Below are positions 1 to 45,922 of a stretch of DNA of 45,922 nucleotides, piece after piece. Below the pieces are notes generated by a model, which saw only the letters and a list, made by a program, of their open reading frames with translations, did not search any database and was not told the origin of the DNA. The stretch is taken from positions 1 to 45,922 of the forward strand of contig JAPLKA010000015.1 of NCBI GenBank assembly GCA_026388315.1, given 5' to 3'. A program made the position numbers and the translations under genes. The first letter of the stretch is position 1. Every line of letters starts with the position of its first letter. The DNA is from Pseudomonadota bacterium (GTDB lineage Bacteria > Desulfobacterota > Syntrophorhabdia > Syntrophorhabdales > Syntrophorhabdaceae).

Positions 1-2
1 AC

Positions 3-110
3 AATGAGAAAAATCACTCAATCCATCAGATTTGCCAAATGATGGGCATCTCCAAGCCCACGCTCTATAAATATATTGAAGCTGAACGGGAAGTTACAGC
101 GAAACCGTAA
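3..110 (+). CDS. C-terminal fragment of a serine recombinase (resolvase/invertase HTH)
   Basis: The window opens inside a reading frame with 35 codons before a TAA. The residues IHQICQMMGISKPTLYKYI form the typical C-terminal helix-turn-helix of Tn3/Hin-type serine recombinases, which binds the recombination-site arms. The catalytic domain would lie upstream of the window. The gene converges on the truncated PAS sensor gene and overlaps its stop by 17 bp, so the junction is probably a transposition boundary. Family assignment rests on this one motif only. Confidence 0.55.
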   Translation, partial: NEKNHSIHQICQMMGISKPTLYKYIEAEREVTAKP

Positions 111-130
111 ATTTCTGCGCGTTCGCCCCC
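93..130 (-). repeat. Candidate Tn3-family terminal inverted repeat
   Basis: Read on the minus strand from 130, the sequence begins GGGGGCGAACGCGCAG and runs on to a TAA near its inner end. Tn3-family 38-bp ends share a GGGG start, a CAG at about position 14 and TAA near the end. It lies exactly where the PAS gene loses its family C-terminus and beside a resolvase tail. Only one end is visible and no 5-bp target duplication can be tested, so this is inference. Confidence 0.3.
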
Positions 131-1632
131 GCTGGTCCAAATGGAGAAATAACATCATTAAGGTTTGTTTCAATTATATTCAAATAAGTTATATGGTTAG
201 GACTTAATCGGCTTTTCTTTAATTTGTCAATATATGGAAACACCAGCCTGCTGAGGTTTGTTACTATTTTTTCTTCAAGTTTGGCCTTGTCGTCACCTAT
301 TTTTTTAAGTAACACGTTAAGGGTAATATTCATTTCTTCAAGATTGTTTGACTTAATCAAAAGTTCCGCTTCCCTGTTCTCCAACACCTCTTCGGCCCTT
401 ATCCGTTCGATGATTCGGCCCACTCGCTCGGCAATTGCTTTTAGCAAGTGCTGTTCCTCTATAAGAAACGGCCCTTCATTACTTGCCTCCAACTCTTTCA
501 GATAACATGCCTTCACATCTCCAGCTAACCCTCCATTTACAACAATTTCTTGGGATAGCATCCAGGGCGTTTCCCGGAAACATGCTGTTTGAAAAGTTTG
601 TCCTTCCAGTATAATGCATGCAGCACTGATTTCTGGAAACTGTAAGGAAGGAGGGATAAGCATAGCGGTTCTCTTCAATATCTCCTCCAGAGAAATGCCT
701 GGCAATTCCATCAAGGTTGAAATACCATAAAGACAATTCAGTTCCTTATACCGTTTTTTGAGCGCCTCCTCCGCACGCTTACGCTCGGTAATGTCGTATC
801 CTTGCGCAATAGTTGCAAGGGGGATATTGCTATTGTAGGTAAATATAGTAGCTGAATTCCAGAGGAGTGTTCTGATAGCTCCGTCCACGTTGAGAATATC
901 GATTTCAACTGTTTCCCACCGTTCTCCTGTCAGGGTCTTGCGGATCAATTCCATATATCTTTCGATCCGGTCCGGCGGAAAAAGAATCTCAATAGATTTT
1001 CCGAGCACTTCTTCCGCTTTCCTCCCGGTGATTGACTCAAAGGCATGATTGAAACGGGTGATTTTTAGCTGTGGGTCCCAGGTAATAATGGGGGCGTTGG
1101 CATAATTGAACAAGTTATTCAGAAATTCATTGGTTTCCTGAAGATCTTCCTTCGATCGCTTACTTTCGGTAATGTCGCGAATAGTTCCTTGAAAACCAAT
1201 AATCTTTTCGGTGGAGTCTGTCCGTATATTTGATGTGATAAGCGTATAGGCAAGCGTGCCATCTTTCTTCCTTAATGTAACCGGATATTCCCGGGTACCT
1301 CCCGTCTCTTTGATGCATTTGATGTGGCGTTCCCGCTCTTCAGGGTCTGCGTAAAGATCGCTTATCTTAACTCTAAAGAGTTCCTCTCTGCTTTCATAAC
1401 CGAAAAATTCCACGGCTACGTCATTTGCGTCAACGAATGTCCCTTCATTTGTCGTGATGAAAATGCAGTCACGGGATGTGGCAAAGAATCGCCGGTATTT
1501 TTCTTCGCTTTCTTTCAGTTGGTCTGCCACCTGCTTGTTTTTTAATTCTGATTGTTCCAGTTCTTTGATTCTCTTTTTTAAGGCAGATATTTCTTTAGCC
1601 TCTGCTGGATTTGCCCTGGGTGCGTTTTTCAT
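94..1632 (-). CDS. PAS-PAS-GAF sensor protein, C-terminal output domain lost
   Basis: A 512-residue cytoplasmic sensor. It has an N-terminal coiled coil (about 15-45), a first PAS/PAC pair (about 45-155, ending ITESKRS), a second PAS/PAC (about 165-285, ending ITERKRAEEAL), a GAF-like region (about 295-415) and a second coiled coil. Relatives with this linker (SPNHITYLNIIETNLNDVISPF) normally continue into a LuxR-type HTH. Here that HTH is absent and the frame ends in 14 unrelated residues encoded by adjoining DNA. The ATG has a good ribosome site (GGAGACCAG). No histidine-kinase motifs are present, so it was probably a transcription regulator and is now likely non-functional. Confidence 0.8.
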   Translation of the reverse strand: MKNAPRANPAEAKEISALKKRIKELEQSELKNKQVADQLKESEEKYRRFFATSRDCIFITTNEGTFVDANDVAVEFFGYESREELFRVKISDLYADPEERERHIKCIKETGGTREYPVTLRKKDGTLAYTLITSNIRTDSTEKIIGFQGTIRDITESKRSKEDLQETNEFLNNLFNYANAPIITWDPQLKITRFNHAFESITGRKAEEVLGKSIEILFPPDRIERYMELIRKTLTGERWETVEIDILNVDGAIRTLLWNSATIFTYNSNIPLATIAQGYDITERKRAEEALKKRYKELNCLYGISTLMELPGISLEEILKRTAMLIPPSLQFPEISAACIILEGQTFQTACFRETPWMLSQEIVVNGGLAGDVKACYLKELEASNEGPFLIEEQHLLKAIAERVGRIIERIRAEEVLENREAELLIKSNNLEEMNITLNVLLKKIGDDKAKLEEKIVTNLSRLVFPYIDKLKKSRLSPNHITYLNIIETNLNDVISPFGPAGANAQKFTVSL

Positions 1633-1890
1633 CTGGTCTCCATATTGATCAAATAGTGCCGAGATGGATCAACGTTAGTATTTCATTATCATTATCACAT
1701 AACATTCTCATAAGGGTATGAAAAAATCTCCGTTTCTGTTTATTCGTTACCACGTGAAAGGTACTATGGTGTTTAAAATGCTGTCTTTGTAGACTTCAGG
1801 AAGGCTTTACTCCTGCCGCCAAATGACTATAATTAAATAAAATTCTGAGAATTGCGATCGGTAATCAAGCATTAAAAAAACTAACCTGAA
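1633..1890. other. Intergenic stretch without recognised genes
   Basis: AT-rich spacer between the PAS gene and a small hypothetical gene. No coding frame of note, no strong promoter and no terminator hairpin was seen. Confidence 0.5.
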
Positions 1891-2175
1891 TCAACCTTTG
1901 TGTATAAGCGGCTTTTCATCGGTCTTGTTTGTCTTTACTTTTAAAAGCAGCAAGTTTGGATTTTGACAATATTTCTTGAGAATATTTCCGGCCAAGACAG
2001 CTTCTTCCCATGTTTTGAAAGACCAGTGATAATCTTTGCGTCCTTGGTATTCTGTAGATTCGTCAAGTTCATACGATTTAGTCTCCAAGAGAATCTGATC
2101 CTCAAGTTTTTTGCCAAAGCTATCATATTGTATATGGATTATGACTTCGTAGTCGGGAAGACGCATTTCAATCAT
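1891..2175 (-). CDS. Small hypothetical protein
   Basis: A 94-residue acidic/basic mixed soluble protein with no recognised domain. It starts MIEMRLPDYEVIIHIQYD, suggesting an alternating beta structure followed by a helix (FKTWEEAVLAGNILKKY). No signal peptide or membrane segment. A GAGGG lies about 12 bases upstream of the ATG. Codon use is plausible, and the other frames here give only random-looking products. It stands alone between mobile elements and could be accessory. Function unknown. Confidence 0.5.
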   Translation of the reverse strand: MIEMRLPDYEVIIHIQYDSFGKKLEDQILLETKSYELDESTEYQGRKDYHWSFKTWEEAVLAGNILKKYCQNPNLLLLKVKTNKTDEKPLIHKG

Positions 2176-2400
2176 GATTATGTATACCCTCGGTTTACAT
2201 TATGTTCCAATTTCATTTAGATTTCAAGCTAAAATCAGGTATTGATTACGAGATGAAAGCGGGCATATTCATGAGCAACAACACATGCTCTCTTTCAGGG
2301 CATAACATATAAAACAACACATCCCGGCAGTCGTAGAATCTGTTTCTGAAGAAAAAGGCGGCTCCCCAAAGACCTTTATGTTTCTACACGTAATCAATGG
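2176..2400. other. Intergenic stretch, nothing recognised
   Basis: Spacer between the split recombinase gene and the small hypothetical gene. No motif that I can support. Confidence 0.4.
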
Positions 2401-3012
2401 TTATTTGCCGTGGAGAATATCCATCCAGCGTATCGCTTCATGCTCACTTACCTTGCCCAGGTAGATCTGTGTTGTCTTCAAGTCCTGATGGCGGAGTATC
2501 ACCTTTGACACGATTTCTAACGGTACTCCATTACGGCTTGCATAGGTTGCCGAGTATCTTCTGAGGTCGTGTGGAGATAGGGTAATCTGTAATTTACTTC
2601 CCAGCTTTTTGATGAATGTCCTTGCAGTTGAGTAGCAGATGGAAAATACACGGGTATCAGGGGACAGCCCTTTATGGGTTATATATTCGCTGAGACGCTT
2701 TGCCACCTGTTCCGGCATGAAGGCTACCTCCGACTCATTCCCGGACTTCGGGGTCTTGATGGTAAGCCTTCTTTCTGAGATATCGGATGCCTTTAAGCCA
2801 AGTAATTCTCCTATCCTTAACCCGCAGCGTGCCATAAGTTCCAGCATTAACCTGTTCCTCTGGTTCTTTGTGTTGTAAATCATCTCATCGACAATTTCTT
2901 TTTCAAGGATTGTCTTCGGTGTCTGCCTCGGCATCCTGAATGTCTTGAAAAGCAGAGGGGCATTGCATGGGTTCTTGAGATCTGGCAGACATTTTTCGAT
3001 GATGAAATTGAA
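2401..3012 (-). pseudogene. C-terminal part of a tyrosine recombinase split by the RIT element
   Basis: This piece encodes the catalytic domain of a XerD-like integrase: ARCGLRIGELLGL (first Arg), HDLRRYSATYA (H-x-x-R), LRHQDLKTTQIYLGK (His and the nucleophile Tyr). All catalytic residues are intact, but the N-terminal DNA-binding half lies 3.4 kb away at 6374-6604. Joining 6604-6374 to 3009-2401 gives 77 plus 202 codons and a stop in one continuous frame, reading KAFF then NFIIEKC, so the parent was about 279 residues. The frame can be extended into the RIT inverted repeat, but those residues are element-derived. Confidence 0.85.
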
Positions 3013-3013
3013 A

Positions 3014-3042
3014 AATAATGCAGACACTATTGTTATGCGGAG
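3014..3042 (+). repeat. RIT left terminal inverted repeat (29 bp)
   Basis: Starts AATAATGCAGACAC and ends TTGTTATGCGGAG. It is an exact reverse complement of 6321-6349. It contains TTATGCGG, a motif repeated at the other end and therefore a likely recombinase-binding unit. Confidence 0.9.
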
Positions 3043-3070
3043 CCCGCTGCTCGCGAGCCCCGCTAATACG

Positions 3071-4090
3071 TTATTCCGACCTCTTTTTACTCCGTGTAAA
3101 AGTGCCGGCCTGCAGTGAGGCAATCAGTTCATCGGTTGCCTTGAAGCGTCCGGATCGCAGTTTCGGGGCGACGATGGACTCTAACGTCTCGAGTTTGACC
3201 GAAGGATCGGCACGCGTGTACATTTCGGTTGTTTGCATACTCGCGTGGCCGAGCCAGAGCGAGACTTTTCTCAGATCGTTCGTGGCCTGCAGCACCGTGA
3301 GAGCGCAGGTGTGCCTCAGTACGTGGGGCGAAATCCGCTTTGTAGCAAGAGAAGGGCAGCGTTTCGCGGCAGTGCGAGCGTGTTTGTCCAGAATGTATTC
3401 GAAGCCGGATCGGGTCATCGGCTGGCCCCTTGCATTGAGAAAGAGTTCGGGCAGCAAAGCCGCACCCCTCACGGCCAACCACGCCTTAAGCGCTGCTGCC
3501 GTTTCTTTCCACAAGGGGAGGCACCGCTCTTTCCGCCCCTTGCCGTGAACACGCATACTCGCCTGCCCGTGAAGGGTCAGCTGATCCATGCGCAGCTCGA
3601 CGAGTTCGGAGACACGCAATCCTCCGGCAAAGCAGAGGTATAGCATGGCGCGGTCCCGGATGCCGTCCCGCGTGGTTGGTTCGGGAGCATCAAGGAGGGC
3701 CTTGATCTCCTCGACAGTAAGATGCCGGACAAGGCGGGTATCGGCTCTCTTGGCCGGAATCGCGAGAATGCGCCGTATCTGCTCTAATGCCTCCGGCACA
3801 CGGTATTCCAAGAAGTGCATGAACGACTTGATGGCAGCGAGCCGGCTATTCCTGGAACCCGGTCCATTGCCCCGCTCCGTTTCCAAGTAATCGAGGAACG
3901 CCGTCACGAGCCGTGCATCGAGCTGCTCGAGACAGAGTGCCGACGGGGGAATCTTGAACCTTTTACTCGCATAGACAAAAAGGAGTTTGAAAGCGTACGC
4001 ATAGGACGCACAGGTGTTGTCGCTCGCGGCCCGCTCCAAGGGCAAGCGTTCCCTGAGGTACGCGGTGATGTGCGGTGCGATCAGGGTCAT
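3071..4090 (-). CDS. ritC: RIT tyrosine recombinase, third gene (RitC)
   Basis: A 339-residue phage-integrase-family recombinase. The N-terminal core-binding domain spans about 1-105 and the catalytic domain about 115-310. Catalytic residues are visible: FAGGLRVSELVELR (Arg), GKGRKERCLPL (Lys in the beta turn), HVLRHTCA (H-x-x-R), LWLGHASMQTTEMYTRA (His and Tyr). The ATG overlaps the ritB stop as ATGA and has GGGAGGG six bases upstream, so translation is coupled. The C-terminus carries a basic tail (KLRSGRFKA, RSKKRSE). It is expected to act with RitA and RitB on the element ends; the division of labour is not known from sequence. Confidence 0.87.
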   Translation of the reverse strand: MTLIAPHITAYLRERLPLERAASDNTCASYAYAFKLLFVYASKRFKIPPSALCLEQLDARLVTAFLDYLETERGNGPGSRNSRLAAIKSFMHFLEYRVPEALEQIRRILAIPAKRADTRLVRHLTVEEIKALLDAPEPTTRDGIRDRAMLYLCFAGGLRVSELVELRMDQLTLHGQASMRVHGKGRKERCLPLWKETAAALKAWLAVRGAALLPELFLNARGQPMTRSGFEYILDKHARTAAKRCPSLATKRISPHVLRHTCALTVLQATNDLRKVSLWLGHASMQTTEMYTRADPSVKLETLESIVAPKLRSGRFKATDELIASLQAGTFTRSKKRSE

Positions 4091-4983
4091 GGTTGCCCTC
4101 CCGTGACGAAGGACTCAACACGCCGAGCGATACCTTCCATGAGCTCCGGCGTTGCTTCCAGATACCAGTAGGTATAAGAGACGCAGCTGTGGCCGAGGTA
4201 GGTCGAGAGTGCCACCATATGCTCCGCAATGCGGTCGCGACCATCAGGCGAGGTCTCCAGCGCCCTGACTGCAAAGGTGTGACGCAGTGAGTGCGGCGTG
4301 GGGCGAGGCCTCCGCTGTAGGCCGATTCTGTCCGCGGCTGACCTGAACACTTTCTCGACATCACCAATGAGCAGCGGCTTTCCTCGCAGCGACACGAACA
4401 CGTGGTCATCGAAGGGGGCGTGGGGAAGGCGGTATTCAAGATACCGCTCCAGTCCGGCACGAGCGGTTTGGTGCAAGGGCACGAGGCGACTCTTCCGGAA
4501 CTTGGAGTTCCAGATGAGCATGCCGTCGGGAGTGACATCCTCGAGGCGCAGGCGGATGGCTTCAGACACGCGCAGTCCCGTGCAGGCGAGCAAGGCGAAG
4601 AGCGTGCGGTAGGTCTGCCGCCGGAAAGGATGACTGGACTCGGCCGCCGCCTGGAGGAGCCGGACGATATCGAACGGAGAAAATATGTAGGGCCTGGACC
4701 TCGTGTAATGCTCGCTGCCAAAGACCGCCGGCGGTACCTGATGGGATGGATCCTCGGTATGAACATACCGGGCAAAACGAATCACGTGGCTGAGACGGCG
4801 TGCACGCTGGTGTACGGAGCGCGCCAATCCCGCCCACGCGATCGCGGTTTGCGAGCACACACAGTGTTTTCCTCTCGCCTCGGAGAAAACTGCAAAACTG
4901 CGTAAGAGGTTGCCTTGGGACTTGAGATCGAATCCGCACGCATTGCGTAGGGAGAGATATGACTCCACAGCATGGGTTAACAT
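4087..4983 (-). CDS. ritB: RIT tyrosine recombinase, second gene (RitB)
   Basis: A 298-residue tyrosine recombinase. Motifs: ACTGLRVSEAIRLRLED (Arg), NSKFRKSRLVPL (Lys), HSLRHTFAVRAL (H-x-x-R), TYLGHSCVSYTYWYLEA (His and candidate Tyr). The chosen ATG at 4983 has GGAGGTG six bases upstream and overlaps the ritA stop by 7 bp. An upstream in-frame start at 5001 would add six residues but lacks a ribosome site. It overlaps ritC by 4 bp. The spacing from the His to the Tyr is slightly longer than in RitA and RitC, because of the YTYWYLEA segment. Confidence 0.86.
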   Translation of the reverse strand: MLTHAVESYLSLRNACGFDLKSQGNLLRSFAVFSEARGKHCVCSQTAIAWAGLARSVHQRARRLSHVIRFARYVHTEDPSHQVPPAVFGSEHYTRSRPYIFSPFDIVRLLQAAAESSHPFRRQTYRTLFALLACTGLRVSEAIRLRLEDVTPDGMLIWNSKFRKSRLVPLHQTARAGLERYLEYRLPHAPFDDHVFVSLRGKPLLIGDVEKVFRSAADRIGLQRRPRPTPHSLRHTFAVRALETSPDGRDRIAEHMVALSTYLGHSCVSYTYWYLEATPELMEGIARRVESFVTGGQP

Positions 4984-6200
4984 GGTTGCACCTCCGGCCA
5001 CGCTTGAGCGATCCGTTTAAGGGCGGTTACATCTACTTTGGCGTAGATCTCTGTCGCCACGATGGAGCGGTGCCGGAGAACGTTCGCAATGTCCTGAAGT
5101 GACGCTCCATGCCGGAGCATGGCAGTTGCCGCAGAATGGCGGAGCACATGAGCCGCACCGCCCGAACAAGAGACTCCTGCCCTGTACATCGCCCGAGTAA
5201 CAATAGTCGAGACGGCAGCGGAGGACGCGAAGGGGTGAAAAGGTGCGCGAAGGCATGGGAACATCACATCGGTGTTGGCTTTAGGACGGCTTGTTTTCAG
5301 ATAATTCACGATTGCATCGCCAACCTCCTGGGTCAGCGGCAGTTGCGTCTCGCGGCCACCCTTTCCGGACACCCGTACGGCAGCTTCTTTCCAGTCGATA
5401 TCGGCCAGACGAAGGTGAACGATATCTCCCGCCCGAAGTCCCAGACGGGCGAGGAGAAGCAGAATCGCGCGATCCCGCCTGCCAACGGGCGTAGACCGGT
5501 CACAGGAATATATGATCCGTTCCACGTCTTCCGGCGGGAGGTACCGCGGAAGAGAAGAAAGGCGCCAATGGGCCAGGGTGGGAATGGCTGCTTCAAGGCT
5601 GGCGGCACATTTTCCTTCAGAGATGAGAAAGCGAAGGAACATGCGAAGAGCCGTTGTGTGCTTCTTTGTTCTCGCCCATCCCGATTGCTGGCTTGTCTCG
5701 AGGACAAACTGTCGCAGCCCCTGTGCATCAAACCTGCTCGGATCTTCTCCGAGACGTTTCAGCAACGCCCGAATGCAGGAGCCGTAATGGTACAGGGTAT
5801 CGTCACAGCTTCCCCGCTGTTGCCTCATCCACCGCAGGAAAGCGACGAGCAGAGGAGGAGCCTGATTTGGTTCAATGGAGGTGGAACCCGTGCTGCGCAG
5901 ATAGTTTAAAAACAATCGCGCGCCTGCGAACAAGTCCGATTGGAGGGTAGGACCAAAACCCACACATCGGCAACGGTGCTGACCGAAACGCTTAAGAAGA
6001 TCTTCAGTAAAATCAGAGACCGGTACCCTTTTGCAGTCCATCCAATGAAGCAGATGCTTCGCCGCCCTGAAGCGCCTTCGGATGGTTACTTCGCCATAAC
6101 CCGCTTGGCAGAGCTCTCTGGCAAACCCTTCAAGCAACGAACCGTGCGGTCCTTCCCGGAGCACTTGCATTCGTTGGCTCTTAAAAAAATGTTCCAGCAT
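4977..6200 (-). CDS. ritA: RIT tyrosine recombinase, first gene (RitA)
   Basis: A 407-residue recombinase, the longest of the trio as usual for RIT elements. It has an N-terminal extension (about 1-110), a SAM-like core-binding domain (about 115-205) and a catalytic domain (about 215-400). Catalytic residues: ARLGLRAGDIVHLR (Arg), GKGGRETQLPL (Lys), HVLRHSAATAML (H-x-x-R), VLRHRSIVATEIYAKVD (His and Tyr). The start has AGGAGG seven bases upstream. It is the promoter-proximal gene; about 120 bp between the start and the right repeat contain repeated TATGCGGTGT and AACCCTCT motifs that could bind the recombinases and regulate expression. Confidence 0.87.
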   Translation of the reverse strand: MLEHFFKSQRMQVLREGPHGSLLEGFARELCQAGYGEVTIRRRFRAAKHLLHWMDCKRVPVSDFTEDLLKRFGQHRCRCVGFGPTLQSDLFAGARLFLNYLRSTGSTSIEPNQAPPLLVAFLRWMRQQRGSCDDTLYHYGSCIRALLKRLGEDPSRFDAQGLRQFVLETSQQSGWARTKKHTTALRMFLRFLISEGKCAASLEAAIPTLAHWRLSSLPRYLPPEDVERIIYSCDRSTPVGRRDRAILLLLARLGLRAGDIVHLRLADIDWKEAAVRVSGKGGRETQLPLTQEVGDAIVNYLKTSRPKANTDVMFPCLRAPFHPFASSAAVSTIVTRAMYRAGVSCSGGAAHVLRHSAATAMLRHGASLQDIANVLRHRSIVATEIYAKVDVTALKRIAQAWPEVQPC

Positions 6201-6320
6201 GACGTGCCCTCCTTTAATGGTAGATTGAGAGAAATGTCATTATTATGCGGTGTAAACGACCCCGCACGGCAACTTTAACCCTCTGAACCTATTGTACTAT
6301 GCGGTGTCCTATAACCCTCT
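6201..6320. promoter_or_regulatory. RIT right-end internal repeats upstream of ritA
   Basis: Between the ritA start and the right repeat, TATGCGGTGT occurs at about 6244 and 6298 and TAACCCTCT at about 6278 and 6312. With the repeats themselves this gives several GCATAA/TTATGC units near this end. They are likely recombinase-binding sites that may also autoregulate ritABC. No clear -35/-10 pair was found. Confidence 0.4.
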
Positions 6321-6349
6321 CTCCGCATAACAATAGTGTCTGCATTATT
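6321..6349 (-). repeat. RIT right terminal inverted repeat (29 bp)
   Basis: Exact reverse complement of 3014-3042. It directly abuts a 32-bp palindromic site (6348-6379) that is not present at the left end. Confidence 0.9.
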
Positions 6350-6379
6350 CTTCTTATGCAGTTCAGCGCATAAGAAGAA
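6348..6379. repeat. Palindromic recombinase-type site at the RIT/host junction
   Basis: TTCTTCTTATGC, an 8-bp spacer, then GCATAAGAAGAA: two perfect 12-bp inverted arms. Arm and spacer sizes are those of tyrosine-recombinase core sites. The outer TTCTTC belongs to the host gene and the remainder to the element, so the site spans the junction. Confidence 0.6.
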
Positions 6380-6604
6380 CGCCTTCAGTTGGGCATACCT
6401 TAATCTTCTGGTGGATTTTGATAATGTTTTTGTCATCTGTTCCAGGAAGTGATAGATCTCGTCCGGTTTTATAGAATCGAGATCACGATCAGAGAAAACA
6501 GAGTCGAAATGCTGTAATAAAAACCTGTAGCTGTCCACAGTCCTTTTTCTATGGTTTGACTGCTGGTAAAACCTGAATAATGATATTGCCTCTTTTACGT
6601 TCAT
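6374..6604 (-). pseudogene. N-terminal part of the split tyrosine recombinase
   Basis: Encodes the core-binding (SAM-like) domain of the host integrase: MNVKEAISLFRFYQQ, then IKPDEIYHFLEQMTKTLSKSTRRLRYAQLKAFF, where the element begins. Its frame runs on through the RIT end to a stop at 6275, giving about 32 meaningless residues. The start has GAGGTAG upstream. Together with 2401-3012 it makes a full-length XerD-like protein. As it stands the gene is broken. Confidence 0.8.
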
Positions 6605-6713
6605 AACTACCTCCTCGTTTTTGAAGGTCTCTGGGGATAATAGTATATGCCAAAAATATTGATTACGAATATTGAGTTTGGATGCAATACTAAAACGTCC
6701 ATAGGATCATAGC

Positions 6714-6742
6714 TTGACTATACACCATAATGGTGTTATTAT
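6714..6742 (+). promoter_or_regulatory. Sigma-70 promoter of mqsRA
   Basis: TTGACT (6714-6719), a 17-bp spacer, TATTAT (6737-6742). The predicted transcription start, about 7 bases after the -10, falls on the ATG of mqsR at 6749. Confidence 0.75.
6722..6736. promoter_or_regulatory. Operator palindrome inside the mqsRA promoter spacer
   Basis: ACACCAT-A-ATGGTGT, a perfect 7-bp-arm palindrome lying wholly between -35 and -10. MqsA-type antitoxins repress their own operon through such palindromes, so this is the likely MqsA site. Confidence 0.65.
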
Positions 6743-6748
6743 TACCGT

Positions 6749-7066
6749 ATGGCGGAAAAGAGAAAACCAACCTATGATCTTCAAGCATTCAAGGCTGTGT
6801 TTTCAACAGTGCAAAAACTCGCTGTTACAGGCTCGGCGTTAAGAAGTGCTTCTGCTCTCGGGTTTGGACGTTCAGAGATTGTTGAAACAATAAAGACCAT
6901 GCAGCGTGAGCACTTCTATAAATCAATGACGTCATATGCCGACAGCCAACTATGGCAGGATGTATACCATGTTCCCTCGTCCGTTGGTCTTTTATACGTC
7001 AAATTCACCGCCGACGTTTTGACTGAGTTTTTACTTTTATCCTTTAAGGAGAAGAACGATGAATAA
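6749..7066 (+). CDS. mqsR: MqsR-family toxin, mRNA interferase
   Basis: A 105-residue RelE-fold toxin. It aligns with E. coli MqsR from the first residues (MAEKRKPTYDLQAFK) through HFYKSMTSYADSQLWQDVYHV and the C-terminal VLTEFLLLSFKEK. Known family members cleave mRNA at GCU sites. The toxin precedes its antitoxin and overlaps it by 8 bp, the usual mqsRA order. No Shine-Dalgarno is visible; the promoter predicts a leaderless transcript starting at this ATG, which would keep toxin synthesis low. No alternative start fits the family. Confidence 0.88.
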   Translation: MAEKRKPTYDLQAFKAVFSTVQKLAVTGSALRSASALGFGRSEIVETIKTMQREHFYKSMTSYADSQLWQDVYHVPSSVGLLYVKFTADVLTEFLLLSFKEKNDE

Positions 7067-7508
7067 TCCTGTTTGTCCAAAAACCGGTGCACCGATGCAC
7101 CGGGGCACACGCACCATGACTCTCACCTATAAAGATGAAAGCATTACATTTGACATGCCCGGGTGGTATTGCGATACATCAGATGAGAGTATCCATACGG
7201 GACAGGATATGAAAGTCTCTGATCGAATACTTAACAGTCTTAAGGCACGTGTTGAGGGTTTGCTTGAACCCGAGGAAATACGCCGCATCCGAAAAAAACT
7301 TGCCATAAATCAGACAGAAGCTGGACATATGATCGGCGGCGGTCCTCGTGCTTTTCAAAAATATGAATCCGGAGATTTGCTGCCAAGTCGAGCAATCAGC
7401 AGCGCCCTCGTGCTCCTTGATCATAATCCCGAGGGTTTAACGGTTCTTCAAAAACGGCAGATCAGAACAACTTATCGTGGAAGAAAGAATTGGCCGCTGG
7501 AACGTTAA
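7059..7508 (+). CDS. mqsA: MqsA-family antitoxin and autorepressor
   Basis: A 149-residue two-domain antitoxin. The N-terminal toxin-binding domain (about 1-65) includes CPKTGAPMHRGT and GWYCDTSDESI. The C-terminal Xre/HTH domain (about 70-135) includes LAINQTEAGHMIGGGPRAFQKYESG, close to the E. coli MqsA recognition helix. Two of the four zinc cysteines of E. coli MqsA are replaced (Thr in the first pair, Ser in the second), so the N-domain may fold without zinc. A tail (RTTYRGRKNWPLER) extends past the usual end. The ribosome site AAGGAGAAGAACG lies inside mqsR, so translation should exceed that of the toxin. Confidence 0.88.
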   Translation: MNNPVCPKTGAPMHRGTRTMTLTYKDESITFDMPGWYCDTSDESIHTGQDMKVSDRILNSLKARVEGLLEPEEIRRIRKKLAINQTEAGHMIGGGPRAFQKYESGDLLPSRAISSALVLLDHNPEGLTVLQKRQIRTTYRGRKNWPLER

Positions 7509-7638
7509 TTAATCTGTATGGTGATGTATGGTTCTGCTTTTGGCAAGCTGTACGTATAGCATCTACAAACAAAGCATAGGGGTTTTTGGCTGTGATCGTC
7601 GATTATGGATTGAAATCAACAAATAGCATAAATATGGT

Positions 7639-8244
7639 TCATTTCTTTTTATAGTATTCAGGATACATTTTTTCTGCACACTCCGGACAGATACCATGGG
7701 AGAACTCCGCTTCTGAATGGTCTCTTACATACATTTCCATCTGTTCCCAGCATCCATTATCATTGCGTATTTTCTTACAGGAGGCACAAATGGGTAGTAA
7801 TCCGCTTAAAAGCTTTACCTTAGAAAGTGCTTCCTTAAGTTCAATTATGAGCCTCTCGCGCTCTTCCTCTGCCTGCTTGCGTCGTATCGATAAAAAAGTG
7901 ACGACTCCAGCGATAGTGATGAACAGAACTACTCTTATCAGTGCCGGCATGATTATGCCGCTTTCTGATGTAAAAACAAGAATCAACACCATATAGAACA
8001 CTGTAAGGCACACCGAATAGATAAACCCCCTCATCGTGTAATACATACAGCTCAAAATGATTGGAATATAGAAGAGATTCTGGAACACAATAAACGATCC
8101 GGAGAGAAGACAGGAGAGGCTGATAATGATGGCTACAATTGTTGTGGCAGCGATGAGTAGAATATGAAGTCGGTTTCTTGGAGGATCCTTTTCCAGTTTA
8201 GTACTGTTCGTCCGCTTGGGTCTCCCGAAAAATTGTTGCTCCAT
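7639..8244 (-). CDS. Membrane protein with C-terminal Cys-pair signalling module
   Basis: About 201 residues. Four hydrophobic helices (about 25-125) are followed by a coiled coil (RRKQAEEERERLIIELKEALSKVKLL) and the module LSGLLPICASCKKIR...HGICPECAEKMYPEYY. That module, with its two Cys-x-x-Cys pairs, is common at the C-terminus of PAS and response-regulator proteins in Desulfobacterota and some archaea, and may bind metal. No kinase or cyclase domain is present, so this looks like a sensor without its output enzyme. The ATG at 8244 was chosen; a TTG three codons upstream is possible, and neither has a strong ribosome site. It stands alone after the toxin-antitoxin pair. Confidence 0.75.
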   Translation of the reverse strand: MEQQFFGRPKRTNSTKLEKDPPRNRLHILLIAATTIVAIIISLSCLLSGSFIVFQNLFYIPIILSCMYYTMRGFIYSVCLTVFYMVLILVFTSESGIIMPALIRVVLFITIAGVVTFLSIRRKQAEEERERLIIELKEALSKVKLLSGLLPICASCKKIRNDNGCWEQMEMYVRDHSEAEFSHGICPECAEKMYPEYYKKK

Positions 8245-8306
8245 ATATACCAAGCTGTTGATATCGGATATTATCCTTACAAAGTCAAGATTTTAATATG
8301 GTCCCT

Positions 8307-9905
8307 TCATGGAAGAAATGGCTCCTTTAAATCGGGCATGGCATTGACAATAAGTTCCGCCAGTCCGATGTAAGCCACGTTGATCTTTTCTTCCACCTTA
8401 TAGTATTCCAGGAGGTCCCTCAATTGAGCTTTGCAGTTCGAACAAGGGGCACACACGTATTTCTTTGTCTCAGGGTTTCCAGTATCCCGGAAGGTTTCCA
8501 CAATCTGTTTTATTTTCATCCGTCCTGCTACCGCCATCCTCCAGTCGGGAAAATTGAGAGAATTCATTACGGCAAAACCTCCACCGCCACCACAACAATA
8601 ATTATCAACGCCGTGGGGCTCCATTTCGACGAACTGCGGGCAGATGCTTCTGAGAATCCTCCTTTGGGGTTGAGATATACCCATCATTCTCACGATATTG
8701 CAGGGATCGTGGAGAGTAACGGGAAAGTTGTTTCTCTGTGGATCAAGTTTGAGTTTTCCACTTAGGACAATGTCTTCCAGGACCGGCAGGCAACTGATTC
8801 GGGGAATTGCCAGATCGGGTGGCAATAGCCTGTCGGCCAACACGATAGTTGCTTTATGGGCATGGCCACACTCTCCAACCACTATTTTGTTAACCTTCAG
8901 GTCCTTGGCTATACTGACGTGTCTCATGGCTATCCGGGCAAGTTGAAAGTCATCATACCAGGCACCATAGTTTACAGCATCATAGCCGGCGAGCTCGCTG
9001 GACAGCGTCCAGCTTATCCCGAGGGCATCGAAGAGAATTGCAAATGCTTCGGGATTTTCGGGCCACGACACAAACTCGCCTGCATTGTGTACAAGAAGTA
9101 TATCAGCCCCTTTTACGTCCACCGGGATGGCTATCTTTTTCCCTGTTTTTTCTTCAATCTCTTCCTCCATGAAACGCCTGATGTCCTCAAATGCCTTTGG
9201 ACGCATGCCAGTGCTTGAACCGGTATCGAGCTGCCGAACCGTGCCCATTTGATGCAGTTCTTTCGGGGCTATACCCAGTTCCTGACTGAAAACCTTTCGG
9301 AATTCATGTGCAATGAGACCATTGTCAATACCGAGGGGGCAGGCTTGGGCGCACCTGCGACAGAGCGTGCAACGGTAGGAAAGCTCTGCCAGCCTGGCAA
9401 GAGTTGACCAGTTGAGATCGACCTTCTTTGCGGTGAAGCCAAAGTTAAATAGCCCCTTTTTCTTGAGATATCCTTGAATAATCGCACGCAGGATTTCCGA
9501 ACGGTAGGTTGGCCTGTATATTTCCTGTTTTCCACTGGCCGTATAGACCGGACAGGCATCGCTACAGGTTTGACAGCTTGCACAGTATTTCAGGGAGAGG
9601 GTTAACGGTTTTAAAAAGGTCCAGTTATTCTCCTCCGAAAGCAACTTTTCGATACCTCCGAGAAACTTCCTGACTATCTCCTCTTCTTCCTGTTGACTGC
9701 CCGGCTTCAAAATCCCGATAGCCGATATGCCATCCAGGGATGCATCGATCCTCCGGCTTTGCTCATCGGTGAGCAACTTTAGTGGCTGCTGCTCGTTTAA
9801 GGGTTGATTCAAAGGAGGAGGAAGCTTGATAAGGTCTTTGATTTCAAGGGTGACCATCTGTGGAGCCGGCTTGCCGATGTCACCTATTTTTGTTGCCTTT
9901 TTCAC
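8307..9905 (-). CDS. HdrD/DsrK/TmcB-like iron-sulfur protein with CCG domains
   Basis: A 532-residue cytoplasmic electron carrier or thiol/disulfide oxidoreductase. Two [4Fe-4S] motifs, CASCQTCSDACPVY (about 108-121) and CTLCRRCAQACPLG (about 180-193), are followed by two CCG domains: GECGHAHK plus HDPCNIVR and NYCCGGGGG, then CAPCSNCKAQL near the C-terminus. This is the heterodisulfide-reductase D / DsrK / TmcB fold that couples membrane quinone or cytochrome b electrons to thiols. The GTG start has GGGAGG upstream and overlaps the preceding cytochrome b gene by 26 bp. With that gene and the DsrC-like gene it forms a three-gene operon. The exact partner (menaquinone, ETF or DsrC) is inference. 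Confidence 0.83.
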   Translation of the reverse strand: MKKATKIGDIGKPAPQMVTLEIKDLIKLPPPLNQPLNEQQPLKLLTDEQSRRIDASLDGISAIGILKPGSQQEEEEIVRKFLGGIEKLLSEENNWTFLKPLTLSLKYCASCQTCSDACPVYTASGKQEIYRPTYRSEILRAIIQGYLKKKGLFNFGFTAKKVDLNWSTLARLAELSYRCTLCRRCAQACPLGIDNGLIAHEFRKVFSQELGIAPKELHQMGTVRQLDTGSSTGMRPKAFEDIRRFMEEEIEEKTGKKIAIPVDVKGADILLVHNAGEFVSWPENPEAFAILFDALGISWTLSSELAGYDAVNYGAWYDDFQLARIAMRHVSIAKDLKVNKIVVGECGHAHKATIVLADRLLPPDLAIPRISCLPVLEDIVLSGKLKLDPQRNNFPVTLHDPCNIVRMMGISQPQRRILRSICPQFVEMEPHGVDNYCCGGGGGFAVMNSLNFPDWRMAVAGRMKIKQIVETFRDTGNPETKKYVCAPCSNCKAQLRDLLEYYKVEEKINVAYIGLAELIVNAMPDLKEPFLP

Positions 9906-10827
9906 CTGTTGAACCTCCCTGAGAGAAAAGCCTATTTTCAGACGCCACTTCTTCCCAGGTTTTGCCTGTAGAGATATGAGGCGCTGCCCAGCTTATTGTT
10001 TTGTGCAGAAGCAAACTTAATTCCCTGTTCTGTCTTGAGTCTTTGGGCAGGTGGTCGGTTGCCCATAATATTTTATGGTATAGAAAATATTTGGTCACAA
10101 AATGCATCATACGCGAACAGGGGACATAGATTATGAATAACGATGTCAGCAGTAAGTTGATTACCATGAGGGGGTGTAGATCCGATACAGGCTTAAAAGT
10201 GATGAGATTTTTAAGGTACTCTCTATAAACGGTGAAAGCCTTGTCGAACCAGAGCCAGTTCACAAAACCGGTAGATGAGATTGCCAAGGCGAAAAGGAGA
10301 TTGAAATAGATCACCGGGGTTGTGTAAAGTTTCAGATCTTTATCAACGAGTCTTAAAATTGTCAACCCTGCCGTGGAAAGTACCATCATCAAAAAGCTAA
10401 GGCCGCCTACGTAACAGGTTGCGTAAAAAAGAAAGACCACGGCGCATTCCGGCGACTCAGGTGTTATGTTGAACCCCTTCACAAGGGCAAGTGCCCCGGC
10501 AAACATAAAAAAAGTCCATAAAATGTAAAGATACAACGAGATGTGCAAGGGATATACAAAATACCAGTAGGATTTTCTCCGTTTGAAGTATGTAAGGAAA
10601 AGCAGTATTTCTTTTGCCATGTAAAGCAGTTCCTGCATTAACCGCCCGAAGCGATTTGAATCCCCCTTGCCTTCCCGTCCTTCACCGTTTCTACCGGGAA
10701 TAGGATAGAGTTCCCATCTCAAGCTGGATGGCAGGCGTGCGATGCTTATAGTCCTACATATAAAAAGGCAAACAAATACCCCTAACGATATGTAATTTAT
10801 TATTTGCAGCACCAAAAAACCGCTCAT
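9880..10827 (-). CDS. Membrane cytochrome b (NarI/DsrM/TmcC-like)
   Basis: About 315 residues with six or so transmembrane helices. His residues lie in helices, for example YPLHISLYLYILW, and in HFVTKYFLYHK near the C-terminus. This is the pattern of respiratory cytochrome b subunits that pass electrons between quinone and a CCG iron-sulfur partner. The ATG at 10827 directly precedes the first helix (SGFLVLQIINYISLG). A TTG at 10890, just after the DsrC-like stop, would add 21 polar residues. It is followed, with overlap, by the HdrD-like gene, and the two should form one membrane complex. Confidence 0.78.
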   Translation of the reverse strand: MSGFLVLQIINYISLGVFVCLFICRTISIARLPSSLRWELYPIPGRNGEGREGKGDSNRFGRLMQELLYMAKEILLFLTYFKRRKSYWYFVYPLHISLYLYILWTFFMFAGALALVKGFNITPESPECAVVFLFYATCYVGGLSFLMMVLSTAGLTILRLVDKDLKLYTTPVIYFNLLFALAISSTGFVNWLWFDKAFTVYREYLKNLITFKPVSDLHPLMVINLLLTSLFIIYVPCSRMMHFVTKYFLYHKILWATDHLPKDSRQNRELSLLLHKTISWAAPHISTGKTWEEVASENRLFSQGGSTGEKGNKNR

Positions 10828-10894
10828 ATTGATGACTGTTGCCTCCTTCCAGACCTTTACCTGGTAGATCTCGCTCTTCGCAGTCTGCAAGTCT

Positions 10895-11230
10895 CTATGG
10901 ATAGAAAAAGCTTGGTCTGATTACGATCTTCGGTATGCCTGCTATTCTGCAAGCACCCCGTGTCAAACCAGAGGGAAAAAGATCACGGATGCGTTTGAAG
11001 GAGAGTCCGGTACGCTTAGATAACATTTTTACAGGCGGAACACTGCCGTACTGACAATAGTAATCCCTCAAATAGTCAATAACTTTCCAGTGATCTTCGG
11101 TTAGCTCCAGATCTACTTCCGTGTGTACCAGGAGACGGGCAACTTCTCTGTTCCAGAATTCGGGGTTAAGTAAGAAACCTTCTTCATCGAGTTGATCATT
11201 AATGCTGATTGGCAGAGGTTCGGAAAACAT
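10895..11230 (-). CDS. DsrC/TusE-family sulfur carrier-like protein
   Basis: A 111-residue DsrC-fold protein. The family core is clear: GFLLNPEFWNREVARLL, LTEDHWKVIDYLRDYY, GSVPPVKMLSKRTG, LFPSGLTRGACRIAGIP. The Cys in ACRIAGIP matches the inner conserved Cys of DsrC. The penultimate Cys of the flexible arm is absent; the tail ends KIVIRPSFFYP. So it cannot form the internal disulfide or trisulfide of true DsrC and may be a regulatory or accessory homologue. It is the first gene of the operon with the cytochrome b and HdrD-like proteins, whose relatives reduce DsrC. The ribosome site AAGGAGG is strong. Confidence 0.83.
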   Translation of the reverse strand: MFSEPLPISINDQLDEEGFLLNPEFWNREVARLLVHTEVDLELTEDHWKVIDYLRDYYCQYGSVPPVKMLSKRTGLSFKRIRDLFPSGLTRGACRIAGIPKIVIRPSFFYP

Positions 11231-11478
11231 ATTAAATACCTCCTTCTTGTGTTACATTTTATAGCACAATTAACGCACTTATACAAAGCAATCAATGAAC
11301 CGTAATGGGTTACGATCTCGGATGTTGCAAGTGTTAACTCCAAAAAATGTTATTGTAAAAAAGGTTATTTTCAAGAGGATATATTATACCCCCTTCGATC
11401 AATCATGACAATCGCTTAAGATGAAGTTTCTGAGGAGCATCTCCCCGGAAATAGCACAAACCGGGATGAGCTTACCCC
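11231..11478. other. Intergenic region with a small hairpin
   Basis: Separates the hcr operon end from the DsrC-like operon. GGATGAG and CTCATCC (11464-11484) can form a 7-bp hairpin that overlaps the stop of the transglutaminase-like gene. It lacks a U-tract, so a terminator is uncertain. Confidence 0.35.
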
Positions 11479-12147
11479 TCATCCTTTAAACACATAACCG
11501 GAAGGCATAACATGACCGCGCGAGTCTTCGTTTTTCAGCCATGAATGCTTTTCACCCCAGATGGGCAGAAGCTTTCCCCGAAGCCATTCAAAGGGAAGAT
11601 CAGCCCGGGGTTCATACTTTTCGATATACTCGATATAGGGATTGCCTGCAAGGTCTTGTGGGGCAAGGGGTGCGTCATGAATGCCATCGAATTCGACGAC
11701 AGGAACACCGCTTTTCTCACACAGATCCCTGTCAAAGGCAGGTGTTACGCTTACCCATCTTTCCCCGAGAAGGAATTGGGTATACCCGTGACTTGGAAAC
11801 ACATCAAGGCCTGTCTGAGCAATCAGTTCCTGCGGCGCCTTGTGGTTTTTTATCCTTGCAAAGATAAGTCTTGAAGGGATGCAGGCTGCCCGACCGAGGG
11901 CGGCAAGGAGGACGGCCTTCTGGACACAGTAGCCCATCCCGCGCGTCAGTATCGTGCTGGCCATAAAGTCCTCGAACCTGGTAGAGATCATATAGACGCT
12001 GTAGTGGATACTGTCACGGACAAAATTAAAAAGGGACATCGCCTTTTCGCTGTCACTTCCGCAACGAGAGGTTAGCTGCACCGCCTTTTCAATGATTGCC
12101 TCATTGCTGGAATCAATGGCCTTTGTCGGTCTGAGGTATATTTCCAT
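11479..12147 (-). CDS. Transglutaminase-like (papain-fold) protein
   Basis: About 222 residues with a transglutaminase-like core. The nucleophile region is ILTRGMGYCVQKAVLLAALGRAACIPSRLI. The His and Asp follow in PSHGYTQFLLGERWVSVTPAFDRDLC. Members hydrolyse or crosslink peptides or act as amidases; the substrate is unknown. The start (ATG 12147, MEIYLRPTKAID) lies just past the hcrC-type stop at 12149, so it is the last gene of the reductase operon. A role in maturation or folding of the reductase, or in substrate activation, is guesswork. No signal peptide. Confidence 0.78.
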   Translation of the reverse strand: MEIYLRPTKAIDSSNEAIIEKAVQLTSRCGSDSEKAMSLFNFVRDSIHYSVYMISTRFEDFMASTILTRGMGYCVQKAVLLAALGRAACIPSRLIFARIKNHKAPQELIAQTGLDVFPSHGYTQFLLGERWVSVTPAFDRDLCEKSGVPVVEFDGIHDAPLAPQDLAGNPYIEYIEKYEPRADLPFEWLRGKLLPIWGEKHSWLKNEDSRGHVMPSGYVFKG

Positions 12148-12148
12148 C

Positions 12149-12613
12149 TTACACGCCTGCTGCCTCTTCAACGGCTTCAACTATCTTTTTATAGCCCGTG
12201 CATCGGCATATATTGGAAGAAACTGTCCTGATAATCTCCTGTCTCCCCGGTTTATTATTCCTCTCAAGGAGTGCCTTGGCAGTCATAATCATACCTGAGG
12301 TGCAGAAACCACACTGAACCGCCCCTTTTTCTATAAAGGCCTTCTGCAGGGGATGGAGTTTTCCCTCCCGCTGGAGTCCTTCAATGGTGGTTACCTCCAT
12401 ACCTTCCACTTCCGGCGTTAAAACAAGACAAGAACGAACGGGAATCTCATTGAGGATGACCGTACAAGAGCCACAGGCTCCAAGACCGCATGCCTCTTTT
12501 GCACCGGTCAGAGACAGTCTTTCCCGAATTGTCTCCAGAAGGGTTTCGTATGGTTTTACCTGGAGCGTTACCTTTTCGTTATTAACTGTGAATGTTACCT
12601 TGGCAGTTCTCAT
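12149..12613 (-). CDS. hcrC: 4-hydroxybenzoyl-CoA reductase-like [2Fe-2S] subunit (HcrC)
   Basis: A 154-residue small subunit of the xanthine-oxidase family with two [2Fe-2S] clusters. The plant-type ferredoxin site is CGLGACGSC plus a later Cys (VRSCLVL). The helical-domain site is CGFCTSGM and ICRCTGYKKIV. It passes electrons between the Mo subunit and the FAD subunit. It overlaps hcrB by 4 bp and ends just before the transglutaminase-like gene. The subunit alone cannot distinguish reductase from dehydrogenase; the call follows from the neighbouring FAD subunit. Confidence 0.85.
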   Translation of the reverse strand: MRTAKVTFTVNNEKVTLQVKPYETLLETIRERLSLTGAKEACGLGACGSCTVILNEIPVRSCLVLTPEVEGMEVTTIEGLQREGKLHPLQKAFIEKGAVQCGFCTSGMIMTAKALLERNNKPGRQEIIRTVSSNICRCTGYKKIVEAVEEAAGV

Positions 12614-13557
12614 GATCTTGCCTCCTTTAAAACTTTTGTAACCACCCTTTTCGCAAGAACCTTGGACATCCTCTTTCTGTAAGCTGCAGGGAGGGTTGTA
12701 TTTGAAACGGGTTTTGAATCAGAGTAAACATGACCTATGAGCTTTTCCACAGTATCCTCGTTCATATTTTCGAGAATGTACACAGAAGGAACAGGACCGA
12801 CAGCACCTATAGAGAACTTACCCCTTCCCTCCTCAACAGAAATGGCCGCGTTGACCAGCGGATAATCTATGGAGTCCCTTACCCTGATCTTTTCATAGGC
12901 CCCCCTTGTCTTCCTGAGAGGAATGAGGATCCTGGTAAGAATCTCGCCTGAGGTAATCCTGAAAGGTGTTCTGCTTTCGCCACTGAAAATCTTCGCAAGG
13001 TCTGTCCTTCTTTCACCGCCAGGACCGTTGAGAATCACTTCGGCAGAGAGAGAAAGCAATGAGGGGGCATTGTCACTGCAATAATTTGCAAAGCATGCAC
13101 GTGCGCCCGGCACGACATTGCAAGTTTTGCCACCCATTTTAAAACAGAAACCTTGTGCTGTTCGCCATTCCAGAGATTTGTTGTAAAAGAGACATCGCGT
13201 GTTCTGGAGTATGTTTCCGCCGACGGTACCCCTCATTTGAAGGGTTTCGCACGACGTGGCATCAAGCGATTCGTAGAGGGCCGGGAAGTACTCTTTTATA
13301 ACAGGATTATTCTTAAGTCCAAACAGCGTTGCATTTGCACCGATGGATAGAGAGCCTTCATGAACGGCTATTTCTTTGAGTTCGCCGATATCTTTAAGAT
13401 CGATGAGGGCAGTCGGTTTGTGAAGCCTCAGTTTCAACTGGGGCACTATATCTGTGCCGCCTGCAAGATAAAATGCCTTTTCATCATATTTCTGAAATAA
13501 ACGTATCGCCTCCTGGATACTTTTAGCCCTTTTGTATGCGAATTTTGGTAGAATCAT
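12610..13557 (-). CDS. hcrB: 4-hydroxybenzoyl-CoA reductase-like FAD subunit (HcrB) with extra [4Fe-4S] loop
   Basis: A 315-residue FAD subunit of the CoxM/XdhB fold (AGGTDIVPQLKLRLHKP; MRGTVGGNILQNTRC). Between about 120 and 165 it carries an insert with cysteines in NTRCLFYN, GFCFKMGGKTC and RACFANYC. This matches the [4Fe-4S]-binding loop that is diagnostic of 4-hydroxybenzoyl-CoA reductase and absent from ordinary xanthine dehydrogenases. In that enzyme the extra cluster supports low-potential electron input for removal of the phenolic OH. It overlaps hcrA and hcrC by 4 bp each. The aromatic CoA substrate is inferred from the insert. Confidence 0.85.
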   Translation of the reverse strand: MILPKFAYKRAKSIQEAIRLFQKYDEKAFYLAGGTDIVPQLKLRLHKPTALIDLKDIGELKEIAVHEGSLSIGANATLFGLKNNPVIKEYFPALYESLDATSCETLQMRGTVGGNILQNTRCLFYNKSLEWRTAQGFCFKMGGKTCNVVPGARACFANYCSDNAPSLLSLSAEVILNGPGGERRTDLAKIFSGESRTPFRITSGEILTRILIPLRKTRGAYEKIRVRDSIDYPLVNAAISVEEGRGKFSIGAVGPVPSVYILENMNEDTVEKLIGHVYSDSKPVSNTTLPAAYRKRMSKVLAKRVVTKVLKEARS

Positions 13558-15833
13558 CGCTTTGCCTCCTTTTTATCATCGATTAAACGCAAGACCCTGT
13601 CCGGCGTCAGCGGCAACTCTGTAAACAGCGTTCCTGTTGCGTGACCCACTGCACAGGCAACAGCGCTGTATGCATTCATTCTCACGGTCAGCCCGCCTTC
13701 CTTGGCGCCAAACGGTCCCTCCGGATCAACGGAACTCACAATCACCGTCTCTATATCGGGCATGTCGCAGGCAAGAGGAACCTTATATTCCAAGAGGTCG
13801 GGGTTAAGGAGAAATCCTTCATGCCAGAGATTTTCTTCCATGATAGCTGCAACCCCTGCCTGCTGAACGGAGCCCTCCATCTGTCCCTCTACTGCCATGG
13901 GATTGATTGCCCTGCCGCAGTCATGGGCTGCCACGAACCTGGGGATTGCAATCTTTCCTGTCTCAGGGTCAATACATACCTCTGCCACAGAAGTCCCGTA
14001 AGAAAATGTACCTGCCATCTGTCCGTATGGTCTTGATACCCATTCACGGTCGAAATCTATGTGCGGGAAATACGACCCTCTCCCCATGACCGGGTTGCCT
14101 CTGAAAAAGGCCTCACGGACAACCCAGGAGATAGGCATCTTCTTTTCGGGATCGCTCATCGAAAATGCTATCCCGTCCTTCAGGTCAATATTGTCTTCAG
14201 TTGTCCCGAGTTTTTCCGCCGCAACGGTAATCATCTGCTTCCGTGCGTCCTCGCAGGCCGCCTTCACAGCGTTACCACCGACAAATGCTGCTGCCTGTGA
14301 ATATGCTCCAGGATCAAGGTTCGTTACCTCTGTATCGGCGTTCACGAGGTTGATATCTTCCATGGGAATCCCAAGAACCTCGGACGCAATCTGTACCATC
14401 ATCGATTCGTTTCCCTGTCCGTTGTCAACAAGACCTGTTACAATTGTTGCCTGCCCATCATCGTTCAGCTTTACATAGCATGATGACCCGGAGCGAAAAC
14501 CCATGGGAAAACCGCACATGATTGCAACACATCCCATGCCGATACCGCTGCCTTCGGGTGATGTCATCAGTTTTTCCTTAAAACTGGATCTGTCCGATGC
14601 CTCCTCTATTGTCTCCCGGAGACCACAGCTTATGATCTTTGAACCTGTCGCCGTTTCTTCTCCCGCCGTTAAACCGTTTTTGAGTCTTATCTCCATAGGA
14701 CCGATGCCGATTTCAGCGGCGATATGGTCCATCTGAGCCTCATTGCCGGCAAGAAACGCCCTGCCGTGGCAGCCGTACATACCCCTTATCCCTTTGTTTG
14801 TGAAAACCCGATACCCGTTATACCGGACATTGGGAAACCGGTAACATTCCTCGTAGACATAAAAAGGTATGGACGTCGCTATGGGACCGGTGCTGCTGTA
14901 GGCGCCCCCGTCATAAACGACCTTGAAATCTTTTGCCACAATAGTGCCGTCTTTTTTTACACCCGTTTTTATTGTGGCTATCATATCATGTATCTGCCTG
15001 GTGCTTACGGCATTCTCCTCGCGGGTAAGGACAAGCTTCACAGGTCTTCCGGATTTAATAGAGAGGAGAGATGCAATAAAATCTCCGGGAGAAACCTCCG
15101 ACCTTCCACCAAAGGCACCCCCCGAATTGATATGGCGTATCCGTACTTTGTTGAGTTGTATCTTCAGGAGGTTCGAGAGGGCCTTGGCACGGACATGTGG
15201 CCCCGCATTGGGTAACCAGAGGTCAAGGAATCCGTTCTTATATGAGGCAAGCACTGCGTATGGTTCCATCATGGCATATGCTTCGCCTGCTGATTTGAAT
15301 GTGTCTTCGCGGACAAGATAAGCTTCCGCCATCGCCTTGTCTACCTCACCCACATCGATGTGCACATGTATGTTTATATTATCCGGATGCTCCTTGTGTA
15401 TCTGCGGCGATCCTTCCTTCATCGATTCCAGCGGATCAAAAACCGCCTCCAGCGGCTCATACTCCACCTTTATATATGCAAGGGCCTCCAGAGCAGTCTC
15501 TTCATCAACGGCTGCAACGGCTGCCACGTCCTCTCCAACGTATCGTACCTTATCGGTAGGCATCATGGCATGGTCCTGCGTATATCTGAAAACACCCCAT
15601 TTGATGCCATACCCGTCGAAACCACTGACAACAGCTTTGACACCGGGCAATCTCAAAGCACGCCTCGTGTCGATGCTTACTATCCGTGCGTGGGGATATG
15701 GGCTTCTCAATACCTTTGCTACGAGCATATTGGGCATTTTCATGTCTGCAGTATACATGGCAGCCCCGGTAACCTTTGCAAGCGAGTCGGTCCGTGCAAC
15801 CCTCTTTCCAATGATATTAGTGTTATATTCCAT
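13554..15833 (-). CDS. hcrA: 4-hydroxybenzoyl-CoA reductase-like molybdenum subunit (HcrA)
   Basis: A 759-residue large subunit of the xanthine-oxidase family, close to the roughly 769 residues of Thauera HcrA. It begins IGKRVARTDSLAKVTGAAMYTADM and carries the molybdopterin-binding motifs GGAFGGRSEV, RGMYGCHGRAF and GQGNESMMVQIASE, with a C-terminal GPFGAKEGG containing the expected catalytic Glu. The Mo centre would act on the aromatic CoA thioester. First gene of a tight operon with hcrB, hcrC and a transglutaminase-like gene. XdhC and YqeB maturation genes lie 21 kb away. Other family members such as aldehyde or purine hydroxylases cannot be fully excluded. Confidence 0.83.
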   Translation of the reverse strand: MEYNTNIIGKRVARTDSLAKVTGAAMYTADMKMPNMLVAKVLRSPYPHARIVSIDTRRALRLPGVKAVVSGFDGYGIKWGVFRYTQDHAMMPTDKVRYVGEDVAAVAAVDEETALEALAYIKVEYEPLEAVFDPLESMKEGSPQIHKEHPDNINIHVHIDVGEVDKAMAEAYLVREDTFKSAGEAYAMMEPYAVLASYKNGFLDLWLPNAGPHVRAKALSNLLKIQLNKVRIRHINSGGAFGGRSEVSPGDFIASLLSIKSGRPVKLVLTREENAVSTRQIHDMIATIKTGVKKDGTIVAKDFKVVYDGGAYSSTGPIATSIPFYVYEECYRFPNVRYNGYRVFTNKGIRGMYGCHGRAFLAGNEAQMDHIAAEIGIGPMEIRLKNGLTAGEETATGSKIISCGLRETIEEASDRSSFKEKLMTSPEGSGIGMGCVAIMCGFPMGFRSGSSCYVKLNDDGQATIVTGLVDNGQGNESMMVQIASEVLGIPMEDINLVNADTEVTNLDPGAYSQAAAFVGGNAVKAACEDARKQMITVAAEKLGTTEDNIDLKDGIAFSMSDPEKKMPISWVVREAFFRGNPVMGRGSYFPHIDFDREWVSRPYGQMAGTFSYGTSVAEVCIDPETGKIAIPRFVAAHDCGRAINPMAVEGQMEGSVQQAGVAAIMEENLWHEGFLLNPDLLEYKVPLACDMPDIETVIVSSVDPEGPFGAKEGGLTVRMNAYSAVACAVGHATGTLFTELPLTPDRVLRLIDDKKEAKR

Positions 15834-15995
15834 GGTTACTCCCTTTCCGCATACACAGCGGTTTTAATATTTTGTATACATTATGCCGTAATTAATATTT
15901 TATTTAAATCATTCTTGATGCCTAATACAAATATAAAACTGTAACTGTGTTTCGCCACATACTCACACGGTTTATCCTTTTACCCTCTCCAGTTC
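15834..15995. promoter_or_regulatory. Upstream region of the hcr operon
   Basis: AT-rich leader. GGGAGTAACC gives the hcrA ribosome site. A TGTATACA palindrome lies at about 15875, within ATTATGC-rich sequence, and could be an operator. No convincing -35/-10 or -24/-12 pair was found. Confidence 0.3.
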
Positions 15996-16139
15996 TCAAG
16001 AAGGGAGTGTCTGGCATGCATCTTCAATAATTTCCGATATATCCTTCACCACAATTTTGTCTTCACACTCTTCTGCTTTCACCGCATCTTCGTGGCAAAA
16101 ATGGGTGATCCCCAATGCGGTATTAATTGCCTCCGTACA
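15996..16139 (-). other. Open frame directly after the TAG stop of the ModA-like gene
   Basis: In the same frame as the binding-protein gene, 47 sense codons follow the TAG before a TGA. The translation has protein-like composition (HFCHEDAVKAEECEDKIVVK) and three or four Cys. It has no obvious start codon of its own. It could be a decayed gene remnant, a readthrough extension, or chance. No family recognised. Confidence 0.25.
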
Positions 16140-17000
16140 CTATTTTTTTATCCAGTCGGCTGGAATGCGATACTCCCCGCCTATGGACTTTTTCTCCCCG
16201 ATCCACTTAAAGGCCTCTTCTGGAGTGCTGAAATAATGGTATTTGTTAAAAATTGCTTTTGCCTCCCTTGAACCCAGAAAATCAAGAAACTTCTTGGCAT
16301 TATCCTTTGATTGGGAGAAAGAAATAATATCTGCCTGACCGGCACCGATTCTCTGCACTTCCCTGGCATTCAGTTTTACCGTCCCAATCTTATCCGGATA
16401 CCACCCGTCAAGAAAATGGAAACCGATAACGGCATCAACTTGTTTTAAGGCCACGAACATGGCAAGCTTATTGAAATCCTCGGCGTGAGTTACCACATTC
16501 TTTTTAAAAGCAGCTTTTTCCTGCACTGTCAGGTTTTTATCAACAATCTCAGCGGTAAGCATCCCTATATACACAACTTCCGGGTTTGCGATAGCTACCC
16601 TTATTCCTTCACGGGTGAGGTCTTTTAATCTCTTGATATTTTTTGGATTCCCCTTCTGTACATTGATACAGGGAACAAAGTAGGCTATGTTCCTCAGTGA
16701 GTTGCCGGCAACGAGGCCCTTTTTCCTGGCCTTTTCCATCATATCTTCAGAGGGCGATATAAAAACATCACCCCTTTTTGTAAACTCCATCTGCGCCAGG
16801 AGAGTTCCAACACCCCCATAAATAGTACCTATTTTTGATACCGTTGTTTTTTCAAAGAGATAGATTACTTCATCCATGGGGCGTTTGAATGCAGCACCGC
16901 AAAACACCATTAGCTGCTCTTCTGCCACAGAATAAACCGGGAAAAGATACAGCAAAAACAGACAGAGAAACCCTACTTTTAAAATCCTATTCAACGGCAA
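16140..17000 (-). CDS. Periplasmic molybdate/oxyanion-type substrate-binding protein (ModA-like)
   Basis: A 286-residue exported protein: signal peptide about 1-26 (ILKVGFLCLFLLYLFPVYSVAEE), then a ModA/WtpA-like binding fold (LMVFCGAAFKRPMDEVIYLFEKTT; GDVFISPSEDMMEKARKKG; DAVIGFHFLDG). Family members bind molybdate, tungstate or related anions for ABC import. No permease or ATPase gene is adjacent, so it must use a distant ABC partner. The TTG start has AAAGGAG upstream; two ATG-like alternatives are less good. It lies downstream of a ZIP transporter and a CDF exporter, both metal related. Confidence 0.78.
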   Translation of the reverse strand: MPLNRILKVGFLCLFLLYLFPVYSVAEEQLMVFCGAAFKRPMDEVIYLFEKTTVSKIGTIYGGVGTLLAQMEFTKRGDVFISPSEDMMEKARKKGLVAGNSLRNIAYFVPCINVQKGNPKNIKRLKDLTREGIRVAIANPEVVYIGMLTAEIVDKNLTVQEKAAFKKNVVTHAEDFNKLAMFVALKQVDAVIGFHFLDGWYPDKIGTVKLNAREVQRIGAGQADIISFSQSKDNAKKFLDFLGSREAKAIFNKYHYFSTPEEAFKWIGEKKSIGGEYRIPADWIKK

Positions 17001-17030
17001 CGTCTCCTTTTCTGGATTATTTGTGATAAT

Positions 17031-17084
17031 TCACCTGAATCCGTCTTCCGGATGCCGATACGAGCCTGCACAGCCATTACACAT
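17031..17084 (-). other. Possible Cys-rich micro-ORF
   Basis: ATG then CNGCAGSYRHPEDGFR and a stop. The frame is open further upstream into the end of the ZIP gene (KCYDRDKGF). The residues look like a metal-binding peptide or the tail of a frameshifted ZIP product. No clear ribosome site for this ATG. A second overlapping small frame (16991-17104) does have GAGGAAAA before its ATG but encodes an unremarkable peptide. Confidence 0.25.
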
Positions 17085-17118
17085 AAATCCTTTGTCTCTA
17101 TCATAACATTTTCCTCTT

Positions 17119-17838
17119 TTAGTGTTGTAATACAAAAACGGCTATTGTGCCGATTCCCGATAAAAGCAAAGCCAACTGGATGAGACTGCTCTTAAACTCT
17201 ATGGTTCGGTGCAGGCCTGGGATTAGATCAGCAAGGGCGATATAAATAAAACTTGCGGCGGATATAGCAAGCACAAAGGGTACCAGTGTCTGGGTTGTCT
17301 TCAGATAAAAGTATGCGATTATGGCGCCGAAAACTGCTGTGATTGAAGATAAGAGGTTATACAGGTACGCTTTTCTTTTTGTATAACCACTTTCAAGGAG
17401 GATCGCAAAATCTCCCATTTCCTGAGGAATCTCATGGGCAATTACCGCTATCGATGTTATGATGCCAAGATGAATATCCGACAAAAAAGCTGCTGTAATA
17501 ACAGTTCCGTCAACAAAGTTGTGAAAGGCATCGCCAATAAGGATAAGGGTACCTGCCCTTGTATGGGTTTCACAGTTTTCCGCATGACAGTGCCGCCATA
17601 TAACAAGCTTTTCGAGAAGGAAAAAGAGGAGAAGACCGGCAAGGATTGTGGCTGAAACGACAAAAGGGGAAGACAGGTGCAGTGCTTTCGGTATCATGCC
17701 GAGAAAGGCGGAGCCCAGTAATGTCCCTGTCGCATAACTCACCAAAAAGGAGATCAGTATCCGACGGTACTTTTCATTGAACAGCAAGACGAATGATGCT
17801 CCGGTAACTGCACCAATACTGCCGATGATGGTAAACAC
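17119..17838 (-). CDS. ZIP-family divalent metal transporter
   Basis: At least 239 residues with about eight membrane helices. The ZIP signature His/Glu sites are clear: DAFHNFVDGTVI in helix 4 and IAHEIPQEMGDFA in helix 5. A His-rich loop (WRHCHAENCETH) precedes helix 4. It imports Zn, Fe or similar ions. The only standard start is the GTG at 17838, but codons upstream in frame (LILWIFVFTIIG) continue the first helix, so the true start may be a non-standard codon nearer the GGGGAGG at about 17875. It follows the CDF-type gene. Confidence 0.82.
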   Translation of the reverse strand: MFTIIGSIGAVTGASFVLLFNEKYRRILISFLVSYATGTLLGSAFLGMIPKALHLSSPFVVSATILAGLLLFFLLEKLVIWRHCHAENCETHTRAGTLILIGDAFHNFVDGTVITAAFLSDIHLGIITSIAVIAHEIPQEMGDFAILLESGYTKRKAYLYNLLSSITAVFGAIIAYFYLKTTQTLVPFVLAISAASFIYIALADLIPGLHRTIEFKSSLIQLALLLSGIGTIAVFVLQH

Positions 17839-17898
17839 GAAAATCCATAGGATAAGCGACGTCTTACATACCTCCCCTCACACCGTATCGAACAGGGA

Positions 17899-19203
17899 TC
17901 ACAGAGAATCCGCCTTCTGCCGTTCAATCTCCGATTCCTCTGCAGGATGGGGTTCTACAATCGGCTCCATCTCACCGTTGTGATATTGTTCTATGATCTT
18001 GCGCACTGTTGCTCCCGCCTCTGCCCTGTAAATATCGATAAAATTGTCTTTCAGCATATAAAAAGCTATTTCTCCGATCTTAGGGGTAAACACAATATCC
18101 AGGTTATGCTTAATCACAGCCTTAATAACCTTGACCCCTATGTGTATGCGATCCTTTTCCCCGAGGAACTCGTTGTAATAGAAATCTTCTATCTCCGCAC
18201 CCCCTTTGTCGTCCAGTTTCAGAATAATAAAGTAAGGTGCCCTGCCGAAGTGGCCATGAATTGTTGAATCCAGTCCGTTAATCTCTTTGACCGGGATAAT
18301 GACGGATAGCGTATCCTGTTTCGCCGGTTCAACATGAACAAAAACTGATTCGATCTGATTATAGTCACTTGCTATAAGGTCCTCGATCTTATCGGCGAGT
18401 TCATGTGCTTTATATACAGAGACCGAGGGACCCGTGGCGATGTCACACTCTACCATTTTAAACGGTCCGGATTGGCGTATCTTCACGTCCCTAACTCCCT
18501 TAACGCCGTTAACAGAGGATATCTTCTCCTCTATCTCTGACTGCAGCTCTGGATCAAGGTTCGCATCCATTAGGATCAGAAGCGGTGTCCAAATGTTTTT
18601 TGCTCCCAGCCTGATGATAAGCAGCGCAATAAGCATCACAATAGAACCCTCAATATAGGGAATCTTTGCATGGGCTAAAAGAATACCTGTGAGCACAACC
18701 AATGAGGTACCAATGTCGAGAAAGGCCTCGGACGCATTAGCCTGAAGGGCTCCGGAATTGATGAAAACACCTGTTTCTTTTTCCATCCTTGCTACAAAAT
18801 ACGATACGAAGACTGATATACCACTTACCAAAACAGGTAACGTCGGAAATGCATGGTGAGGAGCCGGAAGAAAAAGCTTCCCGTATCCCGCAACAAAGTT
18901 TTCAAAACCGGCCCATACGACAAGAACGCCAACAAGAAGGGTAACAAATGTCTCAGCCTTATATAGTCCATAGGGAAATCTCGTGCTCTCCTTTCGGGAG
19001 GCAAGCCAAAGACCAAACCACGAAGCAAAGATAGCGAGTACGTCAACGCCGCTGTGAAAGGCGTCTGCAATGAGAATTCTGGAGTCAAAGAGATAACCGG
19101 TGAAAAACTTAGCAACTGCAAGAAGGAATATGGCGATAGTTGCGGTTAGGGCTACCCTTTGACCCCGTTTTAGAGACTCCATGTGACTATTCGTGTTTTC
19201 CAC
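17899..19203 (-). CDS. Cation diffusion facilitator fused to a NifX/ORP domain
   Basis: 434 residues. An N-terminal CDF transporter (about 15-215, six helices) carries ADAFHSGVD in helix 2. In helix 5 the usual H-x3-D site is replaced by ASEAFLD. A cytoplasmic CDF C-domain (about 215-300) is followed by a NifX/NifB-type cofactor-binding domain (about 305-415: DSTIHGHFGRAPYF, GVKVIKAVIKHNLDIVFTPKIG). The fusion suggests that metal efflux is linked to a bound metal-sulfur cofactor. The GTG start gives a short polar leader; an ATG at 19182 is possible. A zinc-ribbon peptide gene lies directly upstream. Confidence 0.83.
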   Translation of the reverse strand: MENTNSHMESLKRGQRVALTATIAIFLLAVAKFFTGYLFDSRILIADAFHSGVDVLAIFASWFGLWLASRKESTRFPYGLYKAETFVTLLVGVLVVWAGFENFVAGYGKLFLPAPHHAFPTLPVLVSGISVFVSYFVARMEKETGVFINSGALQANASEAFLDIGTSLVVLTGILLAHAKIPYIEGSIVMLIALLIIRLGAKNIWTPLLILMDANLDPELQSEIEEKISSVNGVKGVRDVKIRQSGPFKMVECDIATGPSVSVYKAHELADKIEDLIASDYNQIESVFVHVEPAKQDTLSVIIPVKEINGLDSTIHGHFGRAPYFIILKLDDKGGAEIEDFYYNEFLGEKDRIHIGVKVIKAVIKHNLDIVFTPKIGEIAFYMLKDNFIDIYRAEAGATVRKIIEQYHNGEMEPIVEPHPAEESEIERQKADSL

Positions 19204-19221
19204 GGCTCACCATGTAGACTG

Positions 19222-19449
19222 CTATTCGATCTTCAAAAATTGACGGGCCATAAAAGAACCGCACTGCGGACATTTTCTCTGAAAACAGGGGATACCGGGC
19301 TCACGGGGAACAACGATGCCGCACTGCGGACATATGCAGTTGGTAGGGGAACCGCCGCGCCTACAGCCGCCCGTTTCTCTGCCTCGTCCAACCCTGCCAC
19401 ATTTTTCCCCTCCTCCTGAGCCTTTTTTTCCTGCAAAACCGAATGGCAC
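19222..19449 (-). CDS. Small Gly/Cys-rich zinc-ribbon protein
   Basis: 75 residues. A glycine-rich basic N-terminus precedes a zinc-ribbon-like end: CICPQCGIVVPREPGIPCFQRKCPQCGSFMAR. The same end, CPQCG...GLPCYEQKCPKCNTPM, occurs in the 44696-44941 protein. The GTG start has GGAGG six bases upstream. Such peptides recur beside ORP and ParA-ferredoxin ATPase genes. They may bind Zn or an Fe-S cluster. It sits 18 bp upstream of the CDF-ORP gene and probably shares its transcript. Confidence 0.72.
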   Translation of the reverse strand: MPFGFAGKKGSGGGEKCGRVGRGRETGGCRRGGSPTNCICPQCGIVVPREPGIPCFQRKCPQCGSFMARQFLKIE

Positions 19450-19475
19450 TCATTGCCTCCGCTTAATTATTTATG

Positions 19476-20186
19476 TTAAACCTCTATGGTCCGCCCTACC
19501 CTAATATCAATGAAGTTTTCCCTGTATGACTCCTTAAAGATTTTTATAGCGTCTTCCCCCGTACAGTGAGCAGGGCCCACACAATATACGCCCAGCGCCT
19601 TAAGTTCTTTATTAACCCGTTTGATTTTTTCAACAGATTCATCCAGAAGATGAAAACCGCCCATTACGAGATGAATATCTTTTTTTGCGTTTTCCTTCAC
19701 ACGTTCCACTATGTTTATTATGCCGGAATGGGCACAACCCGTTACTATTGTAAGCCCTTTATCTGTATCCAGCACCAACGACTGTTCAGCGATGTAATCA
19801 AAGCCGCACGTCGCTTCTATTTGACCCGTTGTGTGGATATTATCGGCAATTTGCGTAAAGGAATCAACTTCTATCAAGTTGCACTCGTATGATTTTATTT
19901 TATCTTTAAACCCCCGGCTGAAACCGGGGCATATATATACATCGAGTCCCGGCTTTGCCTGGAGGACGTCCCACAGTCCACCTGTATGGTCAAAGTGGTC
20001 GTGGGAAATAACAATCGTCTCTATATCGTTTATTTTTACACCCATGTGATCCATGTTGTTGAAAAGGCAGCCCGAATCCTCACCTGTGTCAAAAAGGATT
20101 CTATTTTCAATAAGATAAGAAACCCCCCAGCCCATTAGAAACCTATTGCTCAGTCTCTTACTGTCAAAAAGTATCTTAATCTCCAT
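19476..20186 (-). CDS. MBL-fold metallo-hydrolase (COG1237-like)
   Basis: 236 residues, a metallo-beta-lactamase-fold hydrolase. Metal ligands: ISHDHFDHTGG (H-x-H-x-D-H), VTGCAHSG (His) and GPAHCTG (His). It resembles proteins annotated as dihydropterin-ribofuranosylaminobenzene phosphate synthase-like hydrolases; the substrate is unknown. A paralogue is at 39215-40258 and a Tat-exported relative at 33020-34069. It begins with MEIKILFDSKRLSN, and AAGAGGAAAAG lies upstream. Confidence 0.8.
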   Translation of the reverse strand: MEIKILFDSKRLSNRFLMGWGVSYLIENRILFDTGEDSGCLFNNMDHMGVKINDIETIVISHDHFDHTGGLWDVLQAKPGLDVYICPGFSRGFKDKIKSYECNLIEVDSFTQIADNIHTTGQIEATCGFDYIAEQSLVLDTDKGLTIVTGCAHSGIINIVERVKENAKKDIHLVMGGFHLLDESVEKIKRVNKELKALGVYCVGPAHCTGEDAIKIFKESYRENFIDIRVGRTIEV

Positions 20187-20207
20187 TTTATACTTTTCCT
20201 CTTCTTT

Positions 20208-20963
20208 TCAATGTGTCCTTGTCGCTGATAGGCTTGACGATTTTTTTCGGCTCTCATAGACGGAAATGGCATTGAGACCGCCAAAAAGGTCTTTTATTTC
20301 CGACAATTCCTCCCTCTTGAGCGGTTCAACGCCACAGGGCCTCAATGGAGTATTGATTTGTATCTCATCAGGGTGAATCTCTTTTGCTATCTCAGCAATA
20401 TCTCCGGCATATTGTACGTTTTCTTTTATGAACATAATCTGCAGCGCAAGCTTTCCCTGGAAATGTCTTTTAAATTCCTTTAAACCTTGAACAATAACGT
20501 CAAATTCTGTCCCCTGAAATGGCTGGTTTACAGCCATGAAAGACCCCTGTGAGCAAGCATCCAGTTTAGCGATAACAAAATCAGCGGAAGACAATTCCTT
20601 CTGCACATCCTGCCGGTTTATCAAAGATGAATTCGTGATGACAGCGATGGCTTCCTTCCTGATGCCTTTTAACGCTTTGATCATATTGCCCAGGTTTATT
20701 GCCAGAGTGGGTTCGCCCCTTCCTGATAAGGTAATGTAATCTATGGAGATATCAGCAGGTAACATTTCTAATTCTCTTAGAATCGTGTCCTCTGAAACAT
20801 AGAACTGCCGTGTCGAGGTAAGGAATTTTGTTCTTCCCAACTGGCAGTACAAGCAGTCATAACTGCATATCTTTTCTTCCTGGGACAGCAGGTCTATCCC
20901 CAGGGAGCTTCCCACTCTCCACGAGGGAACAGGCCCATAAATGTATTTAAATTTATTCCCCAT
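20208..20963 (-). CDS. Radical SAM protein
   Basis: 251 residues. The CSYDCLYCQLG motif (C-x3-C-x2-C, about 33-40) binds the SAM [4Fe-4S] cluster, followed by TLSGRGEPTLA, a GEP-type motif of the SAM core. It belongs to the short radical SAM family distantly related to the wyosine-synthesis Tyw1/MoaA core, with no C-terminal SPASM clusters. Reaction unknown. The start ATG follows AGGAGGTAG. It is set among MBL, CGGC and DUF364 genes, so a role in cofactor or metal-centre biosynthesis is plausible but unproven. Confidence 0.8.
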   Translation of the reverse strand: MGNKFKYIYGPVPSWRVGSSLGIDLLSQEEKICSYDCLYCQLGRTKFLTSTRQFYVSEDTILRELEMLPADISIDYITLSGRGEPTLAINLGNMIKALKGIRKEAIAVITNSSLINRQDVQKELSSADFVIAKLDACSQGSFMAVNQPFQGTEFDVIVQGLKEFKRHFQGKLALQIMFIKENVQYAGDIAEIAKEIHPDEIQINTPLRPCGVEPLKREELSEIKDLFGGLNAISVYESRKKSSSLSATRTH

Positions 20964-21034
20964 TAAATCTACCTCCTGACAAAAAAACGTCTGTGAAAAT
21001 TGACACGCTCATTAAGTGGTTTCGGTGATTGTGT

Positions 21035-21481
21035 TTAATCGTAACTTGCACAAATTGCGTCATCACACATAATCGGTTCGACAATCGGCTTCCATGCGGA
21101 GTCCTCCCATGTCCCGAGGTACGTATGCATATCGAGATACTTTTTTGGTATGGGGTGGGTGCCTACAACGACTTTCACATCATAACGTTTTTCAAGAAAG
21201 GCTTTGAATGTGTCGATATGCGGACAAGGAGGATAACCGACAATGAGGCCGGTAGCTAAATGAATGGCCTCTGCACCATTCTTCACCATTTCTTCGCCCG
21301 CATATTCCATGTTACCGCCAGGACAACCATCGCAAGTTGTAAAACCAACTAACTCAACCTCAGTGTTCACATATATGCTGAAAGCCCCTTCCTTGTTCCT
21401 CATCGCTCGGAAACACTTCCCGCCCGCGCAACGGCGGTAGCGGTCGCAAATAATTATTCCAATTTTTGTCTTTGAATTCAT
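21035..21481 (-). CDS. CGGC-domain protein (putative metal-binding)
   Basis: 148 residues. The N-terminal IIICDRYRRCAGGKCFRAMRN and central TTCDGCPGGN are the conserved cysteine clusters of the CGGC domain family. A further HLATGLIVGYPPCPH matches the family C-half. The domain is thought to bind metal; no activity is established. The gene starts 10 bp after the DUF364 stop. It sits between a radical SAM gene and DUF364. Confidence 0.8.
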   Translation of the reverse strand: MNSKTKIGIIICDRYRRCAGGKCFRAMRNKEGAFSIYVNTEVELVGFTTCDGCPGGNMEYAGEEMVKNGAEAIHLATGLIVGYPPCPHIDTFKAFLEKRYDVKVVVGTHPIPKKYLDMHTYLGTWEDSAWKPIVEPIMCDDAICASYD

Positions 21482-21491
21482 TTCAACTCTC

Positions 21492-22250
21492 TTAGATTCC
21501 TAATTTTTGTTCAATCCTTTCGTTTACCATTGTAAGAAGACGGATCGCCCCCGTCCTCTTTAACTGTCTGAAATTTGCGCCCTCCCGTATGGATTTCAAC
21601 GCCAAATCTTTATCCAATACCCTGCTCCCCGATATAATGTCGATTCCATATTGGAAAAACACTTCTGAAAAAGGTGTTGTAGGACCGAGGAGCATCTTGA
21701 TGCTTTCTTTCGGGCAAAACTTGAGGAGGCTATTCAGCGTATGGTTTATGAGGGTTGTACTCGAAATGGCTATAATGTCTGAGATGGGGAGATATTGTTC
21801 TGCATCTCCTTCCGGGCAATCCCCGGGCCTCTGCCACTTTTCAATTACCCAGAGTGTCTTTGCAACTTTTCGCAGATCATCTGTGAAAGGGAAGTGTCCC
21901 ACAACGGACACATTCATGCCTTTTCCATGCTCGATGAGAAACTCCGAGGCATTCATTTCGACACATCGTGAATAATCAGGCTCGATGAGGGAATTGACAG
22001 CGGCAAGGCCAACAGATGCCCTGGCAATATCGGGCACAAGGGAATAGCGGGCTAATTCCAGTGCGGTCATCTCTGAGTAAGGTTTTTCGTGAAACGTCTC
22101 TCCATTTTCATCGGAAGCGCAATCTCTTATCATGGTAGACGATAGACCGCAGAACCTGCTTATAACTGCTGTCCAATAGATGCCCTTTGTCACTTCTTCG
22201 ACGGGGGCGTCACTTGTAATACTATTAATTAGGTCCCTTAATATTTCCAT
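21492..22250 (-). CDS. DUF364/DUF4213 protein (Rossmann-like)
   Basis: About 252 residues. An N-terminal DUF4213-like domain (EEVTKGIYWTAVISRFCGLSSTMI) is followed by a Rossmann-like DUF364 domain (SVVGHFPFTDDLRKVAKTLWVIEK; DIIAISSTTLINHTLNSLLKFCPKESIKMLLGPTTPFS). Relatives are often found with metal-cofactor and chelatase genes. The start at 22250 (MEILRDLINS) has AAGG nine bases upstream; an earlier ATG at 22298 has none. A paralogue is at 38380-39165. Confidence 0.75.
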   Translation of the reverse strand: MEILRDLINSITSDAPVEEVTKGIYWTAVISRFCGLSSTMIRDCASDENGETFHEKPYSEMTALELARYSLVPDIARASVGLAAVNSLIEPDYSRCVEMNASEFLIEHGKGMNVSVVGHFPFTDDLRKVAKTLWVIEKWQRPGDCPEGDAEQYLPISDIIAISSTTLINHTLNSLLKFCPKESIKMLLGPTTPFSEVFFQYGIDIISGSRVLDKDLALKSIREGANFRQLKRTGAIRLLTMVNERIEQKLGI

Positions 22251-22321
22251 ATTTGATAGCCTTAATCTCCTCTCCGCAGTAAAAATACATTTCCGCATTC
22301 ACCATAACATGGCTGCACTCG

Positions 22322-22368
22322 AAATACCCGGAGCTGCCGAACCTGCCTGTCCGTTGCCCCGGGTATTT
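22322..22368. terminator. Long hairpin between DUF364 and DUF5320 genes
   Basis: AAATACCCGG and CCGGGTATTT form a perfect 10-bp stem with a 27-base loop. It lies after the DUF5320 stop and before the DUF364 start. A short T-run follows on the plus strand only, so it may be an attenuator or RNA-processing hairpin rather than a strong terminator. Confidence 0.45.
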
Positions 22369-22401
22369 TAACAGACGGATTTATGCTGTGGTCATGACCT
22401 G

Positions 22402-22776
22402 TTACTTTGTTGTCTCCAGTTCTTCAATCCTTTTGCGTAAATTCTCCAGGGTCTCCTCAAGATACCCCGCCTGATCCTTAAGTGCACCCAATTCCTGCTC
22501 CCTGTTCATGGCCGATGCTGGGGGAGCGCCATAGGTCATACCGGGCGCGCAAGGGTTACCCCATGCGGGCCAGTTACCAGCACCTCTTTGCCATCCGGTC
22601 AAACTGGTGGCGTAAAACTGGTTCCTGAAACCACGTCCACCGCCACGACCCCAACCACAGAAACCTCTTCCATAACCGGGATTCACAAAACCCGGCGCAT
22701 ACCCTGCGCAGTAACCTGCTGCGCGTCCAGTCATAGGGCCCATTCCTGCAGGACCTGTTCTATCTCCTCTTGGCAT
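22402..22776 (-). CDS. DUF5320 Gly/aromatic-rich protein
   Basis: 124 residues. It begins MPRGDRTGPAGMGPMTGRAAGYCAG, the signature of the DUF5320 family. A Gly/Trp/Arg-rich middle (GRGFCGWGRGGGRG) follows, then a C-terminal coiled coil (QELGALKDQAGYLEETLENLRKRIEELE). Function unknown; family members accompany NifX/ORP and Mrp genes in anaerobes. AAAGGAGGTATG gives a strong ribosome site. Shares its N-terminal motif with 23103-23237 and 44696-44941. Confidence 0.8.
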   Translation of the reverse strand: MPRGDRTGPAGMGPMTGRAAGYCAGYAPGFVNPGYGRGFCGWGRGGGRGFRNQFYATSLTGWQRGAGNWPAWGNPCAPGMTYGAPPASAMNREQELGALKDQAGYLEETLENLRKRIEELETTK

Positions 22777-22840
22777 GACACATACCTCCTTTTATTAATT
22801 CTATTTCTTTAATCACTAACCTGACAGTCAACGGTTGGGC

Positions 22841-23116
22841 TCAGCATTGCTTGAGGGCCGCGAATTCCTTCTCGATACCGTACTCTTCGACGTTTCGTAT
22901 GCACTGGGCACCGACATCTATCTTTTCTGGCATCCCGAAGGTCTTGCCGGGTTCATCCGGGGTCTCTGCTTTTTTCAATTCCAGAACTCTCTCGGGATCG
23001 AAAGAGCTGCCCCTGTACGCAGCAGAATAACAGAGGTAATAGTGCCGACCACGATAGACCGCACATTCTTTACAGGCCGTTCCGGAAAATGGACACATTA
23101 TTTTATGCTTGGCCAT
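22841..23116 (-). CDS. Small Cys-rich hypothetical protein
   Basis: 91 residues. MAKHKIMCPFSGTACKECAVYRGRHYYLC gives a C-x6-C-x2-C-x9-C pattern that could hold a metal or Fe-S cluster. The C-half (KIDVGAQCIRNVEEYGIEKEFAALKQ) is helical. The ATG at 23116 has GGAAGGTG upstream and lies inside the end of the short DUF5320 gene (14 bp overlap), so the two are probably coupled. Part of the sigma-54 ORP operon. Confidence 0.68.
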   Translation of the reverse strand: MAKHKIMCPFSGTACKECAVYRGRHYYLCYSAAYRGSSFDPERVLELKKAETPDEPGKTFGMPEKIDVGAQCIRNVEEYGIEKEFAALKQC

Positions 23117-23237
23117 ACTGACACCTTCCTGTGGAAAAGTTTGCGAACCCTGGAACACCAAATCCCGCACAATAACCTGCTGCGCGTCCAGTCATTGGTC
23201 CTGTTCCAGTGGGTCCTGTTCCGTCTCTTCTTGGCAT
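23103..23237 (-). CDS. Short DUF5320-type peptide (44 residues)
   Basis: A short gene: MPRRDGTGPTGTGPMTGRAA, then GYCAGFGVPGFANFSTG and a stop. GGAGG lies seven bases before the ATG. The N-terminus is the DUF5320 signature, and 26 bp of its DNA are identical to the start of the 44696-44941 gene. It lacks the coiled coil and zinc ribbon of its relatives, so it is either a minimal form or a truncated copy. It lies between the ORP-like gene and the Cys-rich protein. Confidence 0.7.
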   Translation of the reverse strand: MPRRDGTGPTGTGPMTGRAAGYCAGFGVPGFANFSTGRCQYGQA

Positions 23238-23278
23238 AATCGTACCTCCTTTTATTGTTGTTTTTGCCCGTGATGCAT

Positions 23279-23659
23279 TTATCGCTTTCCGTGGTGACTG
23301 CGAAAGCGACGTCTACATTGTTCACCATAACATCCGGGCATGAAGAAGCTGCTACCTGTCAATTGTCCGCAAAGGAAAGCCGATACAACGTTATCCAGAT
23401 CACCACACAGGAATCCTGCAACCCGGACACCCGCAATGATAAGGGCCATCTCCAGAGTACGAGAAACTGCTCCACAGATAAGTACATCTGCGTCAAGCCC
23501 TGAAACTTCTCTTGCACGATTGAAAGGATCACGGCTTGTCAGGATTCTGTTTTCCCGCTTCACTTCCTTGCCGTCTTCAATATCGATAAGACAGAGCCTG
23601 TCAGAAACATCGAAAACGGGTGATATGCGGTCTTGCCAGTATGCAATCGCTATCTTCAT
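23279..23659 (-). CDS. Stand-alone NifX/ORP-type cofactor-binding protein
   Basis: 126 residues, dinitrogenase iron-molybdenum cofactor biosynthesis fold: MKIAIAYWQDRISPVFDVSDRL at the N-terminus, then DADVLICGAVSRTLEMALIIAGVRVAGFLCG. This is the fold of NifX, the NifB C-domain and the Desulfovibrio orange protein that holds a Mo-Cu-S cluster. The C-terminal tail is Cys/Arg-rich (MPGCYGEQCRRRFRSHHG). A -24/-12 promoter ends about 13 bases upstream of the ATG, and the gene is divergent from the sigma-54 activator gene, as in the orp locus of Desulfovibrio. Start MKIAI chosen by family; an earlier start would overlap the promoter. Confidence 0.8.
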   Translation of the reverse strand: MKIAIAYWQDRISPVFDVSDRLCLIDIEDGKEVKRENRILTSRDPFNRAREVSGLDADVLICGAVSRTLEMALIIAGVRVAGFLCGDLDNVVSAFLCGQLTGSSFFMPGCYGEQCRRRFRSHHGKR

Positions 23660-23671
23660 ATTATCTAAAAG

Positions 23672-23688
23672 ATGCAAGGTCCATGCCA
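23672..23688 (-). promoter_or_regulatory. Sigma-54 promoter of the ORP-like operon
   Basis: On the minus strand TGGCAT-GGACC-TTGCAT: GG and GC are separated by exactly 10 bases, matching the -24/-12 consensus. The predicted start (about 23662) is only a few bases before the ATG, so the leader is almost absent. Confidence 0.78.
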
Positions 23689-23792
23689 GCTCTTTATCAG
23701 TTGGAATAACTATTAATAACTGTGTGTTGGAGATATATCAGAAGCTTCCCATTGACAATATGATTGTATAATGCAATGTTATATTGTTATAG

Positions 23793-23802
23793 AATTGCAA
23801 TT
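23793..23802. promoter_or_regulatory. Candidate activator-binding palindrome
   Basis: AATTGCAATT, a perfect palindrome about 105-110 bp upstream of the sigma-54 -24 element of the divergent operon and just before the activator gene. A related TTGCATTTTGCAA is at 25210-25222, about 110 bp upstream of the second sigma-54 promoter. The equal spacing supports an enhancer role, but this is inference. Confidence 0.4.
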
Positions 23803-23824
23803 AGCACGATTAAGGAAACACGGA

Positions 23825-25207
23825 ATGCATAGCAAATCAATAAATACAGAGAATGAAGCAAGACAAAATGAGCGGGATGTCATCCTTGATTCGATTAATG
23901 AGGGAGTCTTTACGATCGGAACAGACTGGCGGATAACCTCTTTCAATCGGGCAGCCGAGGTCATAACCGGCATACCGCGAGATGAGGCCACAGGACGATC
24001 CTGTTCGGATGTATTCCACGCAAACATCTGTGAAAAAGAGTGTGCCCTCAGGAGGACATTTGAAAACGGCAGGCCGGTTATCAACACAACGGCATATATC
24101 GTTAACAACAGGGGTTACAGGGTGCCAATACGCATTTCGACGGCTATTTTGAGGGATGATGTCGGGAATGTTATCGGCGGTGTAGAAACATTCCAGGACT
24201 TAAGTCAGGTGGAACGATTACAGAAAGAGCTGCAAAATCGCCATACCTTTGAAGATATCGTCGGGAGAAGCCCTGCAATGATGCGCCTATTCGATATTCT
24301 TCCCCGGATTGCGGAAAGCAACAGTACGGTGCTCATTGAAGGTCCGAGCGGTACAGGAAAGGAACTCGTCGCAAGGGCCATTCATAATCTTTCATCACGG
24401 AGAAAAAAACACCTTGTAGCGGTAAACTGCGCAGCATTGCCAGACACCCTTCTCGAAAGTGAATTCTTCGGTCACAAGGCAGGGGCCTTTACAGACGCCA
24501 GGCGGGACAAGGCAGGCCGTTTTGCCTTGGCTGACGGGGGGACGATATTCCTTGACGAGATAGGTGATATTTCACCGGCACTTCAGGTGCGTCTGCTTCG
24601 GGTACTTCAGGAACGCATAATAGAGCCGTTGGGAGCCACCGAACCCGTAAAGGTGGATGTCCGTGTGGTGTGTGCTACCAATAAAGTCCTTGCAAAGCTC
24701 GTTGAAGAAGGAAGATTCCGGGAGGACCTCTATTACCGGATCCGCGTGATTCATCTTTCACTGCCGGCACTCAAAGACCGGAGGGAGGATATACCGTTAC
24801 TGATAGATCACATCATCGGAAAATATAACCGCCTTCAGGGGAAAACCATTGCCGGTATTTCTGTTGAGGCGATGACGCGGCTCATGGAATATGATTATCC
24901 CGGCAATGTACGGGAGCTTGAAAATATTATTGAACAGGCATTCGTGCTATGCCGGGGGGAAATTATCGAGTTACACCACCTTCCCCCTGAACTGCGGCCG
25001 GCCGCACCCTCTTCAAAGGACGGTATGGGAGCGATGAGTCTTGTAACCATGGAAAGGAACCTTATCGCCGAGACGCTGCGACGCTATACCGGCAACAGGA
25101 AACTTGCTGCCCGTGACCTGGGCATTGATACCAGTACGCTATACAGGAAGATATTGGAGCTGAAAATTGAGGTACCTGCAAGCGATGGGCGTGGGCACCG
25201 CAGATAG
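23825..25207 (+). CDS. PAS-domain sigma-54-dependent transcription activator
   Basis: About 460 residues. PAS sensor (about 15-135; contains NICEKECAL, a Cys pair seen in PAS activators of anaerobes), AAA+ domain (about 148-385) and Fis-type HTH (RYTGNRKLAARDLGIDTSTLYRKI). AAA+ motifs: GPSGTGKELVARAIHN (Walker A), GAFTDA (sigma-54 contact loop, normally GAFTGA), ADGGTIFLDEIGD (Walker B), YDYPGNVRELEN (sensor II). ATG chosen for AAGGAA upstream; an in-frame ATG at 23771 is less likely. Divergent from the ORP-like operon and followed by a second -24/-12 promoter, so it probably controls both. The equivalent gene in Desulfovibrio controls the orp operons. Confidence 0.88.
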   Translation: MHSKSINTENEARQNERDVILDSINEGVFTIGTDWRITSFNRAAEVITGIPRDEATGRSCSDVFHANICEKECALRRTFENGRPVINTTAYIVNNRGYRVPIRISTAILRDDVGNVIGGVETFQDLSQVERLQKELQNRHTFEDIVGRSPAMMRLFDILPRIAESNSTVLIEGPSGTGKELVARAIHNLSSRRKKHLVAVNCAALPDTLLESEFFGHKAGAFTDARRDKAGRFALADGGTIFLDEIGDISPALQVRLLRVLQERIIEPLGATEPVKVDVRVVCATNKVLAKLVEEGRFREDLYYRIRVIHLSLPALKDRREDIPLLIDHIIGKYNRLQGKTIAGISVEAMTRLMEYDYPGNVRELENIIEQAFVLCRGEIIELHHLPPELRPAAPSSKDGMGAMSLVTMERNLIAETLRRYTGNRKLAARDLGIDTSTLYRKILELKIEVPASDGRGHRR

Positions 25208-25209
25208 TA

Positions 25210-25222
25210 TTGCATTTTGCAA
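25210..25222. promoter_or_regulatory. Candidate enhancer palindrome upstream of the DUF89 promoter
   Basis: TTGCA-TTT-TGCAA, similar in core to AATTGCAATT at 23793. Lies about 110 bp before the -24 box at 25333. A further AAATGCAATG is at about 25274. Candidate binding site for the adjacent activator; not proven. Confidence 0.35.
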
Positions 25223-25332
25223 CGATGTAACATGGGAAAGTGCATATGAAAGTACCCAATGTCGCCTTTATTAAAATGCAATGCCCATTTAAGTCAAGGA
25301 GTTACCTTGTTCGTTCTTTTATTCCAGGGTTC

Positions 25333-25348
25333 TGGCACGTGAATTGCT
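25333..25348 (+). promoter_or_regulatory. Sigma-54 promoter of the DUF89-NifU operon
   Basis: TGGCACGTGAATTGCT: GG and GC 10 bases apart, nearly the full consensus. Predicted start about 25360, followed by AGGTAAAG and the ATG at 25371. Confidence 0.85.
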
Positions 25349-25370
25349 TCTTCAGGAGACAGGTAAAGAT

Positions 25371-26261
25371 ATGAAGACTTCTATAGATTGCATTCCCTGC
25401 TTTATACGACAGACAATAGAGGCTACGCACTATGTCTCAGCCGATCCGTCTGTCCACGAAGGTGTTCTTCGCGAGATACTCCGTGCTCTGGCAGGGATTG
25501 ATCTCGACCAGTCACCCCCCGTTGCAGTCCAATGGATACATCGCAAAATCCGTGAATTAACAGGGAAACATGATCCTTACAGGCAAGCCAAAGACCGTTT
25601 CAATCGCCTTGCTCTCGAGTTGTTACCCGAGCTTAAAGCAAAGGTGCGCAGCAGCCCTGATCCTTTGAAAACGTCAGTCCGTCTTGCGATCACGGGAAAC
25701 GTTGTTGATCTCGGGGCAAAGAGCGGCCTTACGGAAGATGAGGTACGGCTGATCATTGCCCAAACTCTTTCCGAGCCATTCCATATCGATATTGAAAGCC
25801 TGCGCGGAGAAATCGATAGGGCATCGAGCATCCTCTATCTGGCTGATAACGCGGGAGAGATTTTTTTTGATCGCCTTCTCATTGAAGAACTTCCCGTAGA
25901 GCGGGTCACACTTGCCGTCCGTGGAGGGCCGGTCATTAACGATGCTACCATGGATGATGCTAACGTGGCAGGACTGCATAAAATCGTAAAAGTAATTGAT
26001 AATGGCTCTGACGCACCTGGAACCATACTCAGTGACTGCAATCCGGAATTCCGAAGGTGTTTCAAAGATGCCGACCTGATAATCGCAAAAGGACAGGGCA
26101 ACTACGAAACCTTAAGCGATGAAAAGGCGAATATCTTTTTCCTCTTCAGGATCAAATGCGTGGTAGTGGCGTCACTTGCAGGGCTGAAACAGGGAACAAA
26201 TATGCTGATCAGAACTTCGAAGACAGAAAAACCCATAAAAAGGACAGAAAAGCCCCGTTAA
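25371..26261 (+). CDS. DUF89 / ARMT1-like damage-control phosphatase family protein
   Basis: 296 residues. Starts MKTSIDCIPCFIRQTIEA, the usual bacterial/archaeal DUF89 N-terminus with a C-x2-C pair. The metal-binding core is ILYLADNAGEIFFDRLLIEEL, later VRGGPVINDATMDDA and LIIAKGQGNYETL. Family members are metal-dependent phosphatases acting on damaged sugar or cofactor phosphates. An upstream in-frame TTG at 25344 lies inside the sigma-54 promoter and is rejected. The C-terminus is lysine-rich (KTEKPIKRTEKPR). First gene of a sigma-54 operon with an IscU-like scaffold. Confidence 0.83.
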   Translation: MKTSIDCIPCFIRQTIEATHYVSADPSVHEGVLREILRALAGIDLDQSPPVAVQWIHRKIRELTGKHDPYRQAKDRFNRLALELLPELKAKVRSSPDPLKTSVRLAITGNVVDLGAKSGLTEDEVRLIIAQTLSEPFHIDIESLRGEIDRASSILYLADNAGEIFFDRLLIEELPVERVTLAVRGGPVINDATMDDANVAGLHKIVKVIDNGSDAPGTILSDCNPEFRRCFKDADLIIAKGQGNYETLSDEKANIFFLFRIKCVVVASLAGLKQGTNMLIRTSKTEKPIKRTEKPR

Positions 26262-26281
26262 CAGAAAAAGGAGAAACGATA

Positions 26282-26713
26282 ATGTCCGATAAGCTTGACG
26301 ATTTTCTGAAAGAACTACAGGACAAAATTTACAATGATACGATAAAGGATTATGGGCAAAAAGCATTTGAGAGATGGCGCAGCCCATCGCACATGCGTCC
26401 AATGGAAAACCCCGATGGCTATGGCCGTATCGCCGGGACCTGCGGCGATACGATGGAGATTTTCCTAAGATTCAAAGAGATAAGGGTTGTGGAGGCATCT
26501 TTCTGGACGGACGGTTGCGGGCCGAGCATGATCTGCGGCTCCCTTGCCGCTGAACTTGCCCACGGCAAAGACCCGGACGAACTCGCGGAAATCACGGAAG
26601 ATACTATCGTTGAAGCTGTAGGTGGTCTTCCCGATGATGATCGCCATTGCGCATTGCTTGCTGCGAACACACTTTGGGAAGCCGTTGATTATTACATGAA
26701 GCGAAATATTTAA
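26282..26713 (+). CDS. IscU/NifU-like Fe-S scaffold protein
   Basis: 143 residues. The IscU N-fold has its three Cys sites in GRIAGTCGDTMEIFL, TDGCGPSMICGS and DDRHCALLAANTL. Family proteins assemble [2Fe-2S]/[4Fe-4S] clusters and hand them on. No desulfurase gene is adjacent. AAAAGGAGAAACGATAATG gives the start. A second, more canonical copy is at 36045-36437. Co-transcription with DUF89 under sigma-54 suggests assembly of a special cluster, perhaps for ORP proteins. Confidence 0.83.
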   Translation: MSDKLDDFLKELQDKIYNDTIKDYGQKAFERWRSPSHMRPMENPDGYGRIAGTCGDTMEIFLRFKEIRVVEASFWTDGCGPSMICGSLAAELAHGKDPDELAEITEDTIVEAVGGLPDDDRHCALLAANTLWEAVDYYMKRNI

Positions 26714-26803
26714 GAGGGATTTTAGTACGAATAACAAAAAAAAGACGATATGATTAAAGGAAAGCGGACCATAAAACCGTTTAGCAATTAAGGAGAAAAA
26801 GCA

Positions 26804-27238
26804 ATGACACACGAAGATGCAGGACATTATGCGGAAAAGAGGCGCGGCGAGAAACTAAATGAAGTGATTGCCGCAAAGATAAAAGAGAAGGTATCTGAAA
26901 ATACAATATCCTGTGCTGAAGCACACAGCGTTGCAGCGCAACTGAATGTAGACCCGGCTGATGTGGGCATCACAATTGACCTGCTTGAGGTTCGCGTAAT
27001 TAAATGTCAGCTCGGCCTTTTCGGATACGGGAAGCAAAAAAATATTCCTGTTTTGTCTGAAAAGATAAATCCGGAGGTTGAATCGGCAATTACATCATCC
27101 CTCGTGGACGGACATCTTGCATGCTCTGCCGCATGGCAAATTTCAAAAAGGTTTAATATGTCCAAACCCATGGTCGCGGCAATATGTGAAACAATGAAGA
27201 TTAAAATATACCAGTGCCAACTTGGAGCATTCGGCTAA
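26804..27238 (+). CDS. Hypothetical protein with a tandem HTH-like duplication
   Basis: 144 residues in two similar halves. The first is VSENTISCAEAHSVAAQLNVDPADVG ending IKCQLGLFGYG. The second is SLVDGHLACSAAWQISKRFNMSKPMVA ending YQCQLGAFG. Each half looks like a small winged-helix unit ending in CQLGxFG with one Cys near its start (SCAEA, ACSAA). Proteins with CQLGLFGYG endings occur near molybdenum and Fe-S genes in anaerobes; no function is known. The start follows AAGGAGAAAAAGCA. It probably belongs to the sigma-54 operon. Confidence 0.7.
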   Translation: MTHEDAGHYAEKRRGEKLNEVIAAKIKEKVSENTISCAEAHSVAAQLNVDPADVGITIDLLEVRVIKCQLGLFGYGKQKNIPVLSEKINPEVESAITSSLVDGHLACSAAWQISKRFNMSKPMVAAICETMKIKIYQCQLGAFG

Positions 27239-27461
27239 TCTGCGAAGGACAAATCATACAAGAAAAAGGCGGGTCAGATACAACCATAAATAAAGTAAAT
27301 AATTCAGCAGAAAGCAAAGGGTAATAGAGTCAACTCGTGACAACCAACGTTCTCTTTGAAAACAAACGTGTGTCCATTGACACCGCAACCGAGAGAGATA
27401 GGATAGATACTTTTCAAAAAACCGTTAAAGGACGGAAGCATTATGGTAGAAAAGGCGTTTC
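27239..27461. other. Spacer with a possible interrupted small gene
   Basis: From GTG at 27337 a frame runs 55 codons on the plus strand (TTNVLFENKRVSIDTATERDR), crossing into the IS remnant at 27462 and stopping at 27504. It may be a gene cut by the IS, but there is no clear ribosome site. No other features. Confidence 0.25.
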
Positions 27462-27626
27462 AAGACCTTTGCATAATTCCAGCCGCATCCTCTTCTTCTT
27501 TTGAAGTGTTCTTTACAGTTCCCACTCAGTTTATTCTATCATTGTTGCTGCCTTTTTCAGGTTAAACGCCGTTGCATTGAGGAGAAACTCCATATTGCCC
27601 TTCTTAATGCCCGTATATCTGTCTCG
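27462..27626 (-). mobile_element. 3' remnant of an IS transposase with its terminal repeat
   Basis: Minus strand 27626-27531 encodes RYTGIKKGNMEFLLNATAFN, then LKKAATMIE and a stop. This is the characteristic C-terminus of IS1182/IS5-like transposases. Outside it, AAGACCTTTGCATAATTCC (27462-27480) is the IS end; the same end, with one mismatch, is at 30882-30900. The catalytic part of the gene is gone. Confidence 0.7.
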
Positions 27627-27653
27627 TAAAAAAGGCTATAATCTTACTGCAAT

Positions 27654-28121
27654 TTATTCTCTGCCTGCAGGTTTCTGCCTTTCTACCTTTCCGGCAAACC
27701 AGCCTTCCAGGGCATCAGGGTAAGAGTCGAACCGTGGAATGTACGGTTTAATATCGATGAGCGGCGTTTCATCGAGAACGTCTATGCCGTTGACTGTGAG
27801 CCTGTTTCCTTCACGCTTTAGAAACCGCACGACAGTAAGGCCGATCCCATTGGGTCTGCATGGATGACGGGACGCGAGAATTCCATGCGGCGAATCGTCC
27901 AGTAGCGTCGGGCGGACAAGTTCCACCGGTCCTGCCCTGTCAAACAGGTAGATAAGAAAGATATGCGAAAACATATCAATATCTTTCAGGCCTTCGACAT
28001 AGTCAGGGAATATCTCAATCCATGCCTCGACCTGAGGTCTGAAAAACCCCTGGATCGGTGTCTCTTCCTTTGTCAGATACGGGGAATGAATAATTCCAAT
28101 AGGCATGAGCTCGTGTATCAT
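27654..28121 (-). CDS. trmO: tRNA methyltransferase TrmO-like (TsaA/YaeB family)
   Basis: About 155 residues. The TsaA fold motifs are GIIHSPYLTKEETPIQG, FSHIFLIYLFDRAG and ILASRHPCRPNGIGLTVV. E. coli TrmO methylates the t6A base at position 37 of certain tRNAs using SAM. The protein lacks the C-terminal extension of E. coli TrmO, like many short homologues, some of which may act on other substrates. ATG 28121 chosen, with GGATGGTG upstream. The IS remnant begins just past its stop. Confidence 0.82.
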   Translation of the reverse strand: MIHELMPIGIIHSPYLTKEETPIQGFFRPQVEAWIEIFPDYVEGLKDIDMFSHIFLIYLFDRAGPVELVRPTLLDDSPHGILASRHPCRPNGIGLTVVRFLKREGNRLTVNGIDVLDETPLIDIKPYIPRFDSYPDALEGWFAGKVERQKPAGRE

Positions 28122-28388
28122 AGTTACACCATCCAAACAACGCAAATAGAGTATTATGCACTATAAAAAAATACAACATATTTTGCCCCGGTCCGGTGAT
28201 ATTTTGCTCAAGTCGGGAAACTGATTTCTATTCATAAACCTCAGCGCCTGTGGTACATTACAGTGTATAATGCTGTTTATCCGGACAGGAGAAAAGGTTA
28301 AACAGCATATTGCGAAAATTGATAAACCGAAGGTAAGAATACGAAAGTTGCAGATGATTTAAAGAAGATTACCTTTCTGATTATTGAC
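28122..28388. other. Divergent intergenic region
   Basis: Between trmO and the DUF5714 gene. The frame of the latter is open upstream to 28326 but has no standard start before 28389. No strong promoter found. Confidence 0.35.
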
Positions 28389-29168
28389 ATGATGCCCGGG
28401 GTTGTCGACAAGGAGTCACCTTGCCTTTCGTCAATAGAAAAGATGCTAAAAGAAACGATAATAAGCAAAGAACCCTACCGGTCCGGTTGCATGGTCTGTG
28501 GTGCAGAACTGAAATATTTTGAGACGGATGAGGATGAGTCGTGTCATTACTGTGGTAAAGTTATGCCGGCCAATGCCGGGTGTAAGAACGGCCATTTTGT
28601 ATGTGATGATTGCCATAGGGCGGATGCAGTCGGGATCATCAAAAATATCTGCTTGCACAGTCGGGAAATCGATTCTGTTGTCCTTATGCAGACTATACGT
28701 TCTCACCCGTGTTTTCGAATACACGGGCCGGAGCATCATTCGCTGGTTCCTGCGGTTATTCTGACAGCATTGAGGAATAGTGGAAATTCCGTGTCGGAAG
28801 ATCAGGTCACAACGGCCATAAAGCGTGGACAAACCATTGCCGGCGGTTCCTGTGCTTTCCTCGGCGCTTGCGGTGCGGCAATCGGCGTGGGAATTGCAGT
28901 TTCGATCCTGTTGGGGGCAAATCCATACGACGGCAACAAGAGACAGGCAGCTCAGCAAACAACACAAAGAGTGCTTACAAGAATAGCATCCTTCAATGCA
29001 CCCCGATGCTGCCAAAGGGATTCCTGGCTGGCGCTTAAAGAAGCCTCTACGATACTACAGGAATTAAACGGGACATCATTGAAGACGGATCGTTTGATCG
29101 TTTGCGAACAATTCTTGGAGAACAAAGAGTGTATCCACGATCAATGTCCTCTGTGGCCGTCCAGATAA
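28389..29168 (+). CDS. DUF5714 domain protein
   Basis: 259 residues. The N-terminal Cys cluster is SGCMVCGAELKYFETDEDESCHYCGKVMPANAGCKNGHFVCDDCHR (zinc-ribbon-like). The DUF5714 core follows (HPCFRIHGPEHHSLVPAVILTALRNSG; GGSCAFLGACGAAIGVGIAVSILLGANPY) and a Cys-rich end (APRCCQRDSW, ECIHDQCPLW). The domain occurs with radical SAM and Fe-S proteins in anaerobes; its function is unknown. The ATG has no clear ribosome site. The stop overlaps the thioesterase start by 25 bp. Confidence 0.78.
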   Translation: MMPGVVDKESPCLSSIEKMLKETIISKEPYRSGCMVCGAELKYFETDEDESCHYCGKVMPANAGCKNGHFVCDDCHRADAVGIIKNICLHSREIDSVVLMQTIRSHPCFRIHGPEHHSLVPAVILTALRNSGNSVSEDQVTTAIKRGQTIAGGSCAFLGACGAAIGVGIAVSILLGANPYDGNKRQAAQQTTQRVLTRIASFNAPRCCQRDSWLALKEASTILQELNGTSLKTDRLIVCEQFLENKECIHDQCPLWPSR

Positions 29169-29548
29169 CAGAGATAGAGGAATCGGTTGTCCGGCTTACG
29201 CCGAAACCCTACCATATGGCAGCGCCGGGTTTTGTATATGGCGGGTTAATTGCGTCTCTCATCGACTGCCATGGTACGGGAACTGCGGCAGCGGCAACGT
29301 ACCGTTTTGAGGGAAAGGCTATGGATACAGAGCCGAATCTCCGCTTTGTTACTGCTTCATTGAAGGGGGGCTATGTCCGCCCTACCCCCATGGGTGTGGA
29401 ACTTGAGGCACGGGGAAAGGTCAAGAGTACCGGTAAGCGGAAGATGGTTGTTGCAATTAAAGTCTCTGCAGCAGGGATGGTCTGTGCCCGTGGAAAGGTG
29501 ATTGCCGTCCGGATGCCCGGCTCGATGAAACTTAAGGGGAACGAATAA
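29144..29548 (+). CDS. PaaI-type hotdog thioesterase, probably N-terminally truncated
   Basis: About 134 residues. Hotdog core: TPKPYHMAAPGFVYGGLIASLIDCHGTGTAAAATYR and NLRFVTASLKGGYVRPTPMGVELEARGKV. Family enzymes hydrolyse acyl- or aryl-CoA thioesters. Close relatives usually have about 30 more N-terminal residues with a C-x-x-C; here the DUF5714 gene occupies that place. ATG 29144 is a guess; a TTG at 29102 is in frame. It may be a fused or recently truncated gene. Confidence 0.7.
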   Translation: MSSVAVQITEIEESVVRLTPKPYHMAAPGFVYGGLIASLIDCHGTGTAAAATYRFEGKAMDTEPNLRFVTASLKGGYVRPTPMGVELEARGKVKSTGKRKMVVAIKVSAAGMVCARGKVIAVRMPGSMKLKGNE

Positions 29549-29914
29549 AGAAACGTTGTGCAATTCAGAAGATACCGGTGCAGCAAGACTATTAAATGGA
29601 GGGTGCTGTCGCCCTGAATAATCTGCTCACAACATACAAAATAATCAAACCAAAAGCAGTAAGATGTTGGAAAATAGGAGCAGAGTATATTAATTTTAAA
29701 CTTGCGTATCCGGCAAATCTTGTTTCATGTTACCGGTCCAATCCCTGTAGCTAAAAAAACTACACGCTCGTGCACGAAAACGCTACAAAATAATTGTTAA
29801 AATGCTTGAAATATGTATGCCAATCGAATAATATATCTTGCTTCAAATGTGCAAACTCCAAGAGACTAAAATACTGGATCGGGTGGATATTTCCCTAAGC
29901 TCATAGTAACGGAC
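29549..29914. other. Intergenic region of about 365 bp
   Basis: AT-rich and without a supported gene. No convincing hairpin terminator or promoter was identified. Confidence 0.5.
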
Positions 29915-30847
29915 ATGCGGTACACTGTTATGAAAAGGTCGGCATCGAATAGTGTAATCATTAATGGACTGTTTTTCGGTTTCCTTCTTGTTCTGCTGTT
30001 TGGAGGTTCTCCGTGGGCGGCTGAGCCACCTCAGAAAAGAGAACTAAAGACCTTCCTAAACAACCTGCAGAGACGGGGCGTTGAATACGGCTGGACAGAC
30101 GTCAAACCCGGAGCAGTGGAATGGCAGTCTCACAGGACAAGCCAGCTCAATCGGCCCATGGTATTTGCTCAGTTCGGCAGTCCAACGGGGCCCTGTACTC
30201 TCTTGCTCGGAGGTGTTCACAGAGATGAGCTGCCTACCGTATATATTATGCTGCGGCTGGCCCAATATATGAAATATAATCCGGCGATCTTCAAGGAGAA
30301 GTGTGTTGTTATCGCTCCATTGGTGAACCCTGACGGTTTCTTTTCAAAACCCCCCCCCAAGCGTGTCAACGCACGGGGCGTAGATATTAACCGGAATTTT
30401 CCCACCAGGGAGTGGTCCACCAATGCCCTACGCGACTGGGAAAAGAAGTATAATAAAAACAAACGCTATTATCCGGGAAAAAAGGGCGGCTCCGAGCAGG
30501 AAACCATGTTCCAGATCGCCCTTATCAAACGGTTCAAGCCTCAAAAGATTCTCTCCGCTCATTCTCCCCTGAATGGGTACGACTTTGACGGACCATCATC
30601 GGACCTTGATTCATTTTCCCAATGGCTGGAAACGGTCAGTCGGGAGACCAGCCACCCCATTAAGAAATTCGGCTGCTTTCCTGGATCCCTCGGGAATTAT
30701 GCGGGTCAGGAGAGGGGTATTTTCACCCTCACACTGGAACTCCCCACCTCCGATCCCGGCAAAGGTGATCGGTATTACCAACAATTTGAGCCTGCTATCA
30801 TAAAGTTTCTTGATTTGCCCATCTCCTCTTCATCCCCTCTTCAGTGA
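29915..30847 (+). CDS. M14-family zinc carboxypeptidase-like protein, exported
   Basis: 310 residues. A signal/anchor segment (about 15-38, NGLFFGFLLVLLFGGSPWAA) is followed by an M14 peptidase fold. Zinc ligands: LGGVHRDELPTVY (H-x-x-E) and LSAHSPLNGYD (His). The substrate Arg/Asn region is ARGVDINRNFPTREW, and LTLELPT carries the likely catalytic Glu. It resembles murein peptide amidases (MpaA-like), which cut the gamma-Glu-Dap bond of cell-wall peptides. Two ATGs are possible (29915, 29930). Stands alone. Confidence 0.82.
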   Translation: MRYTVMKRSASNSVIINGLFFGFLLVLLFGGSPWAAEPPQKRELKTFLNNLQRRGVEYGWTDVKPGAVEWQSHRTSQLNRPMVFAQFGSPTGPCTLLLGGVHRDELPTVYIMLRLAQYMKYNPAIFKEKCVVIAPLVNPDGFFSKPPPKRVNARGVDINRNFPTREWSTNALRDWEKKYNKNKRYYPGKKGGSEQETMFQIALIKRFKPQKILSAHSPLNGYDFDGPSSDLDSFSQWLETVSRETSHPIKKFGCFPGSLGNYAGQERGIFTLTLELPTSDPGKGDRYYQQFEPAIIKFLDLPISSSSPLQ

Positions 30848-30881
30848 GTTGAATCGACAATTCTGCCTATCAATGCCAAAT

Positions 30882-31170
30882 AAGACCTTTGCATAATCCC
30901 TGATTTCCTTACCATCTTTATTTTCTGACATTTTTCACACCTTAAGCTTTGCACGGTATTTTCCCATGAAATAACTTGTAACTATATGATATATTAAATT
31001 ATATCTTGCCCCAAGGAGACCTCCTCATGACAGATAAATTCATCACAAAAGGATTTGCCGATTACATTATAGAGAGCAGGGGGTATCATAACACCTTTCT
31101 GGAAAAGATTGACCGGTTAATTGATTGGCAAATCACGACGGCATTCAGTTCTTTATGTCTTGATTTGTAG
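30882..31170 (+). mobile_element. 5' remnant of an IS transposase with its terminal repeat
   Basis: AAGACCTTTGCATAATCCC (30882-30900) is the IS end. At 31027, after AAGGAGACCTCCTC, an ATG opens TDKFITKGFADYIIESRGYH and FLEKIDRLIDWQ, the N-terminus of IS5/IS1182-type transposases. It then runs into unrelated sequence and stops at 31170. It belongs to the same IS family as 27462-27626 but is the opposite half. Confidence 0.68.
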
Positions 31171-31304
31171 TATCGGTTGCACGCTTGAGAATTGCATGTG
31201 CATCTTGCGCTTCAACTGCACCCCGCCCGACGGATCGGGCAAGCATTTGCGTGTTTCCAGATTGAGAATAATATACTATAAGTATATTAGCCATATCCAA
31301 TAAC
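31171..31304. other. Spacer with a small GC hairpin
   Basis: GCCCGA-CGGA-TCGGGC (31225-31240) forms a tight 6-bp hairpin downstream of the VKOR-like gene. No U-tract. No gene seen. Confidence 0.35.
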
Positions 31305-31769
31305 CTATGATAGATCGAAACGGAGTGTTACCTGACCTTCGAAGCATAGGGTGAAACCAATAAGCGCTACTGCTGCCGAAGTCACCATAATCTTCTTATT
31401 CATTGAGGTATAATTTATGCCGAAAAGTATAAAAATACAGGTACCGAAGGCAAGACAGAAAGGGCAATAAACATCTTTCAAAACCTGAAAGCCGATGAGA
31501 TAGAATTCCACACCCACAGCCATGGAGATCAGGATGGTCCTGAAGTAAATAATCTTTTCCCTGAAGACCCCCTGTACAGTAAATGTACTTGCAAATAGTA
31601 TGGCCATATAGATTATCCCCACCCATTTCAAATCAACACCCAGAAAGGCCCCTTTTATGGAGGAGCAAGAAGTAATGCAAAACTCATAAACAATCATAAG
31701 GGCAGCACCGATCAGCGGCAGGATGATGTTAAGAATTTTTACAAATGTGTTGTTGCCTGCAATTGTCAT
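31305..31769 (-). CDS. VKOR-like thiol-disulfide membrane protein
   Basis: 154 residues with four or five helices. The loop CITSCSSIKGAFLGVDLKWVGIIYM has the Cys pair and Ser typical of vitamin K epoxide reductase homologues. The redox centre CPFCLAFG (C-x2-C) is in a later helix. Bacterial VKOR reoxidises the DsbA-type thiol oxidase with quinone. No DsbA partner is visible nearby, but secreted Cys-containing proteins are (rhodanese, small secreted protein). GAGGAGACATTGGAAC precedes the ATG. Confidence 0.8.
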   Translation of the reverse strand: MTIAGNNTFVKILNIILPLIGAALMIVYEFCITSCSSIKGAFLGVDLKWVGIIYMAILFASTFTVQGVFREKIIYFRTILISMAVGVEFYLIGFQVLKDVYCPFCLAFGTCIFILFGINYTSMNKKIMVTSAAVALIGFTLCFEGQVTLRFDLS

Positions 31770-31898
31770 GTTCCAATGTCTCCTCGTTCTTTCTGTTCCT
31801 TCACAAAATATGTTTGTAGCATTGGACTGTTAAACGCAAGAAGAGCTACCTTCTTCATATTTTGCCTCTATACGAATATGGTTTCGTCATGGTAGACC

Positions 31899-31925
31899 GG
31901 GTCCCCGGAGTGTTTCCAGGGACCC
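31899..31925 (-). terminator. Hairpin after prxU
   Basis: GGGTCCC and GGGACCC form a 7-bp GC-rich stem eight bases after the prxU stop. There is no clear U-tract, so a terminator or 3' stabiliser. Confidence 0.5.
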
Positions 31926-31932
31926 CTTTCAT

Positions 31933-32640
31933 CTAAAATGCCATTTCGGGCTTCCAGACTTTCCAGACATTTCCTGCGAGTTCAGCGCTCGGTTTGAGTG
32001 TTACCCTGCCGGGCTGCCAGCCGGATGGGGTTGCTTCCCCGGTGGCGCGTACATGCTGGAATGCCTTTACCTGCCTGATGAACTCAGCGATATTCCGACC
32101 GACAGGAGGCGTGAGAACCTCCATTGCCTGTATTATGCCGTCGGGGTCTATGATAAAGCGGCCCCGAATATCCACACCTGCTTCATCATCATATATGCCG
32201 TAGACCCTTCCTATCAACCCGCCTGCATCGGAAAGCATAGGAAATGGAACCCCTCCCGGCACCATCTTCGAGAGTTCATTCTCCTGCCATATCTTATGAA
32301 CGAAACGGCTGTCCGTACTCATTGCGAGTATCTGTACCCCGAGTGATTTTATCTCGTCGTATTTGTAGGCGACCGCCGACAATTCGGTCGGTCAGACAAA
32401 GGTGAAATCACCCGGATAGAAACAGAGCACAACCCACTGCCCCTTGAATTCTGATAGTGTGATGTTTTTGAATCCGCCATCCACAAACGCGCTTGCCTCA
32501 AAATCCGGTGCCGGTTTCCCTACCTTTGCGATCATGATCTCCTCCTTCTGGATTGTCTGTGACGCTTCCCCTGACTCTGCCTTCGGGATACCGATAGGAC
32601 CCCGCGAAGGCTTCACGCATGATTCCTGTTGCTCTGCCAT
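31933..32640 (-). CDS. prxU: Selenocysteine peroxiredoxin (PrxU), UGA recoded as Sec
   Basis: 235 residues if the in-frame TGA at 32394-32392 is read as selenocysteine. Upstream: [19 protein letters not shown]...[14 protein letters not shown]; then Sec; downstream: [30 protein letters not shown]. The Sec lies at the peroxidatic Cys of AhpC-type peroxiredoxins (FTFVCPTE). A bacterial SECIS-like hairpin begins at the UGA itself. It reduces peroxides with a thiol or thioredoxin donor. Two starts have strong ribosome sites: ATG 32640 (AGGAGGGTTATT) and ATG 32535 ([24 protein letters not shown]). Annotated separately the halves would look like two broken genes. Upstream neighbour is a DsrE-like protein. 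Confidence 0.88.
32371..32393 (-). promoter_or_regulatory. bSECIS-like hairpin for UGA recoding in prxU
   Basis: Starting with the GA of the UGA: GACCG pairs with CGGTC and, after one bulged A, CCGA pairs with TCGG around an ATTG loop. Nine base pairs within 23 nt. Position and apical G/U loop fit SelB-recognised bacterial SECIS elements. Confidence 0.75.
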
Positions 32641-32658
32641 AATAACCCTCCTGTTTTG

Positions 32659-33006
32659 TTAAAAAGTGATCACGTCGTACCCTGCATCCATGTAGTGCGC
32701 TATGCCTGGATGCCCTGACATATCGTCCAGCAAATTAAGACCAATTCCTTCTGCGTCTTTAATTGTGTCCATTTTTACAGAACAGGCCCGGCATGTCCCT
32801 TCGATAATGCCTTTCTCACGAGCCTTCTGGAACAACCCATAAAGAGGACCACCGGGAAGGTTCATTTCGGGAATCAGCTTTGTCGCCGCCCCTTCGATAA
32901 CGATTTTCACATCGTATCCGTTTGTCTTCATATCCAAACCATTTAAAAGCACATGGACAAAACACATCGCCTCACCGTTAAATGCAAACAGTACAACTTT
33001 CTTCAA
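32659..33006 (-). CDS. DsrE-family-like small protein
   Basis: 115 residues. The DsrE-like fold is suggested by KKVVLFAFNGEAMCFVHVLLNGLDMK, VKIVIEGAATKLIP and KGIIEGTCRACSVKMD, with Cys residues where related proteins carry sulfur. The TTG start is preceded by AAAGGAGGTGATAAT, a near-perfect ribosome site, so the longer frame overlapping the upstream gene is rejected. It lies between Tat-exported MBL and PrxU; a sulfur or persulfide role is inferred. Confidence 0.75.
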   Translation of the reverse strand: MKKVVLFAFNGEAMCFVHVLLNGLDMKTNGYDVKIVIEGAATKLIPEMNLPGGPLYGLFQKAREKGIIEGTCRACSVKMDTIKDAEGIGLNLLDDMSGHPGIAHYMDAGYDVITF

Positions 33007-33019
33007 ATTATCACCTCCT

Positions 33020-34069
33020 TTATCCGAATATGATTTCGTCGCCATTGCCAAGGTAGAGGTTGCTCGTCGATCCGTAACGGGCAGTGCCTTTTACGACAGG
33101 ATATCCGAGTTCGATCATCTTCTGTACGGCGCTTACCCCTGTACAATGGTTACATGCGACCTTCTTGAAGTTGTATTTTGCCATCCCTTTTACCATCTGC
33201 TCACCTTCCGCGTTTAACGGGCCTATCGGGGCAATATGGAGACCTCCGTACAGGGCATACAGATTATCGCCGGCGGCAAGTTTCTTCTGTGCAAAATCCA
33301 CATAGGTCAGGACATTCTGATGGCAGCATCCTGTAACACATACAAGGCCTTTATCCTTGACATTGAAATAGAGAGACTGTTCCCCTCTGACGCGGACAAC
33401 GATGGGGAGATCGAAGGTAACGGACGCGCAGCCGGGATAGAGTTTATACACTTTTCCCGGTTCCTGTTTCACGAGCTCACCTTTATGGGGTATCCTGTTG
33501 CGTGCCTTTGCCTTCATGAATTCAGCGCCCTCGAGGAAATGGTAACCCTCATCATAGAATGTGCTTGGTATGATGATTTTAATATCGGGATTATACTTGA
33601 GGGTTGTCTCAAGGCCGAAGAAGTGGTCAAAATGCTCATGGGTAACGTAAAGAAACTCAATCTCTTTATTCGAGAGCATCTTGTCTATTCCTTCCCGTTT
33701 AAAGACGGTTTCCATATACTCGTTGTTCCATCCTGTATCAACAAGAAATTTGTGCTTCTTCCCGTCGAGCGTTTCAACCTCTATGAGGTTACAACACCCG
33801 CCGCTGTTTGCAGGATCCCAATTCACGCGCCACTGGTTTGCCTTTGGCCCTCCGGACGCACCCATGTCTTTAAGGAGTTTTTGTCCATCGATCCAGCCGA
33901 CTTCTGAAATGCATCTGATCTTTACACTTTTGCACTGGCCGAAGTCCTCCCTCCCCGGTGTTTCAGCAAATGCCATTGTTTTAGATACATGCGAACCTGC
34001 TGCAAGAACAACACTGCCAACCCCCGCCACCTTCAAGAAATCCCTCCTGCTCAGTCCATTGCTTCTCAT
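33020..34069 (-). CDS. Tat-exported MBL-fold metallo-hydrolase
   Basis: 349 residues. N-terminal Tat signal with SRRDFLKVAGVGSVVLAAG (residues about 7-25). MBL metal sites: VTHEHFDHFFG (H-x-H-x-D-H), VTGCCHQN (His), ACNHCTG (His). The fold matches the two cytoplasmic paralogues at 19476 and 39215, but this one folds with its cofactor before export to the periplasm. Extra Cys (GQCKSV, RCIS, GGCCNLIEV). Substrate unknown; neighbours are a periplasmic rhodanese and a DsrE-like protein. Confidence 0.82.
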   Translation of the reverse strand: MRSNGLSRRDFLKVAGVGSVVLAAGSHVSKTMAFAETPGREDFGQCKSVKIRCISEVGWIDGQKLLKDMGASGGPKANQWRVNWDPANSGGCCNLIEVETLDGKKHKFLVDTGWNNEYMETVFKREGIDKMLSNKEIEFLYVTHEHFDHFFGLETTLKYNPDIKIIIPSTFYDEGYHFLEGAEFMKAKARNRIPHKGELVKQEPGKVYKLYPGCASVTFDLPIVVRVRGEQSLYFNVKDKGLVCVTGCCHQNVLTYVDFAQKKLAAGDNLYALYGGLHIAPIGPLNAEGEQMVKGMAKYNFKKVACNHCTGVSAVQKMIELGYPVVKGTARYGSTSNLYLGNGDEIIFG

Positions 34070-34108
34070 AATAGTTTCCTCCCTTGTGTATTGTTAGATC
34101 TTGCCTGC

Positions 34109-35008
34109 TTACTTACCTTCAACAAGCGGGGCATCTTTGTCGCCGCACCATTCCTCCATTGAACCGTCATAGATTTTGGTATTTCCGTACCCGAGCATTT
34201 CGCTTAACGCAAACCACCATGAAGAGGCAAACTGGCCATTACAGCAGAGCAGAATAATCTCTTTTTCCCTCTTGTCGCCCACAACTGTGGATGCTAAAAA
34301 CTTAAGCTTTTTTGTGTCCTCAAATGTACCGTCCTTTTTAAACACAAGGTAATAGGGAAGATTTACCGCTCCCGGGATGTGTCCCTTTCTTTTCAGCAAA
34401 GGATCCGAAATCTCCCCTTTGAACAGTTGTTCAGATCTTACATCAACGATGACCGTATCCTTTAAATGGGATTTGACATACCTTTTTGTTGTAACAATGT
34501 TTTCGTTAAATTTGCACTTGTAGTTACTTTTCGGACGTTTCACCCAGTCCTTTGCCACAGGATAGTTTTTGCTGAGCCATGTTTTGTGCCCGCCGTCAAG
34601 TATGGCGGGGCGTTTTACCCCGGCGTACTTCAACGTCCATGCCACACGGGTGGCGTTAATGCGCTGCCGTTCTGTATCCGTATTTCCCACGATTACCACA
34701 TACGTATCGGCATGAATACCGGAGGAGCAGATTGTATCCGTGAGTTCATCCTTATGGGGAAGCTGGCAGTCCAGGTTGTTTTCCATTGTTCGCCATGCCG
34801 CATAGGTAAGGCTGAGCGCCCCGGGAATATGACCTTCCTTATAATCCTCTACCTTCCTGATGTCGAGAATCATCATACCCGGATCGTTCAATTTACCAGA
34901 AAGCCATTCTGCTGACACGATGGGCTGCAGGGTTTCAGAGCCGTAACAAACCGGAATACCGAACATTATTGTAATCACTATACAGAGAATAAAAATATGT
35001 CTTTTCAT
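34109..35008 (-). CDS. Periplasmic two-domain sulfurtransferase (rhodanese)
   Basis: 299 residues. Signal peptide about 1-23 (IFILCIVITIMFGIPVCYG). First rhodanese domain about 30-150 (LDIRKVEDYKEGHIPGALSL), inactive. Second domain about 165-290 (VDVRSEQLFKGE; RKGHIPGAVNLPYY) with the active loop LLCCNGQFASSWW. The loop has two adjacent Cys; the first or second would carry the persulfide. Family enzymes move sulfane sulfur from thiosulfate or 3-mercaptopyruvate to thiols. GGGAGGAGATT precedes the ATG. Confidence 0.85.
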   Translation of the reverse strand: MKRHIFILCIVITIMFGIPVCYGSETLQPIVSAEWLSGKLNDPGMMILDIRKVEDYKEGHIPGALSLTYAAWRTMENNLDCQLPHKDELTDTICSSGIHADTYVVIVGNTDTERQRINATRVAWTLKYAGVKRPAILDGGHKTWLSKNYPVAKDWVKRPKSNYKCKFNENIVTTKRYVKSHLKDTVIVDVRSEQLFKGEISDPLLKRKGHIPGAVNLPYYLVFKKDGTFEDTKKLKFLASTVVGDKREKEIILLCCNGQFASSWWFALSEMLGYGNTKIYDGSMEEWCGDKDAPLVEGK

Positions 35009-35037
35009 AATCTCCTCCCGTTATTTTAGAGACCTCT

Positions 35038-35298
35038 CTATTCAGCATGACCTTCTTCGTTATAGATTTGTATTACAAAGGGATTTCTGCATTCAAGCTC
35101 ATTGCATGGATTACCTTCCGGAGAGCTCAAATGACTATCTGGCTGTCCTGATACGTGAGGCAGGTAAAGCTGTCCCGTCCTTTTTATATGATTGTCTTTT
35201 ATTGATACTACAGGTGCGATAGCGTCATCCATACAGGCAGCCGTAGATTCTGTGATTATAAATGCAATAATAAAAAACCAGATAATGTATCTTTTCAT
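35038..35298 (-). CDS. Small secreted hypothetical protein
   Basis: 86 residues. Signal peptide about 1-20 (IIWFFIIAFIITESTAACMDD); the mature part has four Cys if the post-cleavage Cys is counted (ACMDD, GNPCNELECRNPF). No family recognised. The start has GGGGG about six bases upstream. Located directly before the rhodanese gene. Confidence 0.6.
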   Translation of the reverse strand: MKRYIIWFFIIAFIITESTAACMDDAIAPVVSIKDNHIKRTGQLYLPHVSGQPDSHLSSPEGNPCNELECRNPFVIQIYNEEGHAE

Positions 35299-35368
35299 GC
35301 CACCCCCTTTTTACAGGGAAAAAACAGGAACAATATTTAATTCCGCTTCAAGCTCATACGACGTCATA

Positions 35369-35398
35369 CCGTAAAAGATTTTATTTAATGTTTTACGG
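35369..35398. repeat. Inverted repeat CCGTAAAA / TTTTACGG
   Basis: Perfect 8-bp arms around a 14-base AT-rich centre, in the 149-bp gap after the gamma-CA-like gene. Could be a terminator of that unit or an operator for the secreted-protein genes. Confidence 0.4.
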
Positions 35399-35447
35399 CA
35401 ACTATTGAGAGAGCTATTAATATGTGATACGAATCCTGTGAACTTTA

Positions 35448-35990
35448 TCATTGCAATACTTGTAGTGTTTCAATCCTTTCCATGCCAATCGTGCAGTACT
35501 TATGCGCCAGATCTACATAAAGCCTTCTTGACCAGTCCCAGAAATCTTTTTCTTTCTTCGACATCTCTCGAATCTTTCTTGCGGGATTGCCAGCCACTAT
35601 TACCGATTCCGGTATCTTCTGCTCGCGTTTTACCACGCAGCCTTCCGCTACAGTAGAACCGCTGGAAACCTCGGATCGAATGCTTAAGATAGCGCCCATG
35701 CCTATTCCCGCAAAATCGCCTATTCGCTTTGCGTGTATGATGGCGCCATGTCCGATAATTACCCCCTGGCCTATAGAACACAAGTCATCGGGTGGAGCAT
35801 GAATAATAGCACCTTCCTCAATGGCTGTTTCGTTCCCTATCTCGATAGCACCATAGTCACCGCGCAAGATGGCGCCATGCCCTATATAACAATCGTTTCC
35901 TATCTTTACATCACCTATTACCAGAGCGGTTTCACTCACATATGTACCAATCCCTACAACCGGCTGCTTTCCATCGAATCTATAAAACAT
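35448..35990 (-). CDS. Gamma-carbonic-anhydrase-like hexapeptide-repeat protein
   Basis: 180 residues. Left-handed beta-helix with hexapeptide repeats (IGDVKIGNDCYIGHGAILRGDYG). Metal-ligand positions: EGAIIHAPPDD and GHGAIIHAKRIG (His residues), with RGD. The C-terminus is helical (MSKKEKDFWDWSRRLYVDLAHKY). Relatives include Cam, CaiE and PaaY-like proteins; many are metal enzymes of uncertain substrate. AAAGGATGTGAATA precedes the ATG. Confidence 0.83.
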   Translation of the reverse strand: MFYRFDGKQPVVGIGTYVSETALVIGDVKIGNDCYIGHGAILRGDYGAIEIGNETAIEEGAIIHAPPDDLCSIGQGVIIGHGAIIHAKRIGDFAGIGMGAILSIRSEVSSGSTVAEGCVVKREQKIPESVIVAGNPARKIREMSKKEKDFWDWSRRLYVDLAHKYCTIGMERIETLQVLQ

Positions 35991-36044
35991 TATTCACATC
36001 CTTTCGTGTCATGGCTTCTAAACCTGTACCGGGAGAATTCCAAT

Positions 36045-36437
36045 TCATTCTCTATGATCCCAGCTTACAAACTTCTCGAAATAATTCATGATGGCCTTTT
36101 GAAGTCCTGTTGCCCCGAGGGCTGAGCAGTGAATTTTAAATTCCGGCAGACCATCAAGCTCTTTGACAATATCATCATCGGTAATCATCATCACATCATC
36201 AAGGTTTCTGCCCCTGGCAAGTTCCGTCATGGCGCTTGCACACGCAATAGATGCAGGACACCCCCTGATCTGATACTTTACATCGGTAACGATATCGCCC
36301 TCAACCTTGATGTAGACCTTCATGAAATCACCGCAGTCAGGATCTCCGATCTCGCCTACGCCGTTTGCATCATCGATAACTCCTGCGTTTCTGGGGTTGC
36401 TGAAGTGTTCCAGAACTTTTTTACTATATATGCCCAT
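36045..36437 (-). CDS. nifU: IscU/NifU-type Fe-S scaffold
   Basis: 130 residues. Classical IscU motifs: YSKKVLEHFSNPRNAGVIDDANGVG, GDPDCGDFMKVYI, RGCPASIACASAM and IHCSALG, with the three conserved Cys and the Asp of DCGD. Assembles Fe-S clusters from cysteine sulfur. It follows xdhC and yqeB, so clusters may be intended for Mo hydroxylases. C-terminal NifU domains are absent. Confidence 0.88.
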   Translation of the reverse strand: MGIYSKKVLEHFSNPRNAGVIDDANGVGEIGDPDCGDFMKVYIKVEGDIVTDVKYQIRGCPASIACASAMTELARGRNLDDVMMITDDDIVKELDGLPEFKIHCSALGATGLQKAIMNYFEKFVSWDHRE

Positions 36438-36458
36438 ATTGCTTCTTATCTCCTTTGC

Positions 36459-37529
36459 TTATAGTGTTTTGCTTCTTATCATGGTTACACATTCTACGGA
36501 ACCTGCCTTTTTAATCTTGTCTGGAAGGGTATCTTTTGCATTTCTCACTGATACGAGCTCTGCAGCAATACTGATGGCTATCTCTTCGGGTGTTTCGGCA
36601 TTAATTGAAATCCCTATAGGCGAATGAATTCTTTCAAGGACCTCACTGCTGAACCCTTTCTCTCTCATATGGTCGAGGATGATTTTTACCTTCCTGCGGC
36701 TTCCGATCATCCCTATGTATTTAGCCGTTTCTTTGAGGCACTCCCCGAGGACCTCTGCATCGTACTCGTGGCTTCTTGTAAGGATCACCACGTATTCGTT
36801 CCCGGTAAAATCGAGGCATTTAAATGCATCATGAAAGTCTCCGACAATAATTGTATCGGCGTCGGGGAATCTTTCGCTGTTGGCAAATTCTTCTCTGTCG
36901 TCAATTACCGTAATGTGAAAGTCTGCAATTTTGGCAATTTTTGAAAGAAACTGTGCTACATGCCCGGCGCCAAAAATATAAAGGGGAAACGATAACTGTA
37001 TCGGATCAGCCAATACCCCGTCCGTAAGCATAGCCTGCTTCTCATGGAAAAGCCCTTTACACTGATTAATGGTTTCACTGCCCAGTACATCCCCGGTAAC
37101 GTTTAAATTCTCATCAATCAAGGCTTTAGCAAAGGTATTGCCGCTGAACCTGGTTACTACGACGCCTCTCTTCCTGTTTTCCAGGCAGTTCTCAATCTGC
37201 TGGTACACGGCAAGATGTCTTGCCGTTACCGGCTCAAGAAGCACATCAACATTACCACCACAGAGCATATCCTTTTCTTCGACCCTTTGGGCATTCATTA
37301 TCATGCTGAATACCTTCGTGAGCCCTTTATTCATTATCTTGATGGCCTCTCTGTATGTATCTGATTCAAGGCGGCCGCCCCCGACAGTGCCGAAAGTTTT
37401 ACCGTCTTCTCCGATAAACATCTTTGCGCCCACATCCCGCGGAGCAGATCCGGTTCTTTTGATAACAGTAGCGAGTATCCCGCCTTTTCCTTGTTCCAGA
37501 TGCTCCGTAATCACCTCGTATATATTCAT
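36459..37529 (-). CDS. xdhC: XdhC-family molybdenum cofactor maturation protein
   Basis: 356 residues. N-terminal XdhC/CoxI domain (ILATVIKRTGSAPRDVGAKM; GGGRLESDTYREA; MLCGGNVDVLLEP) and C-terminal Rossmann domain (LYIFGAGHVAQFLSKIAK; VILTRSHEYDAEVL; IGMIGSRRKV; IHSPIGISINAETPEEIAISIAAELV). Known XdhC binds Moco, promotes its sulfuration, and inserts it into xanthine-oxidase-family enzymes such as the HcrA encoded here. Lies between yqeB and nifU. Confidence 0.87.
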   Translation of the reverse strand: MNIYEVITEHLEQGKGGILATVIKRTGSAPRDVGAKMFIGEDGKTFGTVGGGRLESDTYREAIKIMNKGLTKVFSMIMNAQRVEEKDMLCGGNVDVLLEPVTARHLAVYQQIENCLENRKRGVVVTRFSGNTFAKALIDENLNVTGDVLGSETINQCKGLFHEKQAMLTDGVLADPIQLSFPLYIFGAGHVAQFLSKIAKIADFHITVIDDREEFANSERFPDADTIIVGDFHDAFKCLDFTGNEYVVILTRSHEYDAEVLGECLKETAKYIGMIGSRRKVKIILDHMREKGFSSEVLERIHSPIGISINAETPEEIAISIAAELVSVRNAKDTLPDKIKKAGSVECVTMIRSKTL

Positions 37530-37538
37530 CCCCGCGCC

Positions 37539-38330
37539 TCAATTGGAAAAATGCATGATTGCTTCAAGGACACCTCCACCTATTGCTCTTGCCTTTTCTG
37601 TGATAGTGTAACAGTATTCCTTTATCCCTCGCGGGTCGATATCACCGATCTTTTCGTTGGCCTTAATGTCAATTTCGCGAATAAGACCTCTAAGTATGCC
37701 ATCAATAGAAGCAAACACGAGGGTTTTGTCTACATAAAGAACAAGTTCACCTTTTTTAACTTCATCTCCGATATGTTTGACATGCTTTATTGTGCCTTCG
37801 TGCGGCGCACGCAACACCCGTTCTTTGGTGTAACCCATAGTGGAGCCGGGTATGCCTGTGTGGGCCTCTGCAAAACCACTATATATTACTTTCCCGAGGT
37901 TATGTCCCCTGTTGCTTTCCACAACTGCATGCACATCAGATGGCGCACAAAATCCAGGCCCCACACCAATGGCTATCGGGGCTTCATCCTTTTTTGTCCC
38001 TATATTTCGTTTTGCCATGATTGCGTCCACTACCGCATCTGGTTTTAGCTCCCTCACAATACCCCATTCAGGGTCAACCATGACGGCTATATTTTGCCTC
38101 TTCCAGATATCAAAAACCTCTCTTAAATTTCTCGCATATTCTGCCGTTACACCTTCGACCTCTTTTTTTCCTTCATAAACAACTTCGGAAAAGGCTACAG
38201 TTCTCCGAACACTAATAGGCTTCGGGATCTCTGTCATAACTATAGTTTTGAAATTAGCCATAAAGAGCCGGTGTGCAATGCCGGTTGCCATTTCTCCGGC
38301 TCCCTTTATCACTATTTTAAAATCCTTCAT
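37539..38330 (-). CDS. yqeB: YqeB/EF2563-family selenium-dependent Mo hydroxylase accessory protein
   Basis: 263 residues. Starts KDFKIVIKGAGEMATGIAHRLFMANF; later GVGPGFCAPSDVHAVVES, RGHNLGKVIYSG and a biotinyl-like C-part (APHEGTIKHVKHIGDEVKKGELVLYV). This family accompanies selenium-dependent molybdenum hydroxylases, with XdhC/YqeC. The presence of a Sec peroxiredoxin nearby supports selenium use. Its exact chemistry is not known. Ends 9 bp before xdhC. Confidence 0.85.
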   Translation of the reverse strand: MKDFKIVIKGAGEMATGIAHRLFMANFKTIVMTEIPKPISVRRTVAFSEVVYEGKKEVEGVTAEYARNLREVFDIWKRQNIAVMVDPEWGIVRELKPDAVVDAIMAKRNIGTKKDEAPIAIGVGPGFCAPSDVHAVVESNRGHNLGKVIYSGFAEAHTGIPGSTMGYTKERVLRAPHEGTIKHVKHIGDEVKKGELVLYVDKTLVFASIDGILRGLIREIDIKANEKIGDIDPRGIKEYCYTITEKARAIGGGVLEAIMHFSN

Positions 38331-38379
38331 GAATGTTCAATCCTCTCCATCATTCTTTTGATCTTCCTTCTTTGTTTGC

Positions 38380-39165
38380 TTAGCCCCTTCCATATGGACA
38401 TATTCTTTTCAACCCTGTCAGTTCACAGATACCGGCGGAAGTTACGCCGTATATGAGGTAGTTTTTCTTGTATTGCCGGATGGTCTCCCATATACCATCG
38501 AATGTGCCGTTTACAAGGGTGGTTCCCGTAAGGAGAACAACATGGGCTTCCCGAACAAGGCGTTCTGTCATGGTGTTACCATCCCAGACGTTTACCCCGT
38601 ACCTTATAGTCCAGACATTCTGCCTGTTCAGGTCCGTTACCCTAACATTTTTCGACCCAAAGACAGCGCTCAATGCCTCCAGAATGGCAGGATTTAGCCC
38701 GACAAGTCCGACTATTTCCGGTCCAAATGTCTCTTTGGTATAGGCGGCAATCTCTTCGGCGCACTTTTCCGGCTCTTCGTCTTTGCAGTGGAGTGTTGTC
38801 TCAATAATATTGAGGTGCTTCAATACCGCGTTCATCGTTGCGATGAAGATTGCCCTGCCTCCATTGGTGACAAGAGGTATGGCAATCACCTCTTCAAGCT
38901 TGCCGATAAATTCTTTCGGTGAATCGGTAAAGGCATGTGCCTTTGCCTCGTGAAACTTTGCTTCGACAACCCTCTCTTTGCCGGTGACAATTGGAAAATC
39001 TCTCCTTCCCGGCGTCCCTATCGCCTCTTCGGGGGATAAAGTTTTCACAGTTATGGAAACATCTGAATTGCCGAGGTTGTTTTCTATGACTATTTTTTCA
39101 AATTTTACCCTTGATTCATCGAACGGGGAAGTACTACCACCTTTATTCACAGGTCCTCCATCCAT
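38380..39165 (-). CDS. DUF364 protein (second copy)
   Basis: 261 residues. DUF4213-like N-half (GTPGRRDFPIVTGKERVVEAKFHEAKAHAF) and DUF364-like C-half (EIVGLVGLNPAILEALSAVFGSKNVRVTDLN; AHVVLLTGTTLVNGTFDGIWETIRQYKKNYLIYGVT). Paralogous to 21492-22250. ATG 39165 has only a weak site; a GTG five codons later has GGAGG four bases before it. Next to yqeB; a metal or cofactor role is likely. Confidence 0.75.
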   Translation of the reverse strand: MDGGPVNKGGSTSPFDESRVKFEKIVIENNLGNSDVSITVKTLSPEEAIGTPGRRDFPIVTGKERVVEAKFHEAKAHAFTDSPKEFIGKLEEVIAIPLVTNGGRAIFIATMNAVLKHLNIIETTLHCKDEEPEKCAEEIAAYTKETFGPEIVGLVGLNPAILEALSAVFGSKNVRVTDLNRQNVWTIRYGVNVWDGNTMTERLVREAHVVLLTGTTLVNGTFDGIWETIRQYKKNYLIYGVTSAGICELTGLKRICPYGRG

Positions 39166-39172
39166 TTATTGA

Positions 39173-39213
39173 ATATAATGCATGAAGCGGCTGTATCCGC
39201 CTATACATTATAT
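39173..39213. repeat. Intergenic hairpin with two stem blocks
   Basis: ATATAATG/CATTATAT (8 bp) outside and GCGG/CCGC (4 bp) inside, between the MBL stop and the DUF364 start. Could terminate or process the transcript between the two. Confidence 0.5.
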
Positions 39214-39214
39214 T

Positions 39215-40258
39215 TTATGAGGTCATAACATATTTCGTTCCCGCGGTATTCAATATGAACTGCTCCGGCATTTCCTGAGCAAACAGCGTAACAGCTTCGA
39301 ATCCTGTACAATGCGCAGGAACTATATAATCCGGCCCTATTGCCTTTATGTCAGCAACGGTTCTCTGAATTATCTCAGGTTTTACGTTAACAAGATGGAA
39401 ACCGCCTATCACCGCATGAACCTTTTTGATCCCTGTGACCTTCTGTGCATGTTTCACTGTGTTGACAATCCCCGCGTGGGCACAGCCTGAAAGAATCACC
39501 AATCCCTTATCCTTCAGGCTGAACACAGCTGCCTGTTCGCCCTTGAAAAGATCATGCTCGAGTTCTCCGTTACGTTCTATCAGCAGGCCCGGCGGGACTT
39601 TCTCATAATCCGTAACCCTTTCGATGCTGCCCGTATAATAGCATCCCGGGATCACTTCAACGGGATCTCTGACCTCAACAATGTTTACAGTGCCAAAGTC
39701 CTCAACCTCTTCCCTCCTGAGCCGACCAATGTCATGAGGCTCATGTGTTCCGGGACGAAGGGAAAATCTATGTGCAAACGTTTCTTCTCCAACATAGAGG
39801 GGTGTGCCTTTGCGCATTTTAGACCGGTTTTGCCTGAGAATTCCAGCGAGACCTCCCCAATGGTCAAAATGGCCGTGGCTCAGCCCAAGTGCATCTACCC
39901 TGCTCAAGTCAACATCAAGCAGCCCCATGTTATTGATTACACCATGGGGATCCAGGCCGTAATCAAACATGAAGGCGCTTGATTTTCCATTTACTGCCGT
40001 TTCAATGAAATAGGAAAGACCGTGCTCGGCGTGGATCGATGCACCAGGCACCGCGCGGAATCTTTGCCCTATCGATGGCTGAGGTCTCGCCGGATCGTAG
40101 TAGTTGTCAGTAATAACAACGACCGTCAGTTTCTCGACCTCCTGAATCTTTAAAGGTACATAGGCTCTTAAAGAGTCTTTTGCAAAATCCCCGGTCGCTT
40201 TTGTTTTTTTTGTCACTGTTATATTCAGGGCATCCCTCCCGCTCAATTCGTTCGACAT
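39215..40258 (-). CDS. MBL-fold metallo-hydrolase (COG1237-like, long form)
   Basis: 347 residues. Metal motifs: LSHGHFDHWGG (H-x-H-x-D-H), LSGCAHAGIVNT (His), VPAHCTGFEA (His). About 40 extra N-terminal residues precede the fold (SGRDALNITVTKKTKATGDF). Paralogous to 19476-20186. Starts 7 bp after the ThiC-family gene stop, so co-transcribed with it. Substrate unknown; the family name suggests a pterin-like phosphate. Confidence 0.82.
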   Translation of the reverse strand: MSNELSGRDALNITVTKKTKATGDFAKDSLRAYVPLKIQEVEKLTVVVITDNYYDPARPQPSIGQRFRAVPGASIHAEHGLSYFIETAVNGKSSAFMFDYGLDPHGVINNMGLLDVDLSRVDALGLSHGHFDHWGGLAGILRQNRSKMRKGTPLYVGEETFAHRFSLRPGTHEPHDIGRLRREEVEDFGTVNIVEVRDPVEVIPGCYYTGSIERVTDYEKVPPGLLIERNGELEHDLFKGEQAAVFSLKDKGLVILSGCAHAGIVNTVKHAQKVTGIKKVHAVIGGFHLVNVKPEIIQRTVADIKAIGPDYIVPAHCTGFEAVTLFAQEMPEQFILNTAGTKYVMTS

Positions 40259-40264
40259 GGTTCC

Positions 40265-41551
40265 CTACTTTTCGGCAAAGTAATTCTCCACAAGCTTCAT
40301 TGAGCAGTAGTCGCCGCACATGCTGCATACATCATTGTGAAGTTTTCTCCCTTCCCTGAAATCCATAATCTTTTTCGGGTCAATGGCACAGTGAAGCTGG
40401 CCTTCCCAGTCAAGCGCTTTTCTATAGGTTGACATCATTCTGTCGAGGTCGAGGGCTTTTCTGTTTCCCCTGGCAAGATCGGCCGCATGAGCGGCAATCT
40501 TTGCCACGATCACTCCGTCCCTCACTTCATTCGGGGTGGGTAGCCCGAGATGTTCTGATGGGGTAACGTAGCAGAGAAAATCTGCCCCGTGATAGCCCGC
40601 AAGAGCTCCGCCGATAGCAGCGGTGACATGATCATAACCTGGTGCTATATCCGTAACAATAGGACCGAGGACATAGAAGGGGACATCATCGCACAGTCTC
40701 TTCTGGAGGACAATATTGGCCTCTATCTGGTTCATGGGCATATGACCAGGGCCCTCTATCATGACCTGTACTCCTTGCGCAAGAGCCCTTTTACATAGTT
40801 CCCCGAGAATAATGAGTTCCTCTATCTGCCCCCTGTCTGTGGCATCGGCTATGCAGCCCGGTCTTAATCCATCTCCTAAGCTCAGGGTCATATCGTACAT
40901 CTTCGCAATGGCGATGAGCCTGTCGTAATCTTCGAAGAGAGGGTTCTCTCTGTTATTAACGATCATCCACTCGGCGAGGAAGGCACCTCCCCTGCTCACA
41001 ATGCCGGTAACCCTTCCCTGGCGCTTCAGTCTCTCCAGGGAGCGCATGGTTACCCCGCAGTGGACGGTTATGAAATCGACCCCATCCCTGCCGTGCTGGT
41101 CAATGACCTCAAAAATGTCTTCGGGGTCTAACTTGGTGATGGCTTTCCTCCTTTTCACCGCCTCTGTCACTGCCTGATAAATAGGAACTGTTCCTACGGG
41201 GATACCCGCCTCTTCTATAATGATCTTACGTATTTCGTGCAAGTTGCCGCCGGTACTCAAGTCCATTATTGTATCAACCCCGGCGTCCCTTGCCACTTTA
41301 AGTTTCTCTAATTCTTCCTTGATGTCTGCTCTCTCGGGGGAAGTGCCGATATTTGCATTTACCTTCACGCTGAGGCCTTTCCCCACTCCTTTGGGGGTTA
41401 CACCCCTATGCCTGTTGCTGGCAAGGATTGCAACCTTTCCTTCTGCGATATAAGAAGAAAGAATCTCCGGGCTGATCCCTTCACTGTCGGCCACATGAGC
41501 TACGGCTTTAGTGATCTTTCCGTTGCGTGCTGCGATCAGTTGGTTCTTCAT
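40265..41551 (-). CDS. thiC: ThiC-family radical SAM enzyme (ThiC or BzaF)
   Basis: 428 residues. ThiC core: VKVNANIGTSPERADIKEELEKLKVARDAGVDTIMDLSTGGN; EGPGHMPMNQIEANI; GPIVTDIAPGYDHVTAAIGGALAGYHGADFLCYVTPSEHLGLP. The C-terminal cluster motif is CSMCGDYC, with one residue fewer between the second and third Cys than in standard ThiC. ThiC makes HMP-phosphate from AIR for thiamine; the paralogue BzaF makes hydroxybenzimidazole for cobamides from the same substrate. Short length and context cannot decide between them. Leader is structured but lacks a clear TPP riboswitch. The start overlaps a five-codon mini-ORF. Confidence 0.83.
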   Translation of the reverse strand: MKNQLIAARNGKITKAVAHVADSEGISPEILSSYIAEGKVAILASNRHRGVTPKGVGKGLSVKVNANIGTSPERADIKEELEKLKVARDAGVDTIMDLSTGGNLHEIRKIIIEEAGIPVGTVPIYQAVTEAVKRRKAITKLDPEDIFEVIDQHGRDGVDFITVHCGVTMRSLERLKRQGRVTGIVSRGGAFLAEWMIVNNRENPLFEDYDRLIAIAKMYDMTLSLGDGLRPGCIADATDRGQIEELIILGELCKRALAQGVQVMIEGPGHMPMNQIEANIVLQKRLCDDVPFYVLGPIVTDIAPGYDHVTAAIGGALAGYHGADFLCYVTPSEHLGLPTPNEVRDGVIVAKIAAHAADLARGNRKALDLDRMMSTYRKALDWEGQLHCAIDPKKIMDFREGRKLHNDVCSMCGDYCSMKLVENYFAEK

Positions 41552-41585
41552 CTGTACCGTTCCATAATGGTATTTTCCGCCTTTT

Positions 41586-41644
41586 CCTCCAGGTGTAATC
41601 TATTCCGTATTCGGGGCCTGTCTCATTTCAAGCAACCTGCCCCG
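41586..41644 (-). promoter_or_regulatory. Structured leader of the ThiC-family gene, possible pseudoknot
   Basis: CGGGGC pairs with GCCCCG (stem of 6). AGGT within its loop can pair with ACCT directly 5' of a GGAGG. A TGAGA lies in the loop. An H-type pseudoknot next to a ribosome site resembles small riboswitches. The P4/P5 parts of a TPP riboswitch are not visible. Confidence 0.4.
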
Positions 41645-41678
41645 ATAAGAATATACTTCCCCCAGCTACATTAAAGGT

Positions 41679-42014
41679 CTAATGGTCACAGGTATTTGCG
41701 CCTGTCTGCAATGTTCCTTTCAGGTATTGCTCCACCGCTTCTCTGGGGGTTTCACTCTGTGCGCCGGTAACCACCTGGACGCCTTGCTGGGCAAAAAGCT
41801 GCTGCGCACGGCTGCCCATACCTCCGGCTATGATGCAGTTGACGCCCTGCTGAGAAAGCCATGGGGGCAAAAGTCCCGGTTCGTGCGGCGGCGGGGTAAC
41901 ATAGGTCTCGTTTACAATTGTGCCGTCCTTATTGGCGTCAATAAGTGCAAATGCCTCACAGTGGCCGAAGTGGGCACACAACTTTCCCTCATTTGTTGGT
42001 ACTGCAAATTTCAT
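41679..42014 (-). CDS. Possible free ORP domain from internal start in mrpORP
   Basis: A strong ribosome site, AAGGAGGATTCC, lies right before the ATG of MKFAVPTNEGKL, the exact start of the ORP domain. Initiation here would give a 111-residue stand-alone ORP protein. Inference; no separate promoter is needed. Confidence 0.45.
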   Translation of the reverse strand: MKFAVPTNEGKLCAHFGHCEAFALIDANKDGTIVNETYVTPPPHEPGLLPPWLSQQGVNCIIAGGMGSRAQQLFAQQGVQVVTGAQSETPREAVEQYLKGTLQTGANTCDH

Positions 42015-42932
42015 GGAATCCTCCTTTTTTGATATAGTGTTTCCTTCCCCGTCCTTTTTGTTCTGAGAGGAGGAAACTACAGGTATTTCTTTTTCAGTGT
42101 CTGCATTGGGTAAGGTTTGTCCGCTTTTTTTAAAATGAACGATTTGCTCGACAATCTCATCGAATTTTTTCGCGGTCTTTGTTTCGGAATAAAAGTGCAT
42201 ATACGGTTGCTCTTCATCTCCGCTCTTTACGATATCAGGATCAAGAGGGATACTGCCCAGAAATGGTATTCCATAGCTTTTCGCCAATCTCTCGCCGCCT
42301 CCGGAAGAGAATATGTTTATCTCCTTACCGCAGTCGGGGCAAACAAACCCGCTCATGTTTTCAATAATCCCCGCGATGGGAAGGTTGAGCTGCCCGCAGA
42401 AGGTGATGCATTTCTCCACATCAATTGTTGCCATCTGCTGAGGCGTGGTGACAATGATTGCGCTTCCTTTTGCGGCCAAAAACTGCGCGATGGAGAGAGG
42501 TTCGTCACCCGTTCCGGGAGGACAGTCCACTACAAGGGCATCAAGGTCTCCCCATGCAACATTCTGGAGAAACTGCCGGATTATATTTGCCTTCATCGGT
42601 CCTCTCCAGATAACGGCCTGTTCGTTTCCGCCAAGCAGTAATCCCATTGAGACAACTTTAATCTGACCGTATACCTCAATAGGGACAATCTCTTCATTTG
42701 CAACACCTGCCCGTATCCCGGAGAGACCGAGCAATTTCGGCACACTCGGACCGTGGATATCCACATCGAGTATACCGGTCCTTAAGCCCCTCAGAGAAAG
42801 ACTAAGGGCAAGATTAACCGCAACCGTACTTTTTCCCACACCGCCCTTTCCCGAGAGAACGATAAAGACGCGGGCGATTCTGTCAAGCTTCGTTTTCATT
42901 GCTAATTCATCAACTGCTTCTTCACAACTCAT
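41679..42932 (-). CDS. mrp: Mrp/NBP35 ATPase fused to an ORP/NifX domain (MrpORP)
   Basis: 417 residues. Mrp ATPase about 1-265: VLSGKGGVGKSTVAVNLALSL (deviant Walker A), LDVDIHGPSVPKLLGL, VVDCPPGTGDEPL and the Fe-S site FVCPDCGKE. A linker (about 270-305) leads to a NifX/ORP domain (MKFAVPTNEGKLCAHFGHCEAF; NCIIAGGMGSRAQQLFAQQGV). Matches MrpORP of Desulfovibrio, a carrier that helps assemble the Mo-Cu cluster of ORP and takes part in cell division. ATG 42932 overlaps the upstream stop. An internal AAGGAGGATTCCATG starts the ORP domain at 42014. Confidence 0.87.
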   Translation of the reverse strand: MSCEEAVDELAMKTKLDRIARVFIVLSGKGGVGKSTVAVNLALSLSLRGLRTGILDVDIHGPSVPKLLGLSGIRAGVANEEIVPIEVYGQIKVVSMGLLLGGNEQAVIWRGPMKANIIRQFLQNVAWGDLDALVVDCPPGTGDEPLSIAQFLAAKGSAIIVTTPQQMATIDVEKCITFCGQLNLPIAGIIENMSGFVCPDCGKEINIFSSGGGERLAKSYGIPFLGSIPLDPDIVKSGDEEQPYMHFYSETKTAKKFDEIVEQIVHFKKSGQTLPNADTEKEIPVVSSSQNKKDGEGNTISKKEDSMKFAVPTNEGKLCAHFGHCEAFALIDANKDGTIVNETYVTPPPHEPGLLPPWLSQQGVNCIIAGGMGSRAQQLFAQQGVQVVTGAQSETPREAVEQYLKGTLQTGANTCDH

Positions 42933-43813
42933 GCTTCCTCCAATATATCGTGTAGTTTTGTATAGATTTCCCGTATTGCCCCGCTTGCTGCACATTCAGG
43001 GGCAAAATCAAGGATTGTCTTCGCTTCTTTTTGTGCCTTTGTAATGGCTGTTTCATAGGGTATCTGTCCGAGAAAAATGAGATCATTTTCAGCACAGTAT
43101 TGCTTCATTTCTCTTGTGTATCCGGGGTGTATGTCCCATTTGTTTACCACCAGAGCGGTTTTAACCTGAAAATGATGCGTCAGCTCGACAATGCGCTTCA
43201 GATCGTGGATGCCTGACGGGGTTGGCTCTGTCACCACAACCGCCAGATGTGTTCCTGTAATTGATGAAATCACAGGGCATCCAATTCCCGGAGGGCCATC
43301 GATAAGGATAAAATTTACACCGGTCTTTACAGCTTCTTCACGGGCCTCGTTTCTCACCGCAGCGACAAGCTTTCCTGAATTGTCTTCGCCGGGCAGCAGT
43401 TCTGCAAAGACGAAGCGCCCATTGCCGGAGATGCTGCAGATATAATAATGTCCTGCGAGTCGAGGGGAAAAATCTACCGCCTTTGCGGGGCAGAGAAAAT
43501 AACAGGCACCGCAGCCTTCACAGGAAAACGGATCAATCACAAAATTTTCAGATATAGCGTCATAACGACATGCCTCTTTGCAGGCGCCACACTTCGTGCA
43601 GCGTTCCGGGTCGATCTTTGCTTTTTTCCCTCCTGTGAATTCTTTTGTCTGGAGCACCTCCTCCGGTTGCAGGATTAAATGGAGATTGGCGGCATCTACA
43701 TCACAATCTGCTATTATCCTATCCTGAAATAGAGAGGAAAGCGCTCCCGCAAGTGAAGTTTTTCCTGTTCCGCCTTTTCCGCTTATGATTACCATTTCTT
43801 TTATGTTTGTCAT
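42929..43813 (-). CDS. ParA/MinD-like ATPase with 2[4Fe-4S] ferredoxin insert (ORP-type)
   Basis: 294 residues. Walker A IISGKGGTGKTSLAGALSS, then ferredoxin motifs CTKCGACKEACRYDA and CEGCGACYFLCPAKA (about 72-115), switch FILIDGPPGIGCPVISS and VTEPTPSGIHDLKR. This family forms the Orp3/Orp4 pair in the Desulfovibrio ORP complex. It probably uses ATP to insert or move a cluster and may also help place the division site. Overlaps mrpORP by 4 bp and follows its partner by 1 bp. Confidence 0.87.
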   Translation of the reverse strand: MTNIKEMVIISGKGGTGKTSLAGALSSLFQDRIIADCDVDAANLHLILQPEEVLQTKEFTGGKKAKIDPERCTKCGACKEACRYDAISENFVIDPFSCEGCGACYFLCPAKAVDFSPRLAGHYYICSISGNGRFVFAELLPGEDNSGKLVAAVRNEAREEAVKTGVNFILIDGPPGIGCPVISSITGTHLAVVVTEPTPSGIHDLKRIVELTHHFQVKTALVVNKWDIHPGYTREMKQYCAENDLIFLGQIPYETAITKAQKEAKTILDFAPECAASGAIREIYTKLHDILEEA

Positions 43814-43814
43814 C

Positions 43815-44681
43815 TCACCTCCCGCCCTTTTTCTTTCCCAATAATCTTCCGATGTTTACAGCAAGTTCCATAAACTGGTCTATGTAGAGAGGAAGGGTCT
43901 TGATAATCAGTTCTCCCCGGGAATAGCAGCGGGCGATCTCTATATCTTCAGGCAGCACCATAAGCACAGGCAGGCTGTTGTTTAATAGATATGTTACGAG
44001 CGGGGGAAATTCACCGTTCTGCCGGTTAATCACAACGCCGATCGGTTTTCCCAGATTCTGAGCCACGGAAACTGCGATTTGCAGGTCATGCAGCCCGAAA
44101 GGTGTTGGTTCTGTCACCATTACGACTACATCCGCATCGTGAATCGTTTTTACCACCGGGCATGAGGTGCCCGGAGGGGCATCGATGACCCGGATATGCT
44201 CTTTTCTGTATTGGTGTTTTACCTCCTGAATGACAGGACCAGCCATAGGCTCGCCTACGTTGAGAATACCATGGACAAAATCAATGTCCTGAATTGCCTT
44301 TCCCTTCTCGATGAATCCTATTTCCCGTTTACCTTCACTGATTGCCTCTTCCGGGCAGATGCTGACACAGAGTCCACAGCCGTGACAGAGCTCAGGGAAA
44401 AGGAGTACATTCGACGGGAGGGTTACAAGGGCGTTGAACTGGCATTTTTCACTGCATTCGCCGCAATGGGTACATTTATCCTGGTCAATGACAGGCACCA
44501 TCACCATTGCCGGGGTTCTTGTATGAACCTCAGGCTTTAAGAATATGTGGCCGTTAGGTTCTTCAACATCACAGTCCAGGTATTGTACCTGCTGCCGGGA
44601 ATAGGCGAGAAAAAAGGCGAGGTTTACCGCTACGGTAGTCTTTCCTGTTCCTCCCTTGCCGCTTGCGAAGGCTATGTTCAT
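43815..44681 (-). CDS. ParA/MinD-like ATPase with 2[4Fe-4S] ferredoxin insert, second copy
   Basis: 288 residues from MNIAFASGKGGTGKTTVAVNLAFFL. Ferredoxin motifs CTHCGECSEKCQFNA and CHGCGLCVSICPEEA; ATPase IRVIDAPPGTSCPVVKT and VTEPTPFGLHDLQIAV. Start 44681 chosen for AGGTGAT seven bases upstream; in-frame ATGs at 44690 and 44699 are possible, the latter overlapping the upstream stop as ATGA. Partner of the preceding ATPase, together like Orp3/Orp4. Confidence 0.86.
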   Translation of the reverse strand: MNIAFASGKGGTGKTTVAVNLAFFLAYSRQQVQYLDCDVEEPNGHIFLKPEVHTRTPAMVMVPVIDQDKCTHCGECSEKCQFNALVTLPSNVLLFPELCHGCGLCVSICPEEAISEGKREIGFIEKGKAIQDIDFVHGILNVGEPMAGPVIQEVKHQYRKEHIRVIDAPPGTSCPVVKTIHDADVVVMVTEPTPFGLHDLQIAVSVAQNLGKPIGVVINRQNGEFPPLVTYLLNNSLPVLMVLPEDIEIARCYSRGELIIKTLPLYIDQFMELAVNIGRLLGKKKGGR

Positions 44682-44695
44682 ATCTTTCATCACCT

Positions 44696-44941
44696 TCATG
44701 CCCTCGTCATGGGTGTATTGCACTTCGGACACTTCTGCTCGTAACAGGGTAGCCCCCGCTGATGGGGCGCCTTTTCTCCGCACTGAGGACATACACACTC
44801 GCCATCCGGTCCTAATCCTTTTCCGCCCATCCTGCCCCTGCCTCCTCCGCTGCCGGCTCCACCACCTGCTCCCCGGCCTGTTCCTTTGCCCCCTGTCATT
44901 GGTCCTGTTCCAGTGGGTCCCGTTCCATCTCCTCTTGGCAT
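44696..44941 (-). CDS. Gly-rich zinc-ribbon peptide (DUF5320-like start)
   Basis: 81 residues. Begins MPRGDGTGPTGTGPMTGGKG, then a Gly/Arg-rich linker, then a zinc-ribbon CVCPQCGEKAPHQRGLPCYEQKCPKCNTPMTR. Combines the start of the DUF5320 proteins with the end of the 19222-19449 protein. Sits between the DUF134-ORP regulator and the ATPases, so likely part of the ORP machinery. Strong ribosome site AAAGGAGGTATTTATT. Confidence 0.78.
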   Translation of the reverse strand: MPRGDGTGPTGTGPMTGGKGTGRGAGGGAGSGGGRGRMGGKGLGPDGECVCPQCGEKAPHQRGLPCYEQKCPKCNTPMTRA

Positions 44942-44958
44942 AATAAATACCTCCTTTT

Positions 44959-45318
44959 TTACCAGTGTCCGCTCACATCGGGTCCGGTCATTTTAGCGAG
45001 TTTCCCCTGCTCGTACGCTTGAATTGCCTGGGCTGCAGTCATGCTGGACGCAGTGTACACATCAACACCGGCTGTCTGGAGCACACGAAATGCATTGGGT
45101 CCCAGGTGACCGCTGATGACAGTACCTGCGCCGGAATTAACAACATTTTGCGCACTCTGAATGCCGGCCCCCTGCGGAGAATTCATGTTTTTCTCATTGT
45201 CAATGACTTCATGGTTTTTAGTCTCACTATCATAGATAATAAGCTTTTTGCTTCTCCCGAAACGTTCATCCACTATCCCGTCCAGGGTTCCGTCAACGCT
45301 TGTTATTGCGACTTTCAT
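44959..45318 (-). CDS. Possible free ORP domain from internal start in DUF134-ORP
   Basis: AAGGAGGAATA precedes the ATG of MKVAITSVDG, the exact domain start. Would give a 119-residue free ORP protein, as for mrpORP. Inference from ribosome-site strength and position. Confidence 0.45.
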   Translation of the reverse strand: MKVAITSVDGTLDGIVDERFGRSKKLIIYDSETKNHEVIDNEKNMNSPQGAGIQSAQNVVNSGAGTVISGHLGPNAFRVLQTAGVDVYTASSMTAAQAIQAYEQGKLAKMTGPDVSGHW

Positions 45319-45717
45319 TATTCCTCCTTGTTCGTTTGAACGTGTATTGTCTTTCTGAAGAACAGATTTTTCTTTCCACCCGTGCTTGCACATGTGACGC
45401 CAGCCGCATGGCGGGGTGAACCTTTCATCGATCGTGACATTTCCTCCTTCAATCCTCAATGCCTTGCCGTTGACAACAACGTGGGCCATCTTTTCATGGG
45501 CCGACAAGAGCAGGCGGTGGAAGGTAGGCTGCGAGACATTCATCTGTTTTGCTGCATCTTCCTGTGGGATACCGAGGAGATCTTTCAGCCTTATTGCTTC
45601 CAGCTCATCGTGGCGGAGGACAACATCTTCGATCTCTCCCAGCTTTACCCCGGCAGGTTTGAAGTATGTTACCTGAGGGAAAAAACCAATATTTCTTACG
45701 CATCTTGGACGTGGCAT
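44959..45717 (-). CDS. DUF134 HTH protein fused to an ORP/NifX domain
   Basis: 252 residues. N-terminal DUF134 (about 1-100): PRPRCVRNIGFFPQVTYFKPAG, LRHDELEAIRLKDLLGIPQEDAAKQMNVSQPTFHRLLLSAHEKMAH, an HTH domain, and CGWRHMCKHGW. C-terminal ORP/NifX domain from about 133 (MKVAITSVDGTLDGIVDERFGRSKK; SGAGTVISGHLGPNAFRVLQTAGV). A likely regulator that senses a metal-sulfur cofactor; a palindrome over its own -10 suggests autoregulation. First gene of the ORP run. An internal AAGGAGGAATA starts the ORP domain at 45318. Confidence 0.85.
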   Translation of the reverse strand: MPRPRCVRNIGFFPQVTYFKPAGVKLGEIEDVVLRHDELEAIRLKDLLGIPQEDAAKQMNVSQPTFHRLLLSAHEKMAHVVVNGKALRIEGGNVTIDERFTPPCGWRHMCKHGWKEKSVLQKDNTRSNEQGGIMKVAITSVDGTLDGIVDERFGRSKKLIIYDSETKNHEVIDNEKNMNSPQGAGIQSAQNVVNSGAGTVISGHLGPNAFRVLQTAGVDVYTASSMTAAQAIQAYEQGKLAKMTGPDVSGHW

Positions 45718-45771
45718 ATATTATTCCTATTTAATTAAATTATATATAATAGCATGTTACAATTTCTTATA

Positions 45772-45785
45772 TGAATATATATTCA
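45772..45785. promoter_or_regulatory. Operator-like palindrome over the -10 of the DUF134-ORP promoter
   Basis: TGAATATATATTCA, a perfect 14-bp palindrome that covers the -10. A bound repressor here would block transcription; DUF134-ORP itself is the natural candidate. Confidence 0.5.
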
Positions 45786-45802
45786 AATTAGAATTTTGTC
45801 AA
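45774..45802 (-). promoter_or_regulatory. Sigma-70 promoter of the DUF134-ORP / ATPase / mrpORP run
   Basis: TTGACA (45802-45797), 17-bp spacer, TATATT (45779-45774). Predicted start about 45767, 50 bases before the ATG. Confidence 0.8.
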
Positions 45803-45922
45803 GAGCAATTTTTCTGCATTCGTAAAAAAATTAAAAAAACGTTGTTACTAACCCTACTTAGCGGATTCGACCCTCAGAATCGTTAATATTATTTTTCAGG
45901 TCACGTAATTCCAATAGGTTGC

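Follow-up and report, generated by a model that had tools for sequence, protein, structure and literature searches.

The closest described systems are the RIT (recombinase in trio) elements of Van Houdt et al. 2012 (PMC3414803), which resemble the element described here: they span about 3.5 kb, hold three adjacent and overlapping tyrosine recombinase genes, possess an inverted repeat of 28-9 bp that a palindrome overlaps, and are inserted in genes of mobile elements. The same authors found the need for three recombinases hard to understand, and, according to a table in a 2023 research paper (PMC10214605), neither the target specificity of RITs nor their empty site or movement had been tested. 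SE elements and Tn554 resemble RITs in using tyrosine recombinases and in carrying a 6-bp sequence from the donor flank to the new site, but their genes (IntA, Tfp, IntB, and Srap in SEs; TnpA, TnpB, and TnpC in Tn554) are unlike the RIT trio, and the 6 bp carried by an SE are placed at a fixed end, unlike what we propose for RITs (PMC10214605). The bearing sections of that paper describe no inner second core for SEs or Tn554. The coupling sequences of Tn916 and CTnDOT consist of crossover bases that are not identical, the element contributing one set and the target the other, as is proposed for RITs; these elements are larger than RITs and, to our knowledge, have no palindrome-borne second core. 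Xer/dif core sites likewise have a 6-bp center flanked by TTATG/CATAA-like arms but serve chromosome dimer resolution rather than transposition. The hexamers, exchange rule, and alternation described below do not appear in the bearing sections of Van Houdt et al. 2012 (PMC3414803), nor was the two-core account found in the relevant literature sections that we searched, a coverage that excluded Ricker 2013, a main RIT paper.

In the window, the whole 45,922-nucleotide stretch of DNA that was analyzed, a tyrosine recombinase gene is interrupted by an intact RIT element of about 3.36 kb, whose insertion caused no loss. Its features are as follows.

2401..3009, minus strand: host recombinase 3' fragment, 202 codons plus stop, catalytic domain (Phage_integrase, E 8e-23; homology to uninterrupted genes)
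3010..3015, minus strand: outer hexamer h3, TTTTTC
3016..3042, minus strand: 27-bp inverted repeat (hexamer excluded) at the ritC end
3071..4090, minus strand: ritC, 339 aa, overlapping ritB by 4 bp
4087..4983, minus strand: ritB, 298 aa, overlapping ritA by 7 bp
4977..6200, minus strand: ritA, 407 aa (open reading frame; Phage_integrase and Phage_int_SAM_1)
within 6243-6253 and at 6298-6307, plus strand: two further TATGCGGTGT motifs upstream of ritA, read from the sequence
6321..6347, minus strand: 27-bp inverted repeat (hexamer excluded) at the ritA end, 27/27 matches to the other repeat
6348..6353, minus strand: inner hexamer h2, GAAGAA, the reverse complement of h1, between palindrome and repeat
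6354..6373, minus strand: 20-bp palindrome P at the ritA end, TTATGC-GCTGAACT-GCATAA
6374..6379, minus strand: outer hexamer h1, TTCTTC (a single TTYTTY stands here in eight uninterrupted homologous places)
6374..6604, minus strand: host recombinase 5' fragment, 77 codons, SAM-like core-binding domain (Phage_int_SAM_1, E 9e-7; homology to uninterrupted genes)

A preliminary description had recognized an intact RIT splitting a tyrosine recombinase gene, with perfect 29-bp inverted repeats and three catalytically complete recombinases, and each of these claims held. The repeat arms (3010-3042 and 6321-6353) extend to 33 bp with one mismatch, the inner 29 bp being perfect. All three genes lie on the minus strand and encode Phage_integrase domains (Pfam E 8e-30, 7e-26, and 5e-33), and putative catalytic R, HxxR, H, and Y residues were read by eye in each translation. 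The borders given earlier, 3013-6373, are refined: since TTYTTY is present at both junctions (TTCTTC at 6374-6379 and TTTTTC at 3010-3015 on the minus strand), they are one of several equivalent cuts for a net insertion of 3,364 bp. That description mentioned neither the palindrome nor the triple hexamer; positions 6354-6373 belong to a hairpin-forming palindrome with a 12-bp stem including the hexamers (DNA fold z -4.4, with 0/200 shuffles as good).

The element meets most published criteria for RITs, among them three adjacent tyrosine recombinase genes with overlaps of four to eight base pairs (PMC3414803): the overlaps are 7 and 4 bp, R, H, and Y are found in all three recombinases, and the 28-9 bp repeat with overlapping palindrome, the size of about 3.5 kb, and homology of RitC to proteins of other trios are all satisfied. 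RitC is 59-62% identical to RitC of five plasmid trios and 80% identical to that of a 'Proteobacteria bacterium' MAG. The 36 other genus and family members searched at E 1e-60 yielded no RitC relative. RitA of RITs is described as having two core-binding domains and RitC an extra C-terminal helix (PMC8138268); in the window RitA, judged without a structure, a single SAM_1 match lies at residues 120-196, preceded by 119 residues. The accessory genes of SE, GInt, and Tn554 elements (Tfp/GinC and Srap/GinD/TnpC) are missing, the space between the repeats being taken up by the three recombinase genes. The element is an ordinary member of the RIT family, its mobility being only inferred from its sequence. 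It is a single copy in its genome assembly. Family-wide searches yielded few RITs (3/200, 16/297, and 12/249); a Salmonella plasmid RIT had no near match in E. coli genomes, and L118, one of the loci compared below, had no plasmid match.

As had been claimed, the 77- and 202-codon host fragments rejoin in frame, giving one 279-codon recombinase without stops. Homologues of the host gene, searched for in 60 genomes, were present in nine. Eight homologous places (nine rows, two of which are one place) reach the junction, and each has a single TTYTTY (TTCTTT in three, TTCTTC in one, and TTTTTC in four) with continuous homology on both sides; at the most distant, L015, homology on the upstream side rests on visual inspection alone. 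Intact homologues that differed at the junction, pointing to a large deletion, would have refuted the earlier claim of a precise insertion. The uninterrupted homologues show that the insertion is simple and precise, and the suggestion that it is recent is supported in that open genes and near-perfect repeats are compatible with a recent event. The question whether RITs prefer certain sequences receives a partial answer, namely a roughly matching 6-bp core together with recurrent use of conserved codons in mobile-element genes, a tyrosine recombinase gene being one target type among several.

Related RITs whose ends were found share one order: hexamer, palindrome, inner hexamer, repeat, body, repeat, hexamer; the palindrome may lie on either side of the body. 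An arrangement of the P type occurs in 94 other RIT ends, although its length of 20 was imposed by the detector, which also accepted only palindromes running from an initial T to a final A and repeats whose first base is T or A; hexamers were never scored. The anatomy was detected in 73/104 loci having both genes and adequate flanks (repeat threshold 19), compared with one detection in a control of 1.6 Mb of shuffled loci at the same threshold. It was not detected in the other 31 of these 104, two of which, L253 and L254, gave ends in wider stretches (L263 and L264). The hexamers vary from element to element and are alike within one element: h1 and the inner hexamer agree at 376/474 bases, against a permutation mean of 151 and maximum of 183, or a mean of 281 and maximum of 314 when inner hexamers are permuted only among elements sharing the first two bases. 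In 79 non-redundant elements, h1 equals h3 in 36 and differs in the other 43, and 25 have three different hexamers.

A first scan with loose thresholds returned numerous spurious rows, many of them within long inverted duplications, and was replaced by the detector just described, whose repeat threshold varied between runs (20, 19, 18, and 17 of 27); threshold 17 admitted L028, L235, and L237 with 18-19 of 27 repeat matches. Low-scoring and repeat rows were removed by hand, and rows were dropped for want of a RitC match (three), as repeat loci (four) or later repeats (two), and for palindromes starting other than TTA, TAA, or TTT, along with two specified rows, of L207 and L213. A pattern scan for palindromes supplied, or was needed to reveal, six elements; the five that it supplied (L174, L181, L185, L187, and L191) are excluded as evidence of palindrome conservation. 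Copies that could not be scored were L063 (broken), L067, L086, and L159 (ends not found), and L163 (a gap of N).

Near-identical copies within one genome follow a rule: the inner hexamer of each copy is an outer hexamer of the other. The set comprises 13 pairs at least 99% identical, with genome membership assigned by hand. Seven pairs have different inner hexamers, and six of them show the exact two-way exchange (L207/L208, L207/L209, L247/L248, L251/L252, L259/L260, and L261/L262); the seventh, L208/L209, consists of the two partners of L207. The body is in opposite orientation in 11 of the 13 pairs, the two exceptions being one sibling pair and one tandem pair. Four pairs have an asymmetric palindrome, three of them exact reverse complements; the L160/L161 palindromes are reverse complements except at 1/20 bases. 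Two-way exchange is found in 8/13 informative pairs at 99% identity or above versus 3/149 below (Fisher p 2e-8; pairs share members), in none of 16 informative pairs at 88-99% identity, and in 2/172 and 1/82 less similar pairs in the two best-sampled target groups. The rule of exchange and flip was first formulated from Tardibacter copies, and palindrome reversal was not part of what was set down beforehand. Same-genome pairs in which at least one locus was retrieved later show exchange in 4/4 informative cases and a flip in 8/9, and four of the six exact exchanges come from loci retrieved after the rule was first noted. L165, another pair of near-identical copies that share a contig, agrees with the rule in its readable part, one palindrome being off the contig.

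The reading that we consider likely (probability roughly 0.72) is that the intact RIT transposes by means of two cores, exchanging hexamers and flipping its body. This is inferred from relatives; no movement has been observed and the directions of the jumps are unknown. Each end would carry a 6-bp crossover hexamer with a TWATG/CATWA-like arm on the element side, and the palindrome end would hold two, an outer one adjoining host DNA and an inner one with element arms on both sides, the latter being the only complete core of the integrated element. The inner core would recombine with the target hexamer, and the two outer cores would then be joined to each other, so that an old outer hexamer becomes the new inner one. 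The outer hexamers of a new copy would therefore be the old inner hexamer and the target's own, its inner hexamer one of the old outer ones, its palindrome reverse-complemented, and its body reversed relative to the target hexamer. With such an exchange at each jump, the element would alternate between two cores and retain a trace of the site that it left. For the window copy, in which the inner hexamer reads TTCTTC and the outer ones TTCTTC and TTTTTC, one outer hexamer would be element-borne and the other the target's. A bolder version, which we hold to be slightly less likely than not, is an obligatory cycle in which the palindrome-borne inner core attacks the target first and the outer cores join only afterwards; each jump would then invert the element and write one of the former site's hexamers inside, making the inner hexamer a one-step record that gives the order of jumps.

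Some cases fit poorly. Near-identical pairs from different genomes are less clean than same-genome pairs: in L117/L118, L211/L212, and L226/L227 the exchange goes one way only, L226/L227 shows no flip, and L211/L212 is flipped with its palindromes unreversed. L249/L251 shows exchange without a flip, and L249/L252, at the same site, has no shared exchange. Same-site inversions occur in L226/L236, L230/L231, and L249/L252, and orientation can therefore change without a move to a new site.

Alternatively, excision may come first, with the outer cores joining to form a free double-stranded circle that has two equivalent cores, either usable for integration. This remains possible: use of the inner core would produce an identical hexamer exchange, SE elements are reported to form circles (PMC10214605), and the tandem RIT pair L237 resembles a circle junction with one extra base. 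However, it predicts that about half of the copies are unflipped, whereas a flip is present in 11/13 same-genome pairs, the exceptions being the sibling and tandem pairs, and no RIT circle junction turned up among the loci scanned (the scan required 24/27 repeat matches and missed L237). It is unlikely that the window copy has lost its mobility and is a relic that looks clean only by accident; its single occurrence and the lack of RitC relatives among the genus and family members searched would suit a relic, but the three open genes, the perfectly matching 27-bp repeats, and the stop-free host frame speak against it. Still less likely, flips and swaps could arise by inversion in place, either because the repeats recombine homologously or because a recombinase acts on the inverted cores, and be unrelated to jumping. 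The same-site inversions show that such events exist, but they cannot move one site's outer hexamer to an inner position elsewhere, as seen exactly in six same-genome pairs on different replicons. A reading of the outer hexamers as a plain target-site duplication, with the inner hexamer as a fixed binding site, is all but excluded, for although the 36 elements with equal outer hexamers would agree, the 43 with unequal ones do not, and bodies 99.8-100% identical carry different inner hexamers. Nor can the target hexamer be fixed and encoded by the element, since it varies between near-identical elements.

The anatomy yields an exact, falsifiable rule and offers a possible reason for several enzymes, as the arms differ at the repeat, the palindrome, and the host side. 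If two-core transposition is correct, the inner hexamer links jumps between replicons from sequence alone. RIT insertions recur at conserved motifs of mobile-element genes; those in transposase, recombinase, and anti-restriction genes would, on the same condition, make RITs natural inactivators of other mobile DNA. The two TATGCGGTGT motifs upstream of ritA could be extra recombinase binding sites, a function that is inferred and no more than possible.

The recombinase-in-trio (RIT) element of the window, 3,364 bp net, is intact and belongs to a known family, of which it is an unremarkable member. Read from the start codon of the tyrosine recombinase (host) gene that it splits, the order is:

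minus strand, host 5' part, 77 codons, ending in TTCTTC
minus strand, next after TTCTTC, palindrome TTATGCGCTGAACTGCATAA
minus strand, GAAGAA, between palindrome and repeat
minus strand, repeat TAATGCAGACACTATTGTTATGCGGAG, preceding ritA
minus strand, ritA, ritB and ritC in that order, then the inverted repeat
minus strand, past the inverted repeat, TTTTTC and then the host 3' part, 202 codons

The repeats agree at 27/27 positions (32/33 with the hexamers included). A DNA search with the host gene found homologues in 9/60 genomes; many matches stop short of the junction, and eight places span it (nine rows, two being one place). The preliminary description had suggested a precise insertion, and this held: all eight places have a single TTYTTY with unbroken sequence on either side. 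Two of them (L009 and L010) are identical over the stretch displayed, and one is a same-genome paralogue (G000:C33; L019/L024) with a separate internal deletion of ~230 bp; a further fragment of the gene lies elsewhere in this genome (G000:C72, L026). Because TTCTTC and TTTTTC are both natural variants of the Phe-Phe codons in the host gene family, which of the two was the target cannot be told. An MqsR toxin/MqsA antitoxin gene pair (6749-7508; Pfam E 1e-28, 3e-21) adjoins the start of the split gene on the opposite strand.

The element has a G+C content of 57.5%, versus 44% for the host gene, and is present as one copy only in its assembly. RitC relatives at E 1e-60 occur in 3/60 genomes, its own among them, the others being two genomes of the same order with RitC 43-47% identical; the nearest RitC detected, 80% identical, is in a MAG titled Proteobacteria bacterium. 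From this we infer that the element was acquired from outside the family.

RitC relatives were drawn from plasmids (351 records, part of them fetched), GTDB genomes (the best 80 of 477, giving 79 loci), viral contigs, and family-level searches. Ends were sought as an outer hexamer (h1), 20-bp palindrome, inner hexamer, repeat, body, repeat, and outer hexamer (h3), with only palindrome and repeats scored. Of 104 loci that held both genes with sufficient flanking DNA, 73 yielded such ends; a shuffled control of 1.6 Mb yielded a single detection. The final set comprises 95 ends including the window's, with the palindrome on the ritA side in 37 and on the ritC side in 58; copies of a single site are among them, and L101, a single element, is counted twice. 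Among 79 non-redundant elements, 20 have the same hexamer in all three positions and 25 have three different ones; only h1 equals the inner hexamer in 13, only h3 does in 5, and h1 equals h3 but not the inner in 16. h1 and the inner hexamer agree most often at position 1 (74 of 79), followed by positions 5 (67), 2 (66), 3 and 6 (57 each), and 4 (55). Seven loci (L031, L066, L165, L201, L202, L263, L264) have RIT-type ends spaced 4.9-6.6 kb, and some elements therefore hold extra DNA between the repeats. One element (L101/L164) has a palindrome at each end, and L237 contains two tandem RITs, which meet in the order repeat, hexamer, a single additional A, palindrome, hexamer, repeat.

Near-identical copies suggest a rule by which the inner hexamer of each copy equals an outer hexamer of the other. 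The rule was first formulated on three copies in Tardibacter chloracetimidivorans JJ-A5 (G620), with bodies 99.8-100% identical, and the Sphingobium pairs were added afterwards.

Hexamers of the Tardibacter copies, in target orientation
L207, largest contig: outers TGCACT, TGGGTC; inner TGCCCC
L208, plasmid: outers TGCCCG, TGCCCC; inner TGCACT
L209, plasmid: outers TGCCCC, TGGCCG; inner TGGGTC

A RIT 82% identical (L217), with flanks similar to the L209 site, carries TGGCCG as both of its outer hexamers. This supports the view that TGGCCG was the target at that site and that TGCCCC, which matches the inner hexamer of L207, was carried. Exact exchange is also seen in Sphingobium sp. YBL2 (L247/L248), S. 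xenophagum C1 (L251/L252), Sphingobium sp. CAP-1 (L259/L260), and a second RIT of S. xenophagum (L261/L262); in S. yanoikuyae SHJ (L263/L264) the body is flipped and the inner hexamers are identical. Across 13 same-genome pairs at >=99% identity, with genome membership assigned by hand, inner hexamers differ in 7, six of which show exact two-way exchange, and body orientation is opposite in 11; L208/L209, both partners of L207, show neither exchange nor flip, and the tandem copies within L237 are unflipped. Over all pairs, two-way exchange occurs in 8/13 informative pairs at >=99% versus 3/149 below 99% (p 2e-8, a guide only since pairs have members in common). In our reading, hexamer exchange is a rule for RIT movement that is new and can be tested directly; no movement was observed. 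With short reads, an assembly could give a body between repeats the wrong orientation; we infer that the hexamers are safe from this, each lying within a read of the host flank.

Several pairs fit the rule poorly. Among informative pairs at >=99%, exchange runs in one direction only in L117/L118, L211/L212, and L226/L227 (the last unflipped) and is absent in L208/L209 and L249/L252; L249/L251 shows two-way exchange without a flip, and L211/L212 has a flipped body yet asymmetric palindromes in the same sense. Speculatively, the absent outer hexamer of L117/L118 and L211/L212 might combine some carried bases with some from the target (TACCGC, TACGTC). Inversions at one site (L226/L236, L230/L231, L249/L252) show that orientation also changes in elements that stay in place. 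If an element re-inserted into its own site via the inner core, this would yield L226/L236 exactly, reversed palindrome included, but not L249/L252. No two-way exchange was found in 16 pairs at 88-99% identity, as expected either after several jumps or if the exchange rule is wrong.

RIT-term searches of the literature found no paper on RIT movement, and the exchange rule was not found in passages of PMC3414803, PMC10214605, PMC8138268, and PMC2864759 or in a reference-list passage of PMC5385486. An earlier description of the end anatomy or of the exchange rule remains possible.

Targets were read by translation across the rejoined flanks of 80 elements, 6 of which had no spanning frame.

Motifs at RIT insertion sites
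IS91-type transposase: YN^SCRNRHCPK and close variants (L028, L070, L084, L088, L109, L235)
ArdC: HE^LxHA(T/S)GH (L207, L226-L232, L236)
Plasmid gene with AAA_34 domain, annotated 'strawberry notch' in relatives: (T/S)PRE^YVxxYL (L200-L202, L210-L212)
YhgA-like transposase: ^EHQSxPD (L244, L245)
IstB: TS^QLPIEHW (L035, L040)
Tyrosine recombinase: HD^MRHVFAT (L239)

The remaining elements gave no recognisable motif in their longest spanning frame. HExxH and HxxR are catalytic motifs. When open frames that touch the junction were searched with Pfam, 17 of 30 fragments could be named (IS91 zinc-binding, Transposase_31, IstB twice, rve, ISL3 transposase, ArdC twice, AAA_34 twice, serine recombinase, Phage_integrase, reverse transcriptase, intron maturase, phage portal, DUF3489, and DUF6573) and 13 had no match; for some, the frame named may differ from the one interrupted. 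In earlier papers, radC (in two species) and transposase genes of the IS66 and Tn6049-like types are reported to carry RITs. From about 80 bp outside the RIT, the three Tardibacter sites share a stretch of identical sequence. Beside L208 and L209 the annotation shows a further set of integrase genes; another element may therefore also use the ArdC gene.
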